Source: Bacteroidota bacterium
GTDB lineage: Bacteria; Bacteroidota; Bacteroidia; B-17B0; Aurantibacillaceae
Assembly (NCBI GenBank): GCA_017303905.1
Contig: JAFLBH010000001.1
Coordinates: forward strand, 721,809-785,808
Direction: 5' to 3'
DNA: 64,000 nt
The translations under genes and the position numbers were made by a program. Within the stretch, counting starts at the first letter, position 1. Each line of letters starts with the position of its first letter. This document shows, in pieces, positions 1-64,000 of this stretch. The notes under the pieces are model-generated. The model did no database searches, had not been told where the DNA came from, and saw nothing but the letters and a program-made list of their open reading frames with translations.

Positions 1-523
1 GATTGTTTTTTACTTCTTCTTGTAATTCAGTCACGCTCTTTTTAACGGTTTCACCTGAGCTGATCAAAGTAAATTCAAGTGTATTCGATGCTTCATCGAA
101 TTTAATTTTCTTATTAGGATTTACATCGTAAACAACATCAGCCAAATTGTAAGGAACTTTATTGCCATTGTTAGGAGTTTGTCCTGTGTATTCTTCTACG
201 ATGATTTCAGGCCCTGCAAATTTATAATCATGAATCGCTACCGAGCTGAATTCGCTGTTCGCACCCACAAACATTTTTGTAAAAAAGTTAGTGCTTTTAG
301 CCGCCTCATTTTTTTTGAGCAATAACAATTGAATGCTAAAGCCCGGTTCTTTAATATGAAGTTCAGGTTTTTGATCGTTTGCGAAAGGAGTTGAATCGGG
401 AGTAATTGTATAACCTAAAATAGAAACAATACTGGCGATGCAAATTAAAACCAATCCTGTCATTGCTAAACCATTTCGGCGAAACCGTTTCCAGGTTTGT
501 TTGGAAAGGGATTCAGCTTCCAT
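1..523 (-). CDS. Peptide ABC transporter permease, OppC/DppC type (partial, 3' end outside window)
   Basis: Only the N-terminal part is present. It reads a basic lead-in (residues LSKQTWKRFRRNG), one hydrophobic membrane helix with the motif GYTITPDSTPFAND just after it, and then a periplasmic stretch. This opening resembles Bacteroidota OppC-like permeases, which import di/oligopeptides as part of a five-part ABC transporter; the diagnostic permease loop lies beyond the window edge. The ATG at 521-523 was taken as the start. The frame stays open upstream to a GTG at 551-553, directly after the stop of the preceding gene, and that GTG has a GGAAG-like sequence before it, so a 10-residue longer form is possible. 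It follows the GT2 gene closely and probably shares its transcript. The family call rests on memory of the N-terminal pattern and is moderate. Confidence 0.6.
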   Translation of the reverse strand, partial: MEAESLSKQTWKRFRRNGLAMTGLVLICIASIVSILGYTITPDSTPFANDQKPELHIKEPGFSIQLLLLKKNEAAKSTNFFTKMFVGANSEFSSVAIHDYKFAGPEIIVEEYTGQTPNNGNKVPYNLADVVYDVNPNKKIKFDEASNTLEFTLISSGETVKKSVTELQEEVKNN

Positions 524-554
524 GTCGGCTATACTTTTCTTTTTAAAAAGCACT

Positions 555-1673
555 TTACTTCCAGTTGGGTTTAATTAGTAAACTTAAAATTGCTGTTATT
601 GAAACAAATACACTGTAAATGAGCCCGGCCGGTAAAAACCACCACCATTTCAGGTCTTGTTTAAAATAACGTGAGGCTAAAAATAATAACAAATAGTCAA
701 TTAAAAACCTACCCAAAATAAAAATTATACCAAAGGCTGAAATATGCTGTCTAAATAAAAGCACAAATAGGCTAAAAACGGTAAAAACATGGATAAAAAG
801 CACCAAAATGCCCAAAAAAGCATTGAAAATGGTAGAATTTTGCCCAATTTTTGAAGCCCATCTGATTTTCTGAAATGCCAGATTTCGCAGATTTTTTTCA
901 GGATAGGTTATAACTGTGGCATCATTCTGTTTTAAATAGACAATTGTTTCGGGTTTTACTTTTTTTACCTCCTCCAAAAACAGAACATCATCGCCGGAGG
1001 CAATATTTAGGTGATTGCTGTAACCATTTGTTGAGCGGAAAACACTTTTAGTAAAAGCCAGGTTAGCACCACTGCACAAAAATGCCTTTTTGTAGGCTGC
1101 GTAACCGCCCGTTAAAATAGATAAAGCAAGGCTTTCGAAATATTGAATTTGTGAAAGCAGTCCGTTTTTGTTTTCATAACGCACCGGGGCAATAATAAAT
1201 TCTTTTTTACTCACTTCATGAAAATCAACGATTGTTTTGAGCCATCGGTTACTTGTTGTATATGTATCCGCATCGCGTGTAATGATTAAACTCCCATCAG
1301 CACTTTCTATGGCTTTAGTTAAACTTTTCTTTTTGCCTTCTTGAGTTTGATTGGAAATAATTAAATGACTAATTCCGGATTGACTTAAAATACGTTCGGT
1401 AATTTCTAATGTTTTATCGTTGGATGCATCATTCACTACAATAATTTGCAGCAAACTAAAATCAAATTCCTGCGACAAGATAGAGCTTAAACAAGCTTCT
1501 ATGTTTGCTTCTTCATTACGGGCAGGAATTACAACAGTAACGCGCGTAAAATTTTTATGTTCTAACCTTGATGTAAAAAAATGACTGCGCCAAAATCCAA
1601 TAGCTGCATAAAGTAAAGCGCCTGCATATAACCACAGTGCCACAATTGCTATTAATTTTAAAAGCAGCATCAT
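555..1673 (-). CDS. Membrane glycosyltransferase, family 2 (processive-type)
   Basis: A 372-residue inner-membrane GT2 enzyme. One N-terminal helix (residues 5-27) leads into a GT-A fold that starts at VVIPARNEE (about 47-55). It carries VVNDASND (about 79-86), the DAD metal/nucleotide motif at 134-136, GDD at 227-229 as the likely catalytic acid region, and QKIRW at 268-272, the Q-x-x-R-W signature of processive GT2 enzymes. Several membrane helices fill the C-terminus from about 285. Such enzymes transfer sugars from nucleotide donors onto lipid or polysaccharide acceptors; the sugar cannot be read from sequence. The ATG start overlaps the TGA of the upstream flippase-like gene by four bases, so the two are likely translated together. 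Confidence 0.85.
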   Translation of the reverse strand: MMLLLKLIAIVALWLYAGALLYAAIGFWRSHFFTSRLEHKNFTRVTVVIPARNEEANIEACLSSILSQEFDFSLLQIIVVNDASNDKTLEITERILSQSGISHLIISNQTQEGKKKSLTKAIESADGSLIITRDADTYTTSNRWLKTIVDFHEVSKKEFIIAPVRYENKNGLLSQIQYFESLALSILTGGYAAYKKAFLCSGANLAFTKSVFRSTNGYSNHLNIASGDDVLFLEEVKKVKPETIVYLKQNDATVITYPEKNLRNLAFQKIRWASKIGQNSTIFNAFLGILVLFIHVFTVFSLFVLLFRQHISAFGIIFILGRFLIDYLLLFLASRYFKQDLKWWWFLPAGLIYSVFVSITAILSLLIKPNWK

Positions 1674-2644
1674 TTTTTAAATAATGAAATTTCAAATTTT
1701 TCTTTTACAATAATTACATAACCAATTATACTTGGCACTACGATATTCAATATCCATAATATCACAGCCGTTAATACAATGGCAATCTCAGAAATATCGC
1801 TTCCTGAAAAAATCATCAACGCAATGGCCGAACGTATGGCTGCTTCCACAACACTTATCATAGGTAAAACGGTAGTAAGAAGAAAGTATATGCAAATGCC
1901 TGCAATCATTTCGGCAGTAAGAGAATCGGTATAAAACAATTTAATAACCAATACAAACTGAAAGGTGAAAACGAAATACCGAAGCACAGATAAAACCAAA
2001 AGCTTGGAGATTATTTTTGAGTTGAATTTGTAGGGCAAGGCATGTTGACCATAACTCCGCTCAAATTTTTTTACAATCCATTTTTGAATGGATTGAAATT
2101 TCAGAATAAAAAAAGTGAATATGCTTAGTAAAAGCATGCATAAAATGCCAATCCAAAGTGCGGCAGAATTTTCTTCTGATATTTTTTCCTGATAAAAAAC
2201 AAAAATGGAAATGAGTCCGAATAATATGGTAACGGCTAATTGAAACATACCATTAGCGAAATGCAGCAGTGTAATGGTTGGACGGTTATTAGGTTTAAAG
2301 AATAATATTTTTGCTAAAAATTCGGTGGCCCTTCCCGGCGCTAAATTACCAACGCATAAACCGGTGTAAACCGACTTAGAGGCGGTGATAAACGAAACTT
2401 CCTCAATGGGTGCTGTTATGAGTTGCCATTTATAGCTTTCTATACCCCAATTGATGGGAATGAAAATGATGCAGGCCAACAAAAGCATGTATGAGTTTAG
2501 ATTGGAGAAAGCTGAGGTGACGGCTTGTGTTTTCTCAGGAGTGAATTCGCCTTGTAAGCGATAATAAATAAAATAGAAGCTGGCTAGGCCAATAGCTATT
2601 TTAATAAGCCAGCTCATAATATTTTTTGTTGAAGCCAAATACAA
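1670..2644 (-). CDS. Flippase-like integral membrane protein, YbhN/AglD family (lysylphosphatidylglycerol synthase TM region)
   Basis: A 324-residue protein that is nearly all membrane helices, with short charged loops. The layout matches the YbhN/AglD/MprF transmembrane family, including the segment GNLAPGRATEFLAK (about residues 99-112), which resembles the conserved glycine/proline/arginine loop of that family. It has no soluble synthetase domain, so it is not a full MprF. Members are thought to move lipids or lipid-linked sugars across the membrane. Overlap with the next gene, a GT2 glycosyltransferase, suggests that they act on the same lipid or glycolipid. The gene is divergent from ruvC, with only 36 bases between the two starts. 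Confidence 0.75.
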   Translation of the reverse strand: MYLASTKNIMSWLIKIAIGLASFYFIYYRLQGEFTPEKTQAVTSAFSNLNSYMLLLACIIFIPINWGIESYKWQLITAPIEEVSFITASKSVYTGLCVGNLAPGRATEFLAKILFFKPNNRPTITLLHFANGMFQLAVTILFGLISIFVFYQEKISEENSAALWIGILCMLLLSIFTFFILKFQSIQKWIVKKFERSYGQHALPYKFNSKIISKLLVLSVLRYFVFTFQFVLVIKLFYTDSLTAEMIAGICIYFLLTTVLPMISVVEAAIRSAIALMIFSGSDISEIAIVLTAVILWILNIVVPSIIGYVIIVKEKFEISLFKK

Positions 2645-2680
2645 CAGATAATTCCTCTAAATTTACGTTATAATTAGCAA

Positions 2681-3235
2681 ATGGCAACCGACCGGATTAT
2701 ATTGGGAATTGACCCCGGAACTATTATCATGGGATACGGTTTGGTGCATATCAAAAACAATAAGCCTGAATTACTAGCTACAGGTGTAATTAAATTGGAT
2801 AAACTGGAAGATCATGCGCTGCGTTTGCAAAAAATATTTGAACGCACCATTGCAATTATCGAAGAATATAAGCCCGACGAATTAGCTATTGAAGCACCAT
2901 TTTTCGGGAAGAATGTACAGAGTATGTTGAAGTTGGGAAGAGCGCAAGGTGTTGCGATTGCGGCGGCCTTGAGTAAAAAAATCCCGATTACGGAATATTC
3001 ACCAAAGAAGATTAAAATGAGCATTACCGGAAACGGAAATGCAAGTAAAGAGCAAGTAGCGGCGATGTTGCAACAGCTTTTGAAATTCAAAAACACCCCA
3101 CAACATTTAGATGCTACCGATGCTTTAGGTGCAGCCATGTGCCACTATTATCAGAACAGCAAATTGACGGGCGCGGCTAAATCCTATACCGGCTGGAAAG
3201 CGTTTTTAGCGGATAATCCGAAACGTAAAGCCTAA
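2681..3235 (+). CDS. ruvC: Holliday junction resolvase RuvC
   Basis: A 184-residue RNase H-fold endonuclease that cuts four-way DNA junctions with RuvAB. The four acidic metal ligands are all visible: D11 in GIDPGT, E71 in AIEAPFFGKN, and D144 and D147 in HLDATDALG. The length fits the family (about 160-190). The gene stands alone here; ruvA and ruvB are not in the window. The start is the only sensible ATG and gives the normal short N-terminus before the first catalytic aspartate. Confidence 0.97.
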   Translation: MATDRIILGIDPGTIIMGYGLVHIKNNKPELLATGVIKLDKLEDHALRLQKIFERTIAIIEEYKPDELAIEAPFFGKNVQSMLKLGRAQGVAIAAALSKKIPITEYSPKKIKMSITGNGNASKEQVAAMLQQLLKFKNTPQHLDATDALGAAMCHYYQNSKLTGAAKSYTGWKAFLADNPKRKA

Positions 3236-3325
3236 TCCGCATGCAAAAACCGACCACTTATAAAGTGAAACTGACATTTGGCAGGTTTCGCAACAATAAA
3301 GGTTAAAATTTCGTAAATTTATTTA

Positions 3326-4642
3326 GTGAGAAAATGGGTTCTTATATTCACATTATTATTTGCAAGTAAGCTTATACTTGCGCAAACATTCACGGTGGGC
3401 AGTACTTGTTGCAATTATCATTTGGTGAATAAGACTTACACGCTAAATCCTTGGTGTAATTGTTGTCCCGGAACCAGTTTTTCATATTCCTTAGATATTG
3501 ATGGGGACTTGCAAAAGGATTTGGAAATTGGGGCGTATCAAGGTATTCCGTGTTTTAGTGGCGGCACAAATTCATCCAATGTTTACGCTAAATCATTTAG
3601 TGGCGCAGAAATTGTTTATACAACCCTTCCAACGGGATGTCCAATGACCTCCATCGTACAGAAACTAAATTATGGTAGTCCGATTAATGCAGCATTAAAT
3701 TGGAGCGCAACACCAACTTCCACAACAGTTTTCTCTCCGGGGCCTTATTTGTACTTTTATTCTTATACCCCTCAAGCTTCTTGGACATGCGGGCAAACAA
3801 CAGTGAATCATTACTTAGGTTTCAGAAAAATATTACCTAGCAACGATACTATTTATGGATGGGTGAATGTAGATTCAAACGCCCCAATTAAAATTGTCGA
3901 TTATGCATATACATGTGGTAGTTATACAGGAACGCCTGTGCCCTCAACAATAACAACTTCTTCTTCGGTTCTTCAAAAGTGTGATAGTGTTTTATTGAGT
4001 GCAACGCCTTCCGGAGGAATTTTCTACGGTCAGGGTGTGAGTGGAAATTATTTTTCTACAAAAAGTCTCGTGGCCGGAATTTATACGGTAAATTATGCCA
4101 TTCCGAATTTGACCGGCTGCGCTACTTTACCAAGTTCTGTGGTGTTTACTGTAAATTCTGCCGCAGCAATTACTAACACGCAAACTTCAATATGTGTTGG
4201 AGAAAGTTTTACTTTAACTGCAAGTCCAATTGGTGGTACCTTTAGCGGAGTGGGTGTGACAGGTAATGTTTTTAGTCCGGCCACAACAGGAACCTTTAGT
4301 GTAAAGTATGATTATACTATCAATGCAACTTGTAGTCAAACAACTATTGTAACATTTACAGTTGATGCTTGTGTAGGAATCAGCGAGTCAGAAAAACTAA
4401 ATTCAAGCATATCAGTTTACCCAAACCCGGCTGCGAGTAAGTTATTTGTAGAAATGAAAAATGAATTAAGTTCAGAGATTGAGCTGAATTTACGTAATAT
4501 AGATGGCAGAAAAATCAAATCACTACGACTTACCAATAAAAAACAGGAAATTGATTTAAGTGAAATAAGTAGTGGAATTTATTTTGTGGAGATAGGAAGT
4601 GAGAAATCGATAATCAGAAAAAAACTGATCATCTCAAGATAA
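3326..4642 (+). CDS. Secreted protein with T9SS type A sorting domain
   Basis: A 438-residue exported protein of unknown function. The GTG start gives a clean signal peptide (about residues 1-19, ending LILAQ). The first 200 residues are rich in paired cysteines and aromatic residues and match no family I know. Two related units follow, marked by GGIFYGQGVSGNYFS and GGTFSGVGVTGNVFS, a short repeat common in Bacteroidota surface proteins. The last 80 residues, from SVYPNPAASKLFVEM to GIYFVEIGSEKSIIRKKL, form a type A T9SS C-terminal domain, so the protein should cross the outer membrane through T9SS and be released or attached to the surface. It ends one base before the paaD stop codon on the opposite strand. 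Confidence 0.85.
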   Translation: MRKWVLIFTLLFASKLILAQTFTVGSTCCNYHLVNKTYTLNPWCNCCPGTSFSYSLDIDGDLQKDLEIGAYQGIPCFSGGTNSSNVYAKSFSGAEIVYTTLPTGCPMTSIVQKLNYGSPINAALNWSATPTSTTVFSPGPYLYFYSYTPQASWTCGQTTVNHYLGFRKILPSNDTIYGWVNVDSNAPIKIVDYAYTCGSYTGTPVPSTITTSSSVLQKCDSVLLSATPSGGIFYGQGVSGNYFSTKSLVAGIYTVNYAIPNLTGCATLPSSVVFTVNSAAAITNTQTSICVGESFTLTASPIGGTFSGVGVTGNVFSPATTGTFSVKYDYTINATCSQTTIVTFTVDACVGISESEKLNSSISVYPNPAASKLFVEMKNELSSEIELNLRNIDGRKIKSLRLTNKKQEIDLSEISSGIYFVEIGSEKSIIRKKLIISR

Positions 4643-4643
4643 A

Positions 4644-5129
4644 TCAAATACACTTAAAGTAATCAAAAGGCTCTAAACAGTCATTGCATTGATAGAGTGA
4701 TTTACAAGCCGTACTTCCAAACTGAGAAACCAAACGCGTGTTGTCTGATTTACATCTCGGACATTTTACAATTTTACTTTTTCCGGTTAACCAACTTTTA
4801 TCCTCTGTTGTTTTTTCGGGAGGCGCAATGCCATAAACACGCAATTTTTCTTTTGCCTCTTCAGGTATCCAATCGGTCGTCCATGCCGGCGAATACACCA
4901 AGGTGATTTTAATTTCTTTAAAACCATTTGCAGTTAACACTTCCCTGATATCATCCTCCATGCGTTTCATAGCCGGACAACCACTATACGTTGGTGTGAT
5001 TTTTACTTCAACTGTTTCGCCGTTTAAAATCACATCGCGTATCACCCCTAATTCCGCAATGGTAATAACCGGAATTTCCGGATCCGGAATTTCCGAAAGC
5101 AATTTTAATATGTCGTCTTTGGATGCCAT
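4644..5129 (-). CDS. paaD: Phenylacetyl-CoA epoxidase subunit PaaD
   Basis: A 161-residue protein. Residues 1-100 form a MIP18/DUF59 domain (SEIPDPEIPVITIAELGVI near the start, then TYSGCPAMKRMEDDIREVL), and the C-terminal 40 residues hold a zinc-finger-like cluster, CPRC ... CNDC ... C. This two-part layout is typical of PaaD (also called PaaJ), thought to assist Fe-S or di-iron cofactor assembly of the PaaABCE epoxidase that opens aerobic phenylacetate breakdown. It follows the phosphatase gene by two bases, so it is probably translated from the same mRNA although three or four unrelated ORFs separate it from paaC. No PaaE reductase is in the window. Confidence 0.9.
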   Translation of the reverse strand: MASKDDILKLLSEIPDPEIPVITIAELGVIRDVILNGETVEVKITPTYSGCPAMKRMEDDIREVLTANGFKEIKITLVYSPAWTTDWIPEEAKEKLRVYGIAPPEKTTEDKSWLTGKSKIVKCPRCKSDNTRLVSQFGSTACKSLYQCNDCLEPFDYFKCI

Positions 5130-5131
5130 GT

Positions 5132-7183
5132 TTACACTTCAATGCCAATAACAGTTACATCATCTATTTGTTCGTTGTCGCCTTTCCATGTGTCGAATCG
5201 CTCTGTCAACGTTTCTTGTAAAACAGACAAACGATTTTCTTTGTTGCTATTAAGAATTTCCTCAAAGGCTTTATACATGAATTTTTTTCCTTTCGGTCCG
5301 CCAAATTGATCAGGATATCCGTCGGTGGTTACAAATATACGGTCCCCTTTTTTAGTGTTAATGATTTGCGCTTGATAATCTAAAAGTTCTTTATGGTGAA
5401 GTCCCACCGGAAATTTGTCGCCTTTGATTTCTTTTAATCCTTCTGAGCTTTGATGGTAAACTGAATTGTTTGCACCACTGAACATAATACTTTGGTTATT
5501 ACCATCAAAACGCAAAATAATCATGTCCATACCATCGCGTTTGTCTTTTCCCGCATCCTTATTCAAACTGCTTATTACTTTTTCACGAAGTAAATTTAGA
5601 ATCTTATCGGTTTCAAATATTTCGCGTTCGTTTACTATTTCATTTAAAAAGGAAATCCCCATCATACTCATAAACGCTCCCGGTACACCATGACCGGTAC
5701 AATCGGCAACCGCAACGAAATGATAATTTTTTACCACACTATGCCAATAAAAATCACCGCTAACAATATCCTTTGGTTTAAAAATCACAAAAGCATCGCT
5801 GAGTGTTTGTTTTAATTCCTTCTCATCCGGAATTAAAGCTTCCTGTATGGTTTTCGCGTAATTAATACTGTCAATGATTTCTTTGTTCTTAAAATCTACC
5901 AGTTGTTTTTGCTCTGCAATAATGTTTTTCTGAGAATTCGATTCTTTAAATCGTTTATAAAGAATGATAGAGAATGCAGTAATGGTGAGTGTGATGGCAA
6001 TAACAGAAAACAAAATAATATTTCGTTTTGCAGATTCTGCTTTCGAACGTTCTTCTGCATTTTTATTTTCTAATTGAAGCAGTTTAATTTCTTTTTCCTT
6101 TTGATCAGTTTCGTAGCGTGTTTGTAATTCAGTGAGCGAAGCTAAATTGGTAGATTGATTAACGGAATCTTTTAAATTAATATAGCGATATGCGTAATCA
6201 AACGCTTTTTCAAAATTGCTGAGGTAATAGTAAATGATGTACTGACTACTATAATTATCTATTTGCAGTGCAATGTCGTTTTGTTGTTTGCAAAGTTCTT
6301 CACCTTCTTTGGCGGCTTCCAATGCTTTCTTGTAATCTTTTTTCTTTAAGTAACAAGAGGCTAGATTGTTTTTCAAAATAGTGAGGGCATAACTGTCGCC
6401 TAATTCAGTTCTGATTTTAATGGCTTCCAAAGTTGTTTCGATGGCTTTGTCGTATTGTTTAAGTCCGTTATAATTCTCCGCCAAGTTAACAAGACTAACG
6501 CCAATACCTCTTTTGTGCTTTATTAAAGTAAAATATTTGAGCGATTGTTTATTATAAACCATCGCCGTATCAAATTTTTTAATCAAGCTAAATTCACCTG
6601 CCAAACGTGCAGAAATATTGGCAAAATTGAAAGTATCTTTTTCCTGTTGACTTAATCTTAGTCCTTCTTTGTAATAGCTTATTGCTTTTTCATGTAGGTC
6701 CATATTGCTATGTATATAACCTAAGTCGTGAGCAATTTTAATTTTATACTTAATGTTCTTTTTTGATTCGGCGAAGCGTTGTGCTTGTAAGCATAATTCG
6801 AGGGCTTTGTTGTATTGTAATGCTGAACTTAATGCACGCGAAGAAAGCAAGTATGTATTAATGATTAAAGCAGTGTCTTTCGTGATTCGCGCGTATTTAA
6901 TAGCGTCGGTTGTATAATAGCTGGAAGAATCGTTAAGGCCTTTTAATAAGTAATAGCGTACTAACTGTAAGTTAGATTTGGCATAGCCATAAATGTATTT
7001 TTTTTCTCTTGAAGCTTTGGCGCTTTGTTTAATTATAATAAGAGCCGAATCAGTATTTTGTTCAAGGAGCTTGTCCGCGAGACGTAAATTTTTATTAATA
7101 GCAACAGTGTCTTTCAGCTGCGGAAATAGAGAGTAAGAAAGGAGCAGAAGAAATAATAGACTTATAAATTTAATGCTGCGCAT
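5132..7183 (-). CDS. TPR-repeat membrane protein with SpoIIE/PP2C serine phosphatase domain
   Basis: A 683-residue signalling protein. It has a signal peptide, then a series of TPR helices (about residues 25-340, with repeats such as YDKAIETTLEAIKIR and YKKALEAAKEGEEL), a coiled-coil-like stretch, one membrane helix (near 395-415), a second linker (FKNKEIIDSINYAKTIQEAL) and a C-terminal SpoIIE-type PP2C domain. The phosphatase motifs are visible: SGDFYW, ADCTGHGVPGAFMSMMG and FVTTDGYPDQFGG, carrying the metal-binding aspartates. In Bacteroidota such proteins are thought to sense something through the TPR part and dephosphorylate an anti-sigma antagonist or a similar partner. No partner kinase, STAS or sigma gene is nearby. 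It sits inside the paa cluster, directly before paaD. Confidence 0.88.
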   Translation of the reverse strand: MRSIKFISLLFLLLLSYSLFPQLKDTVAINKNLRLADKLLEQNTDSALIIIKQSAKASREKKYIYGYAKSNLQLVRYYLLKGLNDSSSYYTTDAIKYARITKDTALIINTYLLSSRALSSALQYNKALELCLQAQRFAESKKNIKYKIKIAHDLGYIHSNMDLHEKAISYYKEGLRLSQQEKDTFNFANISARLAGEFSLIKKFDTAMVYNKQSLKYFTLIKHKRGIGVSLVNLAENYNGLKQYDKAIETTLEAIKIRTELGDSYALTILKNNLASCYLKKKDYKKALEAAKEGEELCKQQNDIALQIDNYSSQYIIYYYLSNFEKAFDYAYRYINLKDSVNQSTNLASLTELQTRYETDQKEKEIKLLQLENKNAEERSKAESAKRNIILFSVIAITLTITAFSIILYKRFKESNSQKNIIAEQKQLVDFKNKEIIDSINYAKTIQEALIPDEKELKQTLSDAFVIFKPKDIVSGDFYWHSVVKNYHFVAVADCTGHGVPGAFMSMMGISFLNEIVNEREIFETDKILNLLREKVISSLNKDAGKDKRDGMDMIILRFDGNNQSIMFSGANNSVYHQSSEGLKEIKGDKFPVGLHHKELLDYQAQIINTKKGDRIFVTTDGYPDQFGGPKGKKFMYKAFEEILNSNKENRLSVLQETLTERFDTWKGDNEQIDDVTVIGIEV

Positions 7184-7189
7184 ACTATA

Positions 7190-7297
7190 CTAAAGTATAA
7201 AAATAGCGCCAAGAATCATAATAAGAATAATAACAAGGTATTGCCAGAAATCTACAAAGTAAGGATAGAGTTTATTCCAAGAATCTTTTAAGCTCAT
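7190..7297 (-). CDS. Small single-helix membrane protein (35 aa), copy 1 of a duplicated micro-ORF
   Basis: A 35-codon ORF too short for ordinary gene calling. The N-terminus reads MSLKDSWNKLYPYFVDFW; after QY the rest is one strongly hydrophobic helix rich in isoleucine and leucine, ending AIFIL. It lies exactly between the end of micro-ORF copy 2 (its ATG overlaps that TGA as ATGA) and the phosphatase start (7183), which is what a translated operon member would show. The N-terminal 18 residues are shared with copy 2 except S2 to N, and the DNA changes over 56 bases fall mostly at silent positions, which suggests selection on the protein. I know no family for it; a small membrane partner of the neighbouring phosphatase is only a guess. 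Confidence 0.6.
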   Translation of the reverse strand: MSLKDSWNKLYPYFVDFWQYLVIILIMILGAIFIL

Positions 7298-7425
7298 AAA
7301 ATATTTCTTTGTTTAAAGTCTGGCAATTCATCCGCACAAGCCGGCTCAACACCCACTGGGTATTGCCCATGCCAGAAATCTACAAAGTAAGGATACAATT
7401 TATTCCAGGAGTCTTTTAAGTTCAT
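7242..7425. repeat. Direct repeat pair (56 bp each, five mismatches) inside the paa cluster
   Basis: Positions 7242-7297 and 7370-7425 align without gaps over 56 bases with five differences. The homology continues a few bases further (GGTATTGCC) if a six-base insert in the second copy is allowed. Each copy encodes the N-terminus of one micro-ORF on the minus strand. The 72 bases between them show no similarity to the membrane-helix part of copy 1. Confidence 0.85.
7294..7425 (-). CDS. Micro-ORF copy 2 (43 aa), diverged duplicate lacking the membrane helix
   Basis: This 43-codon ORF starts with an ATG that overlaps the TGA of the upstream secreted protein (ATGA at 7422-7425) and ends in a TGA that overlaps the ATG of copy 1. 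Residues 1-18 (MNLKDSWNKLYPYFVDFW) match copy 1 at 17 of 18 positions. A two-residue insert (HG) follows, then QY, after which the hydrophobic helix is replaced by a polar tail, PVGVEPACADELPDFKQ. It may be a functional soluble variant, or a decayed duplicate kept only because it links translation of its neighbours. The exact overlaps at both ends argue that it is translated. Confidence 0.45.
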   Translation of the reverse strand: MNLKDSWNKLYPYFVDFWHGQYPVGVEPACADELPDFKQRNIL

Positions 7426-7763
7426 TTTTCATCCTTTATTACCGTAAACACATATTTTTTATTTGTAATGTTTTTACAGTCAGATTCTATTTCTCGTACA
7501 ATCACCTTTTGTAGTCTACTGATGTCTTTAGGTAATGCTAGAAAATGTCCGTTAAGTTTGAATTCATTTACATTTCCATTTACCACCATCCCATACATGC
7601 AATTTTTGATCTTGCAATTTTTGTCGACGTTTTGAACTAAATCAGAAAACACTTTTGCGTCTCTTAACTGTTTACGTGTTACGTTTATGTTTATTTCTTC
7701 CGATTGAGCATTTCCAATTAAAAAGCACAAAGAAAGAATTGTTAAACAAAAAAATCTTTTCAT
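7422..7763 (-). CDS. Secreted or periplasmic hypothetical protein
   Basis: A 113-residue protein of unknown function. A signal peptide is clear (MKRFFCLTILSLCFLIGNAQS). The mature part has three or four cysteines (CKIKNC ... ESDCKN) and a run of alternating charged and hydrophobic residues; no domain is recognised. An in-frame ATG 12 bases upstream would start inside the end of paaC, so the ATG at 7763, five bases after the paaC stop and directly before the signal peptide, is preferred. Its stop overlaps the start of micro-ORF copy 2, so it belongs to the same transcript as the paa genes. Confidence 0.65.
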   Translation of the reverse strand: MKRFFCLTILSLCFLIGNAQSEEININVTRKQLRDAKVFSDLVQNVDKNCKIKNCMYGMVVNGNVNEFKLNGHFLALPKDISRLQKVIVREIESDCKNITNKKYVFTVIKDEK

Positions 7764-7768
7764 AACAA

Positions 7769-8518
7769 TTACCATTTTGCATTCGGATACATTCTTGGAA
7801 CTGTTTGCATTTCCGACAATAAATACCCTAAATGTTCGGTATGCATGCCTTTTCTTCCACCGCTTTGCATAAATGATGATTCCGGTTTTTTAAGTGTGGC
7901 TTTGGTTAATAAGTCGGTAATTTGTTTTTCCCACTTTTCTTTTAATAAAGATGTATTAACGACGATGCCTTCTTTTACTAATTTGTTTTCTACGTCATCC
8001 ATTTCAAACAGTTCTCCGGTAAAACGCCATAATTCGTTAACCGCTTCTTGTGCGCGGTTATGACTTTCTTCGGTACCATCACCGAAACGTAATACCCATG
8101 AAGAGCTGTGACGAACGTGATACGTCACTTCTTTAATTGCTTTTTGAGCAATGCCCGCTATTGTTTCATCTTTGCTTTTAGCCAGTTCGGTATACAGTAA
8201 CAAATTAAAATGATCAACAAAAGCCTGACGAACAATTGTCTTGGCATAGTCACCGTTAGGTTGTTCTACTAACAAAACATTGGTGTATTCTCTTTCATGT
8301 CTGAAATAAGCTAAATCATCAGCGCTTCTACCTTTGCCTTCTACTTGAGCAGCATATTCCAATAGCGATGTTGCGGTGCCAAAAGTATCGAGTGCCACAT
8401 TGGTTAATGCTAAATCTTCTTCTAAAAACGGCCCGTGTCCGGTCCACTCACTTAATCGTTGCGCCAGTACCAAAGAATTATCCGCAAGGCGAAGTGTATA
8501 TACAAATAGATTATTCAT
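7769..8518 (-). CDS. paaC: Phenylacetyl-CoA epoxidase structural subunit PaaC
   Basis: A 249-residue helical ferritin-like protein, the usual size for PaaC. It has the family opening (LRLADNSLVLAQRLSEWTGH), the EYAAQVEGKGRSADDLAYFR region and the VTYHVRHSSSWVLRFGDGT segment. PaaC pairs with PaaA in the epoxidase; it lacks the full set of iron ligands and acts as a scaffold. It follows paaB by 24 bases. The next reading frames downstream are not paa genes, unlike the common paaABCDE order. Confidence 0.95.
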   Translation of the reverse strand: MNNLFVYTLRLADNSLVLAQRLSEWTGHGPFLEEDLALTNVALDTFGTATSLLEYAAQVEGKGRSADDLAYFRHEREYTNVLLVEQPNGDYAKTIVRQAFVDHFNLLLYTELAKSKDETIAGIAQKAIKEVTYHVRHSSSWVLRFGDGTEESHNRAQEAVNELWRFTGELFEMDDVENKLVKEGIVVNTSLLKEKWEKQITDLLTKATLKKPESSFMQSGGRKGMHTEHLGYLLSEMQTVPRMYPNAKW

Positions 8519-8542
8519 TCTTACAATTAAATTTAATTCAAA

Positions 8543-8830
8543 TTACATGTGACCAATTGCATCCGGAATCTGATAGAAAGTAGGATGTCTGTAAACTTTA
8601 TCATTGGCAGGTTCAAAAAATGAGCCCATGTCTTCCGGACTGCTTGCGGTAATCGCAGATGATGGAACTACCCATAAAGCCATTCCTTCATTGCGGCGTG
8701 TATATAAATCGCGCGCATTTTGTAATGCCATCTCTTTATCAAATGCATGTAAACTGCCGCAGTGTACAAACGGTTGTCCCGCTTTCTTTTGCACAAATAC
8801 TTCCCAAAGTGGTCCTTGTGAATCGCTCAT
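8543..8830 (-). CDS. paaB: Phenylacetyl-CoA epoxidase subunit PaaB
   Basis: A 95-residue protein with the full PaaB pattern: WEVFVQKKAGQPFVHCGSLH, then ALQNARDLYTRRNEGMALWV and a C-terminal FFEPANDKVYRHPTFY. PaaB is a small subunit that bridges the PaaA-PaaC heterodimers. It lies 37 bases after paaA and 24 before paaC on the same strand. Confidence 0.96.
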   Translation of the reverse strand: MSDSQGPLWEVFVQKKAGQPFVHCGSLHAFDKEMALQNARDLYTRRNEGMALWVVPSSAITASSPEDMGSFFEPANDKVYRHPTFYQIPDAIGHM

Positions 8831-8867
8831 AATCGTAATTAATTTATTTTTTTATTAAGTATAAAAT

Positions 8868-9806
8868 TTATGCTGCTATTGATTGATTTTGTTTTTTAGC
8901 GTAGGCTGCTGCTGCTTCACGTACCCAAGCGCCATCTTTATGCGCTTTAACGCGTGCGCCTAAACGCTCCTTGTTGCAAGGACCATTGCCGCTAATCACG
9001 TTTTTGAATTCTGTCCAATCCGGTTCACTGAAATCGTAGCCTTTCTTCGCCTCATTCCATTTTAATTTTGAATCGGGAACAGTTAATCCTAAATATTCTA
9101 CTTGCGGAACAGTTTGATTAACGAAACGCTGACGTAACTGATCGTTGGTTTCACGCTTGATACGCCACTTCATTGCATTTTCACTGTTAGGTGACTCAGC
9201 ATCCGGCGGACCAAACATCATCATTGTTGGAAACCACCAACGATTGATAGCATCTTGTGCCATTGCTTTTTGCTCAGGAGTTCCAAAAGCTAAGTGAGTC
9301 ATGATTTCATAACCCTGGCGTTGATGAAAACTTTCTTCCTTGCAAATTCTCACCATTGCCCGTGCATACGGACCGTAAGAAGTACGCTGCAACATTACCT
9401 GATTCATAATGGCTGCGCCATCAACTAACCATCCAATGGCACCAATGTCGGCCCAAGTAAGAGTAGGGTAATTGAAGATGGAAGAGTATTTTGCTTTTCC
9501 TGTATGTAAATTATCTAATAATTCATCACGGCTGATTCCTAAAGTTTCAGCAGCAGTGTAAAGGTATAATCCGTGTCCGCCTTCGTCTTGTACTTTTGCT
9601 AATAAAACTTTTTTTGCACGCAAACTAGGGGCACGTGTAATCCAATTACCTTCAGGTAGCATGCCAACAATTTCAGAATGGGCATGCTGAGAAACCTGAC
9701 GAATCAAATGTTTACGGTAGTTCTCCGGCATCCAATCTTTTGGTTCAATCATTTCGTTTTTTGCCAATTTGGCTTCAAACAAATCTTCATAGGTTTTATT
9801 TTCCAT
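8868..9806 (-). CDS. paaA: Phenylacetyl-CoA epoxidase catalytic subunit PaaA
   Basis: A 312-residue ferritin-like di-iron oxygenase subunit that forms the 1,2-epoxide of phenylacetyl-CoA. Conserved parts include [18 protein letters not shown], the iron-site helices around [17 protein letters not shown] and [14 protein letters not shown], and [14 protein letters not shown]. An in-frame TTG at 9830 would add eight residues, but that codon lies inside the likely -7 promoter box (9828-9835), so the ATG at 9806 is used. It is the first gene of the paa cluster. No paaE, paaG, paaZ or paaK is in the window, so the rest of the pathway must be elsewhere. Confidence 0.96.
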
Positions 9807-9827
9807 AACCGTTTTTGAATAGACAAA

Positions 9828-9858
9828 CAAATTTAATGTAAAATGGGTTCAAAACAAG
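9828..9858 (-). promoter_or_regulatory. Likely Bacteroidota-type promoter for the paa cluster
   Basis: Read on the minus strand, CTTG (9855-9858) is followed after 19 bases by TAAATTTG (9828-9835), a match to the TAnnTTTG -7 box with a near-match -33 box. The paaA ATG lies 21 bases past the box. This also argues against the longer paaA start. Confidence 0.45.
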
Positions 9859-9870
9859 CTTAAAATACAA

Positions 9871-9910
9871 GGTTTTTCGTCCGAAAACCCCCGTAAATCG
9901 CCGTATTTAC
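9871..9910. promoter_or_regulatory. Two adjacent inverted repeats between the oxidoreductase gene and paaA
   Basis: GTAAAT (9893-9898) and ATTTAC (9905-9910) form a perfect six-base inverted repeat with a six-base loop. GGTTTT (9871-9876) and AAAACC (9884-9889) form a second one. They lie just after the stop of the upstream gene and just before the predicted paa promoter, so they could be a weak terminator or an operator for a paa regulator. Confidence 0.3.
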
Positions 9911-9913
9911 TTC

Positions 9914-11281
9914 TTATGCGGGAAATTTTGCCAGAAGGTCGGGATATATCTCTTCCGGTTTATGTCCGCAACTGTATTTAGTGGAGTGCTGACCGAATAC
10001 CAGATTTTTGTAACGGGAGAACATTTCCGGTTTTTCTAAAAGCTCGAGAAATTCCGAATATTTTGCGTGTTGCGAAAAGAAATCTCCTGCTAAAAGATAA
10101 TGAACAAGTGCAAACGCTTGCTCGTGCTGTAAATGTGCCATTTTGGAATGTGTACCCAATGCAGCCATGTCTAATTTATCAGGATTATAAAAAAGGCGCA
10201 CAAATTTTTCCACTAAACTATAGGCTCCGTTGATTTCTCCGTACACTTTGTCAAAGCCAAGATTTAAATCAGTGCCATTGGAAAAATTTTCAATTAATTT
10301 TTCGCAAAGTACATAAGCACTTTTCATACCCATGTAAATTCCACTTGAGAAAATAGGATCTAAAAACGCAACGCTATCGCCAAGAATGGCAAAGTCTTTT
10401 CCGTATTGTTCGGAAGAATAGTATGAAAAATCAGAAACGGTAATTACAGGTTGTACTTTTCTTGCTTCGTGTAAAATTTCCTGTGCTTTTGCAGCCTGCG
10501 AAAGCTCGCACATGTATAATTCTTCCTGCCAATTTTTTACTTTCTTCTTCGCTAATTCATTTCTGCGTTTTTTCACATAATCAGCATTAAGTGCAACACC
10601 CACACTGAGGCGGTCACTCTCGAGAGGAATCATCCAAATCCATCCTTTCTTTTCCCCACCTAAATAAACGATTTGAATTAAGCCTTCATTTAAAGCCTCA
10701 TCGTATTTAACGCCTTTCCAATGACAGGCAAAAGCGGCACGGCTCATGCCTTCGTATTGAACTTTTGTTTTATTCTTATTTGGAAGAAAACAATCCTGTC
10801 CGCTAGCGTCAATTAGAAACTTAGCCTTAACAGATCCGGTATTCTGCTTATTTCGGTAATGAATCTGATGAATATTGTTTTCGTCTTTTTCCGTTTTTGT
10901 TACCAGATGTTCTTGTCGCGTGTCAGCTCCTTTTGATTGTGCGAAATTGAGTAACATTTCATCGAATTCTGCCCTCAGAACATGAAATGATAAAAAACTT
11001 TCATCATGTATAACATGACCGAAGCACCAAATAGATTGTGTGGTATTATCGATGCTAGTAAATTGTACGCCCGGTTTTCGGGAGAAGCGACGTTTCATTT
11101 CTTCCAGTAAACCAAGGTCTTTGAATATTCCGTGGCAAAAAGGTAAGAGAGATTCACCAACGTGATCACGAGGAAATTTTTCACGTTCAAAAACAATGAC
11201 TTTTAATCCGGCGCGTGCTAATAGGGTAGCAGCGGTTGAACCAACCGGACCACCACCAATTATGGCCACATCGTAAATCAT
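9914..11281 (-). CDS. FAD-dependent oxidoreductase, flavin-dependent halogenase-like
   Basis: A 455-residue flavoprotein. The dinucleotide fold GGGPVGSTAATLLARAG (about 9-25) is followed by EREKFPRDHVGESLLP (33-48). At 214-219 stands WIWMIP, an exact match to the W-x-W-x-I-P signature used to recognise flavin-dependent halogenases; K69 in FSRKPGVQF lies where halogenases keep their catalytic lysine; FLDPIFSSG resembles the F-x-x-P-x-S-x-G block. These enzymes take FADH2 from a partner reductase and form HOCl or HOBr. Geranylgeranyl-reductase-like and other monooxygenases share much of this, so halogenation is unproven. The gene starts nine bases after ispG and is likely co-transcribed with it; paaA follows downstream on the same strand. 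Confidence 0.7.
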   Translation of the reverse strand: MIYDVAIIGGGPVGSTAATLLARAGLKVIVFEREKFPRDHVGESLLPFCHGIFKDLGLLEEMKRRFSRKPGVQFTSIDNTTQSIWCFGHVIHDESFLSFHVLRAEFDEMLLNFAQSKGADTRQEHLVTKTEKDENNIHQIHYRNKQNTGSVKAKFLIDASGQDCFLPNKNKTKVQYEGMSRAAFACHWKGVKYDEALNEGLIQIVYLGGEKKGWIWMIPLESDRLSVGVALNADYVKKRRNELAKKKVKNWQEELYMCELSQAAKAQEILHEARKVQPVITVSDFSYYSSEQYGKDFAILGDSVAFLDPIFSSGIYMGMKSAYVLCEKLIENFSNGTDLNLGFDKVYGEINGAYSLVEKFVRLFYNPDKLDMAALGTHSKMAHLQHEQAFALVHYLLAGDFFSQHAKYSEFLELLEKPEMFSRYKNLVFGQHSTKYSCGHKPEEIYPDLLAKFPA

Positions 11282-11290
11282 AGTACTAAT

Positions 11291-13234
11291 TTAAGGTTTT
11301 TCTACCCAATCGCCATGCTCTTTTATTAAAGCAATGAGTTCATCAACGGCAGTTTCACTGGTAATATTTTTCTTTACCACTTCTTTGCCTTTGTAAAGCG
11401 AGATTTTATTTTCACCGGTTCCCACATATCCATAATCAGCATCGGCCATTTCACCCGGACCATTAACAATGCAACCCATGATGCCGATTTTTACTCCTTT
11501 TAAGTGATGTGTGCGTTCTCTGATTTTTTGCGTGGTTTCTTGTAAATCGAAGAGGGTACGACCGCAACTCGGACAAGAAATGTATTCGGTTTTACTAATG
11601 CGCGTGCGTGTAGCTTGTAATATTCCAAATGAAGTAGAGTTGCAAACCTGAGTAGAAACGCAGTCCTTTTGTTTAATCCAAATTCCATCTCCGAAGCCAT
11701 CGAGTAATAATCCTCCCAGGTCGGTTGCACTGAATAATTGAAATTGCGATTCGTTTAAACCAATAAAGTTCCGTTTGATGATAACAGGAATATTACACTT
11801 GTTTAATTCTAACTCGATGAACAGTCGGCGCAGTTCCGGCATCGCATGTTCATTAAAAGTATCGGCAATTAGAACAACTGATTTTTCAGCATTAATTCGC
11901 TGAATAAAATCCTTTGTTAAAGATGGAAGTTCAACGGCTACAAAGTTTAATTCATCTGATTTTTCAGAAGCCTTGAAATATTCTTCGGCGCAAAACAAAG
12001 GGTAGGAGCGGTCTTTATGTTTTACTTTTTTCCAAATTTCGGAATTGTAAATAAGGCCTAATGTTCCGGGAATTTCGAAATCTGCTATTTTATCGCCGCA
12101 GTAAATATAATCGACAGCTAAATCTGTCAGATTCCATTTATCTTGCGGTACAGAATAATTATAACCAACGCCGAATAAAGAAGCAGGCGTAATTTCTTCT
12201 TTCATTGAGTAATCTGCGATTACGCGGGGCACATGGTGATTTCCGAGATTTATGACTTCACGCGTTTTTCTTCTTTCGTACTCAAACGGATTATATGGTA
12301 ATGAAGCTGAATTTTCTAGTTCCGGAATAGTTTTATGATTTTTTCGATTCGAATAGCGTTCAACTAGATTTTTAGCAACCGGAATTTCAAATTCAGGCTC
12401 TTCAGTTAATGAAACACGAACAGTATCACCTAATCCATCTTCTAATAAAGTACCGATTCCGACTGCTGATTTAATTCGGCCATCTTCACCATCACCCGCT
12501 TCTGTAACGCCTAAGTGTAAAGGATAATTTCTTTGAGTCTCCATCATCTTCGCAACCAACAAACGATAAGCTTGCACCATCACTTGTGTGTTGCTTGCTT
12601 TCATGGAAATAACAATGTTATAATAATTGTTTTCTTCGCAAATGCGTAAAAATTCAAATGCGCTTTCTACCATTCCTAAAGGAGTATCGCCGTAACGACT
12701 TAAAATCCGATCGCTTAATGAACCGTGATTGGTGCCGATGCGCATAGCGGTTCCGTATTCTTTACAAATTTTCACCAAGGGAGTGAAGCGCGTACGTATT
12801 CTTTCTAATTCCGCTTCGTATGCTGCGTCGGTATAATCGATGGTTTCAAATTTCTTTTTATCGGCATAATTCCCGGGATTTACACGCACTTTTTCAATAA
12901 CACGTGCTGCAAACTCGGCGGCATTTGGGGTAAAATGTATATCCGCGCAGATAGGCGTGTTATAGCCTTTTGCTTTCAATTCTTTTTTTATCAGTTCCAG
13001 ATTTTTTGCCTCGTTTAAGCTCGGAGCAGTAATGCGCACCAACTCACAACCGGCTTCAATCATGCGAATACTTTGCTCCACCGTAGCTTTGGTGTTCATC
13101 GTATCAGTAGTGGTCATACTTTGTACGCGAATGGGATGATGAGCACCCATTAATAAATCCCCAATTTTAACCTCACGGGTTACAAAGCGACTATATTGTG
13201 TAAGACTATTGCAGTATGGTAAAATCGTCGACAT
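11291..13234 (-). CDS. ispG: 4-hydroxy-3-methylbut-2-enyl diphosphate synthase IspG (GcpE), long form
   Basis: A 647-residue enzyme of the MEP isoprenoid pathway; it reduces 2-C-methyl-D-erythritol 2,4-cyclodiphosphate to HMBPP. The TIM-barrel part opens with IGDLLMGAHHPIRVQSMTTTD, and the C-terminal Fe-S domain holds CPSCGRTLFDL and GIMGCIVNGPGEMADADYG, supplying the three cysteine ligands and the catalytic glutamate. It is far longer than the approximately 370-residue proteobacterial enzyme because of the extra middle domain (roughly residues 300-560) seen in Bacteroidota, Chlamydia and plants. The ATG has a TAnnTTTG-type box just upstream, so it may be transcribed independently of the glycosidase genes before it. 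Confidence 0.97.
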   Translation of the reverse strand: MSTILPYCNSLTQYSRFVTREVKIGDLLMGAHHPIRVQSMTTTDTMNTKATVEQSIRMIEAGCELVRITAPSLNEAKNLELIKKELKAKGYNTPICADIHFTPNAAEFAARVIEKVRVNPGNYADKKKFETIDYTDAAYEAELERIRTRFTPLVKICKEYGTAMRIGTNHGSLSDRILSRYGDTPLGMVESAFEFLRICEENNYYNIVISMKASNTQVMVQAYRLLVAKMMETQRNYPLHLGVTEAGDGEDGRIKSAVGIGTLLEDGLGDTVRVSLTEEPEFEIPVAKNLVERYSNRKNHKTIPELENSASLPYNPFEYERRKTREVINLGNHHVPRVIADYSMKEEITPASLFGVGYNYSVPQDKWNLTDLAVDYIYCGDKIADFEIPGTLGLIYNSEIWKKVKHKDRSYPLFCAEEYFKASEKSDELNFVAVELPSLTKDFIQRINAEKSVVLIADTFNEHAMPELRRLFIELELNKCNIPVIIKRNFIGLNESQFQLFSATDLGGLLLDGFGDGIWIKQKDCVSTQVCNSTSFGILQATRTRISKTEYISCPSCGRTLFDLQETTQKIRERTHHLKGVKIGIMGCIVNGPGEMADADYGYVGTGENKISLYKGKEVVKKNITSETAVDELIALIKEHGDWVEKP

Positions 13235-13245
13235 TTATTCTAAAA

Positions 13246-13253
13246 CAAAGTTA
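13246..13253 (-). promoter_or_regulatory. Possible -7 promoter box for ispG
   Basis: On the minus strand TAACTTTG matches TAnnTTTG, 11 bases before the ispG ATG, within the 46-base gap after the GH92 gene. No convincing -33 TTTG is found at the usual spacing, so the call is weak. Confidence 0.3.
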
Positions 13254-13280
13254 CGGTAAAAAGGTTGACGGTAAAGGTAT

Positions 13281-16211
13281 TTATTTTACCTCAATTTCAT
13301 CAATAAAAATAAAGGCATCACCTCCGGCTCCAAGATGCCAATCCGGAAGTTTTCCAAAGTTTTTCGCTTTAAACTTTACATATCGGGCATTTTGCGTTTT
13401 CGGCAAGTGGTATTCAAATTTTTTAATTTGAGGAGTGTAATCACTGGCCGGGACAGGATTTGAAATTTTCCCAACGGAAGTATATTTCTTGCCGTCTTTT
13501 GAAACAAAGTACTCTATTTCGGTTGGTAAAACAATCCAGGCACGCGTGTCTTGTAGATAATTTCCGGACACAATACTAACGGTTTGCTCCTTGCCCAAAT
13601 CAATTATTGCTTCAAAATCCTGACTTTGGTAACCCTGCCACTCACCCTTCCGCCAGTTTACATCGCCGTTTATTCCGTCAATTATTCCTTCAGGCCCTCC
13701 TGCTGAATATTGCAGATTATATTTACAATTGAGCATTAATTTCCAATTATGAGGCATTTTATAAAAACGTGCAACTGTAGTTTTGCTGCTGTCATTTTCG
13801 AAGTAAACTTTGGTTTTTATAGTACAACTACTATCGATATTAAATGGTTTAAAATAGAGCGGAGATGTTTTAGCTGGCTCACTTCCGTTTGTTGTATAGG
13901 CAATATTTACGTTTGGAAGGTTGCAACTAATACTGATTTCTTGCTTCTCTTTGAATGACTTTGATAAACTTCCTATTACAGGAGCCGGTATAATCGGGTA
14001 GTGATTAACTCTGGTGTGAGGTCGATGCATCGTTTTGTTGCCATATTCTATAGAATCGTTTTGGGTGTTGTATACAAAAGTTAATTTAGTACCATTCTCA
14101 ATGATTTGGTGTGGAATGGAGGAGCGATATATTTTTTTATCATTAAGCATAACAGCTGTTAATTTATTTTCGCTACCTAAAGAAGTTTTGGGTGATTGAA
14201 TGATAAATGTTTTTCCATTTTCAAGATTTATTTTGATGGATTCAAAAATAGGTTCACTCAATGTATACATTGGAATTCCGGGGGTAACCGGATAAAATCC
14301 CATTGAGCTAAATACATACCAGGCACTCATTTGTCCGCAATCTTCATTGCCAATTAATCCATCCGGTGCGTTTTTATAAAATTCATTCAAAATACGGTTT
14401 GTAATTGCGATTGTTTTGTGAGGTTTACCAACATAGTTATACAAATAGGCCATATGATGGCTGGGTTCGTTCCCATGAGCATATTGTCCTATGAGTCCTG
14501 TTATATCTGCTTGTTCACGCCCTGTAGTTTTAGAAGAAGTTGAAAAGAGTTCATCTAATTTTTTTTCAAATGCAGCATCTCCGCCATGAAGTTTAATTAA
14601 TCCATCCATGTCATGAGGAACATAAAAAGAATATTGCCAACTGTTGGCTTCTGTGTAATGATTATTTACTTCGCAAGGATCAAACGGGCTTAACCAATTT
14701 CCGTTTTTTCTAGGGCGCATAAAGCCGCTCGAAGGATCAAAAAGATTTTTGTAGGATTGCGCGCGCTTCATGTAGATTTTGTAATCTTCGTTTTTACCAA
14801 GCTTTTGAGCCATCTGAGCAATACACCAATCATCATAGGCATATTCGAGCGTTTTAGAAACACTTTCCGGCTCATCATCTACTTGTAAATATCCGTTCTG
14901 AATATAAGCAGGTTGCCCGAAACCCGTATAGTTTGAGGCGGCCTTCATGGCGTTAAATATTACAACTGTATCGAAATCATTAATGCCTTTTAAAAATGCA
15001 TCCGAAATTACGGAAACAGAATGGTACCCAATCATACAATCGGTTTCATTGGAAGACAACTCCCATACGGGTAATCTTCTCGCCTCATCATAATTCCAAA
15101 AAAAAGTGTGTATGAAGTCTCGGGTGCGTTTTTTATCGATGATAGTAAATAATGGGTGCAATGCTCTATAGGTATCCCACAATGAGAAAACATTATAATG
15201 AATATAACCCTTAGCCTCATGAATTTTATTATCTCTGCCTCTATACCTTCCATCAACATCACTATTTATGCTTGGATGAATCATGCAATGGTATAAGGAA
15301 GTATAAAAAACATTTAACTTTTCCTTATCATTACTTTTAATTTCAATTTTCGATAATTCTTTGTCCCAGGCTTTTTCTGCTTCTGATTTATATTGCTCAA
15401 AATCCCAGTGTGTGGCTTCCGCAGTAAGATTTTTTAAAGCACCATCAGTATCGGCGCCTGATAGAGCCACTTTTATCATGAGTGGTTTTTTGTCACTAAC
15501 ATCAAATTCAAACACTACACCTTGTGCCATCTCACGTTTGCGTTTATCGAGCGAATCTTTTAAAGTTTTGTTTAACGCGTACTTAACTTTTTTAAATGGC
15601 TTCGAAAATTTTATAATAAAATAGATATGCTGTTCTTTAGCCCATGCTTCGCTTACGCGAAAACCGGAAATCGTTACGCTGTCTAAAACACGAATATTAC
15701 TCGATAAAGTTTTATCACGATGTAGAAGATCTAAAACAACATTCGCTTTTTGTACATCCGGAAAAACGTATTGGTGAATTCCCGTACGTAATGTTGTGGT
15801 TAATTTTGCTTGTATGTTATCATCATTTAATAGAACTTCATAGTATCCTGCACTTGCTTTTTCATTTGTATGCGAAAACTTGGAGGAATAGATTTTGTTA
15901 TCTGCGCTTGGTGTACCAATTGTTGGCATCAACAAAATATCACCCCAGTCGCTTACACCTGTACCGCTTAAGTGCGTGTGTGAAAAGCCGTAGATGATGC
16001 TATCGCTATAATGATAACCGCCACAACCGTCCCAACTGCCGTCAATTCGTGTATCAGGACTTAACTGCACCATACCAAAAGGCATCACTGCTCCGGGAAA
16101 AGTATGACCATGTCCGCCTGTTCCAATAAAAGGATTTACATACTGCGAAAAATTTTGTCCGAAAATTTGCAGTTGCAATAAAGTAAATGCGTAAATAAAA
16201 AGTTTTTTCAC
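13281..16211 (-). CDS. GH92 alpha-mannosidase with C-terminal carbohydrate-binding modules
   Basis: A 976-residue exported exo-alpha-mannosidase. A GTG start gives a signal peptide ending IFGQ. The GH92 opening NPFIGTGGHGHTFPGA (about 27-42) and PFGMVQLSPDTR are present, as are the catalytic-domain blocks HGNEPSHHMAYLYNYVG and GNEDCGQMSAWYVFSSMGFY. After the catalytic part (about 740 residues) come a short beta-sandwich with chitobiase-C-like sequence (YTTNGSEPAKTSPLY) and a final F5/8 type C discoidin-like module, which may hold the enzyme on glycans. GH92 enzymes are calcium-dependent and remove alpha-linked mannose from N-glycans. It is the last gene of the sugar operon, 18 bases after the beta-mannosidase. 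Confidence 0.95.
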   Translation of the reverse strand: MKKLFIYAFTLLQLQIFGQNFSQYVNPFIGTGGHGHTFPGAVMPFGMVQLSPDTRIDGSWDGCGGYHYSDSIIYGFSHTHLSGTGVSDWGDILLMPTIGTPSADNKIYSSKFSHTNEKASAGYYEVLLNDDNIQAKLTTTLRTGIHQYVFPDVQKANVVLDLLHRDKTLSSNIRVLDSVTISGFRVSEAWAKEQHIYFIIKFSKPFKKVKYALNKTLKDSLDKRKREMAQGVVFEFDVSDKKPLMIKVALSGADTDGALKNLTAEATHWDFEQYKSEAEKAWDKELSKIEIKSNDKEKLNVFYTSLYHCMIHPSINSDVDGRYRGRDNKIHEAKGYIHYNVFSLWDTYRALHPLFTIIDKKRTRDFIHTFFWNYDEARRLPVWELSSNETDCMIGYHSVSVISDAFLKGINDFDTVVIFNAMKAASNYTGFGQPAYIQNGYLQVDDEPESVSKTLEYAYDDWCIAQMAQKLGKNEDYKIYMKRAQSYKNLFDPSSGFMRPRKNGNWLSPFDPCEVNNHYTEANSWQYSFYVPHDMDGLIKLHGGDAAFEKKLDELFSTSSKTTGREQADITGLIGQYAHGNEPSHHMAYLYNYVGKPHKTIAITNRILNEFYKNAPDGLIGNEDCGQMSAWYVFSSMGFYPVTPGIPMYTLSEPIFESIKINLENGKTFIIQSPKTSLGSENKLTAVMLNDKKIYRSSIPHQIIENGTKLTFVYNTQNDSIEYGNKTMHRPHTRVNHYPIIPAPVIGSLSKSFKEKQEISISCNLPNVNIAYTTNGSEPAKTSPLYFKPFNIDSSCTIKTKVYFENDSSKTTVARFYKMPHNWKLMLNCKYNLQYSAGGPEGIIDGINGDVNWRKGEWQGYQSQDFEAIIDLGKEQTVSIVSGNYLQDTRAWIVLPTEIEYFVSKDGKKYTSVGKISNPVPASDYTPQIKKFEYHLPKTQNARYVKFKAKNFGKLPDWHLGAGGDAFIFIDEIEVK

Positions 16212-16229
16212 GACTTGAATTTACGAATA

Positions 16230-18743
16230 TTATTGCTGGGGTAGAATATCGTATAAGGAAATAAAAGTTAATTTTTGTCCGGCTTTCCCAAATGGCATTA
16301 CAGTCATTTCAATTTCTTCGCCCGGTTCAGCATCGAAATAATTATTTTCTGTAAAACCTAATCCTTTGATGTAAAGGTTTTTTACAAGAGTGTTGCTTTT
16401 GATTTTTACAGTGCCAAAATCATCGGCGAATTTAATATCTAAATTAGGTTTAGGTAATTTTAAATCTTTAGGCGGAACAAAATAATAAAGTGTTTTTTTA
16501 ACCGTATTGGAATCGATGCGCAAAACACAGGAAATGTAGCATTCATTTTTATGGATGTTTTTTAATTCATCATCGGTAAGCCGAAGATAAATTAATGAAG
16601 AGTTGGGTTTGACGGTTACATCAGATACTTTTTCATACAACTTTTTTCCAAAAAAATCTTTTACTGTTAATTCAATTTTACCTTTCACTTCATTTAGATT
16701 ATCGTTAAGAATATGGCACTCGTAATAAATATCGGATTTAATTATAGAAATTAAAACATTATCGTATAATCTCTTTAAATCATAATAAAATGCTTTTGGC
16801 CGTTTGTAATAATCAATGGCGCTCCAAGATGTTACTGGCCAACAATCATTCATTTGCCAGAATAATGTGCCCATGCAATTTGGTCTTGCTCTGCGATGCG
16901 CCTCAATGGCGATTTGCATACCGCGGGCTTGTGTTAATTGAGATACATAAATATATTTCTCTAAATCTTTTGGAACAATAAAATCACGTTCCATGTAAGT
17001 TTCTATTGTTTTAAAACCGGTTGGATGTTTTTGATGATTTTTTATTTCATCAGAATTAAGATTTAATTGATTCGCACTGACAAACATTTTGAAGGAGTTT
17101 AAGTCAGGCAAACTCTGAAAGCCATATTCACTCATGAATCGGCCCACTTTTTTTTCGTATGTTTCAAAAGGTTCGTTTCCCCACCACACACCCCAATAAT
17201 GAGAATCACCTTGTGACAAACTTTCTTTATGTCCCCAACCAATTTGTGGAGACGTTGTGATGTAGTTTGTTTTAGGCGCATGTTCCTTTACAATTGCGGG
17301 AAGAACTTGGTGAAACAATTTTGTATAGTCGTTCCATATTTTTGCCGAATCAGAAGCTGAGTAATTAAATTGTTTCTGCCATCCCCAGTTCTTCCACCCT
17401 TCATCAATCTCATTATTGCCGCACCATAAAGCAATGCAAGGGTGAAGTGCCAGGCGATGAACTTGTTCATCAGCTTCTTTTTTTACATTTTCAATGAATG
17501 CCGAATCGCCGGGATACATAGCACAGGCAAACATAAAATCTTGCCAAACTAAAATTCCGCTTTTGTCACAGGCTTTATAAAATTCTTCATCGGCGTAAGT
17601 ACCACCTCCCCATACACGTAGCATATTTATTCCTCTACTTTCGGCTAACATAATATCTGTGCGATAATCATTAGCGCTCACACGTGATAAAAAATTATCC
17701 GGCGGAATATAATTCGCACCTTTCATAAAAACCGGTTTGCCGTTTAATTTAAAATAAAACGATTTACCAATGGCATCTTCCTCTTGAACTAATTCGACAG
17801 ATCGAATTCCTACACTTACGGTTTTGCTGTCAATGCTTCCCGATTTCTTAATTAATGTAATGGTATAGTCATAAAAATTTTGTTCGCCCAAGCCGTTACA
17901 CCACCATAATTTTGGACGAGGAATTTTAAGTGTTATAGCGAATGGTCTAACACCTTTGTTGTATAAACTTACTCGCTGACCTTCCTTTGGAAAAACTTCA
18001 CCACTACTGACATCTTTAATGAACATATCGTAATAGCCATCGCGGTAAGTATGGATGTCGAACTTTAATGTAAATGTGGCGAGTGAATCGGTAACTTTAG
18101 TAACGGTATAATGAATGTCTTTGATTTCAGCTACATTCAAAAAGCGAAGTTTAATGTTTTTATAGATGCCGCAAGTTACAAAACGCGGACCCCAATCCCA
18201 GCCATACTGATATTGTGCTTTGCGCGTAAATACTTTCTCTTCACCCGGAAGCGTATATGTAAGCTGAGCGCTTAATTGTTTCCCTTTATTAACGGCGCTT
18301 TCAAATAGTATGTAGAGAGAATTAACACCTTCTTTCAAGTATGGTTTAACATCAAGCGTCCACGATCGAAACATATTATCGGTCACTAAAATCTCCTGGT
18401 TGTTTAGAAAAACTTTAGCATAGGTATCAAGCCCGCCAAAAAACATTTCGATTTTATCATTTTGTAAATCTGATTTGGTGATTTTGAAATTCGTTTTGTA
18501 TTCCCAATCTTCTTTTTCTATCCATTGTAAATCTTTTTCATTGTCGCCAAAGAAAGGATCAGGAATTATTTTGTTAGCCATTAAATCGGTGTGAACGCAG
18601 CCGGGTACTTGAGCTTTACGCCAGATGTTTTTACCTTTTTGAGAAAACGTCCAGTTTTTATCCAGAATAAGTTCTTTGTTCTGAGAAAAGGCGATGAAGA
18701 AAGTTAAACATGCAAATAAATATGTAGAATGAATTCTTTTCAA
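16230..18743 (-). CDS. GH2 beta-mannosidase
   Basis: An 837-residue exported enzyme. A signal peptide (CLTFFIAFSQ) comes from a TTG start that overlaps the cutC TGA as TTGA; no ATG occurs before the signal peptide, so TTG is well supported. The GH2 plan is complete: sugar-binding domain with AQYQYGWDWGPRFV, Ig-like domain, then a TIM barrel with MKGANYIPPDNFLSR, LRVWGGGTYADEEFYKACD, the acid/base glutamate in CGNNEIDEGW (near residue 445) and the likely nucleophile in FMSEYGFQS (near 538). The WGGG and YGWDWGPR blocks are typical of beta-mannosidases rather than beta-galactosidases. It would cut the Man-beta-1,4-GlcNAc bond of the N-glycan core. Confidence 0.94.
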   Translation of the reverse strand: MKRIHSTYLFACLTFFIAFSQNKELILDKNWTFSQKGKNIWRKAQVPGCVHTDLMANKIIPDPFFGDNEKDLQWIEKEDWEYKTNFKITKSDLQNDKIEMFFGGLDTYAKVFLNNQEILVTDNMFRSWTLDVKPYLKEGVNSLYILFESAVNKGKQLSAQLTYTLPGEEKVFTRKAQYQYGWDWGPRFVTCGIYKNIKLRFLNVAEIKDIHYTVTKVTDSLATFTLKFDIHTYRDGYYDMFIKDVSSGEVFPKEGQRVSLYNKGVRPFAITLKIPRPKLWWCNGLGEQNFYDYTITLIKKSGSIDSKTVSVGIRSVELVQEEDAIGKSFYFKLNGKPVFMKGANYIPPDNFLSRVSANDYRTDIMLAESRGINMLRVWGGGTYADEEFYKACDKSGILVWQDFMFACAMYPGDSAFIENVKKEADEQVHRLALHPCIALWCGNNEIDEGWKNWGWQKQFNYSASDSAKIWNDYTKLFHQVLPAIVKEHAPKTNYITTSPQIGWGHKESLSQGDSHYWGVWWGNEPFETYEKKVGRFMSEYGFQSLPDLNSFKMFVSANQLNLNSDEIKNHQKHPTGFKTIETYMERDFIVPKDLEKYIYVSQLTQARGMQIAIEAHRRARPNCMGTLFWQMNDCWPVTSWSAIDYYKRPKAFYYDLKRLYDNVLISIIKSDIYYECHILNDNLNEVKGKIELTVKDFFGKKLYEKVSDVTVKPNSSLIYLRLTDDELKNIHKNECYISCVLRIDSNTVKKTLYYFVPPKDLKLPKPNLDIKFADDFGTVKIKSNTLVKNLYIKGLGFTENNYFDAEPGEEIEMTVMPFGKAGQKLTFISLYDILPQQ

Positions 18744-19411
18744 TTTAAATTGGATTTAAGTTTTTTAATTTCTTCCGCGTTAGCCGTTTCGTTTTCATTG
18801 ATGATGGCAGCTGAGTGAAACTCTTTAGCTTCGGTGAATTCGGCTAATTCACAGACGTGAGATGATCTTATTCCTCCACCGGGCATAATGATAATTCTGT
18901 CTTCTGCTTTTTGAATTAACTCTCTTAAGATATTTTTTCCTGTAATGGCATTAGTATTTACTCCTGAAGTCAAGATTCTTTTAAATCTGCAATCGATGAT
19001 TTGTTCCAATGCTTTGCTATAATCGTTTACTTGATCAAAGGCTCTGTGAAAAGTGCAAGATAATGGTTCGGCTAGTTTTACTAACTGTTTACATACCGCG
19101 GTATTTATGGAACCATCTTCATTCATCACGCCAAATACAATACCATCGCAATTTAATTTTTTACATAAGTGAATTTGCTGTTTCATTATTTCAACTTCAT
19201 CTGGCGAATAAATAAAATTGCCGGAACGCGGACGAATCATCACAAATACCGGTATAGTGGTTTTAGTAAGAACTTCTTTAATTAATACCTCATTGGGGAA
19301 AAGTCCGCCTTCTTTATAATTTTCGCAGAGCTCAATTCTGTCAGCACCATTTTCCTCGGCAATCAGTGCAGATTCAAGATTAAAGCAAGCTATTTCTAGT
19401 TTTTTATTCAA
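18740..19411 (-). CDS. cutC: CutC family protein
   Basis: A 223-residue TIM-barrel protein with standard CutC motifs: LEIACFNLESALIAEENGADRIELCENY, PVFVMIRPRSGNF and RILTSGV, plus IMPGGGI near the end. CutC was first linked to copper tolerance, but its biochemical activity is unsettled. The start is TTG, directly after the glycosylasparaginase TAA; no in-frame ATG exists before the conserved N-terminus. It overlaps the beta-mannosidase start by four bases. Its tight position among N-glycan hydrolases hints at a role tied to sugar breakdown, but this is inference only. Confidence 0.93.
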   Translation of the reverse strand: MNKKLEIACFNLESALIAEENGADRIELCENYKEGGLFPNEVLIKEVLTKTTIPVFVMIRPRSGNFIYSPDEVEIMKQQIHLCKKLNCDGIVFGVMNEDGSINTAVCKQLVKLAEPLSCTFHRAFDQVNDYSKALEQIIDCRFKRILTSGVNTNAITGKNILRELIQKAEDRIIIMPGGGIRSSHVCELAEFTEAKEFHSAAIINENETANAEEIKKLKSNLN

Positions 19412-20401
19412 TTACAAAAGACTTTTAGCGTCTATGAGTTTGTTGTTGATTTCCGGAGAGTAAACAGCGTAATTAAATCCTTTTTGCAAACAATAAGCGC
19501 CATGTTCTCCCTTTTTATTTATGGCGATGAAGCCAATTTGAATTTCATCTAATGGTTTATTTCTTCTTTTAGCGCTTGCGATTATTCTTTCCGTTGCTTT
19601 TTTGCATGCATCTTCCGGGGAAAGTCCCTGGCGCATCAATTCAACAACCGTATGACAACCTGCCATTCGGATAACCTCTTCGCCATGACCGGTGGCCGTA
19701 GCGGCGCCCACTTCATTATCTACATACAAGCCGGCACCAATAATAGGAGAATCACCAACGCGGCCATGCATTTTAAAAGCCATGCCACTTGTAGTACACG
19801 CGCCTGATAAATTTCCATTCATGTCAAGTGCTACCATTCCAATAGTATCGTGATTTTCAATATTCACTTTTGGTTTGTATTCTGATTTTTTCAACCATTC
19901 TTTCCATTCCGCTTCTGATTCAGCAGTTAATAGATTTTCTTTTTTGAATCCTTGCGATAAAGCGAATTGTAAAGCACCATCGCCAACTAACATTACATGT
20001 GGTGTTTTTTCCATTACAGCTCGCGCCACTGAAATCGGATGAACAATATGCTCAAGGCAGGCTACTGAACCTATATTAGAAAACTCATCCATAATACAAG
20101 CATCCAGCGTAACGCGACCATCGCGGTCAGGTCTTCCGCCTAATCCTACACTTCTTTCTTTTGGATCACCCTCGGGGATTTTAACACCGGCTTCAACGGC
20201 ATCTAGGGCACGACCGTTAGTCGATAATGTTTTCCAGGCTTCTGCATTTGCTTCGATACCAAAGCGCCATGTAGAAATAACAATGGGTTTAATTGTTTTT
20301 TTTCCGGCATCCGTTAATACTTCTGCAGCTTTAGATTTATTAAAGGTAAACAAGGAGGCAGTTAATGCCGAAAGTTTTAAAAAATCTCTTCTGTTAGCCA
20401 T
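19412..20401 (-). CDS. N4-(beta-N-acetylglucosaminyl)-L-asparaginase (glycosylasparaginase)
   Basis: A 329-residue Ntn-hydrolase that cuts the GlcNAc-asparagine bond left after the glycan and the protein are trimmed. The autoprocessing site is HDTIGMVALD, with T186 as the expected new N-terminal nucleophile of the beta chain. W45-R46-F47 and the later GRVGDSPIIGAGLYVDNEVGA block match the substrate site of lysosomal and flavobacterial enzymes. The N-terminus NRRDFLKLSALTASLF looks like a twin-arginine signal, so the folded enzyme probably goes to the periplasm by Tat. It lies one base after the GH20 gene and abuts cutC. Confidence 0.95.
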   Translation of the reverse strand: MANRRDFLKLSALTASLFTFNKSKAAEVLTDAGKKTIKPIVISTWRFGIEANAEAWKTLSTNGRALDAVEAGVKIPEGDPKERSVGLGGRPDRDGRVTLDACIMDEFSNIGSVACLEHIVHPISVARAVMEKTPHVMLVGDGALQFALSQGFKKENLLTAESEAEWKEWLKKSEYKPKVNIENHDTIGMVALDMNGNLSGACTTSGMAFKMHGRVGDSPIIGAGLYVDNEVGAATATGHGEEVIRMAGCHTVVELMRQGLSPEDACKKATERIIASAKRRNKPLDEIQIGFIAINKKGEHGAYCLQKGFNYAVYSPEINNKLIDAKSLL

Positions 20402-20402
20402 T

Positions 20403-22019
20403 TTATGGTTTTAAAAAATGTTTAGCGTAGTTCACATTCATTTTATCTAGAATGACGCGATTGATTTTAAGCCGTGAAATGAAGTGGTTGAAGTTTTTGT
20501 ATTCGGGTTGCGTCCACAATACTTCCGATAAGGCAATCAACCTCGGCACCGCCATGTATTCAACTTGTTTTTCATTCAGAATATATTCAGTCCAAACATT
20601 AGCTTGTGCTCCCATAATAAATTCAGATTCTTGAGTTGTGAGAATTTTTGGCGTTGGATTATAATTGTAAACTGAATCTAATGGGTTATAACCTCCGATG
20701 GCTAGCGGCTCTTTTGTTTTGTCTTTACTTTGGTAATGGTCAAAATAACAAGGTTTACCCGGCGACATTACTACAAAATGTTTTTGTTTTGCTGCTGCAA
20801 TGCCGCCTTCTGTTCCTCTCCAACTCATAACTGCTGCATTGGGCGCCAAGCCTCCCTCTAAAATTTCATCCCAACCAATAATTTGTTTGCTTTTACTGTT
20901 TAAGTATTTTTCCATTCGGGTGATGAAATAACTTTGAAGTTCGTGCTCATCTTTCAAGCCTAATTCTTTTATTCGTTTCTGACAGTTAGCACATGTTTTC
21001 CAACGGGTTTTAGGGCATTCGTCACCGCCAATGTGAATGTATTTGCCAGGGAACAGCGCTATCACTTCATCTAAAACATCTTGTAAGAAATTAAAAACAG
21101 AATCTTTTGTGCAATAAACATCATCAAACACTCCCCAGCCTTTTGCCACTTCTTGTTTTTTCCCTGTACACGATAGCCACGGATACGCCGCTATAGCCGC
21201 TAGAGAATGGCCCGGCATTTCTATTTCAGGCACAACCGTAATATGTCGGGCGGATGCGTAAGCAACAATCTCCTTTATTTCTTCTTGAGTATAAAATCCA
21301 CCGTAACGGAGCGTGTCATATTTTTGATCACTGTATTTGCCAATCATGGTGCCGTTTCTCCAGGCGCCAATTGAAGTTAGTTTTGGATATTTTTTTATTT
21401 CAATACGCCATCCTTGATCTTCTGTTAAGTGCCAATGAAAAGTATTGAATTTATACATGGCAATAATATCAATATACTTTTTGATAAAAGAAGTAGGAAA
21501 GAAGTGGCGGCACACATCAAGATGCATACCGCGCCAAGTATAACTCGGACGATCTTTAATCGAAACACAAGGTAGAATAAATGTTTTTTGAGGAGCTGTT
21601 TTAAGTGATTTTATTTCTTGAGACGGAATTAATTGAATTAAGGTTTGAAGTGCATAAAAGGCACCCGCACCTTTTCCTTCTGCCACAATATGGATACGCG
21701 CAGGATTAATGTCTAAATGATAATTTTCATAAAACCCTGCTTCAAAATCGGGGTAAGAAAAAGAAATAAAATTTCCGGTTTTGATAATATTATCCGTGAT
21801 TTCTAATTTAAAGCCGTAGTTTTTTTCGAGATAGTCGTTAAATATGTCTACATCATTTTTAAAGGCATCATTTTTTACAACAATCTTTGTTTGCGGTGAT
21901 AGAGTAAATTGTCCGGCTTGTAAAACAACATCATTTGGATACGGAATGATAGGTAATAACGTTTTCTGCGAAAAAAGAACATTCGTTAGAAATAAAGACA
22001 AAATAATTATATACCTCAT
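20403..22019 (-). CDS. GH20 beta-N-acetylhexosaminidase
   Basis: A 538-residue exported enzyme. A signal peptide (LFLTNVLFSQ) precedes a GH20b-type N-terminal domain (to about residue 150), followed by the TIM barrel starting SIKDRPSYTWRGMHLDVCRHFFP. The catalytic pair is visible in HIGGDECPKTRW (D and E near 333-334), where the aspartate steadies the substrate acetamido group and the glutamate is the acid. It would remove terminal beta-linked GlcNAc or GalNAc, including GlcNAc from the chitobiose core of N-glycans. One base separates it from its downstream neighbour, and it likely shares the transcript of the FucP-type transporter. Confidence 0.95.
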   Translation of the reverse strand: MRYIIILSLFLTNVLFSQKTLLPIIPYPNDVVLQAGQFTLSPQTKIVVKNDAFKNDVDIFNDYLEKNYGFKLEITDNIIKTGNFISFSYPDFEAGFYENYHLDINPARIHIVAEGKGAGAFYALQTLIQLIPSQEIKSLKTAPQKTFILPCVSIKDRPSYTWRGMHLDVCRHFFPTSFIKKYIDIIAMYKFNTFHWHLTEDQGWRIEIKKYPKLTSIGAWRNGTMIGKYSDQKYDTLRYGGFYTQEEIKEIVAYASARHITVVPEIEMPGHSLAAIAAYPWLSCTGKKQEVAKGWGVFDDVYCTKDSVFNFLQDVLDEVIALFPGKYIHIGGDECPKTRWKTCANCQKRIKELGLKDEHELQSYFITRMEKYLNSKSKQIIGWDEILEGGLAPNAAVMSWRGTEGGIAAAKQKHFVVMSPGKPCYFDHYQSKDKTKEPLAIGGYNPLDSVYNYNPTPKILTTQESEFIMGAQANVWTEYILNEKQVEYMAVPRLIALSEVLWTQPEYKNFNHFISRLKINRVILDKMNVNYAKHFLKP

Positions 22020-22020
22020 C

Positions 22021-22431
22021 TTAATGTGGAAGTTTGTCTTTTAATAAACCGTAAGTAAAAGTTCCGGCAATAGCACTCAGTAAAACAATGAGTATGATTA
22101 AGTGACCGCTTCCAACTAACGCGTATAACGGTCCGGGACACGCTCCGGTTAATGCCCAGCCAAATCCAAAACATAAACCGCCGATAACAGTTCCTTTGTT
22201 TAATTCTTTCGGCGCAATTGTAATTGGATTCCCGGAAGTATCTTTTATGTTGAATTTTTTGATTATGAAAATAGAGAGTGCGCCAATGGTAATCGCAGAT
22301 CCAATGATACCATACATGTGGAAGGATTGAAAGTGGAACATTTCTTGTATACGAAACCAAGATATAACTTCCGCCTTTATTAAAATAAATCCGAATAATA
22401 GTCCGACAAAAAAGTATTTTAAATTTTTCAT
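22021..22431 (-). CDS. YeeE/YedE-like membrane protein, short form (DUF6691 type)
   Basis: A 136-residue membrane protein with four likely helices. The motif GLCFGFGWALTGACPGPLYALVGSG (given in parts: FGFGWALTG, then ACPGPLYAL) carries the conserved cysteine of the sulfur-transport YeeE/YedE family. Short and longer YedE-like genes often occur as pairs, each supplying half of a fused transporter. Relatives bring in thiosulfate or other sulfur species. Its place between a sugar transporter and hexosaminidase is unusual; it starts four bases after the paired gene. Confidence 0.85.
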   Translation of the reverse strand: MKNLKYFFVGLLFGFILIKAEVISWFRIQEMFHFQSFHMYGIIGSAITIGALSIFIIKKFNIKDTSGNPITIAPKELNKGTVIGGLCFGFGWALTGACPGPLYALVGSGHLIILIVLLSAIAGTFTYGLLKDKLPH

Positions 22432-22435
22432 ACGA

Positions 22436-22993
22436 TTAAAACAATAAAGGAATAATAAACCAGGACATAATTAATCCGCCTGCGAAAAAGCAAATGGTTG
22501 CTACCAGTGATGAGAATTGTAAATTGGATAATCCCATAATAGAATGACCTGAAGTACAACCATTCGCATAACGCGTACCAAATCCAACTAAAAAGCCTCC
22601 AACAATCATAAATAAAAATCCATTCACTGAAAGTAAGTTTTGAAAATTGAATATCTCTACAGGATATAAATTAGAAAAATTAGTGATGCCGTAACCTTGC
22701 AAATCTTTAACGGTGTTTTCGGAAATTTGTACGGGTTCGGGGTTTTTCAAAAGTATACCCGCTATAAAACCTCCGGCAACAACACCTAGAACAAAAATTA
22801 AATTCCAGGCTTCTGCTTTCCAGTTGTAATCGAAGAATTTTACTTTAACCGGAATGCAAGCGGCGCAAAAATGGCGCAATGAAGAGGAAATGCCAAATGA
22901 TTTATTGCCAAGAATCAAAAGTATCGGCACCATTAATCCAATGAGCGGACCAGATACATACCATGGCCAGGGTTTTGTAAGTAATTCTAACAT
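22436..22993 (-). CDS. YeeE/YedE family sulfur-transport membrane protein
   Basis: A 185-residue membrane protein with about five helices. It carries GFGTRYANGCTSGHSIMG near residues 135-152, the cysteine-bearing signature of YeeE/YedE thiosulfate channels, and a second cysteine pair near the N-terminus. Together with the short form next to it, it makes the usual two-gene version of the family. It lies one base after the FucP-type transporter stop. The substrate is unknown; no sulfatase or rhodanese is nearby in the window. Confidence 0.87.
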   Translation of the reverse strand: MLELLTKPWPWYVSGPLIGLMVPILLILGNKSFGISSSLRHFCAACIPVKVKFFDYNWKAEAWNLIFVLGVVAGGFIAGILLKNPEPVQISENTVKDLQGYGITNFSNLYPVEIFNFQNLLSVNGFLFMIVGGFLVGFGTRYANGCTSGHSIMGLSNLQFSSLVATICFFAGGLIMSWFIIPLLF

Positions 22994-22994
22994 A

Positions 22995-24404
22995 TTAATG
23001 CGTTGTTTCGGTTGTGTTTTTTAATTCAATTCCTTGTTTCGCGAAAATGGATTTCACCTTAAAGGCGTACCATGCAAGGTAGGCAAAACAAAACACAGTA
23101 ACAATGTATGAACTGTGTGGGTTCATTTTATCCACCAAAAATCCTTGAAACGGTGGAATTAAAGCACCTCCTAAAATCATCATAACTAATAATGAGGAAC
23201 CTTGATTGGTGTATTTTCCCAGACCGTTAATAGCTAGGGCAAAAATGCAAGGCCACATCACAGAACAAAACAAGCCTCCGCTAATAAATGAGTAAAGCGC
23301 AAGGTTGCCTGTACTTACTAAACCAACAATCATCATCACACAAGCGGTTAATGACAAAATCAATAAGGTACGAGCCGGATTGTCGCCCGACAAAACAAAA
23401 ATCAGCGAAGCAATTAGGATGTAAGGAATGTAGAAATAGAAATCTTCCACATTGCTTCCGCGTAAATAATTTACTCCAAAAATAACGGCAAAGGCAATTA
23501 ATGGTGTAACAAACTGCATAATGCGTTTGGTTATTGGTTTAAAATTGAAAACTGCCAATGAGCCGGTCCACCTGCCAATCATTAAACTTCCCCAATACAA
23601 TGATATAAAGTGTGAAATTTTTGTATGGTCGATGCCTTTAATTTCAGGCATTTGTAATAAAGCTCCAAGGTTACTTTGAATGGAAACTTCAACGCCCACG
23701 TAAACGAAAATGGCCAACATACCCAATGTAAGTTGAGGATATTTTAATGCGCCTAAATCTTTATCCAAGGTTTCGGTATTGGTTATAACAGGAAGTTTTG
23801 AAAACCAGAGAATGGAAGCACATAAAATAAACAAGCCAAATAGGATTAATGCCGGTGTTTTTACAGCGTCTAAACTGCTATCGGCTGCAGCCGGCGCAGA
23901 AATATTTCCAAACAAAGCGTAACTTAAAATTACAGGACCAATAGTTGTGCCAAAAGAATTAATTCCGCCTGCTAAATTTAAGCGATGCGAACCTGTTTCC
24001 GGAGCACCGAAATTAATTACAAATGGGTTGGCAACGATTTGCTGTAAGGCAAAACCTAAGCCAATTACAAACAAAGCGCTTAACAATAAAGGGTAGGAGA
24101 ATAAACCGGCAGCAGGAATAAAAAACAAAGAACCGATGGCGGAAATGATTAATCCAAGAATCAAGGCTTTTTTATAGCCGATTTTATTGATGGGATCGCC
24201 CTTTGCTCTTGAGATAAAAAAATAGATGAGGGAGCCTACCGCGTAAGCCGCATAAAAAGCCAAATCAACCAATTGCGATTGAAACTGTGATAATGTAAAT
24301 TTTTCTTTGAATAGAGGAATTAGAATTCCGTTGCTCGCTGCCACAAAACCCCAAAAGAAGAAAACACTTATTAGGGCGACAAATGATGATTGTAGTTTTT
24401 GCAT
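22995..24404 (-). CDS. Sugar MFS transporter, FucP/GluP family
   Basis: A 469-residue transporter with twelve predicted helices. Typical features of the FucP (L-fucose, glucose/galactose) proton symporters are visible: FFFWGFVAASNGILIPLFKE at the start, the VANPFVINFGAPE region, NLAGGINSFGTTIGP and the YVGVEVSIQSNLG segment. It is the first gene of the glycosidase operon and likely imports the mannose, GlcNAc or fucose released by the enzymes encoded downstream. The block contains no SusC/SusD pair, so outer-membrane entry must rely on other proteins. Confidence 0.92.
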   Translation of the reverse strand: MQKLQSSFVALISVFFFWGFVAASNGILIPLFKEKFTLSQFQSQLVDLAFYAAYAVGSLIYFFISRAKGDPINKIGYKKALILGLIISAIGSLFFIPAAGLFSYPLLLSALFVIGLGFALQQIVANPFVINFGAPETGSHRLNLAGGINSFGTTIGPVILSYALFGNISAPAAADSSLDAVKTPALILFGLFILCASILWFSKLPVITNTETLDKDLGALKYPQLTLGMLAIFVYVGVEVSIQSNLGALLQMPEIKGIDHTKISHFISLYWGSLMIGRWTGSLAVFNFKPITKRIMQFVTPLIAFAVIFGVNYLRGSNVEDFYFYIPYILIASLIFVLSGDNPARTLLILSLTACVMMIVGLVSTGNLALYSFISGGLFCSVMWPCIFALAINGLGKYTNQGSSLLVMMILGGALIPPFQGFLVDKMNPHSSYIVTVFCFAYLAWYAFKVKSIFAKQGIELKNTTETTH

Positions 24405-24537
24405 AAATAATTAATCTAAAATATTGTTTTAGTCTGTGTAGTAATTGCCGTAGACCCCTAAGTTTTTAACAAGACAGTTGCGATATTTAATTTAAACGCA
24501 TTGTCAGGCGCCTAAATATTAGGATTAATTTTAGTTT

Positions 24538-25419
24538 ATGGAATTATTGTACCCTAAAAACTGGAACGATTACGAATTAATTGATTGCGGGAATTTCGAG
24601 AAGTTAGAGCGCTTTGGTAAGTTTATTACTATACGTCCTGAACCGCAGGCCGTGTGGTCAAAGATATATGACGAGAAAGAATGGGAAAAGTTAGCGCATG
24701 TTAAGTTTGTACCAAAATCAAGTTCCAGCGGCGAATGGAAAAAGCTAAAGCAAATGCCCGATCAATGGACGATTAACTATCGTTTAAACGGAAGTCAGCA
24801 AGAGGGCGAGTTAGTGTTTAGGTTAGGCTTAACCTCTTTTAAACATGTGGGTATTTTTCCGGAACAAGCCGTAAATTGGGATAGTATCGCTACGTTTTTA
24901 TCTAAACTGAATAAACCTAAATTTTTAAATCTGTTTGCATATACCGGAGGCGCATCCATAGCTGCCAGAGCGGCAGGAGCCGATGTTACGCATGTGGATA
25001 GTATAAAGCAAGTGGTGACCTGGGCCAATGAGAACATGCAAAAATCCAATTTGGACAACATTCGTTGGATGGTGGATGATGCCTTAAAGTTTGTGAAGAA
25101 GGAAATCAGACGAGGAAACAAATATCAAGGAATAATTTTAGATCCTCCTGCTTATGGTCACGGACCAAATGGCGAAAAATGGAAATTGGAAGACAACATC
25201 AGTGAAATGATGGAGAGCGTTCTGCAATTGGTAGACGAGCAAAAGCATTTGTTGATTTTGAATGCGTATTCATTGGGCTTCTCCGCCATGGTGCCTGAAA
25301 ATTTACTTAAGCCATTTGCTCAGAAAAACAAATCGAAACTAACGGTCGGTGAGTTGTACCTTCCATCAAAATCCGGAATAAAATTACCTTTAGGAGTGTG
25401 GGGAAAATTAGAAAAATAA
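24538..25419 (+). CDS. Class I SAM-dependent rRNA methyltransferase, RlmI-like
   Basis: A 293-residue methyltransferase. The SAM-binding loop is LNLFAYTGGASIAARAAGA (about 134-152), followed by VDSIKQVVTWANENMQ and the catalytic ILDPPAYGHG motif near residue 200. This pattern fits the RlmI/RlmK family that methylates 23S rRNA cytosine or guanine, but the N-terminal PUA domain of RlmI is absent; the protein matches the shorter SAM-methyltransferase form found in many bacteria. It is divergent from the sugar operon across 133 bases, in which I see no clear element. Confidence 0.85.
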   Translation: MELLYPKNWNDYELIDCGNFEKLERFGKFITIRPEPQAVWSKIYDEKEWEKLAHVKFVPKSSSSGEWKKLKQMPDQWTINYRLNGSQQEGELVFRLGLTSFKHVGIFPEQAVNWDSIATFLSKLNKPKFLNLFAYTGGASIAARAAGADVTHVDSIKQVVTWANENMQKSNLDNIRWMVDDALKFVKKEIRRGNKYQGIILDPPAYGHGPNGEKWKLEDNISEMMESVLQLVDEQKHLLILNAYSLGFSAMVPENLLKPFAQKNKSKLTVGELYLPSKSGIKLPLGVWGKLEK

Positions 25420-25421
25420 AC

Positions 25422-25928
25422 ATGCAAAAATTCATAACTGCGATATTACTACTGATAAGTTTTGCCGGAATTAGTCAGGTAAATTGCGAAACTATTCGCA
25501 CCCCGGGCACAAGTTATCGTGCAGTTAACTTTAAGCATGGTAAGGGTAAACTGCTTCCAACCGATTCGGCCATTACCAGTCAAATGAAGCAAAAAAATTT
25601 CGAATTAAAATTGGTAAGTAATTTAAGCGCGGAAGAAAAGGAAACCCTCGCGAAGTATAAAATTAAGTTTAATGATACGGACACCATAATGTTTTACGAC
25701 TGGGACATATTACATAATGGAAAGGTTGGTTATTTTGGTCCGGCAGTGGCGCGTGTGCGTTTTACTTGTACTGACAGTATGTTTTATACACAAAAGTATT
25801 TGCTCAAGAAAGATGAAACTAAGTATGTACCAAATCAATTTAAAATAATCAGAATGAACGAGTCCGATTTCATCATTAACGATCGTATTCATCCTTACAT
25901 GAACATCAATTACTATTTTAAAAAGTAA
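25422..25928 (+). CDS. Secreted hypothetical protein
   Basis: A 168-residue protein with a signal peptide (MQKFITAILLLISFAGISQ). The mature chain has a few cysteines, a segment KYKIKFNDTDTIMFYDWDIL and a basic C-terminus; no known domain is seen. The ATG at 25422, two bases after the methyltransferase stop and next to the signal peptide, is preferred over an upstream GTG inside that gene. The stop meets the stop of the isomerase gene on the other strand with no base between. Confidence 0.65.
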   Translation: MQKFITAILLLISFAGISQVNCETIRTPGTSYRAVNFKHGKGKLLPTDSAITSQMKQKNFELKLVSNLSAEEKETLAKYKIKFNDTDTIMFYDWDILHNGKVGYFGPAVARVRFTCTDSMFYTQKYLLKKDETKYVPNQFKIIRMNESDFIINDRIHPYMNINYYFKK

Positions 25929-26783
25929 TTATTTTTTTGTTTTCCCTTCTTCTAACAAAGATATTTTCATGCGGATGTTTTCTTTTGGCCGGTCGTTCTT
26001 ATCTGTTTTTACCGCAGCAATTTTATCGATTACATCAAGTCCTTCAATGACCTCGCCAAAGGCCGTGTAATTATTATCAAGGTGTGGTGTTCCGCCTATT
26101 GATTCATATGTTTTCTTTTGCTTTTCGGAAAAAACATATCTTTTAGCTTTATAATATTCGGCAATAGAAACCGAATCGCTTAGTTGTTTAACGGCCCAAT
26201 TTAAACTGTCATTTTTCCCTTGTGTATACAATCGAATATAATAGTCTTTCAGTTTTTTACTTTTACCTCCAAAGCCCACCAAATAATTGGTTTTAATTAC
26301 CACATCTCGATTCACTCTTATTTCCGCTTTCTTTAGAGCAAGTGAATCGTATTTTTTACCCTGTACAATGTAAAATTGACAACCCGAAGATTCCTTTTTA
26401 GGATTCACATCATCGCCTTCACGGGCAGCTGCAATAACTCCTTTCTTATGAAAAATGGACGAGTTGAATTCGGCCGGAACCCAATAGCCAATATCTCCGT
26501 TTCCTAAAAGAACCGTGTCGTTAGCGCGCTTACTATCGGGGTCGCCACCCTGAATCATAAAGCTATTTATAACCCTGTGAAACAATAAGCTATCATAAAA
26601 ACCACTTTTCACTAGCTTTAAAAAATTGGCTTTATGAAGGGGTGTTTCCTCATAGAGTTTAAGTTTCATATTTCCGTAAGAGGTACTGATTAAGACGGTC
26701 TCCTTTGATAGGGTTTGCCCTTGGTAAACGGTTAAGCTAAACAGAATTAAAAGGCTAAAAATTAAGCTTTTACTATTTGTCAT
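25929..26783 (-). CDS. Peptidyl-prolyl cis-trans isomerase, cyclophilin type
   Basis: A 284-residue exported cyclophilin. After a signal peptide (LFSLTVYQGQ) the domain starts VLISTSYGNMKLKLYEETP and has the core FHRVINSFMIQGGDPDSK. The later FGEVIEGLDVIDKIAAVKTD closes the fold. An insert of about 90 residues (roughly 150-240, rich in lysine and serine) splits the domain before NYTAFGEV, which is longer than in minimal bacterial cyclophilins but common in Bacteroidota. It would assist protein folding in the periplasm. Confidence 0.93.
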   Translation of the reverse strand: MTNSKSLIFSLLILFSLTVYQGQTLSKETVLISTSYGNMKLKLYEETPLHKANFLKLVKSGFYDSLLFHRVINSFMIQGGDPDSKRANDTVLLGNGDIGYWVPAEFNSSIFHKKGVIAAAREGDDVNPKKESSGCQFYIVQGKKYDSLALKKAEIRVNRDVVIKTNYLVGFGGKSKKLKDYYIRLYTQGKNDSLNWAVKQLSDSVSIAEYYKAKRYVFSEKQKKTYESIGGTPHLDNNYTAFGEVIEGLDVIDKIAAVKTDKNDRPKENIRMKISLLEEGKTKK

Positions 26784-26807
26784 TTATAATTAAATGGATT
26801 ATATTTG
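26776..26807 (+). promoter_or_regulatory. Bacteroidota-type promoter
   Basis: TTTG at 26776-26779 and TATATTTG at 26800-26807 are separated by 20 bases, matching the TTTG-N19/20-TAnnTTTG consensus exactly. Transcription would start near 26813, which fixes the start of the following small lipoprotein at 26841. The -33 box lies inside the 5' end of the isomerase gene on the other strand. Confidence 0.65.
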
Positions 26808-26840
26808 CTATACGAATATCGTACATTTAAAATTAAAACA

Positions 26841-27209
26841 ATGAAACTAAAAGGTATTTTAATAGGATTTGCAGTGCTTGGTGTTTTTTATCTGTGTAAC
26901 ACTTCTTGTAAGAAAAATACAGATTGTGTTGCCACTGTAGTTTGTTGGGATTCTACCGGAACAAGTATGGAAGGTGTAGATGTGTTGCTTTATGCTAATG
27001 TAAAAACTCCTAACCAAGGTACTATTACTGCCGATTTACGCGCCAGTGGAAAAACAGACGCAACCGGACGTGTAACTTTTACTTTTAAATTACCGGCTAT
27101 TTATGATATTCGAGCAACTAAATCTAGTGCAACTTCAACTTTATCAGGAGTAAGCATCATTAAGTTGGAAGAAGGAAAGAATGTTGAGAAAATTGTAACA
27201 GTTCGCTAA
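26841..27209 (+). CDS. Small lipoprotein with carboxypeptidase-regulatory-like fold
   Basis: A 122-residue protein. The hydrophobic leader (GILIGFAVLGVFYLC) runs into NTSCKKNTDC, with a likely lipidated cysteine followed by lysines. The mature part (VVCWDSTGTSMEGVDVLLY ... SGKTDATGRVTFTFKLPA) looks like the beta-sandwich found in carboxypeptidase regulatory-like or TonB-plug-associated modules. A longer frame starts at 26805 but begins within the promoter, so the ATG at 26841 is used. It is followed by a strong terminator, so it is a single-gene transcript. Confidence 0.7.
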   Translation: MKLKGILIGFAVLGVFYLCNTSCKKNTDCVATVVCWDSTGTSMEGVDVLLYANVKTPNQGTITADLRASGKTDATGRVTFTFKLPAIYDIRATKSSATSTLSGVSIIKLEEGKNVEKIVTVR

Positions 27210-27225
27210 TTACAAATATACTAAG

Positions 27226-27256
27226 AAAGGCAGCCCAAAAGGCTGCCTTTTTTATT
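27226..27256 (+). terminator. Rho-independent terminator
   Basis: AAAGGCAGCC (27226-27235) pairs with GGCTGCCTTT (27241-27250) around a CAAAA loop and is followed by a run of T. It ends the small lipoprotein transcript. Confidence 0.9.
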
Positions 27257-27324
27257 TCAAAAAATCTTCGATTACTGTTGCTTGAGCTGATAAATTATGT
27301 AGATTTAGTGTTTCTTGATTTAAA

Positions 27325-28011
27325 TTGAAACCTGCCCGCGGCATATCATTATTTGTTAAAGCGTTATTCTTTTCGACTCTTATAGTTTTTGTTTTTTCAT
27401 GTGATAATACCAATGAAAAAGCAGTAAATGAAGGCGTCATTGAATATGATGCGAAAGTGGTTGACTACAATCATCCGTTAGCAGAACTTGCTCCGGGTTC
27501 AGCCACACTTAAATTTAAGGATGATAAATTCATGATGGAGATGACTGCCATGGGTATGTTTAAGAACATGTACATCTGTAATCTTCAGAACAAAACGCTT
27601 ACCCAAATGGTTAATTTTTTAGATATGCGTCAGGCAAGTGTTGATAGTGAGAGTGTTATATTAAAAGAAAACGAAGGGTATAAACTTATCATTGAAGAAA
27701 CATCCGACGAAAAAACAATAGCCGGTTATAAGTGTAAGCGCATTAAGGTAAAAAAGGTGAGTAATCCCGGAGTTACTTTTGATGCTTATTATACAACCGA
27801 TATGGGGACTGAAAATGTAAATGAATTGAGTCCATATTCGGGAGTAAAGGGCATGTTAATGCAATATCGCCTCAGTAAAATGGGTTTGGAGATGGAATTT
27901 GTAGCAAAATCTGTTAAAAAGGAGACAATACCTTCCAAAGCATTCGAAATACCCGGAGACTTTAAAATCATCTCCAAGCAACAAATGCAGGAGTTCTTTA
28001 ATCAGTTCTGA
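27325..28011 (+). CDS. Lipoprotein of a three-gene paralogous family (DUF4412-like), copy 1
   Basis: A 228-residue lipoprotein: helix ALFFSTLIVFVFSC with the cysteine as likely lipidation site. A TTG start is the only one that keeps this leader. The mature chain has GVIEYDAKVVDYNHPLAEL, a methionine-rich stretch (KFMMEMTAMGMFKNMY) and the IAGYKCKRIKVK turn that recurs in DUF4412-like proteins, then VTFDAYYTTDMG. It is about 60 percent alike to the next gene by eye. Function is unknown; relatives are periplasmic or outer-membrane lipoproteins with a LolA-like beta-sheet feel, which I cannot verify here. Confidence 0.75.
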   Translation: MKPARGISLFVKALFFSTLIVFVFSCDNTNEKAVNEGVIEYDAKVVDYNHPLAELAPGSATLKFKDDKFMMEMTAMGMFKNMYICNLQNKTLTQMVNFLDMRQASVDSESVILKENEGYKLIIEETSDEKTIAGYKCKRIKVKKVSNPGVTFDAYYTTDMGTENVNELSPYSGVKGMLMQYRLSKMGLEMEFVAKSVKKETIPSKAFEIPGDFKIISKQQMQEFFNQF

Positions 28012-28087
28012 TTAAGCCATAGTAGCTTAGCTCAAAATTTATTTGATAATCTGACTAATATTTTCTTATTTTAAGCTCTTGTTTAAA

Positions 28088-28777
28088 ATGGCTAAGAAGC
28101 TTTTTTCATTAAAGTATTTATTCTCCGCGTTAGCTGTTGTTTTTGCTTTAACATTAACTTTTTGTAAAGGTGAAGACAGCAAAGTAAGCGATGAAGGCCA
28201 GATTGAATACGAAACAAAAGTCGTTGATGAAAACCATCCTTTGGCCGGTTTAGCACCAAGTTCAGCTACCTTAAAATTTAAAAAAGATAAATTCATCATG
28301 GAAATGAGTACCATGGGCATGTTCAATACCATGTTTATGGCCGACTTTACCAATAAAACACTAACACAAATGGTAAAGTTCATGGATGTGAAACAAGCTT
28401 GTATTGAGAATGAAAAAGAAGTACTTCTCGAAAACTCGATGTATAAATTAAAAATCGAAGAAACAAACGATACCAAAGTAATAGCAGGATATAAATGCCA
28501 TAAAATAAAAGTTACCATGGTTAATGATCCTACAGTAACTTTTGATGCCTATTACACGAAAGAAATGCAAGTAGAGAATGTAAATTCATTAAGTCCGTAT
28601 GTTGGTGTTAAAGGCATGTTGATGCAATACCGTTTAAAGAAGATGGGACTTGAATTGCAGTTTACGGCCAAAAAGGTAAAGAATGTAGAAATTCCTGATA
28701 ACACTTTTGAATTGCCTGCTTATTATAAGATCGTAGATAAGGCTGAAATGCAGAAGTTTTTTAGCGGTCTTCAGTAA
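28088..28777 (+). CDS. Lipoprotein of the same family (DUF4412-like), copy 2
   Basis: A 229-residue close paralogue of the preceding gene, with the same blocks in the same order: GQIEYETKVVDENHPLAGL, KFIMEMSTMGMFNTMF, IAGYKCHKIKVTMV, VTFDAYYTKEMQ and SPYVGVKGMLMQYRL. The leader VFALTLTFC supplies a lipidation cysteine. The ATG at 28088 is preferred to a TTG nine bases earlier. The pair arose by tandem duplication, and the two have stayed similar along their whole length. Confidence 0.78.
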   Translation: MAKKLFSLKYLFSALAVVFALTLTFCKGEDSKVSDEGQIEYETKVVDENHPLAGLAPSSATLKFKKDKFIMEMSTMGMFNTMFMADFTNKTLTQMVKFMDVKQACIENEKEVLLENSMYKLKIEETNDTKVIAGYKCHKIKVTMVNDPTVTFDAYYTKEMQVENVNSLSPYVGVKGMLMQYRLKKMGLELQFTAKKVKNVEIPDNTFELPAYYKIVDKAEMQKFFSGLQ

Positions 28778-28865
28778 AATTAACCGCTCATCTATTTTAC
28801 AAAATTTAACAGCCATAAAGGCGTAAATTGGTACGACATTTGAAACAATAATAATAAACAACAAC

Positions 28866-29546
28866 ATGAAAAAACTAATTACAGCAGCAGCCATTTTGAT
28901 TTGTGGTTTTACAAATGCGCAAATTAAAGAAGGCTCAATTACCTATGCCATGACTTTTGAAGGATTAGCTCCTGAACAAGCAGCTATGTTAGGTGATATG
29001 GAAACTAAGGTGACATTCAAAAACGGAAAATCATTAACTGAAATGACTTCAATGATGTTTACAAATCAAACAATGATTGATGAAAAGGGAATGGTGATGT
29101 TAATGGAGCAAATGGGAAATAAAATTGCGGTGAAGCAAACCAAAGAAGAGATGGAAAAGGACGCTGCTAAGGCAAAAGATAAGCCTGCGGATCCAAAAAT
29201 CGAATACATTAACGAAACAAAAACAATTGCAGGTTACGAATGTAAGAAAGCAATTGTAACAGTTGTTGGAAAAGATAATAAAGAAGAAAAAACTGAAGTG
29301 TGGTATTGCGATAAATTCGAAAATCCGAACAAAGAAGGTAAAGGAAGGGGTCAGATAATTATGAAGGGCTTGAATGGTGTACCTTTTGAATATTCGGGCG
29401 GCGGACAAGGCGGAATGAAAATTAAAATGGTGGCGAAAGAAGTTTCTACCGGCGCAGTAGCTGATTCAAAATTTGAATTATCAACCGAAGGATATAAGAT
29501 GATGACGATGGAAGAATTAAAAGCCATGCAAGGTGGCCGCCAATAA
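28866..29546 (+). CDS. Secreted protein of the same family (DUF4412-like), copy 3
   Basis: A 226-residue protein with a cleavable signal peptide (ITAAAILICGFTNAQ) rather than a lipobox. It shares the plan of the two lipoproteins upstream (EGSITYAMTFEGLAPEQAA, a methionine-rich middle, TIAGYECKKAIVTV, then a C-terminal strand MKIKMVAKEVST) but is more distant and has a charged insert, KEEMEKDAAKAKDKPADPK. It may be the soluble member of the set. A terminator follows 20 bases after its stop. Confidence 0.75.
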   Translation: MKKLITAAAILICGFTNAQIKEGSITYAMTFEGLAPEQAAMLGDMETKVTFKNGKSLTEMTSMMFTNQTMIDEKGMVMLMEQMGNKIAVKQTKEEMEKDAAKAKDKPADPKIEYINETKTIAGYECKKAIVTVVGKDNKEEKTEVWYCDKFENPNKEGKGRGQIIMKGLNGVPFEYSGGGQGGMKIKMVAKEVSTGAVADSKFELSTEGYKMMTMEELKAMQGGRQ

Positions 29547-29565
29547 TTCTAAATTATAGTATAAT

Positions 29566-29598
29566 AAAAAACCCTGAAAGTATTTTCAGGGTTTTTTT
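29566..29598. terminator. Rho-independent terminator, usable in both directions
   Basis: AAAAAACCCTGAAA (29566-29579) pairs with TTTCAGGGTTTTTT (29584-29597) around a four-base loop. The A-tract on one side and T-tract on the other would serve both the plus-strand lipoprotein genes and the minus-strand ATPase gene that ends at 29615. Confidence 0.88.
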
Positions 29599-29614
29599 GT
29601 GATCATTCCTATCA

Positions 29615-32245
29615 TTATTGTGTTCCAAATCTAAAGCCTAATCCTTGCTTGGTTTGTGATTCGCCAATTTGCAGGTGCTTTACGTCATCAAACGTGAGAG
29701 ATGCTAATGCTTCAGTAGTTCGCTGAGAAGTAGCCATAGCAGCCATTCGTAAATTTTGTTTCATCACAACTTCACCAATGGTTTGTCTAACGGTGCGCGC
29801 ATTGCCAAAAAACTTATCACGTTTTTCATGAAGTGCTGTAAAATATTTGTGTAAATGTTCACGAGCTTCTTCCGACATTTTTAATCCTTCTTTTTTCAAA
29901 AGGGCATCAGCAATCACCATTAATTGGTCGGAAGTGTAATCATAGAAATGAAACAATTTATCGAATCTTGATTTTAATCCCGGATTCATTTCAATAAACT
30001 TATGCATATTATCAGGGTAGCCTGCTACAATTACACCGAATTTACCCCGGTGATCTTCCATACGTTTTAAGATAACCTCAATAGCTTCTTTGCCAAAATC
30101 ATGTTGTCCACCGCCTTCTGCCAAAGCATAAGCTTCATCAATGAATAATATTCCACCCATAGCGGCATCCACTTTCTCTTGTGTCTTTAAAGCGGTTTGT
30201 CCTACATAACCTGCAATAAGTCCCTCACGATCTACTTCAACAATGTGTCCGCCTTCTAATAGTCCAAGCGCTTTATAAATTTTAGCAATGATGCGCGCTA
30301 AAGTTGTTTTTCCGGTTCCGGGATTTCCGGTAAAAACGGAATGCAACGAAAATTTATTGACTACATCTTTACCCATTTCGTTATAAAACTTAATGAGCTT
30401 AACCAATTCGTTCAAATCTTGTTTTATGTTATCCATCCCAGTGAGTTCGTTTAACTCGGCCATGGCTAATTGAAGATCTTTTTCGTTAACAACAAGATTC
30501 AATTTTTTCTTGTCTTCCGTGATGAATACTTGTCGTAAATCATCCACAGTAATCGTCGACAAATCTTCTTTTGTAATATTTTCAAGATTGCCGGATTTCA
30601 TGATGCGAACGCCCATGTTTTGTTTGGCTTCTTCAATTAAGCCATGTACAAAACGAGCATTACCAAAAGATTTATTTCGTTTACGATAGGCATCTGTTAA
30701 TTGTTCCTTCAAATATGCATCCGCATCAGCGGCAATTGTGACTTGCTTATTTTTTGCTGCGTATTGAGAAATTTGATATAATTCCTCCGGCAAGTAATCA
30801 TCGAATTGGAAATATTCAGAGAAACGTGATTTTAGACCCGGATTACTTTCCAAAAACACATTCATCTCTTTAGGATACCCTGCTACTATAATAGCAATAT
30901 CACCCGGACCATCACTCATTTCTTTCAATAGAATTTCAATCACTTCTTTCCCAAAATCTTTGCTGTCGTCGCCGGCACGTGATAATGAATAAGCTTCATC
31001 AATAAATAAAATTCCGCCACGCGCATCTTCGATAGCCTTTTTAACTTTTGGTGCGGTTTGCCCAATGTATTCACCAACTAAAATAGAACGATCCACTTCA
31101 TGCACATGCCCCTTCGACAATAAGCCCATCTTGTTGTAAATCTTGCCCAACATCTTTACAATTGTAGTTTTACCGGTGCCGGGATTTCCCGTAAACACCG
31201 AGTGCAATGAGATTTTAGAATTATCATCAAAGCCTTTTTCCTTGCGAAGCTGATTAAATTTTAAATACGTAATGTTTTCATTCAAACTTTTCTTCACATT
31301 TTCTAATCCAATTAAAGCTTGAACATCTTCCAATAATTCTTCTAATGTTTTATCCGGAGCTGTTGCGTTGGATTGTGCTGTAGTATTCGTTGAGTTTGAA
31401 TTAACCGACAAGGTTTGTTGGATTGAAGTAATAAGTTCAGGAGTGCCTTCTTCTTCCACATCTTTACATTGGAAAGTTACACCGCCTATTAAGACATCCA
31501 TAAACACAACCTCTAAAGTATACTGGTCGTCTTTCCATGAACCTGCGTTGTTATGACCCCAGCCTAAATCAATGGTGTATGAAAATCCGCTTTTATCTGA
31601 ATCGATGAAACCGGTTTTGCTTTGATGCGCTTTAGGTTGACCCGCATCATCAATATAATTTAAGAATAATTCGTAATTAAAATCAGAGTTAGTAAGCGCT
31701 TTAATTTTAATCTCAGCCCAAACATATTGTGTGGTTGCTTTACTGAATGTTTTTAAATACTTGCGATGGCGTTGTTGCCAGCCATCGTAATCACCGGGGT
31801 ATAATTTGATGTGTTCAATGGTAAAGTATGGATTCGAATTATTCGTCACCAAACCCACATCTTCAATAAAAAATTGTTGTTCGCCTATAACGTTTCCGTC
31901 TATCAACGCTATCCACTTATAGGTTCCTTTTTTCCAGAAACTACCCTGCGTCGCATTTCCCCAACCATCGCGGATGTATGCAATGTTATCTTCCTTGCTA
32001 ACTTTTAATTCAGTCTCTAACTCGCAAATTTTTTCGTTGTTACCCGGAATGATTTTTTCACAACGGATAATCACTTTTGTTTGCCAATCTTCTTCATCAA
32101 AAAGTTTATTAAATAAAGCTAACTCACAACGAATATAAGTTGTTTCAGCTTTGTCAAATACGGTTCGATACCTTTTGGTTGAATTAGCCATCCATTCATC
32201 CGACGAGTAAACAGAAAGGCTTTTGAATTTAAAACGTTTTTCCAT
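29615..32245 (-). CDS. Double AAA+ ATPase, CbxX/CfxQ-SpoVK-like, with duplicated N-terminal domain
   Basis: An 876-residue soluble protein. Residues 1-130 and 140-260 look like two copies of one beta-rich domain (VYSSDEWMANSTKRYRTVFD with KLYPGDYDGWQQRHRKYLKT; each later has a G-W-G-x-x-x-x-G-S-W/F-K pattern). Two AAA+ modules of the CbxX/CfxQ type follow (about 300-570 and 595-860), each with Walker A GNPGTGKTT, Walker B GGILFIDEAY, and NPGLKSRF at the sensor region. Relatives include Rubisco activase CbbX, SpoVK and EccA of type VII secretion; they remodel protein partners. No Rubisco or ESX gene is present. The partner is unknown. Confidence 0.88.
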   Translation of the reverse strand: MEKRFKFKSLSVYSSDEWMANSTKRYRTVFDKAETTYIRCELALFNKLFDEEDWQTKVIIRCEKIIPGNNEKICELETELKVSKEDNIAYIRDGWGNATQGSFWKKGTYKWIALIDGNVIGEQQFFIEDVGLVTNNSNPYFTIEHIKLYPGDYDGWQQRHRKYLKTFSKATTQYVWAEIKIKALTNSDFNYELFLNYIDDAGQPKAHQSKTGFIDSDKSGFSYTIDLGWGHNNAGSWKDDQYTLEVVFMDVLIGGVTFQCKDVEEEGTPELITSIQQTLSVNSNSTNTTAQSNATAPDKTLEELLEDVQALIGLENVKKSLNENITYLKFNQLRKEKGFDDNSKISLHSVFTGNPGTGKTTIVKMLGKIYNKMGLLSKGHVHEVDRSILVGEYIGQTAPKVKKAIEDARGGILFIDEAYSLSRAGDDSKDFGKEVIEILLKEMSDGPGDIAIIVAGYPKEMNVFLESNPGLKSRFSEYFQFDDYLPEELYQISQYAAKNKQVTIAADADAYLKEQLTDAYRKRNKSFGNARFVHGLIEEAKQNMGVRIMKSGNLENITKEDLSTITVDDLRQVFITEDKKKLNLVVNEKDLQLAMAELNELTGMDNIKQDLNELVKLIKFYNEMGKDVVNKFSLHSVFTGNPGTGKTTLARIIAKIYKALGLLEGGHIVEVDREGLIAGYVGQTALKTQEKVDAAMGGILFIDEAYALAEGGGQHDFGKEAIEVILKRMEDHRGKFGVIVAGYPDNMHKFIEMNPGLKSRFDKLFHFYDYTSDQLMVIADALLKKEGLKMSEEAREHLHKYFTALHEKRDKFFGNARTVRQTIGEVVMKQNLRMAAMATSQRTTEALASLTFDDVKHLQIGESQTKQGLGFRFGTQ

Positions 32246-32246
32246 T

Positions 32247-33296
32247 TTAATTAGTTGTTGCTGATGATAAATGTTGCTGCCATTTCCATGCAGACAACAT
32301 CATCTCATCTATATTAAACTTCGGTTCCCAGTTCAGTTCTTTTTTTGCCAAATCATTATTGGCATATATAGCCATCACATCGCCATCGCGGCGTGGCCCA
32401 ACTTTATAATTAAGTTTTAATCCCGATATTTTTTCAAAAGAATTTATCGCTTCAAAAACACTTACACCGTTTCCGGTGCCGAGATTAAATAAACTTACAT
32501 TGTTTTTGTTTTTATGTTTCAAAATGTAATCTAATGCTTTGATATGCGCATCTGCAATATCTGTTACATGAATGTAATCACGGATACATGAGCCATCACG
32601 TGTTTCATAATCACTACCGTGTACATGCATTTCTTTAATGATACCTGCTGCTGTTCGGGTAATGATAGGAACTAAACTTGTTGGAGCTCCTAATGGTAAT
32701 TCACCAATTTGAGCGCTTTTATGGGCGCCAACCGGATTAAAATAGCGTAATAAAACAGAGTTAAAGCCCGGGGTAAACCGCGTGAATGATTTTACAATTT
32801 CTTCACCAATTTGTTTCGTATGCGCATAAGGTGATTCGGCCGGTTGGAAAGGACTATTTTCAGTAACTGGAAGTTTATCGATGTTACCATAAACAGAACA
32901 AGAAGAAGAAAATATAAAGTGATTAATGTTTTTTTCTTTGCATAAGTACAACACATTTACAAGACTTTCATTATTGTTGTGATAATATAATAACGGGTTG
33001 CTTACACTCTCCGGTACCGATTTAAAAGCGGCAAAATGAATAATGCCGGCTATGTTATTTATGTTTTGGAAAGCGTTAATTAATTCGTCCTTATGACAAA
33101 GATTGATATTAAGATGTGTGAGACGTTTTTGTTGCCCGGTAATAGAAAAAATCCGTTCGTATGTTTTTTCGCTCGAGTTAGAATAATTATCAATTGAAAT
33201 AACATCGAAATCTGTTTGTTCAAGAAGTTCTATGATAGTGTGTGAACCGATGTATCCGGCACCGCCGGTAACGATTATGCTTTGTTTTTGACTCAT
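32247..33296 (-). CDS. galE: UDP-glucose 4-epimerase GalE
   Basis: A 349-residue extended SDR enzyme that interconverts UDP-glucose and UDP-galactose. NAD is bound at GGAGYIGSHT (about 11-20); the catalytic serine and Y-x-x-x-K occur in SSSCSVYG and SPYAHTKQIGEE; YFNPVGAHKSAQIGE and GSCIRDYIHVTDIADAH are GalE hallmarks. It sits at the edge of the polysaccharide region and likely supplies UDP-galactose. It starts two bases past the ATPase ATG on the same strand direction, so the two may share a transcript. Confidence 0.96.
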   Translation of the reverse strand: MSQKQSIIVTGGAGYIGSHTIIELLEQTDFDVISIDNYSNSSEKTYERIFSITGQQKRLTHLNINLCHKDELINAFQNINNIAGIIHFAAFKSVPESVSNPLLYYHNNNESLVNVLYLCKEKNINHFIFSSSCSVYGNIDKLPVTENSPFQPAESPYAHTKQIGEEIVKSFTRFTPGFNSVLLRYFNPVGAHKSAQIGELPLGAPTSLVPIITRTAAGIIKEMHVHGSDYETRDGSCIRDYIHVTDIADAHIKALDYILKHKNKNNVSLFNLGTGNGVSVFEAINSFEKISGLKLNYKVGPRRDGDVMAIYANNDLAKKELNWEPKFNIDEMMLSAWKWQQHLSSATTN

Positions 33297-33383
33297 TGGT
33301 ACAATAACTTGTAAGGTTTAAAAATAAGATTTTTTAAAGGAATTGCAACATGGTTTTGGCAATAAAACTGTTAAAGCCAGCTG

Positions 33384-34247
33384 TCATTGCTTAATGTAAA
33401 AACCCTTTAGGGAATCGCCGACTTTAAAAAGGTTAAGGATAAAGTTAATCGTACTTTTTGCGAACATTAAGAAAGGATTATGTTCAATTTTATTTCTTAA
33501 AGCTTCGTCATTTACAGGAATGCTTTTGGAAACCGCCTCAGAATTCATGCTTTGACTGAATCGGGTAAAACTAATGCCGGTTGTTATCAAAAAGTTCTTT
33601 TTATACCCATTGGCATTGAGGAGAAAATGGATGGAGGATGGTGTGTAATAGGAAAGGTGTTCGGGATAATCAATAACATTCCATTTTTCTTTTAATATAA
33701 TACGGCTGATGGAGTTAAAATTCGGAGTAGTGAAATAAAAGGCGCCTCCTTTACGAAGCACTTTATTTACCAAAGCCATGTCTTCATTTGGGTTATTGAT
33801 GTGTTCAATAACTTCAAAGCTGGTTACTACATCAAAACTTAGTTTAAAGAAATCATCCGACAATTGGTCGGATTTAAACACCTTTATATTTTTGTTGGCA
33901 CAATAATCAATTGATTCTTGTGCGTATTCGGTACCAAAAACATTCCAGCCTCTTTGTTTAGCACATTCCAAAAATAAACCGTTACTGCAGCCAAGATCGA
34001 GAAGGTTATTGGTACGTCTAAAGGGCTCCATTTTATCCAAAAGCTCGTTGTAACGTTTTACGGTTAATGGTGGTAAGGAAGTAAAGCGAGGGTAGTTCGT
34101 ATAGATTTTTGTGAGTTCTTCGTTTGAGGGAATTTTCTGACTGAAAACCATGCCACAACCTGCGCATTTAACTAAAAAGGCTCCTTTGTAGCTATTGAGC
34201 GGTTTAAGTTGTTTGTTACTACAAACAATGCAAATGGCATGTTCCAT
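33384..34247 (-). CDS. SAM-dependent methyltransferase with N-terminal zinc-ribbon
   Basis: A 287-residue protein. Two cysteine pairs (CIVCSN and CAGCGMVF) form a zinc ribbon at the N-terminus. The class I SAM domain follows, with LLDLGCSNGLFLECAKQRGW (about 82-101) and FDVVTSFEVIEHINNPNEDM (about 133-152). This architecture is frequent in polysaccharide and lipid-sugar clusters, where the enzyme methylates a sugar or its lipid carrier. The ATG at 34247 is used rather than the TTG next to it. Confidence 0.85.
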   Translation of the reverse strand: MEHAICIVCSNKQLKPLNSYKGAFLVKCAGCGMVFSQKIPSNEELTKIYTNYPRFTSLPPLTVKRYNELLDKMEPFRRTNNLLDLGCSNGLFLECAKQRGWNVFGTEYAQESIDYCANKNIKVFKSDQLSDDFFKLSFDVVTSFEVIEHINNPNEDMALVNKVLRKGGAFYFTTPNFNSISRIILKEKWNVIDYPEHLSYYTPSSIHFLLNANGYKKNFLITTGISFTRFSQSMNSEAVSKSIPVNDEALRNKIEHNPFLMFAKSTINFILNLFKVGDSLKGFYIKQ

Positions 34248-34303
34248 CAAATCATCTAATAATTTGTAAATTTACGATTATTACTAAATAAGTATAAAGA
34301 TTA

Positions 34304-35692
34304 ATGGACAATCTGTACCCCATGGAAATGTGGGAATACGATCAACGTATTCGCTTCGAATGGATAGATATATTTGCAACGGTAGGTACGGCCGTATTGA
34401 TTCTTATTTTCAGCTTTTTATTTCAAAGTCGTAAGCTTAAGCTGGATAAATCTTACAAACACTACATGACAGGATTGGCGGCTAAAATGGCAGGTACGTT
34501 TTTTTTCTGTTCAATCTACCTTTTCTACTATAAGGGAGGCGATACGGTGTCGTATTTTGAGTCGACAATGGCGATGGTAAATTTATTTTACAAAGACCCT
34601 TCGAAATATATAGAAGTGATGTTGTCGCCACCTTCTGTCGAAACGCGTTCTTTGTTTGATGACAAAACAGGATTTCCGTACTCGTATATGTTTTTTGATT
34701 CGCATACTTTTATGGTAATTAAAATCACGAGTATTTTTTCGTTACTTACCAGTAAAAGTTATTTTTTGACTTCGCTGTTAATTTCGTATTTATCTTATTT
34801 TTCGATATGGAAGTTATTCCTAATGTTTAGGGATTATGCGCCTGAAATTGAATCTAAATTGGCTTGGGCAATATTGTATTTCCCATCACCGTTGTTCTGG
34901 GGAGGGGGCATTTCAAAAGACACCTACACCTACATGGCAACAGCTATGTTTATTTTTTCGGCGCATAAATTTTTTATTCTAAAGAAGAGAGAAATAGGAA
35001 GTGTTATTTTGATGGCGCTTGCCTCTTGGCTTATCATCAATATTAAGCCATACATATTCATTGTATTATTTCCCGGTGGTTTGCTTTGGATTTTTTATGA
35101 TAAGTTACAACGTGTAAATAGTAAATTTGTAAGTTATATAATATTCCCTATCATTATTGCAGGGATATTAGGGCTCTCTTTTTATGTGTTGAACAGCTTG
35201 GGAGGCAGCATGTCTAAATTTTCACTAGAGCGGGCATTTGAAACGGCTGCTGTAACCAATCATGATTTAAAGCAAAGTTATTACGGTGGTTCCAGCTTTG
35301 ATATTGGAGATTTTGATGGAACTTTCAATGGAATGATTCGCTTGTTTTTACCGGCACTTAACGCAGGGTTATTTAGGCCTTACTTTCTAATAGACGGAAC
35401 AAGCATTGTGATTTTACTCGCGGGCCTCGAAAATTTATTTTTGCTGGGCTTTGTTCTGTACATAATTTTCACTACAAAATTGAAAGGCGCATTAAAAATT
35501 ATTGTGGCCAATCCAATCATTTTGTTTTGTGTTATTTTTTCTATTTTATTCGGATTTATGATTGGACTCACCACTTCTAATTTTGGGGCTTTGGTACGGT
35601 TTAAAATCCCATTAGTGCCTTATTTTGTCTCTGCCTTGTTTCTGATAGACTATTGCTACAAGCAAATTAAGAAGAGAGACATTTTCTTTTAA
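34304..35692 (+). CDS. Polytopic membrane protein, candidate polysaccharide polymerase
   Basis: A 462-residue protein with about ten membrane helices and a long outside loop (about 285-345). Residues FYYKGGDTVSYFEST, the charged loop after helix 2, and PSPLFWGGGISKDTYTYMA are notable. Topology and genomic position resemble Wzy-type O-antigen/capsule polymerases or EpsG-like proteins, whose sequences are too variable to recognise by motif. No other polymerase candidate is in the region. The function is therefore inferred from context and topology only. Its stop overlaps the stop of the convergent glycosyltransferase by four bases. Confidence 0.5.
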   Translation: MDNLYPMEMWEYDQRIRFEWIDIFATVGTAVLILIFSFLFQSRKLKLDKSYKHYMTGLAAKMAGTFFFCSIYLFYYKGGDTVSYFESTMAMVNLFYKDPSKYIEVMLSPPSVETRSLFDDKTGFPYSYMFFDSHTFMVIKITSIFSLLTSKSYFLTSLLISYLSYFSIWKLFLMFRDYAPEIESKLAWAILYFPSPLFWGGGISKDTYTYMATAMFIFSAHKFFILKKREIGSVILMALASWLIINIKPYIFIVLFPGGLLWIFYDKLQRVNSKFVSYIIFPIIIAGILGLSFYVLNSLGGSMSKFSLERAFETAAVTNHDLKQSYYGGSSFDIGDFDGTFNGMIRLFLPALNAGLFRPYFLIDGTSIVILLAGLENLFLLGFVLYIIFTTKLKGALKIIVANPIILFCVIFSILFGFMIGLTTSNFGALVRFKIPLVPYFVSALFLIDYCYKQIKKRDIFF

Positions 35693-36885
35693 TGATAAAT
35701 AGCGTTGTAAATGCTTTGAGAAATTGAGAAATTTCTCCTTGTTTCAGCAATACTTCTGATCTTTGAATAAAGATTTTCACGCGAATTGTTTTTTAGAAGC
35801 GAATCCACTAACTGAATCGCTTTTAAATATTCAGCGTCATTCAGATGCTCTAATACATATCCAATTCCATTTTGTTTTATGATGTCACTATCATCTGAAA
35901 TGTTTTTGGTAATCACCACGGGTAAGCCTAAAGCCCAATATTCACCATCTTTTATGGGAGAGCAATATTGTTTAGTGGGAATTGGCTTTACCGGTGTGAA
36001 AGCAAAATCACCTAAGCCAATATAATTTGCAATTTCAGCATGAGGCACAAAGCGACGAATGATAGATGATGTTTTAAGTGATGATTGAATTCTGTAGTTT
36101 TCAATTTCTTCTTCAGTATTAGAAGTTAAGATCAAAGCAATAAATCTATCACCCCAAAAATTTTCAGCTGCTTTAAAAAAATCAAAAGCTTCTTTTTCTA
36201 AATAAATACCTCCGAATTTTCCTGCATAAACACAAACGATTTTGTTTTTAAGACCGAGCTCATTTATAAGCTCCGGATTTTTAATATTCTTTATGGAAAA
36301 TAACTGCAGGTTTACACAAGCCGGTTTTATAAAGAGTGGTTTATTACTGAGGTTGTATTTTTCTTTTGCATAAGAGTGCATTTTGCTGCTGATTGCAATA
36401 AGATGTTTGGCGCGATGGGCTTGAAGTTTTTCAAAACGAAACAATAATTTAAAGGCGAAGCTGTCTTTTTTCCATTCCCCGTTTTCAACCATTGTTTCTG
36501 CATGCGGTTCAAAGCTATCAATTACCAATTCTTTTCGGGTTATAACTGATAAAACATAACCTATCATACCGGCAGGGGTACACCAGGCATGAATGGTGTT
36601 TATTTTTTCTTCGCGAATGATGCGAACTAATTTAATAATGTATTTGACCCACATCCAGGCTGCTTTAATACCAAGCGGTTTATAAAGCCAACTTATTACA
36701 CGAATTTTATTATTGACATCAAAAGAATCCTGAGGTTCTTTCTCAAGCGTTAGCAGAATAATTTTATTGTCGTCATTCAATGTTTCAGAAATCTGATGTA
36801 CATATGGCAAAGTATAGGTCTGAATGAGGGCGTCCTTAAAACTCCAATAGGTTAGTATTAAAATATTTTTTTTACAGCTACCCAT
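35689..36885 (-). CDS. Glycosyltransferase, GT4-like
   Basis: A 398-residue GT-B fold enzyme. The donor-binding half contains KNKIVCVYAGKFGGIYLEK (about 215-233) and GEYWALGLPVVITKNISDDSD (given in parts: GEYWALGLPVV, then ITKNISDDSD), close to the E-x7-E region of GT4 but with a shorter, altered motif. The N-terminal half has ILILTYWSFKDALIQTYTLP. It should move a sugar from a nucleotide donor onto a lipid-linked oligosaccharide. Its ATG shares one base with the stop of the preceding GT2 gene, so the genes form an operon. Confidence 0.83.
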   Translation of the reverse strand: MGSCKKNILILTYWSFKDALIQTYTLPYVHQISETLNDDNKIILLTLEKEPQDSFDVNNKIRVISWLYKPLGIKAAWMWVKYIIKLVRIIREEKINTIHAWCTPAGMIGYVLSVITRKELVIDSFEPHAETMVENGEWKKDSFAFKLLFRFEKLQAHRAKHLIAISSKMHSYAKEKYNLSNKPLFIKPACVNLQLFSIKNIKNPELINELGLKNKIVCVYAGKFGGIYLEKEAFDFFKAAENFWGDRFIALILTSNTEEEIENYRIQSSLKTSSIIRRFVPHAEIANYIGLGDFAFTPVKPIPTKQYCSPIKDGEYWALGLPVVITKNISDDSDIIKQNGIGYVLEHLNDAEYLKAIQLVDSLLKNNSRENLYSKIRSIAETRRNFSISQSIYNAIYH

Positions 36886-37766
36886 TATTTAAAAAGGAAT
36901 TTAATTAATTCAGGGGGATAGGTTAGGAAAGCTTTCATTAAAAAGTAAATCGACCGTATTTTGTTATTGCCATTCTTCCACCAGCTTCCTGCTAAGGTGA
37001 TATAAATTTTCGCAAAACACTTTTGTTTAAATAAAAACGAGCGGAATAAATTATTACGCGCCGCTTTATTAAAAACATAAAGAATATCTTTCTCTAAAAG
37101 GCGAACATTTTTTGACATACTGCCTGAGTGAATTCGGTATTTCCATAGCGCATCAGGAATGTAACCTATTTTATAGCCCGCGGCTAAAATTCTAATAAAA
37201 AAATCCTGATCGGCATTGTTGGATAAGTTAACATCAAATCCACCTACATCAATTAAAGCATTTTTTTTAATGGCTATTCCGGATGGTGCAGTTGTGTAAT
37301 TGCCTTTAGACAATAGCATATCATTCAAGCACAAATCTTCACTTCCTCCTAAGTAAGTTGTAAATGAAATCGACTTTTCGTCAATCATTTCACAGGCCGA
37401 GAATACAGCGTCGGTTTTTTTTATGTTTATATATTTTATTTTCTCTTCTATGTTGTTTTTATTCCAAATATCATCGGCATCAAGAAAAAAAACGATATCG
37501 CCTTTGGCCTCCGCGATCCCGCGATTTCTTGTGTCGGAAACGCCGCTGTTGGCTTTATGAATAACGCGTATGCGCGAATCACGTAGCGCGTACTCATCAA
37601 TAAGTTTGTCAGTTCCATCTGTTGAGCCATCATTTATTATCAGTAGCTCAAAACTTGCGTGAGTTTGTCTGAGAGCTGATTCAATTGTTTCGGAGATGAA
37701 ATCTTTCGCGTTGTAAGCCGGAATGATTACAGACACTAGAGTTGTATGGTAATTATTGCTATGCAA
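36885..37766 (-). CDS. Glycosyltransferase family 2
   Basis: A 293-residue GT-A enzyme with VSVIIPAYNAKDFISETIES near the start, LLIINDGSTDGTDKLIDEY, and the metal-binding FFLDADDIW near residue 95. The domain SNNADQDFFIRILAAGYKIGY further on is the usual acceptor-side helix. There is no ATG at the N-terminus: a TTG at 37766, four bases after the preceding stop, gives the full frame, and a GTG ten codons later would give the canonical short start. I use the TTG. Confidence 0.9.
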   Translation of the reverse strand: MHSNNYHTTLVSVIIPAYNAKDFISETIESALRQTHASFELLIINDGSTDGTDKLIDEYALRDSRIRVIHKANSGVSDTRNRGIAEAKGDIVFFLDADDIWNKNNIEEKIKYINIKKTDAVFSACEMIDEKSISFTTYLGGSEDLCLNDMLLSKGNYTTAPSGIAIKKNALIDVGGFDVNLSNNADQDFFIRILAAGYKIGYIPDALWKYRIHSGSMSKNVRLLEKDILYVFNKAARNNLFRSFLFKQKCFAKIYITLAGSWWKNGNNKIRSIYFLMKAFLTYPPELIKFLFK

Positions 37767-37770
37767 AGTA

Positions 37771-38889
37771 TTAACCTAAAAAAAGCGATTTGTAATTATT
37801 CCACATAAATTCACGCGCAAAATGAGCTTTAGCTAAATTATAGCCTTTGTTCGCCATTTCTTCTCCGAGGTTATTATTCATAATAAAACGTATTCCGCTT
37901 GCAATTTCCTCCGGCGAATTATAATTGATTAAGTAGGCACTTTCTTGATGGATTAATACATCACGGGCCGCACCAACACGCGTGGTAATAATAGGTTTTT
38001 TGTTAAACATGGCCTCAGGTAGTACAAAACCAAAAGGTTCGATTTGCGCGGCGTGAACATAAATATGCATGCATTGATAAACCGCAGGCATTAGCTCGTA
38101 GTCCAATAAATCGGTTAGCACAAAATTATTTTGAAGGTTCTTTTCTTTTATTTTCAAATTAAGTTCATCTATTTGCGCACCATACCCTACACCTAAAAAC
38201 AAAATATGAGGGTATTCGGCAGTTAACATAGCAGCCGCTTCAATTAAGTCGGCATAGCCTTTTAAAGGAATATAGCGTGCTACAGTTCCAACTACAAGTT
38301 TTCCTGACAGATTAAATTTATTTTTAACGAATTCGATTTGTGAAGAACTTGCTGAGGTGATGAATTGTTCGTCAACACCATGATGTATCATGGTAATTTT
38401 ATTTGCTTCTCCTTCTTCGTGTTTTAAAATAAACTCTTTAGATTCCTCGGAAACAGCGATTAAGTGAGTCGCATTGCGATTATTGAATTTGTCGTATTTA
38501 ACCACCCAAGGCGCATACTTAACATGGTATCCGGTATCTTGTTTGGTAATGACGCGTTTTTTTACACCCGCTAACTTGGCGGCTAGCATTCCCGGAAGCG
38601 TATCATCAAATAAATTGGTTTGAACAACATCCGGCTTTATTTTTTTAAATAAAAAGTAAAGCTTAAAAACCATTTTAATGTATTGTAGCGGCTTACTGAT
38701 ATAGGTATTAAAATAAAGAATATGTGATTCAACACCATAAGCTTTTACAGTTTCGCATAAGGCCGGCGTTTCAGTGTGTAGAAAAACGAAGGAAAGTTTA
38801 CACGCCTTCTCTTGATGGTTCAGTTCGGCAAACCATTTAAAGTAGGACGGATTAGGACTGTTGGCAATTATCATTACAACATGTTTCAT
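37771..38889 (-). CDS. Glycosyltransferase family 4
   Basis: A 372-residue GT-B enzyme. KPDVVQTNLFDDTLPGMLAA in the first half and LSGKLVVGTVARYIPLKGYAD in the second are typical, as is EPFGFVLPEAMFNKKPIITT with the two glutamates of the E-x7-E donor site. It lies between a GT2 and another GT-B gene and overlaps the latter by four bases (ATGA), marking a single operon that probably builds one repeat unit. Confidence 0.92.
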   Translation of the reverse strand: MKHVVMIIANSPNPSYFKWFAELNHQEKACKLSFVFLHTETPALCETVKAYGVESHILYFNTYISKPLQYIKMVFKLYFLFKKIKPDVVQTNLFDDTLPGMLAAKLAGVKKRVITKQDTGYHVKYAPWVVKYDKFNNRNATHLIAVSEESKEFILKHEEGEANKITMIHHGVDEQFITSASSSQIEFVKNKFNLSGKLVVGTVARYIPLKGYADLIEAAAMLTAEYPHILFLGVGYGAQIDELNLKIKEKNLQNNFVLTDLLDYELMPAVYQCMHIYVHAAQIEPFGFVLPEAMFNKKPIITTRVGAARDVLIHQESAYLINYNSPEEIASGIRFIMNNNLGEEMANKGYNLAKAHFAREFMWNNYKSLFLG

Positions 38890-39962
38890 GCTATCAATCC
38901 TTCAATTTTTAAAATGATATTTTCAAATGAGTGCTGTTGCGCATAATTAATTCGCTCATCAAATAATTTATCGTCTTCGCGGTGCTTTACAAAATTCGCG
39001 AATGAATTCATGGTGATTTCGCGATTGTCGCTCATATAAAGAAGATGTTTTACAGGCTCGTATTGCGTTAAATGAGATGCAAAAATTGGTTTCCCTTGCG
39101 CGAAGTACTGCAACATTTTGTGACTTGATATTTTATTTCCACCGACTTCATTTACTTTAAATAAAATACAAAAATCAGCTTGAGAAATAAACTTTTTTAA
39201 TTCTTTAAAAGGTTTTTCGCCGTGATGAATTACATTTTTGAAACCTTTTTCAAAAACAAGATGGGATGGGCTTCCGTCATTAATTATTTTTCCAACAAAA
39301 TGAAATTCAACTTCCGGAAATCTTTGAATCATTTCTGCTGTATAGGCAAAATCGATTCGTTTATCAATGTTCCCAACAAACACACCGATTAATTTCGAGC
39401 CTCTTTGTTTTTTTTGCTTAATGATTTCGTCGGAAGCAATAGCATGCGGTAGCACCCGAACGTTTTTATTTTTGTCTCTGTATATTTCTGCAATCTCTTC
39501 AGCTACACAAATAATTAAATCAGCTTTTTTTGTAATAACATATTCTGCTTTACGTAAAAATCTGTACTTGTCTACCGCATGAAAAATGGTATAGCGACAA
39601 TTTAATAATTCAGGAGAGGTTAAACGCGAAGGATCAAAAGTCCAGAAAATCGGTTGTTTAGCATTATGTAAGTCAAGAAGATTCTTTAATCGCTTAAACA
39701 CGAAACCTTCGTTTATTTTTCTCAATATTTCAACACTTACCGGTAATATGTTTTTGTAAGTAAGCACATATAAATTGTCGGTAATTTTCTCTTGATGTAT
39801 CGCGGAAGAAAAAATATTTAATGGACGAAATGGAACCGGGGGATTAATAAAATACACTTTGTTTTTTTTTGCCAATTCCCAAGCATAGTTGTGTTTTGAA
39901 AACCAGGTTTCGCCCCAGGGTTCGTTGGAAAGTATCAGGATATGTTGGTTTTCTAGTTTCAA
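38886..39962 (-). CDS. Glycosyltransferase, TuaH-like GT-B family
   Basis: A 358-residue GT-B enzyme. It starts ILILSNEPWGETWFSKHNYA, a pattern seen in TuaH-like transferases, and has FWTFDPSRLTSPELLNCRYT, then IGVFVGNIDKRIDFAYTAEM and FKVNEVGGNKISSHKMLQYF around the donor site. The only possible start is a TTG at 39960-39962; no internal ATG precedes the conserved region. It is the first gene of a four-gene glycosyltransferase operon read toward 35689. The 111 bases upstream are shared with the divergent acyltransferase gene. Confidence 0.82.
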   Translation of the reverse strand: MKLENQHILILSNEPWGETWFSKHNYAWELAKKNKVYFINPPVPFRPLNIFSSAIHQEKITDNLYVLTYKNILPVSVEILRKINEGFVFKRLKNLLDLHNAKQPIFWTFDPSRLTSPELLNCRYTIFHAVDKYRFLRKAEYVITKKADLIICVAEEIAEIYRDKNKNVRVLPHAIASDEIIKQKKQRGSKLIGVFVGNIDKRIDFAYTAEMIQRFPEVEFHFVGKIINDGSPSHLVFEKGFKNVIHHGEKPFKELKKFISQADFCILFKVNEVGGNKISSHKMLQYFAQGKPIFASHLTQYEPVKHLLYMSDNREITMNSFANFVKHREDDKLFDERINYAQQHSFENIILKIEGLIA

Positions 39963-40048
39963 CAGTTACAACCTTTTCAAAAATAGTATAAAAACTTGAT
40001 TTAAGCACGTTTGGATGGAGTTATTACGGGTTAACAGTGTAATTATTC

Positions 40049-40056
40049 TATATTTG
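40049..40056 (+). promoter_or_regulatory. Possible -7 promoter box
   Basis: TATATTTG matches TAnnTTTG and lies 17 bases before the GTG start of the acyltransferase gene. No TTTG stands at the normal -33 spacing. Confidence 0.4.
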
Positions 40057-40073
40057 TAAATAAGCTCTTTCGT

Positions 40074-40829
40074 GTGGCACTTAAGAATATAAATAAATTA
40101 AAGTATCGACGAGGCATCTTCTCGGTTAATGAGATTTTTTTAATTTCTTCAGAAGAGGTTAGCGATGATATTAACTACTTTATTCAGGTGCCTGAAAACA
40201 CGCAAAATAACTTAAGCGAGTTTTATACTTTACTGATTAATCTTGAACAAGCCGAAAATGATATTTGGGAAGCCATTTATCATAGGACTAGAGACGAAAT
40301 AAATTCATTTCTGAAAAATCAAAATTTCGAATATGACTTTATCTTTCCGGTATCGGTAGATGCCATGCCGCAATATATTAAATTGTATGACGACTTTGCG
40401 GAACACAAAGCCATTCGTAAAGCCGAAGCCTTCCGGTTAAAGGCTTATTGCGAGCAAGGATTGATGGCAGTTTCTTACATCCGTCAGGGCGATAATTATT
40501 TGTGCGTTAATTTTTATCGAATAACTAAACAAAGAGCTTCTAATTTGTATTCGTTTCACTTAAAGCATAAAAATAAGGGAGAAGCATCAAGCTCGCATTA
40601 TGGCAGGGCTCATCGTGCACTTCATTGGCTGGATATAAAAGAATGTAAGAAGCTTGGAGCTGAGGTGTATGATTTTTGTGGTTGGTATAATGGCAATTCC
40701 GACACACATTTACTGGGAATTAATAAATTCAAGGAGCAGTTTGGCGGCTATAAGGTGAAGGAGTATAGCGGCGTTATATATAAGAATGTATTTCTTCGTT
40801 TTTTAAAGAGATTATTTCATGCAGGATAA
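40074..40829 (+). CDS. FemAB-like / GNAT-type acyltransferase
   Basis: A 251-residue protein with a GTG start. The second half has the look of the FemAB/GNAT fold: LMAVSYIRQGDNYLCVNFYR, SSSHYGRAHRALHWLDIKEC, and YDFCGWYNGNSDTHLLGINK followed by FKEQFGGYKVKEY, the last being the block that ends FemAB-like acyltransferase domains. Related enzymes attach amino acids to peptidoglycan or acyl groups to surface sugars. It is shorter than classical FemA/FemB (about 400). It overlaps the following methyltransferase by 11 bases, so they are co-translated. Confidence 0.65.
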   Translation: MALKNINKLKYRRGIFSVNEIFLISSEEVSDDINYFIQVPENTQNNLSEFYTLLINLEQAENDIWEAIYHRTRDEINSFLKNQNFEYDFIFPVSVDAMPQYIKLYDDFAEHKAIRKAEAFRLKAYCEQGLMAVSYIRQGDNYLCVNFYRITKQRASNLYSFHLKHKNKGEASSSHYGRAHRALHWLDIKECKKLGAEVYDFCGWYNGNSDTHLLGINKFKEQFGGYKVKEYSGVIYKNVFLRFLKRLFHAG

Positions 40830-41583
40830 TTTGGAGACATACAACTCAACTCATGTTGTACATTGGTACGATGGCTTTTCGGGCTTGATGCCTGTAGAGA
40901 AGTCTATTTTTGAAAGGCATTTTAAAAGTGACAAGTGTGGCAATTTACTTGATATCGGAATCGGTGCGGGGCGAACTACAGCGCATCTTTTAAATTACTG
41001 CAAACAATATGTGGGAATCGATTATTCAGAAAATCTTATTCAAAAAGCCAAGTTAAAATTCGTTGAGCTTGATTTAAGATGCATGAATGCGGTGGATTTA
41101 GGAACTTTTAGTGAAGGCTCGTTCGACTTTGTTAATTTTTCGTTTAATGGTATAGATTACGCGTCGTTAGACGATAGAGCAAAAATTTTATCTGAGATAA
41201 ACAGGGTGTTAAAACCGGGAGGTGTTTTCTTTTTCTCAACACATAATAAAAACGCGCATAATTTTAATCTCTCTCCGTGGCTGAATTCTAAAAATAGTGC
41301 GTGGATTAATTTAAAGACTTTTTTGAAATTACTTCCTTATATGCGTAGGCATTTTAAAAAGCGAAAATTTGAAATATACGAAAAGGAGTATGCCGTAATT
41401 AATAATTGCGCGCATAATTATGGGTTAATGACATTTCACAGTACGCCTGAATTTGTAAAGAAGCAATTGGATAAGCAGGGCTTTGATGGCGTTGAATTTT
41501 ATAACTTAGCAGGTGAAAGAACGGATGATAGCTCTACAGACGAGTGGTTGTTTGTGGTTTGTAAAAAGACTATTAGCGCTTAA
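40819..41583 (+). CDS. SAM-dependent methyltransferase
   Basis: A 254-residue class I methyltransferase. The SAM site is LLDIGIGAGRTTAHLLNYC (about 38-56), with VGIDYSENLIQKAK next, and FDFVNFSFNGIDYASLDDRA followed by INRVLKPGGVFFFSTHNKN. The target is likely a sugar or lipid-linked intermediate of the surrounding cluster. Its 3' end overlaps the 3' end of the convergent deacetylase gene by 11 bases. Confidence 0.88.
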   Translation: MQDNLETYNSTHVVHWYDGFSGLMPVEKSIFERHFKSDKCGNLLDIGIGAGRTTAHLLNYCKQYVGIDYSENLIQKAKLKFVELDLRCMNAVDLGTFSEGSFDFVNFSFNGIDYASLDDRAKILSEINRVLKPGGVFFFSTHNKNAHNFNLSPWLNSKNSAWINLKTFLKLLPYMRRHFKKRKFEIYEKEYAVINNCAHNYGLMTFHSTPEFVKKQLDKQGFDGVEFYNLAGERTDDSSTDEWLFVVCKKTISA

Positions 41584-42568
41584 AGATTCTATGAAACCCG
41601 TTGATTAGCATAAAGACTTCTTCGGCACTATTTTGATGAATATAAAAGCGATTGAGATCAAAAAGTTGTTCAGGGTCGTTTTTTAATTTATCTAAGTAAA
41701 CAAAATCGTTGATATTGGTGAAACACATTTTATAATAACGTTTCATTTTATTGAAGGATAATTCGTTGTATTCTGCAAAGGGGAAAGCAAATGCGCTTAC
41801 AGATTTATTTAATTCTCTTTCTATTACTTCTTTCGACTCCTTCAATTCAAGATCAATAAAGTTTTCATCTGTCTCTACTTTAAAACTAGGATGCGAAAAG
41901 CTATGTGATTCTACCTGCGTAAGATTTGGATTTAAGGCACGAAGTTCATCAAACGAAAGTAGTTCGTTTTCTATCACGCGAGTATCCTCAATGAATTTCT
42001 GACGTAAAGCGTTAATTATAACTACACGATCTTTAGCTTGTAATTTGCATAATTTTCTTGTAATAGAATGGTTTAGTTTAAAATAGTTATTTGAATAATC
42101 TTCAATTTGTACTTTATGATTTTTAAAAAATAATTCTATTTCTTCAAAAGGATAGTGTTTTATGAAAAAGCTGATTGCTGAAGTCCAAATATGACCCTTG
42201 TTCGAAATCTGATAAGGCAGAACAAATAACGCAGATGGGACTTGATGCCTTTTCAAAATTGGATAGGCATAATCGAGATAATCTTTATATCCATCATCAA
42301 AAGTAATAAAACAAGCATCCTTTAATTCTTCCGGTTTTTTAGTTAGCAAATCGGAAATAGGGCGAATGGTGTAGCGTTTTTTTAAGCGGAGCAATATTTT
42401 TTCAAACAAGTCGGGATGAATGCCGGGCCACGTAGCATCATATTCCGGAATGATTTTGTGGAATACCAAGACAGGTATTCTATTTTTTGACCGGTTATAA
42501 AGAAGTAATAGACGACCAACCCCAAATAAACAGAGTAATTTAAATATAGCATTTCGCCATGAACTCAT
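41573..42568 (-). CDS. Polysaccharide deacetylase family protein (NodB fold)
   Basis: A 331-residue protein with one N-terminal hydrophobic helix and a NodB domain. The metal site is visible as CFITFDDGYKDY (the D-D pair near 95) and ESHSFSHPSF (the H-x3-4-H motif near 219). VPVLVFHKI is the usual first strand. It could remove N-acetyl groups from a surface polysaccharide or peptidoglycan; the membrane anchor suggests action at the cell envelope. It stands alone on its strand, 73 bases after the fused amidotransferase gene stop in reading direction. Confidence 0.85.
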   Translation of the reverse strand: MSSWRNAIFKLLCLFGVGRLLLLYNRSKNRIPVLVFHKIIPEYDATWPGIHPDLFEKILLRLKKRYTIRPISDLLTKKPEELKDACFITFDDGYKDYLDYAYPILKRHQVPSALFVLPYQISNKGHIWTSAISFFIKHYPFEEIELFFKNHKVQIEDYSNNYFKLNHSITRKLCKLQAKDRVVIINALRQKFIEDTRVIENELLSFDELRALNPNLTQVESHSFSHPSFKVETDENFIDLELKESKEVIERELNKSVSAFAFPFAEYNELSFNKMKRYYKMCFTNINDFVYLDKLKNDPEQLFDLNRFYIHQNSAEEVFMLINGFHRIFKR

Positions 42569-42641
42569 GGCTCACAATATAATAAAAAAATTTTAAAAAC
42601 AAAGGGAGGTAGCCACCCTTTAACACTAAAGTTGTTTGAAA

Positions 42642-44852
42642 TTACTGTCCGAGTAATTTTTTTACTGTTTTCACATATTCATTATGGTGTGTGATGTAGC
42701 TGGCAAATTTATAATGAGAAACAGGTTTTTCTTTCATCCACTTATCGAATGTCTCTTCGCTCAGCCCAAGTTTTTTTAGCACGTAATTTTTATCTTCTAA
42801 GGTTTGTGGAATATCCCAAATGTTTGTTTTCATTTCTTGAAGAGCGTCTTCACGGGTAATTTGTCCAGAGCAAACCAAAGAAGAGAGATGCGCCTTTCGT
42901 TTATCAACATTAAACTTAACCGGAAGAATATAATTTTGATAGAAGCGGGTAAAAATAGATTCGTTATGTTTTCCGCCATAGTTTTTCCAATCCAATTTTT
43001 CCGCTAAAATTTTTTGAGCATCCATCTTGTTATAGTCCAGGTAATCCAGCAAGGCGATTACTTTTGTTTTTCTGAATTTTGCATGGTAGTATTGTTCGGC
43101 ATAACTCAGGTAAGGAAATGTCTTTATTTTACGTCTGCCGTACTTTTTATGAATGGATTTAATATTCAGCGAATCAAGTTTAAAGTGATACCAGCTGGTT
43201 GGTAAAATAAATTCTGTTGACGTGTTGTGACCTGTGAAAATATATTTCGTGTTATATTTTACGGAAGTTTTATAAAGCAAACCAATAATGGCTAAATCGG
43301 TGATTAGCTCTACATCAATTACGCCAGCGTGTAAAAACGAAATTTGTAAGTCCTTAAATTCCTCCCAATCAATGACACTTGTATATAAATCAACATTTAA
43401 TTTTTTAAGCAGCACCTCAATATTCTGACTAGCCGTTTCGCTATTCCAGCCATTATCGAAGTGAACAGCAAGCGGTCTTAGTCCTAATTCAACAAGTTTA
43501 TAAACTAAATAAGCGCTATCAGTTCCTCCGCTGATGCCCACAATGCAATCGTATTTTTTACCCGCACCCTCTAATTTTATTTTTTCAATGGTCGGTTTTA
43601 TTTTTTCAAGTGTATATTCATGAAGAGTAGATTCCTTCTGAACATAACTAAAATAATCGTTACAATAATTACAATGGCCTTCTTTATCAAAAAATATTTC
43701 AGGATCATTAGAGTTATCCATAATGCACCGGGAACATTGGTTATAGAAGAAAGGTAAATTTTTACGTATTTGCGCTGAGGAAAAGTACCGTGAGTTTTGT
43801 GCCGCTTTGTCTTTCCATTCTTTTAATAGAGCAGGCGAATCAAGTAACTTTTGCAAGATTGAGATTAGTTCATTTGCATGTGTATAATTAAACACGGAGC
43901 CCCTTAAATTTTCAGGGATGGTAAGGCTTGATGGTAATAAACCCGGCAACTCAAAACTCATCATATCATGTATAGCTGCTGTAGGCTTGGTTTTTCCTAT
44001 ATATTCTGTTGTACCGAGCGCTTTAAATTCAATGGTGGATGTTGATAGGACAATATCCGAGGTTTCCATTTCTTTTAAAAACATTTCAGGTACAATTTCC
44101 TTATCATTTCCAAAATAAGTAGCAATTCCAGGGTGAATAGCATTTGCCTCTTCTAGTTGACTGATCACCCATTTGCCATAATCTTCTAAAGCCTTCCCTG
44201 CAAAGGAAAATGTAATATTTGCTTTCTTTTTCGCGAAGTGCTTTATAACTTCGATTGCATTTTCGTAACGTCTTCTGTCTTTATGGATACTTCCGGGCAA
44301 AACTACTTTTAAAGTGTTATCGGATTTGGAATATTTCCTTACTTGCTTTTCATTAAAAATGGTAAATGGAATGTAAAGAAAGCGATACTTGCTGTACTTT
44401 TCTGAAGCTTCATTTTTAACGTAATTATAAATGAAATCTTCAACAGCAATATAGTCGAAGCTATTTACAATTTCTTGTTTTAATTTTCTTTCTTTAAAAG
44501 AATGTGGAGTTCTGTATCTAGCGTCTAACCAAAAATTAAGATTATGAATAGTAATTACTTTTTTGCAAGTAATGTTTTTCGAAATCTTTAATACTGCCTC
44601 AAACCCGTCAAAAACCGGACTCAACATCAGCACATCCATGTTTTTCTCATTACAGATACTTATAATTTCATCAGCCCCTTTTTCTAAACTATCGATAACA
44701 TGAAACGTACCCTTACATAATTCGGGTTGATATTGATGCATTTCTTTTTTTATACTTTCTGTAACAAAAAAGTAGATTTCATTGCCTTCAAAAACGGCCG
44801 ACTGCGTAAGACCGTATTGAAAATGATCTGTTTCTATGATGGCAACTTTCAT
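42642..44852 (-). CDS. Fusion: glycosyltransferase-like domain plus N-acetyl sugar amidotransferase (WbpG/PseA-like)
   Basis: A 736-residue two-part protein. Residues 1-365 look like a GT-B glycosyltransferase (LKVVLPGSIHKDRRRYENAI, then ITFSFAGKALEDYGKW, IVLSTSTIEFKALGTTEYIG). Residues 375-736 match the N-acetyl sugar amidotransferases WbpG/PseA: a CSRCIMDNSNDPEIFFD and CNYCNDYF zinc-like cluster, and an ATP-PPi loop CIVGISGGTDSAYLVYK near 436-443. Such enzymes make acetamidino sugars using ammonia from HisH/HisF-like partners, which are absent here. In other bacteria the two parts are separate proteins. It overlaps the flippase gene by four bases. Confidence 0.85.
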   Translation of the reverse strand: MKVAIIETDHFQYGLTQSAVFEGNEIYFFVTESIKKEMHQYQPELCKGTFHVIDSLEKGADEIISICNEKNMDVLMLSPVFDGFEAVLKISKNITCKKVITIHNLNFWLDARYRTPHSFKERKLKQEIVNSFDYIAVEDFIYNYVKNEASEKYSKYRFLYIPFTIFNEKQVRKYSKSDNTLKVVLPGSIHKDRRRYENAIEVIKHFAKKKANITFSFAGKALEDYGKWVISQLEEANAIHPGIATYFGNDKEIVPEMFLKEMETSDIVLSTSTIEFKALGTTEYIGKTKPTAAIHDMMSFELPGLLPSSLTIPENLRGSVFNYTHANELISILQKLLDSPALLKEWKDKAAQNSRYFSSAQIRKNLPFFYNQCSRCIMDNSNDPEIFFDKEGHCNYCNDYFSYVQKESTLHEYTLEKIKPTIEKIKLEGAGKKYDCIVGISGGTDSAYLVYKLVELGLRPLAVHFDNGWNSETASQNIEVLLKKLNVDLYTSVIDWEEFKDLQISFLHAGVIDVELITDLAIIGLLYKTSVKYNTKYIFTGHNTSTEFILPTSWYHFKLDSLNIKSIHKKYGRRKIKTFPYLSYAEQYYHAKFRKTKVIALLDYLDYNKMDAQKILAEKLDWKNYGGKHNESIFTRFYQNYILPVKFNVDKRKAHLSSLVCSGQITREDALQEMKTNIWDIPQTLEDKNYVLKKLGLSEETFDKWMKEKPVSHYKFASYITHHNEYVKTVKKLLGQ

Positions 44853-46180
44853 TTAGTTCTGGAGGATAGTAGGTGTATAACCTGACGAACATCGCCCGGT
44901 AACGGTATAAATAAATTGAGCGTTCTTTTTTTAGTGTGATTAATCACAAATAAATATGTTACTACAAATATAGCGAAGTAACTCAATGTTGTTGCAATAG
45001 CAGCCCCATAGATTCCAAGTTGTGGAATTAACCATAAGTCGAGTATTAATGTAAATATTAAGCCAATAGAACAGGCAGTTATATTATAAATGTTACGGTT
45101 GGATGAAACAACATATATAGAGAATACCTGTGTAATACAGGAAAATAACATGCCCGGCAAGATAACCTGAAAAGGTATCACAGTACTTTCAAATTCAGAG
45201 CCATACATAAATGGAATTATCCATGCCGAAAGCAAATACCCTATAAATGTAATCAGGAAGAATAAGGCAAAACACAAACGGCTTACTTTGATAAAGGTTT
45301 CCGTTCTTTCAGTCTCGCTTTTACCGGAAAGGTTGGGAAGCATAACAGACGCTATTGTAACCGCCAAAAATAAAATGATTTGATTAATATTGGCAGCAAG
45401 TGAGTAATAACTAAGCTCTTTATCATTCAAATAATGATTTACAATCCACAAATCGAGGCGGTAATTAAAAAAATTAATAAACATGCCTATATAAATGGAG
45501 GTGTTATAACTTATGAATGTTTTAAATTGATTTTTAAAATCAAAATTAAAATCAGGTTTAAGAGCAATGTTTCTACTATAATTATATAACCATAAAAGTG
45601 AGTTAATCAACAATACGGATATTGTTATGCCTAGGATTGTATTAAACCTTTCAATTGCAGATTTCGTTTCAGATTCGAACATAAAGAACAAAGATGTGAA
45701 GGCTAACACGTTAATGATACTATTCGTTAATGCTATAAAGTTGATTGTGTTGAATTTGGAATGTGCCTGGAAAACAGCACCAAGTATGCTGTTAAGAAAG
45801 GATAATAGAAACATTATAAACAAAGCCATTAAATAAACAGGTGAGGTATAGCCTTCCGGTAGAAAAAAACTACCCGCATCAGTTAAACTACTTATGATAA
45901 GAAGGCCAATTAATAATAATGAGCATACACCAAAAACCGATATCGCCATGCCTATAACATACCTCTCATTAATTTTTTTCGATGAAATGAAATAAACAAT
46001 ACCTGTTTGTATGCCCAGTGAAAAAACCAAAACAAATAGCTGAGCGTTGGCCTGAAAAAGTGAAAACACACCCTTGCCTTCATCGCCTAAAATTCGTGTA
46101 GAAAAAACCCCACTTAGTACGCCCAAAATAAACACAGGAACTTGCGTTAGGACGGATGAGATAAGATGTTTACTTAGCAT
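44849..46180 (-). CDS. Oligosaccharide flippase, Wzx type
   Basis: A 443-residue protein with 12-14 predicted membrane helices. It opens SSVLTQVPVFILGVLSGVFS and TRILGDEGKGVFSLFQANAQ, which resembles the polysaccharide export MATE/MVF family; the C-terminus has LIPQLGIYGAAIATTLSYFA. Wzx flippases move undecaprenyl-linked repeat units across the inner membrane before polymerisation. Its position next to sugar-modifying and transferase genes supports that job. Confidence 0.9.
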   Translation of the reverse strand: MLSKHLISSVLTQVPVFILGVLSGVFSTRILGDEGKGVFSLFQANAQLFVLVFSLGIQTGIVYFISSKKINERYVIGMAISVFGVCSLLLIGLLIISSLTDAGSFFLPEGYTSPVYLMALFIMFLLSFLNSILGAVFQAHSKFNTINFIALTNSIINVLAFTSLFFMFESETKSAIERFNTILGITISVLLINSLLWLYNYSRNIALKPDFNFDFKNQFKTFISYNTSIYIGMFINFFNYRLDLWIVNHYLNDKELSYYSLAANINQIILFLAVTIASVMLPNLSGKSETERTETFIKVSRLCFALFFLITFIGYLLSAWIIPFMYGSEFESTVIPFQVILPGMLFSCITQVFSIYVVSSNRNIYNITACSIGLIFTLILDLWLIPQLGIYGAAIATTLSYFAIFVVTYLFVINHTKKRTLNLFIPLPGDVRQVIHLLSSRTK

Positions 46181-46196
46181 AGAGTGCTATACATAC

Positions 46197-46204
46197 CAAA
46201 TCTA
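46197..46204 (-). promoter_or_regulatory. Possible -7 promoter box for the flippase operon
   Basis: TAGATTTG on the minus strand matches TAnnTTTG and ends 17 bases before the flippase ATG at 46180. A -33 element is not clear. Confidence 0.4.
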
Positions 46205-46252
46205 CAAAAATATTTGTGCATTCCCTCAGGCTTCAACTTTAATTTCTTTTTT

Positions 46253-46260
46253 TAAATTTG
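46253..46260 (+). promoter_or_regulatory. Possible -7 promoter box for the epimerase gene
   Basis: TAAATTTG matches TAnnTTTG. It contains the TTG that would begin a longer epimerase frame, which supports the ATG at 46282 as the real start. Confidence 0.4.
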
Positions 46261-46281
46261 TTTAGTACTAAATTCAATTTT

Positions 46282-47283
46282 ATGGCAAAATCGTTGGTAA
46301 CCGGGGGTGCAGGTTTTATTGGGGCACACGTAACGAATTCCCTACTTAAAATGGGTCATCAGGTAGTTGTACTCGACGACCTAAGCGGTGGGTTTGAGGA
46401 AAACGTGAATCCAAAGGCTAAATTTATTAAAGGCTCTATCAACGATAATCCACTGCTCGAAAAGTTGTTTGCCGAGGAAAAATTCGATTATGTGTACCAT
46501 TTGGCGGCCTATGCTGCCGAGGGATTAAGTCATTTTATCAAAAGGTTTAACTATAACAATAACGTACTGGGAAGCATTAACCTCATTAATCAAGCGGTTC
46601 TTCATAAAATCAAATGCTTTGTTTTTACTTCTTCTATTGCTGTTTATGGGAAGGGACAATTACCAATGCGAGAGGATATGGTGCCGATGCCGGAAGATCC
46701 TTATGGTATTGCAAAATATTCGGTGGAGATGGATTTAAAGGTAACTCACGAAATGTTTGGTTTGAATTATGTTATTTTCCGTCCGCACAATGTATATGGC
46801 GAATATCAAAACCTGGGCGACCGCTACCGCAACGTAGTAGGCATTTTCATGAATCAATTAATGCAGGGAAAACCATTAACAATATTTGGAGATGGAAGTC
46901 AAACCCGTGCCTTTAGTTACATCGATGATGTAGCGCCACATATCGCAAAGTGCGTTGAAATTAAAGAGGCCTACAACGAGGTTTTTAATATTGGAGGAGA
47001 TGTAGATTATTCCGTGAAGCAATTGGCCGAGGAAGTTACTAAGGCAATGAATCTTAGTCAGCCAATCCGTTTTTTAGAAGCACGTAATGAAGTGCAACAT
47101 GCTTATTCTGATCACTCAAAAAGTAAAAAAGTGTTCGGCATTAACGACAAAGATTTTGTTTCATTAAGTAACGGTCTGCAAAAAATGGCAGCCTGGGCTA
47201 AAAAAACCGGCATCAAAAAGAGTAAAAAGTTCGACAACATTGAAATAACCGAAAAGTTACCTAAGATTTGGTTGGAGGATTAA
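46282..47283 (+). CDS. NAD-dependent epimerase/dehydratase (UDP-sugar)
   Basis: A 333-residue extended SDR protein. NAD binding is at VTGGAGFIGAHV near the N-terminus; the catalytic S and Y-x-x-x-K are in FTSSIAVYG and PEDPYGIAKYSVEMD; FRPHNVYGEYQNLGDRYRNV and DGSQTRAFSYIDDVA are typical of UDP-sugar 4-epimerases of the GalE/WbpP group. It is distinct from the other GalE in the window. It probably supplies a sugar precursor for the polysaccharide cluster, but may be more general as rdgB follows it by six bases. Confidence 0.88.
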   Translation: MAKSLVTGGAGFIGAHVTNSLLKMGHQVVVLDDLSGGFEENVNPKAKFIKGSINDNPLLEKLFAEEKFDYVYHLAAYAAEGLSHFIKRFNYNNNVLGSINLINQAVLHKIKCFVFTSSIAVYGKGQLPMREDMVPMPEDPYGIAKYSVEMDLKVTHEMFGLNYVIFRPHNVYGEYQNLGDRYRNVVGIFMNQLMQGKPLTIFGDGSQTRAFSYIDDVAPHIAKCVEIKEAYNEVFNIGGDVDYSVKQLAEEVTKAMNLSQPIRFLEARNEVQHAYSDHSKSKKVFGINDKDFVSLSNGLQKMAAWAKKTGIKKSKKFDNIEITEKLPKIWLED

Positions 47284-47289
47284 ATCGAA

Positions 47290-47874
47290 ATGGAATTAGT
47301 CTTTGTAACCGCCAACGCTCACAAGGCTGCCGAAGTTCAGAAGGTAGTCAGTACAGCGATAAAAATAGTTAGTTTAAAAGACATCAATTGCAATGATGAT
47401 ATTGAGGAAACAGCCACTACCTTCCAAGGTAACGCCCTCCTAAAAGCAAAGCACGTCTATAACAAATACAACAAAAATTGTTTTGCCGATGACTCCGGTC
47501 TTGAAGTCGAAGCGCTTAACAATGAACCGGGTGTTTTTTCAGCGCGCTATGCAGGCGTACCAAAAAGTGATGAAAAAAACACCGCAAAGCTCTTAAAAAA
47601 TCTGGAAGGCATTGAAAATCGTAAAGCCCGCTTCAGAACGGTTATCGCTTTAATTTTGGATGGTAAAGAATATTTGTTTGAGGGAATAATTGAGGGCACG
47701 ATTGCACAACAACCCATAGGGACTAATGGTTTTGGCTACGATCCCGTCTTCATTCCCGCAGGTTATACCAAAACTTTTGCCCAAATGACAGCCGAGGAAA
47801 AAAATCAAATTTCGCACCGGGCTATTGCGGTTTCAAAAATGAATGAATTTTTGAAAGCTCAGAATAAATCGTAA
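47290..47874 (+). CDS. rdgB: Non-canonical purine NTP pyrophosphatase, RdgB/HAM1
   Basis: A 194-residue enzyme that hydrolyses ITP, dITP and XTP to keep them out of nucleic acids. VFVTANAHKAAEVQKVV opens the protein; ETATTFQGNALLKAK, FADDSGLEVEALNNEPGVFS and GFGYDPVFIPAGYTKTFAQM complete the family pattern. The family size is 190-200 residues. It starts six bases after the epimerase stop. Confidence 0.96.
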   Translation: MELVFVTANAHKAAEVQKVVSTAIKIVSLKDINCNDDIEETATTFQGNALLKAKHVYNKYNKNCFADDSGLEVEALNNEPGVFSARYAGVPKSDEKNTAKLLKNLEGIENRKARFRTVIALILDGKEYLFEGIIEGTIAQQPIGTNGFGYDPVFIPAGYTKTFAQMTAEEKNQISHRAIAVSKMNEFLKAQNKS

Positions 47875-47892
47875 ATTGTAGGTAAAACAACA

Positions 47893-49314
47893 ATGAAAAA
47901 ATTCCTCATCTATTTTTGTTTTATTTATGAGTTTGCCATCTCGCAATGTGTTCAACCCGTAAATTTTCAATTGCAAAAGGATATCCCTATGACTTTTCCA
48001 ACATTGCAAATTAACCTAACGGCCAGACGAGACACCGCAGCATTAAAGCCGTTTCTATATGTATGCGCGAAGGGAAGTGGATTGATAATTTACAATATTA
48101 GTACAGTTACTTCTCCAACTTTGGTTGCAACAATTGGCATTTCTTCATTGCAAAATTTGCATGTCATGAATTGTACGCAGAGTGGGAATTATTTATATCT
48201 AGCCTTGGGTGATCATTTTAGTGCAACGGCGCAAAAATCAGGAATGGCAATTGTTAATATTAGTAATCCTGCGTCACCAACCGTAACCTCTACCTATACC
48301 TATAACGCAACAAGTGGTGCAGGTCATGTCGCCATTGAAGGTAATTACGCTTACTTATCTGCGATGCAAAATGGAGTAATTGTACTTGATATCAGCAATA
48401 AATCTAACATTGCTTTTGTTTCGGTATTTAAACCAAGTGTTCATTTTCCAAAACCAAATCCCAACGGCTCGGAACTACTCAAAATTAATGCGCGGCAAAT
48501 TGTTGCTAAAAGCAATGTTCTTTACTTAAGTTATGACGCAGGAGGTGTTCGTGTGATTGATGCAACGAACAAGTTATCTTTGAAAGAAACCGGTAAGTAT
48601 TCAAATCCGGCCATCATTAACAAAGCACGCGCATACAATAATCTAATCTTGAATGATACGCTGGTTTATGTTGCTGCAGATTATTGCGGCATGGAAATTC
48701 TTAATGTAAAAGATACCTCAAATATTACACAAATAGGATGGTGGAATCCATGGAAGTGCGAAACTTCTTCTAATAACTGGGTCAATAGCATTGGACATAC
48801 CAACGAAATTGAATTTGACAACAATTGTAATTTGGTTTTCATGAGCGCGGGAAGAAGTGACCTGTTTGCCGTTAATGTTTCAAATCCTTCCTTGCCTGAT
48901 TCATGTTCAAGATTCGGAATACCAACAGATAGTCTTGGAAGTTGGGGAATTGGAAGGTATAAAAATCAGATCTATGTATCTTACCTAATAACGGGAATTC
49001 CCTTTTATGCCAATTGGGGAGGCACCAAAATAATTACTTATAACAACAATTGTACGGTTGGAATCAGCGAATTGGAAAATGATGGGAAGGGTGCACTGTA
49101 TCCAAACCCTGTATCAAATGAACTTTTTATAAAATCACAATGGTTTGTACAGCAAGGTTCATTTCAGTATAAAGTGATGAATGCGGTAGGTCAAATTTGC
49201 ATGACAGGTATAGTAGACAAATCCATTGATGTGAGTGCATTACCTTCCGGAATTTACATTATTGAGATTAATGTTAAGGGTAATTGTTTCCATCAAAGGT
49301 TTGTAAAGGACTAA
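47893..49314 (+). CDS. LVIVD-repeat secreted protein with T9SS type A sorting domain
   Basis: A 473-residue exported protein. After a signal peptide (FCFIYEFAISQ) come several LVIVD-like beta-propeller repeats (GLIIYNISTVTSPTLVATIG, GMAIVNISNPASPTVTST, GVIVLDISNKSNIAFVSVFK, GVRVIDATNKLSLKETGKY, GMEILNVKDTSNITQIGWW). The last 75 residues (ALYPNPVSNELFIKSQ ... GIYIIEINVKGN) are a T9SS type A domain. Function is unknown; LVIVD propellers are found on many Bacteroidota surface proteins. Confidence 0.88.
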   Translation: MKKFLIYFCFIYEFAISQCVQPVNFQLQKDIPMTFPTLQINLTARRDTAALKPFLYVCAKGSGLIIYNISTVTSPTLVATIGISSLQNLHVMNCTQSGNYLYLALGDHFSATAQKSGMAIVNISNPASPTVTSTYTYNATSGAGHVAIEGNYAYLSAMQNGVIVLDISNKSNIAFVSVFKPSVHFPKPNPNGSELLKINARQIVAKSNVLYLSYDAGGVRVIDATNKLSLKETGKYSNPAIINKARAYNNLILNDTLVYVAADYCGMEILNVKDTSNITQIGWWNPWKCETSSNNWVNSIGHTNEIEFDNNCNLVFMSAGRSDLFAVNVSNPSLPDSCSRFGIPTDSLGSWGIGRYKNQIYVSYLITGIPFYANWGGTKIITYNNNCTVGISELENDGKGALYPNPVSNELFIKSQWFVQQGSFQYKVMNAVGQICMTGIVDKSIDVSALPSGIYIIEINVKGNCFHQRFVKD

Positions 49315-49422
49315 ATTGTTAATTAGTCCGTTAATTACTTCTTTTCTCGTACCCAAAAATCCAGCATTTAAAACTTGAAATTTAATGAGGCAGAATTATG
49401 CCCTTAATACGCTATTGAACTT

Positions 49423-52107
49423 ATGTCAAAATTAAAAGTCGGAATTATTTTTGGTGGTCGCTCTAAAGAACGTGAAATCTCTTTTGCCGGCGGCCGTACT
49501 GTTTACGATAACTTGAACAAATCTATTTTTGAAGCGATTCCTTTATTTGTAGATTCATTCGGAAATTTTGTATTACTCGATTGGCAATTTGTTTACAAGG
49601 GTACTGTTCGTGATTTCTATCCGCCGGTTGAATTTTTACCGGCTAACAATTCAGAGTTTCAATTTTACGCAGAGAATTTGGGAAATCTCTCGGTGGCACA
49701 ACAAGACGAATTGATTTCTAAAATTGGTAAGAAAGTAAAAGTGGATGAACTCAAGTCCTTAATTGATTTTGCGTTTTTATGTTTGCATGGTCCTTATGGC
49801 GAGGATGGCCGCATACAAGGTTTATTCGAATATTTAAGTATTCCTTATTCAGGCTCCGGCATTTTACCTTCAGCTATTGGCATTGATAAATCCGTGCAAA
49901 AAAAGCTGATGGTGCAAGCCGGATTTAATTCTCCTTCATTTTTTACAATTGATAGAAATGCGTGGATAAAGGGCGAGTGTAAAGGCGTGTGGGATAAGGC
50001 TAAAAAAGAGATTGGTTTCCCAATGGTAATTAAGCCTGCTAATCAAGGATCATCCATTGGCGTGACCATTTTAATGAAGGATAATGAAGTGGAATTTATG
50101 TCGGCCGTTGAAAAGGCGTTATTTACAAAATGGATCGACGCAACAGAATGGAATAAATTAAATGAGCGTGAGAAGATAGATTTTGTACGGCATTTAACGG
50201 ATATCCGTGAAGGCATTGGATTACCAATATCAATTGATAATGAAGAGTTAGTTTATGACCCAAATACTTTAATTGAAAGCCTGAATAAACATTTAAAATC
50301 AAAAGAAGGTTGTGTACTGGAAAGTTTAGATGGCGAAAGCACAGTTTTAGTTGAAGGGTTCATTGATGGAAAGGAATTTAGTTGCATTGTTTTGGAAGAT
50401 GAAAATGAAAAAGCAATCGCGCTTCCACCTACCGAAATACGAAAAGGTAAAGAGCTATTTGATTACCGCAGTAAATACATGCCGGGACTTTCGCGCAAGA
50501 TTACACCAATTGATTTGCCGGATGAGCAAATCAATGCCATTCGAAAAGAGTGCGAAAAGTTGTTTTACGCCCTTAATTTCGATGTATACGCACGTATTGA
50601 TGGTTTTTTAAGTAAGGATGGGAAAATATTTTTGAATGATCCGAATACAACTTCAGGCATGATGCCTTCCTCTTTTTTCTTTCATCAGGCAGCGGAAATC
50701 GGATTGAATCCTTCGCAGTTTTTAACTTATATAATACGGACTTCGCTGGCAAAGCGCATTAAAAATTCAAAAGGTGCAAGAATCTATGATGCACACTTAA
50801 AGCAGCTAGATCAAAGCATTAAGAATGAAAAATCGGCAGGAAGTAATAAAGTAAAAGTAGCAGTTATCTTAGGTGGTTATTCTTCCGAACGACATATTTC
50901 TGTAGAGAGCGGACGAAACATTTATGAGAAGTTGGCTTCTTCAGAGAAGTATGCGCCAATTCCTGTTTTCTTAACAGGTGATCATGATAATCACCTCATG
51001 TATAAATTGCCGATTAATTTATTGTTGAAGGATAATGCAGATGATATCAAAGAGAAAATAAACAACTATAAGGTTCATCCTATCATCAATCAGATTATAA
51101 AAGAATGTAATACCGTAACTGAAAAATATTCTTCTGCTTCCAATTTAGAAGCCCCGCAATTGCTAACCTATTCTGATTTGGCGAAGCAAGTGAAGCAGGT
51201 ATTTATTGCTTTACATGGTCGTCCGGGTGAAGATGGTTCTGTTCAGGAAAAACTAGAGGCTGTTGGTTTAACGTATAACGGTTCTGATAAGAGCAGTTCT
51301 GAAATTACCATCGATAAATACCGTACCAATGAGATTTTGATGAAGAATGGTTTTTTGGTTGCAAAACATATGCTCATTACGGCGGATGATTGGAAGAAAA
51401 ATAAGGAGAATTTGAAAACTGTATTAGCCAATGATTACAAATATCCATTTATTGCAAAACCGGTTGATGACGGATGTAGCAGTGCAGTGAAAAAAATAAA
51501 ATCCTTCGAAGAATTTGAAGCATTTGCAACATTAATGTTTCGCGCAAGCGAAGATTTGGATTTAAAAGCCGCAGAGACATTACACATTAAACCAAAAGAA
51601 GAGTTTCCAATCAAAACCGTTATTTTGGTGGAAGAACTGATTTCAAAAAATGGCGCCAAGCACTTTTTAGAAATTACCGGAGGCATGCTTACTAAGTTTA
51701 ATGCTAAAGGAGAATTAGAATACGAAGTTTTTGAAGCATCGGAAGCCTTAGCGGAAGGAGACATTTTAAGTTTGGAAGAAAAGTTTTTAGCGGGACAAGG
51801 ACAAAACATTACACCGGCTCGTTATGCCAAGGATGTTAAAGAAAGACAGCTGATTTCCGATCAGGTAAAGCAAGCTTTAGGTGGTGCTGCTAAAGCATTA
51901 AACGTGCAAGGTTATTGTCGTATCGATGCGTTTGTAAGAGTGTTTGATGGTCCGCGTGCTGAAGTTATTTTTATAGAAGTAAATTCATTACCGGGTATGA
52001 CACCTGCCACTTGTATTTATCATCAGGCAGCCATCAATCAGTATAAACCTTACGAGTTTATTGATAGAATATTGGATTTCGGACAAAAGCGTTTTGCGAA
52101 GGCGTAA
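49423..52107 (+). CDS. ddl: Double-length D-alanine--D-alanine ligase (two Ddl-like ATP-grasp units)
   Basis: An 894-residue protein made of two Ddl-like units. Unit 1 (about 1-465) starts VGIIFGGRSKEREISFAGGR and has FLCLHGPYGEDGRIQGLFEY. Unit 2 (about 485-894) starts VAVILGGYSSERHISVESGR and has FIALHGRPGEDGSVQEKLEA. At the metal site, unit 2 keeps EVNSLPGMTP, while unit 1 has DPNTTSGMMP, an aspartate for the glutamate and a lost proline. Unit 1 also has an insert of about 70 residues (near 230-300) in its ATP-grasp part. Standard Ddl enzymes are 300-370 residues. One unit may be catalytic and the other structural or altered; or both act. Confidence 0.85.
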   Translation: MSKLKVGIIFGGRSKEREISFAGGRTVYDNLNKSIFEAIPLFVDSFGNFVLLDWQFVYKGTVRDFYPPVEFLPANNSEFQFYAENLGNLSVAQQDELISKIGKKVKVDELKSLIDFAFLCLHGPYGEDGRIQGLFEYLSIPYSGSGILPSAIGIDKSVQKKLMVQAGFNSPSFFTIDRNAWIKGECKGVWDKAKKEIGFPMVIKPANQGSSIGVTILMKDNEVEFMSAVEKALFTKWIDATEWNKLNEREKIDFVRHLTDIREGIGLPISIDNEELVYDPNTLIESLNKHLKSKEGCVLESLDGESTVLVEGFIDGKEFSCIVLEDENEKAIALPPTEIRKGKELFDYRSKYMPGLSRKITPIDLPDEQINAIRKECEKLFYALNFDVYARIDGFLSKDGKIFLNDPNTTSGMMPSSFFFHQAAEIGLNPSQFLTYIIRTSLAKRIKNSKGARIYDAHLKQLDQSIKNEKSAGSNKVKVAVILGGYSSERHISVESGRNIYEKLASSEKYAPIPVFLTGDHDNHLMYKLPINLLLKDNADDIKEKINNYKVHPIINQIIKECNTVTEKYSSASNLEAPQLLTYSDLAKQVKQVFIALHGRPGEDGSVQEKLEAVGLTYNGSDKSSSEITIDKYRTNEILMKNGFLVAKHMLITADDWKKNKENLKTVLANDYKYPFIAKPVDDGCSSAVKKIKSFEEFEAFATLMFRASEDLDLKAAETLHIKPKEEFPIKTVILVEELISKNGAKHFLEITGGMLTKFNAKGELEYEVFEASEALAEGDILSLEEKFLAGQGQNITPARYAKDVKERQLISDQVKQALGGAAKALNVQGYCRIDAFVRVFDGPRAEVIFIEVNSLPGMTPATCIYHQAAINQYKPYEFIDRILDFGQKRFAKA

Positions 52108-52124
52108 TTGATTTTGTATATTTG
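52093..52124 (+). promoter_or_regulatory. Bacteroidota-type promoter
   Basis: TTTG (52093-52096) and TATATTTG (52117-52124) are spaced by 20 bases, a full consensus match. The porP ATG at 52131 comes only six bases later, so the transcript may have almost no leader, or translation may start at the second ATG at 52137. Confidence 0.6.
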
Positions 52125-52130
52125 ATAGAC

Positions 52131-53057
52131 ATGAGAATGCTATCACTTATATATGTATTGCTTCTTTCTCTTAATGTTGTTTCGCAGGATCCACTTTTCT
52201 TTAACACCAATCAATCATTAATTTATACAAATCCTTCCTTTGCTGGAACAAATGGATTGATAAGAAACCAATTCTTATATAGGAATCAATGGCCAACACT
52301 TTCAGCTAATTATATTACGTATTACAACGCCACCGACGTTTTTATAAAAAAGTCAAAAAGTGGATTGGCTTTTATTTATTTGCATGATGATATTAATGAT
52401 GGACTTTTTAAGCGCGATGAATTTCATTTGGTTTATGCTCAACACATCCATTTATTTAATGGAAAGGGAAAATTAATTCCTTCTATTCAGTTAGGTTATT
52501 TTACACGAACATTGGATCGTACTAAATTAAACTTTGGTGATTGGATCGAATCAGGGGTGATAACTCCATTAACTGGTTTACCACCTATTGCGCGTAAATC
52601 CAATATGGACTTTTCTGCAGGATTGTTATTTTACTATAGGCATTTCTATGTCGGGTTTTCTGCTTTTCATTTTACACAACCCGATGAAGGATTTCTCGGT
52701 GTAAGTAAGTTACCGGTTCGTTTCTCCGGTTACCTTTCTTATAATTTATATTTTAATGATAAGAATATTTTTCAGGCGCAGCTTAACTATCAAAATCAAA
52801 ATAATGCTAATGTATTAATAGTAGGGGGTAATTTTTTATTGTTTAACTCGTGGTTGCTAGGCGCCGCGTATAAAAATTTGGATGGAATTGTATTACGAAG
52901 TGGTTACAGACAAAAATATTTTTCATTGCAATTGGGTTATGATGTTGTTGTGAGTAAATTATCAGGAAATACAGCCGGCTCTTGGGAACTATCAGCATCT
53001 TTTAATCTCCGAAATAAGGAGGAAAGAGGCCAACTCCTTGACATGGAAAGGTGGTAA
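52131..53057 (+). CDS. T9SS outer-membrane protein, PorP/SprF family
   Basis: A 308-residue outer-membrane protein. Signal peptide MLSLIYVLLLSLNVVSQ; then the PorP/SprF opening DPLFFNTNQSLIYTNPSFAG, followed by alternating beta strands such as GYLSYNLYFNDKNIFQAQL and WLLGAAYKNLDGIVLRSGY. PorP/SprF proteins are partners for specific T9SS cargo, often large type B adhesins. Here two giant type B-like adhesins lie 2 to 7 kb downstream, and they may be clients, although such families are large. Confidence 0.88.
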   Translation: MRMLSLIYVLLLSLNVVSQDPLFFNTNQSLIYTNPSFAGTNGLIRNQFLYRNQWPTLSANYITYYNATDVFIKKSKSGLAFIYLHDDINDGLFKRDEFHLVYAQHIHLFNGKGKLIPSIQLGYFTRTLDRTKLNFGDWIESGVITPLTGLPPIARKSNMDFSAGLLFYYRHFYVGFSAFHFTQPDEGFLGVSKLPVRFSGYLSYNLYFNDKNIFQAQLNYQNQNNANVLIVGGNFLLFNSWLLGAAYKNLDGIVLRSGYRQKYFSLQLGYDVVVSKLSGNTAGSWELSASFNLRNKEERGQLLDMERW

Positions 53058-53220
53058 AACTCCATTTTGTATGCATATTCATCGAGCCTAATAGCGATTC
53101 ATCTAAAAGTTGAAGAAAAGCGAAATGAACAATTCATTCTTATTCATTAACTTTTAAAACTATGATAGTCAATACTTTATGTATTTTATTAAATCTCAAT
53201 TAACTGTATTTTAACAAGTT

Positions 53221-53244
53221 AAAAACAGCTTTTTCACTGTTTTT
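53221..53244 (+). terminator. Possible weak terminator after the PorP/SprF gene
   Basis: AAAAACAG (53221-53228) and CTGTTTTT (53237-53244) form a perfect eight-base inverted repeat with an eight-base loop. The stem is poor in G and C, so it may only be a weak terminator. The rest of this 270-base gap shows nothing else apart from the promoter-like box at 53303. Confidence 0.35.
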
Positions 53245-53302
53245 CATCGTTTTGAGTCCAATCCTTCGTCTAAATGCATGAGTTATTAACAATTTCCTGC
53301 CG

Positions 53303-53310
53303 TATCTTTG
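53303..53310 (+). promoter_or_regulatory. Possible -7 promoter box
   Basis: TATCTTTG matches TAnnTTTG and lies 19 bases before the ATG at 53330. No -33 TTTG is found at the standard distance. Confidence 0.35.
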
Positions 53311-53329
53311 TTGATAAGTCAAAAAAGCC

Positions 53330-53767
53330 ATGTTTGAGATTCTAAAAAACTTCGAGAGTAAGTACAACACTTTAAAGAAAAAAGGTTTGCGTATTGAAGG
53401 TTTATCAATGATTGATCCTAAGCGTAAAAAGCATGTGATCATGATTTCAAAACCATTTTTATTTGATAACCGTCAATTACCAAAAATTTACGAAGGTTTA
53501 GAAATCAAATCTAAAATTGAAGGTGGTTTACCGGAAGAATTTAAATTCGATAAGGAAGCTGCAAAGAAAGAATATTTGTGGGCACCCGCAAAATTTGAAA
53601 AGTATGTTGATCGTTGCTCGGATGAAATCCGCAAGCAATTCGGCAATCCAAATATGTCACGTCAGGAAATGCTAGATGCTTTGGCATTCGGTAATTTCGA
53701 AGAACATAAAAAGAAAAGTTTACAGTTAATGAAAGAAGGTAAAATTCCTCCTTTCAAATTAAACTAA
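53330..53767 (+). CDS. Small conserved hypothetical cytoplasmic protein
   Basis: A 145-residue lysine-rich protein without a signal peptide or membrane helix. Blocks include KKGLRIEGLSMIDPKRKKHV, VIMISKPFLFDNRQLPKIY and a helical C-terminal half. I do not recognise a family. It has its own likely promoter and terminator, and codon use is like that of its neighbours, so it is probably a real single-gene transcript. Confidence 0.7.
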   Translation: MFEILKNFESKYNTLKKKGLRIEGLSMIDPKRKKHVIMISKPFLFDNRQLPKIYEGLEIKSKIEGGLPEEFKFDKEAAKKEYLWAPAKFEKYVDRCSDEIRKQFGNPNMSRQEMLDALAFGNFEEHKKKSLQLMKEGKIPPFKLN

Positions 53768-53817
53768 GGAGTAAGCAGATTGTTATAATTAAGGGTTAAG
53801 CAATTTTGCTTTGGTTC

Positions 53818-53849
53818 AAAAAGTCCTCTGAGAAATCGGAGGATTTTTT
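53818..53849 (+). terminator. Rho-independent terminator
   Basis: AAAAAGTCCTCTGA (53818-53831) pairs with TCGGAGGATTTTTT (53836-53849), with two G-T wobble pairs and a GAAA tetraloop, and a T-tract follows. It ends the transcript of the small protein at 53330. Confidence 0.88.
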
Positions 53850-53934
53850 GTTTTTATACCTTTCATTGAGCGAATACAGCCTAAGATTTATTCTGCAACC
53901 GTTATCTACACTTATTTAGATTTAATTTTATAGA

Positions 53935-55179
53935 ATGAGAAAAGTAATTTATCTGTTTATATCATTTTCTTTTTGCCTGAACTTATTAGCTCAAACAAAG
54001 AAAAAAGTTTTATTTATTGGAAACAGTTATACCTACGTCAATAATTTACCACAGTTAGTTGCCGATATAGCTCTCTCAAAATCCGATACTGTTATTTATG
54101 ATTCCAATACGCCCGGTGGTTATACGTTCAACATGCACTCACAAGACGCAACTACTCTGCAAAAAATAAAATCTCAGCAGTGGGATGTTGTCATTCTTCA
54201 AGCGCAAAGTCAAGAACCTTCTTTTTCTCAATCACAAGTGATGAGTCAAACGTATCCTTTTGCCAAAAGATTATGCGATAGTATTCGCGCCAATAACCCG
54301 TGTACTGAAATCATGTTTTATATGACCTGGGGACGGAAAAACGGAGATGCTTCAAATTGCGCGAGCTACGCACCGGTGTGCACTTACATTGGTATGCAAG
54401 CGCGATTACGCGAAAGCTATATGATGTTTAGCGATAGTTTTAAAACTTCAGTTGCACCGGTTGGTGTTGCGTGGAAAAATTTCAGAAACAGTTATCCAAC
54501 CATCGATTTATATCAACCGGATGAAAGTCACCCGAGTTTACACGGCTCTTATTTGGCCGCTTGTGTTTTTTATTCTTCTATATTCAAGAAAACATGTGTT
54601 GGATCTACATACAATCCTTCATTGCCTTCAACTGATGTGACCAATATTCAAACTATTTCATCTCAAACTGTTTTAGACAGTGTGAGTGTTTGGAATTTGG
54701 GCTCCAATTTTCCGACTGCTAATTTTTCCTATTCAATTACTTCAGCCTTTAATTGCCAGTTCACTAATCAATCTAAAAATTCGAATAGTTTTAGCTGGTC
54801 TTTTGGGAGTAATTTGAAACACCCCACTTACAATTTTCCGGGTGCCGGCACCTACACTGTGCAGTTAAAATCAACAAATCAGTGCAAATCCGATAGTATA
54901 ATCAAGACTGTTTCATTGACAGGCATATCGGAATTAGGTCTTAACGAAACTTTTAGCATCCGAACCCATAAAAAAACACTTGAAATAAGTAATCTCAACC
55001 CAACGCAAGCTCTTTATGTTACGTTAAGTTCTATGGAGGGGAAGCAATTAGTCGATGAAAAAGCAATTGGTGAGCGCGAATTATTTGATTTTAGTACGTT
55101 TTCTGAAGGAATTTATATCGTTAACTTAAAATCCGGCGAACGCTATTTTTCCAGGAAAATCGTATTGACTGACGAGTAG
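53935..55179 (+). CDS. SGNH-hydrolase-like secreted protein with PKD domain and T9SS type A sorting domain
   Basis: A 414-residue exported protein. Signal peptide ends NLLAQ. Residues 20-225 look like an SGNH/GDSL hydrolase (DUF4886-like): VLFIGNSYTYVNNLPQLV with the likely serine, WDVVILQAQSQEP, and YQPDESHPSLHGSYLAACV with the D-x-x-H pair. A PKD-like domain follows (NSFSWSFGSNLKHPTYNFPG), then a T9SS type A tail (FSEGIYIVNLKSGERYFSRK). It may be a surface esterase or lipase acting on acetylated or acylated glycans, but the substrate is unknown. Confidence 0.82.
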   Translation: MRKVIYLFISFSFCLNLLAQTKKKVLFIGNSYTYVNNLPQLVADIALSKSDTVIYDSNTPGGYTFNMHSQDATTLQKIKSQQWDVVILQAQSQEPSFSQSQVMSQTYPFAKRLCDSIRANNPCTEIMFYMTWGRKNGDASNCASYAPVCTYIGMQARLRESYMMFSDSFKTSVAPVGVAWKNFRNSYPTIDLYQPDESHPSLHGSYLAACVFYSSIFKKTCVGSTYNPSLPSTDVTNIQTISSQTVLDSVSVWNLGSNFPTANFSYSITSAFNCQFTNQSKNSNSFSWSFGSNLKHPTYNFPGAGTYTVQLKSTNQCKSDSIIKTVSLTGISELGLNETFSIRTHKKTLEISNLNPTQALYVTLSSMEGKQLVDEKAIGERELFDFSTFSEGIYIVNLKSGERYFSRKIVLTDE

Positions 55180-55242
55180 TTTATAGAGGTAATTCGATTA
55201 GTTTTTAGTATATTAGTCTCTTATAAATCAGATTAGTTCTCA

Positions 55243-58200
55243 ATGAAAAAATCGAGTACTTTAAGTTTAGTTTTTTTATTCTTATCCTTTGTTGCGTTCT
55301 CGCAACGCGGAAAAGATGGCGCAGGTAATATAACTGTTGCTAATACCATCGTCAATATTTATACACCTCTCACCGCCAACGCTAATGTTGGAAATACTAC
55401 TATTTCGGTAGGAAGTACCGCAGGCTACGCTGTTGGTGATTTGATCATAATTATTCAAATGCAAGGTGCAAGTGTTAACACAACAAATGGCGGCGCAACT
55501 CCTCCTTGGTTTGACGCCAGCAGTTCTGTGCCTGCAGACACTTCATCCGGATACATTACTAATTATAATAATTGCGGTAATCATGAATTTGCTCAAATCA
55601 ATTCTATTCTCAGCGGCACGTCTTTTAGTCTCGATTGCGGCTTAAGATTTAATTATACTCAAACCGGTCGTTGTCAAATTGTGCGCGTTCCGCGTTATAC
55701 AACTTTAAACATTAGCGGAGCAGGTTACATTGGTGCAGCTGCTTGGAATGGTACTGTTGGAGCAATTGCTGTTGTTGAGGTTGAGTCGAATGCAACACTT
55801 TCCGCAACGCCATCATTTAGTGTTACAGGCCGTGGATTCAGAGGTGGTGTCGTAGAAAATCTTTCTACGCTTGCGGGTGCTGATAAATTCGGACATATAT
55901 CGGGTGTAGAAGGTGCTTATAAAGGTGAAAGTATAGCGGGTGATACAGGTGTTTACCGACCACTCGCAAGTTTATATTGTCGCGGTGCCATGGCGAATGG
56001 AGGCGGAGGTGGCACTTCGCACAATGCAGGCGGTGGCGGTGGAGCTAACGGTGGAGTAGTTGCGGCATATAGAGCCTATGGTAATCCTGATCCAACTTGG
56101 GCTACTGCTTGGAATTTAGAATCTCCCGGATTTTCAACAGTCACATCTTCCGGTGGAGGAAGAGGTGGATATACGTTTTCATCAAATAATCAAAACCCAA
56201 ATACTTCTCCTCCGGGTCCAGGTACAGGCTGGGGCGGTGATGGCCGAAGAAAAATGGGAGGCTTTGGTGGCCGACCGTTAGATTATTCAACAGGTAAACT
56301 ATTTGTTGGTGGCGGTGGTGGTGCCGGTGATGCGAATGATGGATTTGGAACGCCTGCCGGTAATGGCGGAGGTATGGTTTATATTTTATGTTATGGAAAT
56401 TTGAGTGGAGCAGGAACAATAGTTGCTGATGGTAGTAATGGTAATAATACGGCTACCGGTGGATTTTGTTCAGGTCGTGATGGCGCCGGAGGTGGCGGAG
56501 GTGGGGGAACCGTTATATTAAATGTAGTGGGAACAACCAACTTAACAGCGGCTACCGCAATTTTCGCAAGAGGCGGAGGTGGTGGAACCGTTAATTTTGG
56601 TGGTGGATGTACCAGTGCAGATGCTTATGGTCCGGGTGCCGGCGGAGGCGGAGGCTATGTTGGTGTTACCGGTACATTACCCGTTGTTGCAATTAATGGA
56701 GGTACTACCGGTATTGTAACGGGTAATCTAAGTCAGATACGCGTTAATTTTCCTCCTAACGGTGCAACACGGGGTGGAGCAGGATCAACAGGCACATTGG
56801 TAGCTGCGCGAACCATTACAGCTACACCTACCACAACTATTTGTGTTAATAATACAGCAACACTAACGGCCGGTACCACTACCACAGGAGTGACTATTAA
56901 CTGGTATAATGTTGCAGCGGGAGGTTCTCCGATTGGAACAGGCTCACCTTTTGTAACACCAATTTTCGCAACGGCTGGAACTTACACTTTATATGCCGGA
57001 TATTGTGATGGAGGAACGTATCGCGTGCCATCGGTAATTACAGTAATTACCGGCCCAACGCTAACAGTTAACAGTCCTTCTATTTGTGCGGGGCAATCAG
57101 CCACCTTAACTGCGAGTGGGGCTACAACTTATACATGGAATACCGGAGCAACTACTTCTTCTATTGTAGTTTCACCTACAGTGGCAACTACTTATACTAT
57201 TAGTGGAACACTTGCTACTTGTGCTGCAACAAGAACTACGGATGTGGTAATACTAGCGGCTCCAAATTTAACGGCAACACCGGTAAGTATTTGTACAGGA
57301 CAATCCGCTACGCTTACAGCAAGCGGAGCAACAACGTATACTTGGAATACCGGAGCAACAACAACTTCTATTGTTGTTTCGCCAACAGTTGCCACAAATT
57401 ACACTGTTACCGGTAGTAATGGCTCTTGTACATCTACGTTAGTTACTTCAGTTACTACAAACAGTTTACCTAGTGTGACATCTACCACTGCTACCATTTG
57501 TTCAGGACAATCAGCTACCTTAACTGCGGGTGGGGCTACAAACTATACATGGAGTACAGGCGCAACGACTTCTTCCATTATTGTTTCTCCAACTATTACA
57601 ACTAATTATACGGTGACGGGAAATAACGGTACCTGTTCCAACACTCGAACTACATCTGTAGTGATTGCACCGACACCAACAGTAACCGCAAGTTCGGCAA
57701 CGATTTGTTCGGGTGCATCAACGGTTTTAACGGCAGGTGGAGCTACTTCCTATACATGGAGTACAGGACCAACCACATCAACCGTTTCACTTTCTCCAAC
57801 AACAACAACAAATTACACAGTAACGGGAAGTAATGGTACTTGTGCAAATACTCGAACAACAAGTATCGTTGTGAATCCAAATCCAACGGTGAGTGTAAAT
57901 TCTCCGACTGTTTGTAGCGGACAAACCACAACGTTAACAGCTAGTGGCGCATCCACCTACACGTGGAACCCCGGCGGATTAAGCGGCAGTTCGGTGACCG
58001 TTAGTCCGACTTCCAATCAATCATATACGATTACGGCGACAAGTTCTTTATCTTGCTTAGGAAATACGGTGACAACGGTTTCAGTTACAACTACTCCAAC
58101 AGTTGCTGCAGCATCTACGACTATTTGTCCCGGTGGAACGGCAACTCTTACAGCGAGTGGCGCTACTACATATACATGGAATCCAGGTGGAAGTACCGGT

Positions 58201-60318
58201 TCAACCTTTACTGCTTCTCCTATTGTAAATACAACGTATACAGTAACAGGAGCCAATGGCAATTGTACGAATACACGCACCGTAAGTGTAAATATTGGTT
58301 CAGCGATTTCAATTGCAGTAAACAATCCAAGTATTTGTGCGGGACAAACAGCAACCTTAACAGCAAGTGGCGCAACAACGTATACTTGGTCAACAGGATC
58401 CAATTCATCAAGTATTACAGTTAATCCATCTTCAACTACAAGTTATACAATCGGCGGTTCAGTTGGTGCATGTAGTGGTGTTCAAACCTCTACAGTTACA
58501 GTGAGCCCTAATCCTACAGTAGCCGTTGCTAATGCTTCGTTGTGTTCCGGAAATACAGCAACACTTACAGCTAGTGGAGCCACAACGTATACATGGAACC
58601 CCGGTGGATTAAGCGGCAGTTCGGTGACCGTTAGTCCTACATCTACCCAATCTTATTCAATCACCGGAAGTAATGCTGCCGGTTGCACAAACACAACTTC
58701 AGCAACAGTTTCTGTTACCGCAACGCCAACCTTAAGCATTCCGTCTGTCACAATTTGTACCGGACAAACCGCAACATTATCAGCAAGTGGTGCAACCTCC
58801 TATACATGGAATCCGGGCGCAGGAACCGGCGCAACATTTACAGCAGCACCGGCTGCCAATACGACATATACAGTAAATGGAGCGAATGGTATCTGCGTTA
58901 CAACATCAACAGTTGGAGTAACCGTAGGCGCTGCATTATCAGTGAGTATCAATAGTCCTACCATTTGTGCAGGACAATCCGTGACTTTAACAGCCACAAG
59001 CAGCGCTACCAGCTACACTTGGAATACAGGTGCGAATACATCCACCATTGTTGTTACACCAAGCACTACAACATCTTATTCTGTTAACGGAAGTGCCGGT
59101 GTTTGTAATGGTTCAGGTTCTACAACAGTGGTAGTTAATTCAGTTCCTTCCGTTTCTTTAGCAGGTGTTGCTATTTGTTCGGGACAATCTGCTACATTAA
59201 CTGCAAGCGGAGCAACAACCTATACCTGGTTGCCTTCCGGCTCAAGCGGTTCTGTAATTGTCGTGAACCCGGGTACGAGTACAAATTACACTGTTATAGG
59301 AACTTCTAATGGATGTGATAATACCGCTAGTGCTGACGTAACCGTTACGCCAACACCAACACTAACGGTTAACAGCCCTACGATTTGCGGTGGTTCCGCC
59401 ACATTAACAGCAAATGGTGCAACTAACTACACCTGGACACCGGGCGGATTGAATACATCATCGATACTGGTTACGCCAAGTGTTACGACAACTTATACTT
59501 TAGATGGCGCCAATGGAAATTGTTTGGCAAGTTTAACAACAACGGTAACCGTTAATTCAGCACCTGCATTTACCATGGAGGTCTTAAATCCAAATCCGTT
59601 CTGTCCAGGTTCATGTACAACTTTCTCGGTGACCAATGGCTATAATCCTGTAACTTTCGATTATGGTGATGCAACGGGTACATCTACAAATAGCGTACAT
59701 TGTTATGCTGCCAGCGGAGTATACACTGTGAACGCAACAGGAACATTCAGCACAGGTTGTGTTTCATCAACAAATACTGTAATTACAATTTCATTTTTAC
59801 CGGTAAATTCAGCAAGTTTTGATGTAGTAGGTACACAACACTCTCCAGGTTCCGTGGTTAGCATTACCAGTTATGGAAATTCCGGTAATTGGAATTTTGG
59901 AGACGGAACCACTGTTTCTAATGTCATTAATCCCACTCACATTTTCAATACCGGAGGAACTTATTGCATAAAAATGGTGACTCCAACCAATAGTGTAGGT
60001 TGTGCCGATTCACTAACGAAATGTATCGATGTTATTCAGCCCATCAGCATCAATATTCCAAATGTATTTACACCAAACGCTGATGGAATAAACGATGTGT
60101 TTAAGGCAAGTGGTACGGGGGTTTCAAGTTTCCATTGCACAATTTTAGATCGTTGGGGCTTAAGAATGTATGAATGGGATGGAATTGGCGGCGGTTGGGA
60201 TGGTTATACAACAGCAGGGGTGGCAGCCCCTGCAGGCTCTTATTTCTATATTATAAAATACAGTACTATCGATGGAAAATCGGAGGAAATAAAGGGTTAT
60301 GTGTCCTTGTTTAGATAA
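55243..60318 (+). CDS. Giant adhesin-like protein with Ig-like repeats, PKD domains and T9SS type B sorting domain
   Basis: A 1691-residue exported protein. Signal peptide (SLVFLFLSFVAFSQ); then a unique N-terminal domain that starts RGKDGAGNITVANTIVNIY and holds GDLIIIIQMQGASV, followed by a glycine-rich region (GGGGTSHNAGGGGGANGG and similar, about 240-480). One divergent Ig-like unit precedes 12 tandem units of about 70 residues (57055-59556), each with ICxGQxATLTASGATTYTW and a second cysteine after NG. Two PKD-like domains follow, then the type B tail from NIPNVFTPNADGINDVF. It should be carried by T9SS to the surface, perhaps for adhesion or gliding. A near-identical paralogue follows. 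Confidence 0.93.
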   Translation: MKKSSTLSLVFLFLSFVAFSQRGKDGAGNITVANTIVNIYTPLTANANVGNTTISVGSTAGYAVGDLIIIIQMQGASVNTTNGGATPPWFDASSSVPADTSSGYITNYNNCGNHEFAQINSILSGTSFSLDCGLRFNYTQTGRCQIVRVPRYTTLNISGAGYIGAAAWNGTVGAIAVVEVESNATLSATPSFSVTGRGFRGGVVENLSTLAGADKFGHISGVEGAYKGESIAGDTGVYRPLASLYCRGAMANGGGGGTSHNAGGGGGANGGVVAAYRAYGNPDPTWATAWNLESPGFSTVTSSGGGRGGYTFSSNNQNPNTSPPGPGTGWGGDGRRKMGGFGGRPLDYSTGKLFVGGGGGAGDANDGFGTPAGNGGGMVYILCYGNLSGAGTIVADGSNGNNTATGGFCSGRDGAGGGGGGGTVILNVVGTTNLTAATAIFARGGGGGTVNFGGGCTSADAYGPGAGGGGGYVGVTGTLPVVAINGGTTGIVTGNLSQIRVNFPPNGATRGGAGSTGTLVAARTITATPTTTICVNNTATLTAGTTTTGVTINWYNVAAGGSPIGTGSPFVTPIFATAGTYTLYAGYCDGGTYRVPSVITVITGPTLTVNSPSICAGQSATLTASGATTYTWNTGATTSSIVVSPTVATTYTISGTLATCAATRTTDVVILAAPNLTATPVSICTGQSATLTASGATTYTWNTGATTTSIVVSPTVATNYTVTGSNGSCTSTLVTSVTTNSLPSVTSTTATICSGQSATLTAGGATNYTWSTGATTSSIIVSPTITTNYTVTGNNGTCSNTRTTSVVIAPTPTVTASSATICSGASTVLTAGGATSYTWSTGPTTSTVSLSPTTTTNYTVTGSNGTCANTRTTSIVVNPNPTVSVNSPTVCSGQTTTLTASGASTYTWNPGGLSGSSVTVSPTSNQSYTITATSSLSCLGNTVTTVSVTTTPTVAAASTTICPGGTATLTASGATTYTWNPGGSTGSTFTASPIVNTTYTVTGANGNCTNTRTVSVNIGSAISIAVNNPSICAGQTATLTASGATTYTWSTGSNSSSITVNPSSTTSYTIGGSVGACSGVQTSTVTVSPNPTVAVANASLCSGNTATLTASGATTYTWNPGGLSGSSVTVSPTSTQSYSITGSNAAGCTNTTSATVSVTATPTLSIPSVTICTGQTATLSASGATSYTWNPGAGTGATFTAAPAANTTYTVNGANGICVTTSTVGVTVGAALSVSINSPTICAGQSVTLTATSSATSYTWNTGANTSTIVVTPSTTTSYSVNGSAGVCNGSGSTTVVVNSVPSVSLAGVAICSGQSATLTASGATTYTWLPSGSSGSVIVVNPGTSTNYTVIGTSNGCDNTASADVTVTPTPTLTVNSPTICGGSATLTANGATNYTWTPGGLNTSSILVTPSVTTTYTLDGANGNCLASLTTTVTVNSAPAFTMEVLNPNPFCPGSCTTFSVTNGYNPVTFDYGDATGTSTNSVHCYAASGVYTVNATGTFSTGCVSSTNTVITISFLPVNSASFDVVGTQHSPGSVVSITSYGNSGNWNFGDGTTVSNVINPTHIFNTGGTYCIKMVTPTNSVGCADSLTKCIDVIQPISINIPNVFTPNADGINDVFKASGTGVSSFHCTILDRWGLRMYEWDGIGGGWDGYTTAGVAAPAGSYFYIIKYSTIDGKSEEIKGYVSLFR
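57055..59556. repeat. Twelve in-frame Ig-like repeat units, about 69-71 codons each
   Basis: The units run head to tail and each encodes a cysteine-paired beta-sandwich. Most DNA copies have diverged, but the segments 57964-58007 and 58594-58637 differ at only one of 44 bases, a sign of recent copying or conversion between units three apart. The period of about 208 bases rules out a CRISPR-like or simple-sequence origin. Confidence 0.9.
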
Positions 60319-60430
60319 GTAGGAATTCAATCTCAATATTATTATAAGGTTAAAAAAAAGTATAAACGAGCTATTTCTCAATTGGACGGTTTTATTAAAA
60401 GCATTTAATTGGGTAAATTAGCAAGGCAAA

Positions 60431-63400
60431 ATGAAAAAATATATTCTATATTTTTTATCGGCTTTTATCACAATGTCACTTTCCGCGCAACGTGGAAAGG
60501 ATGGTGCAGGTAACATTACTGCAGCAAATACAATTGTAAATGCTTATACAGCATTAACCGCTAACGCTAATACCGGCGCTACAAGTATTTCTGTTGCAAG
60601 CACCGCGGGTTATGCGATTGGTGATTTAATCATGATTATTCAAATGCAGGGGGCGAGTGTGAACTGCGGACGTGATACAATTTTCCCTGACTTTAACAGT
60701 TCTATTCCTACCAACACTACGTACGGTGCAATTACGAATTATAACAATGCAGGGAATTATGAATTCGCTCAAATTAACGCTGTTTTAAGTGCAACATCTT
60801 TTAGTTTAGATTGTGCGCTTCAAAAAAACTATACCGCTGCGGGTAAAGTGCAAGTTATTCGTGTACCGCGTTATTCATCGCTTAGTATCACCAGTGGATT
60901 TATTACTTGTCCGAATTGGAATGGAACTACCGGAGGTGTTGTTGTTGTAGAGTCGGAAGGAAATGTAACACTCACGTCAACTCCATCATTCAATGTTAGT
61001 GGTACCGGATTTAGAGGTGGTGCCGTAGAAAACTCTTCAACATTAGCCGGTGCAACAAAATTTGGACATGTGAGCGGTGTGGAAGGTGCTTACAAAGGAG
61101 AAAGTATTGCAGGCGATACCATTCGATACAAAGTATATTCAGGAGTTTTTTGCAGAGGATCTATTGCTAATGGCGGCGGCGGCGGAACATCACACAATGC
61201 AGGTGGTGGTGGCGGATCTAACGGTGGTAATATAGCGGCATATACAGGATTGGGAAACCCAACAGCTGGATTTAATGCTGCATGGAATTTAGAATTTGCC
61301 GGTTTCGCTACAAGCACTTCCTTTGGTGGCGGACGCGGTGGTTATTCTTTTTCTTCTTCCAATCAAAACCCATTAACGATTGGTCCTGGTCCCGGAGCAG
61401 GTTGGGGTGGTGATGGTCGCAGAAACATGGGAGGCTTTGGTGGCCGACCGTTAGATTATTCATTAGGAAAATTATTTATTGGAGGCGGCGGTGGCGCCGG
61501 AGATTCAAATGACAATTATGGAACACCGGCGGGTAATGGAGGTGGTATGGTTTATGTGTTGTGTTATGGAAACATTTCGGGAGCAGGCACAATTCTCGCA
61601 GACGGTGGTAATGGTGGTAATACAATTACGGGAGGTTCATGTACCGGTCGTGATGGCGCAGGTGGCGGCGGAGGCGGAGGTAGCGTAATTCTAAATATTG
61701 TTGGAACTACTAACTTAACTGCACCAACGGCTTTGTTTGCGCGTGGTGGCGCAGGAGGAAATCAAAATTTTGGTGCGCCATGTTTTAATTCAGAGGCTTA
61801 TGGTCCTGGTGCCGGTGGTGGTGGTGGATATGTTGGTTATACAAATACACTTCCTGTTACGGCTGTAACCGGAGGCACCAATGGAATCGTTGCGGGTAAT
61901 AGCGGACAGATTAGAACAAATTTTCCTCCGAATGGCGCAACAATGGGAGGCGCGGGTTCAACTTCAATAATCCCAACAGCGAATACTATTACAGCAACAT
62001 CAGCGGTTACTATTTGCGTTAATAACGCGGCCACATTAAATGCAAGTACAAATGCGGCACCTGCTACTATTTTATGGTACCCAACTATTGCGGGCGGCAG
62101 CCCTATTGGTACGGGAAGTCCGTTTACAACTTCCGTAATAACAACTCCAGGTACTTATACAGTTTACGCAGGATATTGTCAGGGCGGAACCTATCGCGTG
62201 CCTTCTGTGATAACTGTCATAACAGGACCTACACTAACGGTCAACAGCCCTTCTATTTGTGCTTCTCAGTCAGCTACCTTGACAGCTAATGGCGCAACCA
62301 CTTATACATGGAGTACAGCTGCTGTTTCAAACTCCATAGTTGTTAATCCGGCGGCAACAACAGTTTATACGGTTACAGGAACTATTGCAAGTTGTACAGC
62401 ATCCATAACTGCCACAGTATCCGTTTTACCTTCACCAACAATCACAGTTAATTCTTCTTCCATTTGTAGTGGAACAAACGCCACATTAACTGCGAATGGC
62501 GTAACAAATTATACATGGAGCACAGGAGCGAATACATCATCGATCGTTGTAAATCCGGCATCAACTACCGTGTATACCATTACAGGAAACAACGGAGCTT
62601 GTAATGCGAGTCAAACATCAACAGTAACAATTTCTCCTTCTCCTACAGTAACAGCAAATTCATCAACTGTTTGTACCGGCCAATCAGCGACCATTACTGC
62701 AAACGGTGCTACAAGTTATACATGGAACACTGGACCAACTACTAACTCAATAGCAGTTTCTCCGGCAGCAACAACAATTTATACTGTAACAGGCAGTAAC
62801 GGAAATTGTACTAACTCCACAACAGTGTCAGTGAATGTTGTACCAAGTTTAACTGTGAGTGCTACATCGGCTACTATTTGTAATGGAAGTACGGCAACCA
62901 TTACAGCCAGTGGAGCTTCAACTTATACGTGGAGTACAGCTCAAGTATCCTCAAGCATTACACCTAATCCAACAACCACAACATCTTATACTGTTATTGG
63001 CGGAAGCGGTGCATGTACAGGATCGGCAGTTGCAACGGTTGTTGTTAATCCTCTTCCGGCTGTTACAGCCACAACTTCCAATGCAGTTATTTGTTCGGGG
63101 CAACAAGTTCAATTGAGTGCTGCAGGAGCAACGACCTATACATGGATGCCGGGCAGCTTAATCGGACAAACTGTTAACGTAAATCCTGCTGCCAGTCAGG
63201 ATTACACCGTAACCGGTTCCGATGCAAATGGTTGTTCTGCGATCGCAACAACAAGTATAACGGTCAACAACACTGCTACATTATCGGTTACCAATGCTAC
63301 GGTTTGTGCCGGACAAACAGCCACCTTAACAGCAAATGGCGCTGCAACTTACACATGGTTACCTTCCGGAACAACGGGAAGTTCTTTTACAGATAATCCT

Positions 63401-64000
63401 GCAGCTACTACAGTCTATACAGTAATTGGTGCCAATGGTTCATGTACAGCCATTGCAACGGCAACGATTGATGTGGGTTCCTCAGTATCTATCAGCATTA
63501 ATCAGCCAACCATTTGTTCGGGCGGAAGCGCTACGTTAACTGCTACAAGTCCGGCTACAACATACACTTGGAGTACAGGTGCTACAACCTCAAGTATAAT
63601 TGTTAATCCTGCAACAACTACAACATATTCTGTAGCAGGAAATGCAGGAAGTTGCAGCGCTTCAGGTTTTGCAACTGTAACGGTTAACAGCCCTCCTACA
63701 TTAACGGTTAGTGGTGTTACATCTATTTGTGCGGGACAAACAACCACGCTTACAGCCGGTGGAGCAAATACCTACACCTGGTTACCGGGTTCTATTTCTG
63801 CTTCGTCGTTAGTTGTTAGTCCGGTTGCTAATACCGATTATACTTTAACCGGCACCGACGCTTTTGGATGCACTGCTATCACTACCGTTTCAATTACTGT
63901 TTCTGCAACAGGAACAATTAATATCACCGCTTCATCCGCTTCTGTTTGTCCGGGTGAAACAACAATATTAACGGCTAATGGTATTGCCCTAACATACACT
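60431..64000 (+). CDS. Second giant adhesin-like protein, paralogue of the previous gene (partial, 3' end outside window)
   Basis: The frame is open from the ATG at 60431 to the window edge, exactly 1190 codons, which I checked line by line. Signal peptide ends MSLSAQ. It has the same plan as its neighbour: RGKDGAGNITAANTIVNAYT, GDLIMIIQMQGASVNCGRD, a glycine-rich region (to about residue 520), one divergent Ig-like unit and then about 70-residue units from 62228 on, eight complete and a ninth cut. A type B tail is expected beyond the window. The long shared N-terminal part makes a tandem gene duplication certain. Confidence 0.95.
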   Translation, partial: MKKYILYFLSAFITMSLSAQRGKDGAGNITAANTIVNAYTALTANANTGATSISVASTAGYAIGDLIMIIQMQGASVNCGRDTIFPDFNSSIPTNTTYGAITNYNNAGNYEFAQINAVLSATSFSLDCALQKNYTAAGKVQVIRVPRYSSLSITSGFITCPNWNGTTGGVVVVESEGNVTLTSTPSFNVSGTGFRGGAVENSSTLAGATKFGHVSGVEGAYKGESIAGDTIRYKVYSGVFCRGSIANGGGGGTSHNAGGGGGSNGGNIAAYTGLGNPTAGFNAAWNLEFAGFATSTSFGGGRGGYSFSSSNQNPLTIGPGPGAGWGGDGRRNMGGFGGRPLDYSLGKLFIGGGGGAGDSNDNYGTPAGNGGGMVYVLCYGNISGAGTILADGGNGGNTITGGSCTGRDGAGGGGGGGSVILNIVGTTNLTAPTALFARGGAGGNQNFGAPCFNSEAYGPGAGGGGGYVGYTNTLPVTAVTGGTNGIVAGNSGQIRTNFPPNGATMGGAGSTSIIPTANTITATSAVTICVNNAATLNASTNAAPATILWYPTIAGGSPIGTGSPFTTSVITTPGTYTVYAGYCQGGTYRVPSVITVITGPTLTVNSPSICASQSATLTANGATTYTWSTAAVSNSIVVNPAATTVYTVTGTIASCTASITATVSVLPSPTITVNSSSICSGTNATLTANGVTNYTWSTGANTSSIVVNPASTTVYTITGNNGACNASQTSTVTISPSPTVTANSSTVCTGQSATITANGATSYTWNTGPTTNSIAVSPAATTIYTVTGSNGNCTNSTTVSVNVVPSLTVSATSATICNGSTATITASGASTYTWSTAQVSSSITPNPTTTTSYTVIGGSGACTGSAVATVVVNPLPAVTATTSNAVICSGQQVQLSAAGATTYTWMPGSLIGQTVNVNPAASQDYTVTGSDANGCSAIATTSITVNNTATLSVTNATVCAGQTATLTANGAATYTWLPSGTTGSSFTDNPAATTVYTVIGANGSCTAIATATIDVGSSVSISINQPTICSGGSATLTATSPATTYTWSTGATTSSIIVNPATTTTYSVAGNAGSCSASGFATVTVNSPPTLTVSGVTSICAGQTTTLTAGGANTYTWLPGSISASSLVVSPVANTDYTLTGTDAFGCTAITTVSITVSATGTINITASSASVCPGETTILTANGIALTYT
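62228..64000. repeat. Ig-like repeat units of the second adhesin (eight complete, one cut)
   Basis: Units of about 66-72 codons continue to the window edge. Each has a cysteine early (ICxGxxATLTANGA) and a second cysteine after the NG turn. More units probably lie beyond the window. They are more varied in the loop region than those of the first adhesin. Confidence 0.85.

Follow-up and report, generated by a model that had tools for sequence, protein, structure and literature searches.

Microproteins of the CydX, KdpF and AcrZ type are 30-50 residues long, contain one helix and are often encoded in an operon; close to the membrane surface, they also have aromatic and polar residues that are conserved. 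These features are shared by the predicted product of a short gene, hereafter copy 1, which is located in a 64,000-nucleotide stretch of the genome of a Bacteroidota bacterium (the window, i.e. the whole of the DNA that was analysed) and is accompanied by a second, related micro-ORF, copy 2. The likeness does not extend to the genomic context: CydX and KdpF usually sit with the genes of their partners, whereas the microprotein described here swaps neighbours between families. Moreover, copy 1 was rejected as a CydX, since the CydX motif, YxxWxxGx15E/D (PMC4325964), is absent, and the conserved motif is YFxDxWQY, with no Gly at that place. Cytochrome bd and Kdp were likewise rejected as general partners in the order to which the genome belongs: of 87 genomes, 71 carry the microprotein, but CydA was found in 1 and KdpA in 10. 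In more general terms, the small membrane proteins of the Pro-SMP survey (PMC10903887), as described in its main text, represent the same kind of gene, i.e. a small conserved ORF with one helix; taxa named Bacteroid- or Flavobacter- are not mentioned in that main text, and literature searches found no report of the microprotein.

The two micro-ORFs are both on the minus strand, copy 2 at 7294-7425 (43 aa, MNLKDSWNKLYPYFVDFWHGQYPVGVEPACADELPDFKQRNIL) and copy 1 at 7190-7297 (35 aa, MSLKDSWNKLYPYFVDFWQYLVIILIMILGAIFIL), and the pair sits within a phenylacetyl-CoA epoxidase operon. All the genes of this chain have the same orientation: paaA (8868-9806; TIGR02156, 1.8e-157), paaB (8543-8830; TIGR02157, 3.6e-38) and paaC (7769-8518; TIGR02158, 4.3e-93) are followed by a gene for a small secreted protein, which has a signal peptide and distantly resembles the GldM C-terminal domain (7422-7763), by copy 2 and copy 1, by a gene for a 683-aa protein that joins TPR repeats to a SpoIIE phosphatase (5132-7183; Pfam SpoIIE 6.5e-18, TPR_12 5e-14), and by paaD (4644-5129; TIGR02159, 3.5e-59). 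In the minus-strand reading, the stop codon of the secreted-protein gene overlaps the ATG of copy 2, and the stop codon of copy 2 overlaps the ATG of copy 1, in both cases as ATGA; the ATG of the TPR/SpoIIE gene starts 6 nt after the end of copy 1. Residues 1-18 of the two copies are identical at 17 of 18 positions; copy 2 has HG inserted before QY and then a polar tail in place of the transmembrane part, whereas copy 1 continues, after its YFxDxWQY motif, into a hydrophobic helix, the C-terminus of the protein being ..IFIL. A preliminary description of the locus had reported the shared N-terminus, the membrane character of copy 1 and the ATGA tiling, and these points are borne out by the sequence, by the junctions and by the structure prediction given below. 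The continuous chain that it drew from the secreted protein to the phosphatase has the right junctions; the chain is longer, spanning paaA to paaD. A second paaA-type gene is present in the genome of the window (G000:C1:1312262-1313128), and likewise in many relatives.

No Pfam or NCBIfam match was obtained for the copy 1 peptide of the window, in agreement with the earlier statement that it belongs to no known family. With 46 diverse members, the searches returned weak matches to unrelated families, the best being SHP in Pfam (5e-4, 7 of 46) and one at 0.0094 in NCBIfam; the same members gave weak, unrelated matches in PHROGs (best 0.0028), and comparison of the microprotein with PDB chains produced chance matches (best E 1.4). 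By these searches, copy 1 represents a microprotein family that has not been catalogued, although its general kind is known: this protein of 35 residues falls under no public family model, yet two or more Bacteroidota families have conserved it in most of their members.

Conservation of the N-terminus in other genomes, the check that the preliminary description had proposed, was strongly positive for copy 1. Homologues were detected by protein search (E <= 0.001) in 71 of the 87 genomes of its own family, sampling by family and by order having returned the identical 87 genomes (a separate count of 72 of 87 included one chance match in a long frame); copy 1 is therefore no chance ORF. A profile search of a Bacteroidia sample located the microprotein in 56 of 395 genomes and 28 of 197 genera, with about 50 strong matches. 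In the family f20, 114 of 150 genomes carry it, with exactly one match each; this family is of Crocinitomicaceae type, as the gene order of its loci recurs in records that bear the title Crocinitomicaceae or Fluviicola. Lishizhenia tianjinensis (L202) is an example of a carrier that is in culture. When a back-translated YFVDxWQY pattern was used on GTDB species, at least 120 stretches matched; among the 80 loci listed, 77 are true homologues, having a hydrophobic C-terminus that ends at the stop, and nearly all of these, among the matches listed, are titled Bacteroidota, while L184, L188 and L198 are non-homologues and illustrate chance matches. A broader profile, applied to a phylum-wide sample composed mostly of other families, found the microprotein in 3 of 396 genomes including its own, the other two matches being weak. 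Judged from these distributions, hundreds of Bacteroidota from the environment carry copy 1 with little change. The trait belongs to particular lineages and is not spread through the phylum at large, with the reservation that short homologues of high divergence would escape such searches.

When 64 disjoint pairs are pooled, the microprotein has a pN of 0.10 and a pS of 0.55, which gives a pN/pS of 0.19; since pS is saturated, this value is an upper bound and the true ratio is lower. As far as substitution patterns can tell, copy 1 is protein-coding and under purifying selection. Counted from the tyrosine of the motif, 143 of 147 peptides have exactly 23 residues before the stop, though 20-26 were allowed. 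F14, D16, W18 and Q19 are invariant in the 46 diverse members, where Y13, Y20, I24 and L35 are nearly so; in the pattern-derived loci, the motif is conserved by construction, a bias that does not extend to the C-terminal half. Such a rigid length, together with an invariant polar-aromatic motif, implies that the microprotein must serve some useful cell function. AlphaFold2 predicts a single helix for copy 1, covering residues 3-34 with a mean pLDDT of 87, and the conservation moment revealed no conserved helical face in the microprotein (p 0.39). An N-in/C-out topology is expected, because the N-terminal arm is basic and precedes the hydrophobic part. The hydrophobic stretch, at whose edge D16 and Q19 are found, comprises about 15-18 residues, rather few for a full span, so that copy 1 may possibly act as an interfacial anchor instead. 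Short, predicted to form one hydrophobic helix and under purifying selection across species, copy 1 displays the features by which a small membrane protein is recognised.

Our best guess, made by analogy with the systems cited above, is that copy 1 is an accessory subunit of a putative partner. This partner is most likely encoded elsewhere, because the microprotein keeps its sequence but not its neighbours. Inserted N-in/C-out, the copy 1 product would use its motif and its helix to pack against a larger protein of the inner membrane, the gene of which lies elsewhere, and may serve as an accessory subunit or stabiliser, like CydX, KdpF or AcrZ; its placement in an operon would provide expression, not the identity of the partner. 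The combined account, i.e. copy 1 as an accessory microprotein for an inner-membrane protein encoded elsewhere and copy 2 as a decaying duplicate, is considered somewhat probable; the lack of a conserved helical face and the shortness of the hydrophobic stretch count against it, as does the intact, coupled frame of copy 2.

The location of the gene suggests a different role, in which the microprotein would cooperate with the phenylacetyl-CoA epoxidase, e.g. as a membrane tether for PaaABC(E) or as a regulator. Indeed, in this order the microprotein gene is usually placed between paaC and paaD of the PaaABCDE operon: of 41 loci, 32 have paaC no more than three genes upstream and 28 have paaD no more than three genes downstream, the gaps to the paa genes are mostly short and co-directional, and the same placement recurs in other groups (G220/L099, L187 and L194). 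However, the microprotein is not universal among paa operons, as most paa-bearing Bacteroidia are without it (PaaA in 285 of 395 genomes, the microprotein in 56 of 395), and it is also found in genomes devoid of PaaA, namely G184 (100% complete) and G066 (92%); by this lack of co-presence, a component of the Paa epoxidase was rejected. We know of no Paa subunit so short or membrane-bound. The microprotein also appears dispensable at the paaC-paaD junction, because in relatives that lack it and have both genes on one stretch these are 10-50 nt apart. Furthermore, several lineages hold it far from paa: in the Crocinitomicaceae-type loci it comes before a large secreted repeat protein, a glycosyltransferase and a HAD-type gene, and in the f21 loci after an inositol-monophosphatase-like gene. 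A role with the epoxidase is thus unlikely, although it retains more credit than the other alternatives discussed below.

The paaC-paaD junction of the order takes varied inserts, singly or together (e.g. L296, L067 and L048); they comprise the secreted GldM-like protein, the microprotein, the TPR/SpoIIE phosphatase, other ORFs and, in L296, a 67-aa hydrophobic protein. The family of the secreted protein is divergent, with two invariant Cys, and within the order, seven genomes together have eight members at this junction. PF12080 (GldM_4th) is matched by 6 of the 8 homologues, with a best value of 2e-6, and not by the member of the window; a fold search of this secreted neighbour gave no significant match.

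Both micro-ORFs had at first been regarded as real products; this holds for copy 1, which is conserved, whereas the structure containing copy 2 is confined to the genome of the window (G000) and that of a sister species (G052). G057, a single-copy genome from the same genus, has an intact microprotein gene whose start overlaps the secreted-protein gene by ATGA; as the same junction serves the intact gene there, copy 2 holds the old start, and its head (codons 1-18, 7372-7425), which is the part nearly identical to copy 1, occupies the ancestral start position. The DNA repeat shared by the two copies is 56 nt long, with 91% identity and a spacing of 128 nt. The tail of copy 2 is coded by a 74-nt filler (7298-7371), which has a GC content of 0.45 versus 0.29 for copy 1. 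No second copy of the filler was found in its own genome, the other family genomes (87 relatives) gave short weak matches except for G052, and plasmids and phages gave none, so that a repeated or mobile element was rejected as its source. By this comparison, 128 nt were placed within the gene before the split of the two sister species, consisting of a 54-nt repeat of its own head and the 74-nt filler; the old start now drives a truncated ORF without the helix, and the full gene restarts at a new, ATGA-coupled start.

That copy 2 instead functions as a variant without the helix, competing with copy 1 in soluble form for instance, is improbable. A function is conceivable in that both sister species have kept the ORF intact and its coupling exact; the head, too, is nearly unchanged as a protein, with 6 synonymous and 1 nonsynonymous changes between G000 and G052. 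However, the head codons match the copy 1 of their own genome in a mosaic, the head differences within the two genomes being 5 and 2, and this pattern points to gene conversion with copy 1, not to selection on copy 2. The tail, with 1 synonymous and 4 nonsynonymous changes between the same genomes, has no sign of constraint, although the numbers are small, and copy 2 is restricted to two species. On this comparison, copy 2 is most likely a young partial tandem duplicate in decay; its reading frame, still open, would link translation to that of copy 1, and copy 2 would have no function beyond keeping ribosomes moving into that gene. A decaying duplicate had been the fallback of the preliminary description, which made it depend on an N-terminus not conserved elsewhere; the outcome probably stands, while the premise failed, the N-terminus of copy 1 being conserved in other genomes. 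The locus clearly shows how partial tandem duplication with a filler creates a short-lived, translationally coupled new ORF.

As for the partner of copy 1, paralogues of the microprotein in four genomes adjoin SulP-like, DUF983-like or ND5-like genes (names assigned by eye). From such neighbours, the microprotein may be envisaged as an accessory factor in the transport of anions/bicarbonate or in proton-coupled transport, as SulP-family genes lie near the microprotein in L035, L042, L108 and L114 and an ND5-like gene in L108 and L053, in all cases recognised by eye and not by profile; however, this proposal is post hoc, is built on few independent cases, two of them homologous, and finds no such neighbour in most loci, including the window, so that only a slim chance is assigned to it. 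Equally slim is the chance of a bolder form of the preferred account, according to which copy 1, a core protein of its lineage, would be a small subunit so far overlooked in a major inner-membrane complex of Bacteroidota that is not known to have one, and the helix-less duplicate of the two species would be its natural competitor.

The adjacent TPR/SpoIIE phosphatase had initially been proposed as a possible target of copy 1, which could be its regulator; a role as its membrane anchor may be considered together with this. The same gene order recurs in 6 of 41 loci of the order, in two genera; however, the phosphatase is absent at the other 35 family loci and at nearly all loci of other families, the microprotein being found in hundreds of genomes in other contexts, and the phosphatase of the window has its own hydrophobic segment between the TPR and the SpoIIE parts, all of which makes this proposal very improbable. 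To judge from gene order and co-occurrence, copy 1 is neither a dedicated phosphatase partner nor strictly a part of Paa. Its size and hydrophobic helix would also suit a membrane-active peptide like the type I toxins, a scarcely credible identity for a slowly evolving protein that is near-universal and single-copy in a whole family and is placed within metabolic operons, as such toxins normally have a patchy distribution and often several copies.

A few features of the loci found in other genomes deserve mention. A paralogous type of the microprotein, with the motif KKYGxYFVDxWQY (L035, L042, L050, L107 and L192), is located beside a DUF983-like gene in two or more families, often also with SulP-like, GcvH-like and methyltransferase-like genes. 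In one of these loci, L050, a truncated and a full-length ribonuclease-H-like ORF flank a Fic-like gene 700-2797 nt downstream of the microprotein; the two ORFs are nearly identical in their shared part, as if the Fic-like gene had been inserted with partial duplication. Finally, a complete chromosome titled Glaciecola amylolytica (L216, CP034120.1) contains the microprotein in the Crocinitomicaceae-type gene order, i.e. a ClpB-like gene, the microprotein, a glycosyltransferase and a HAD-type gene, which suggests that the title of the record is wrong.
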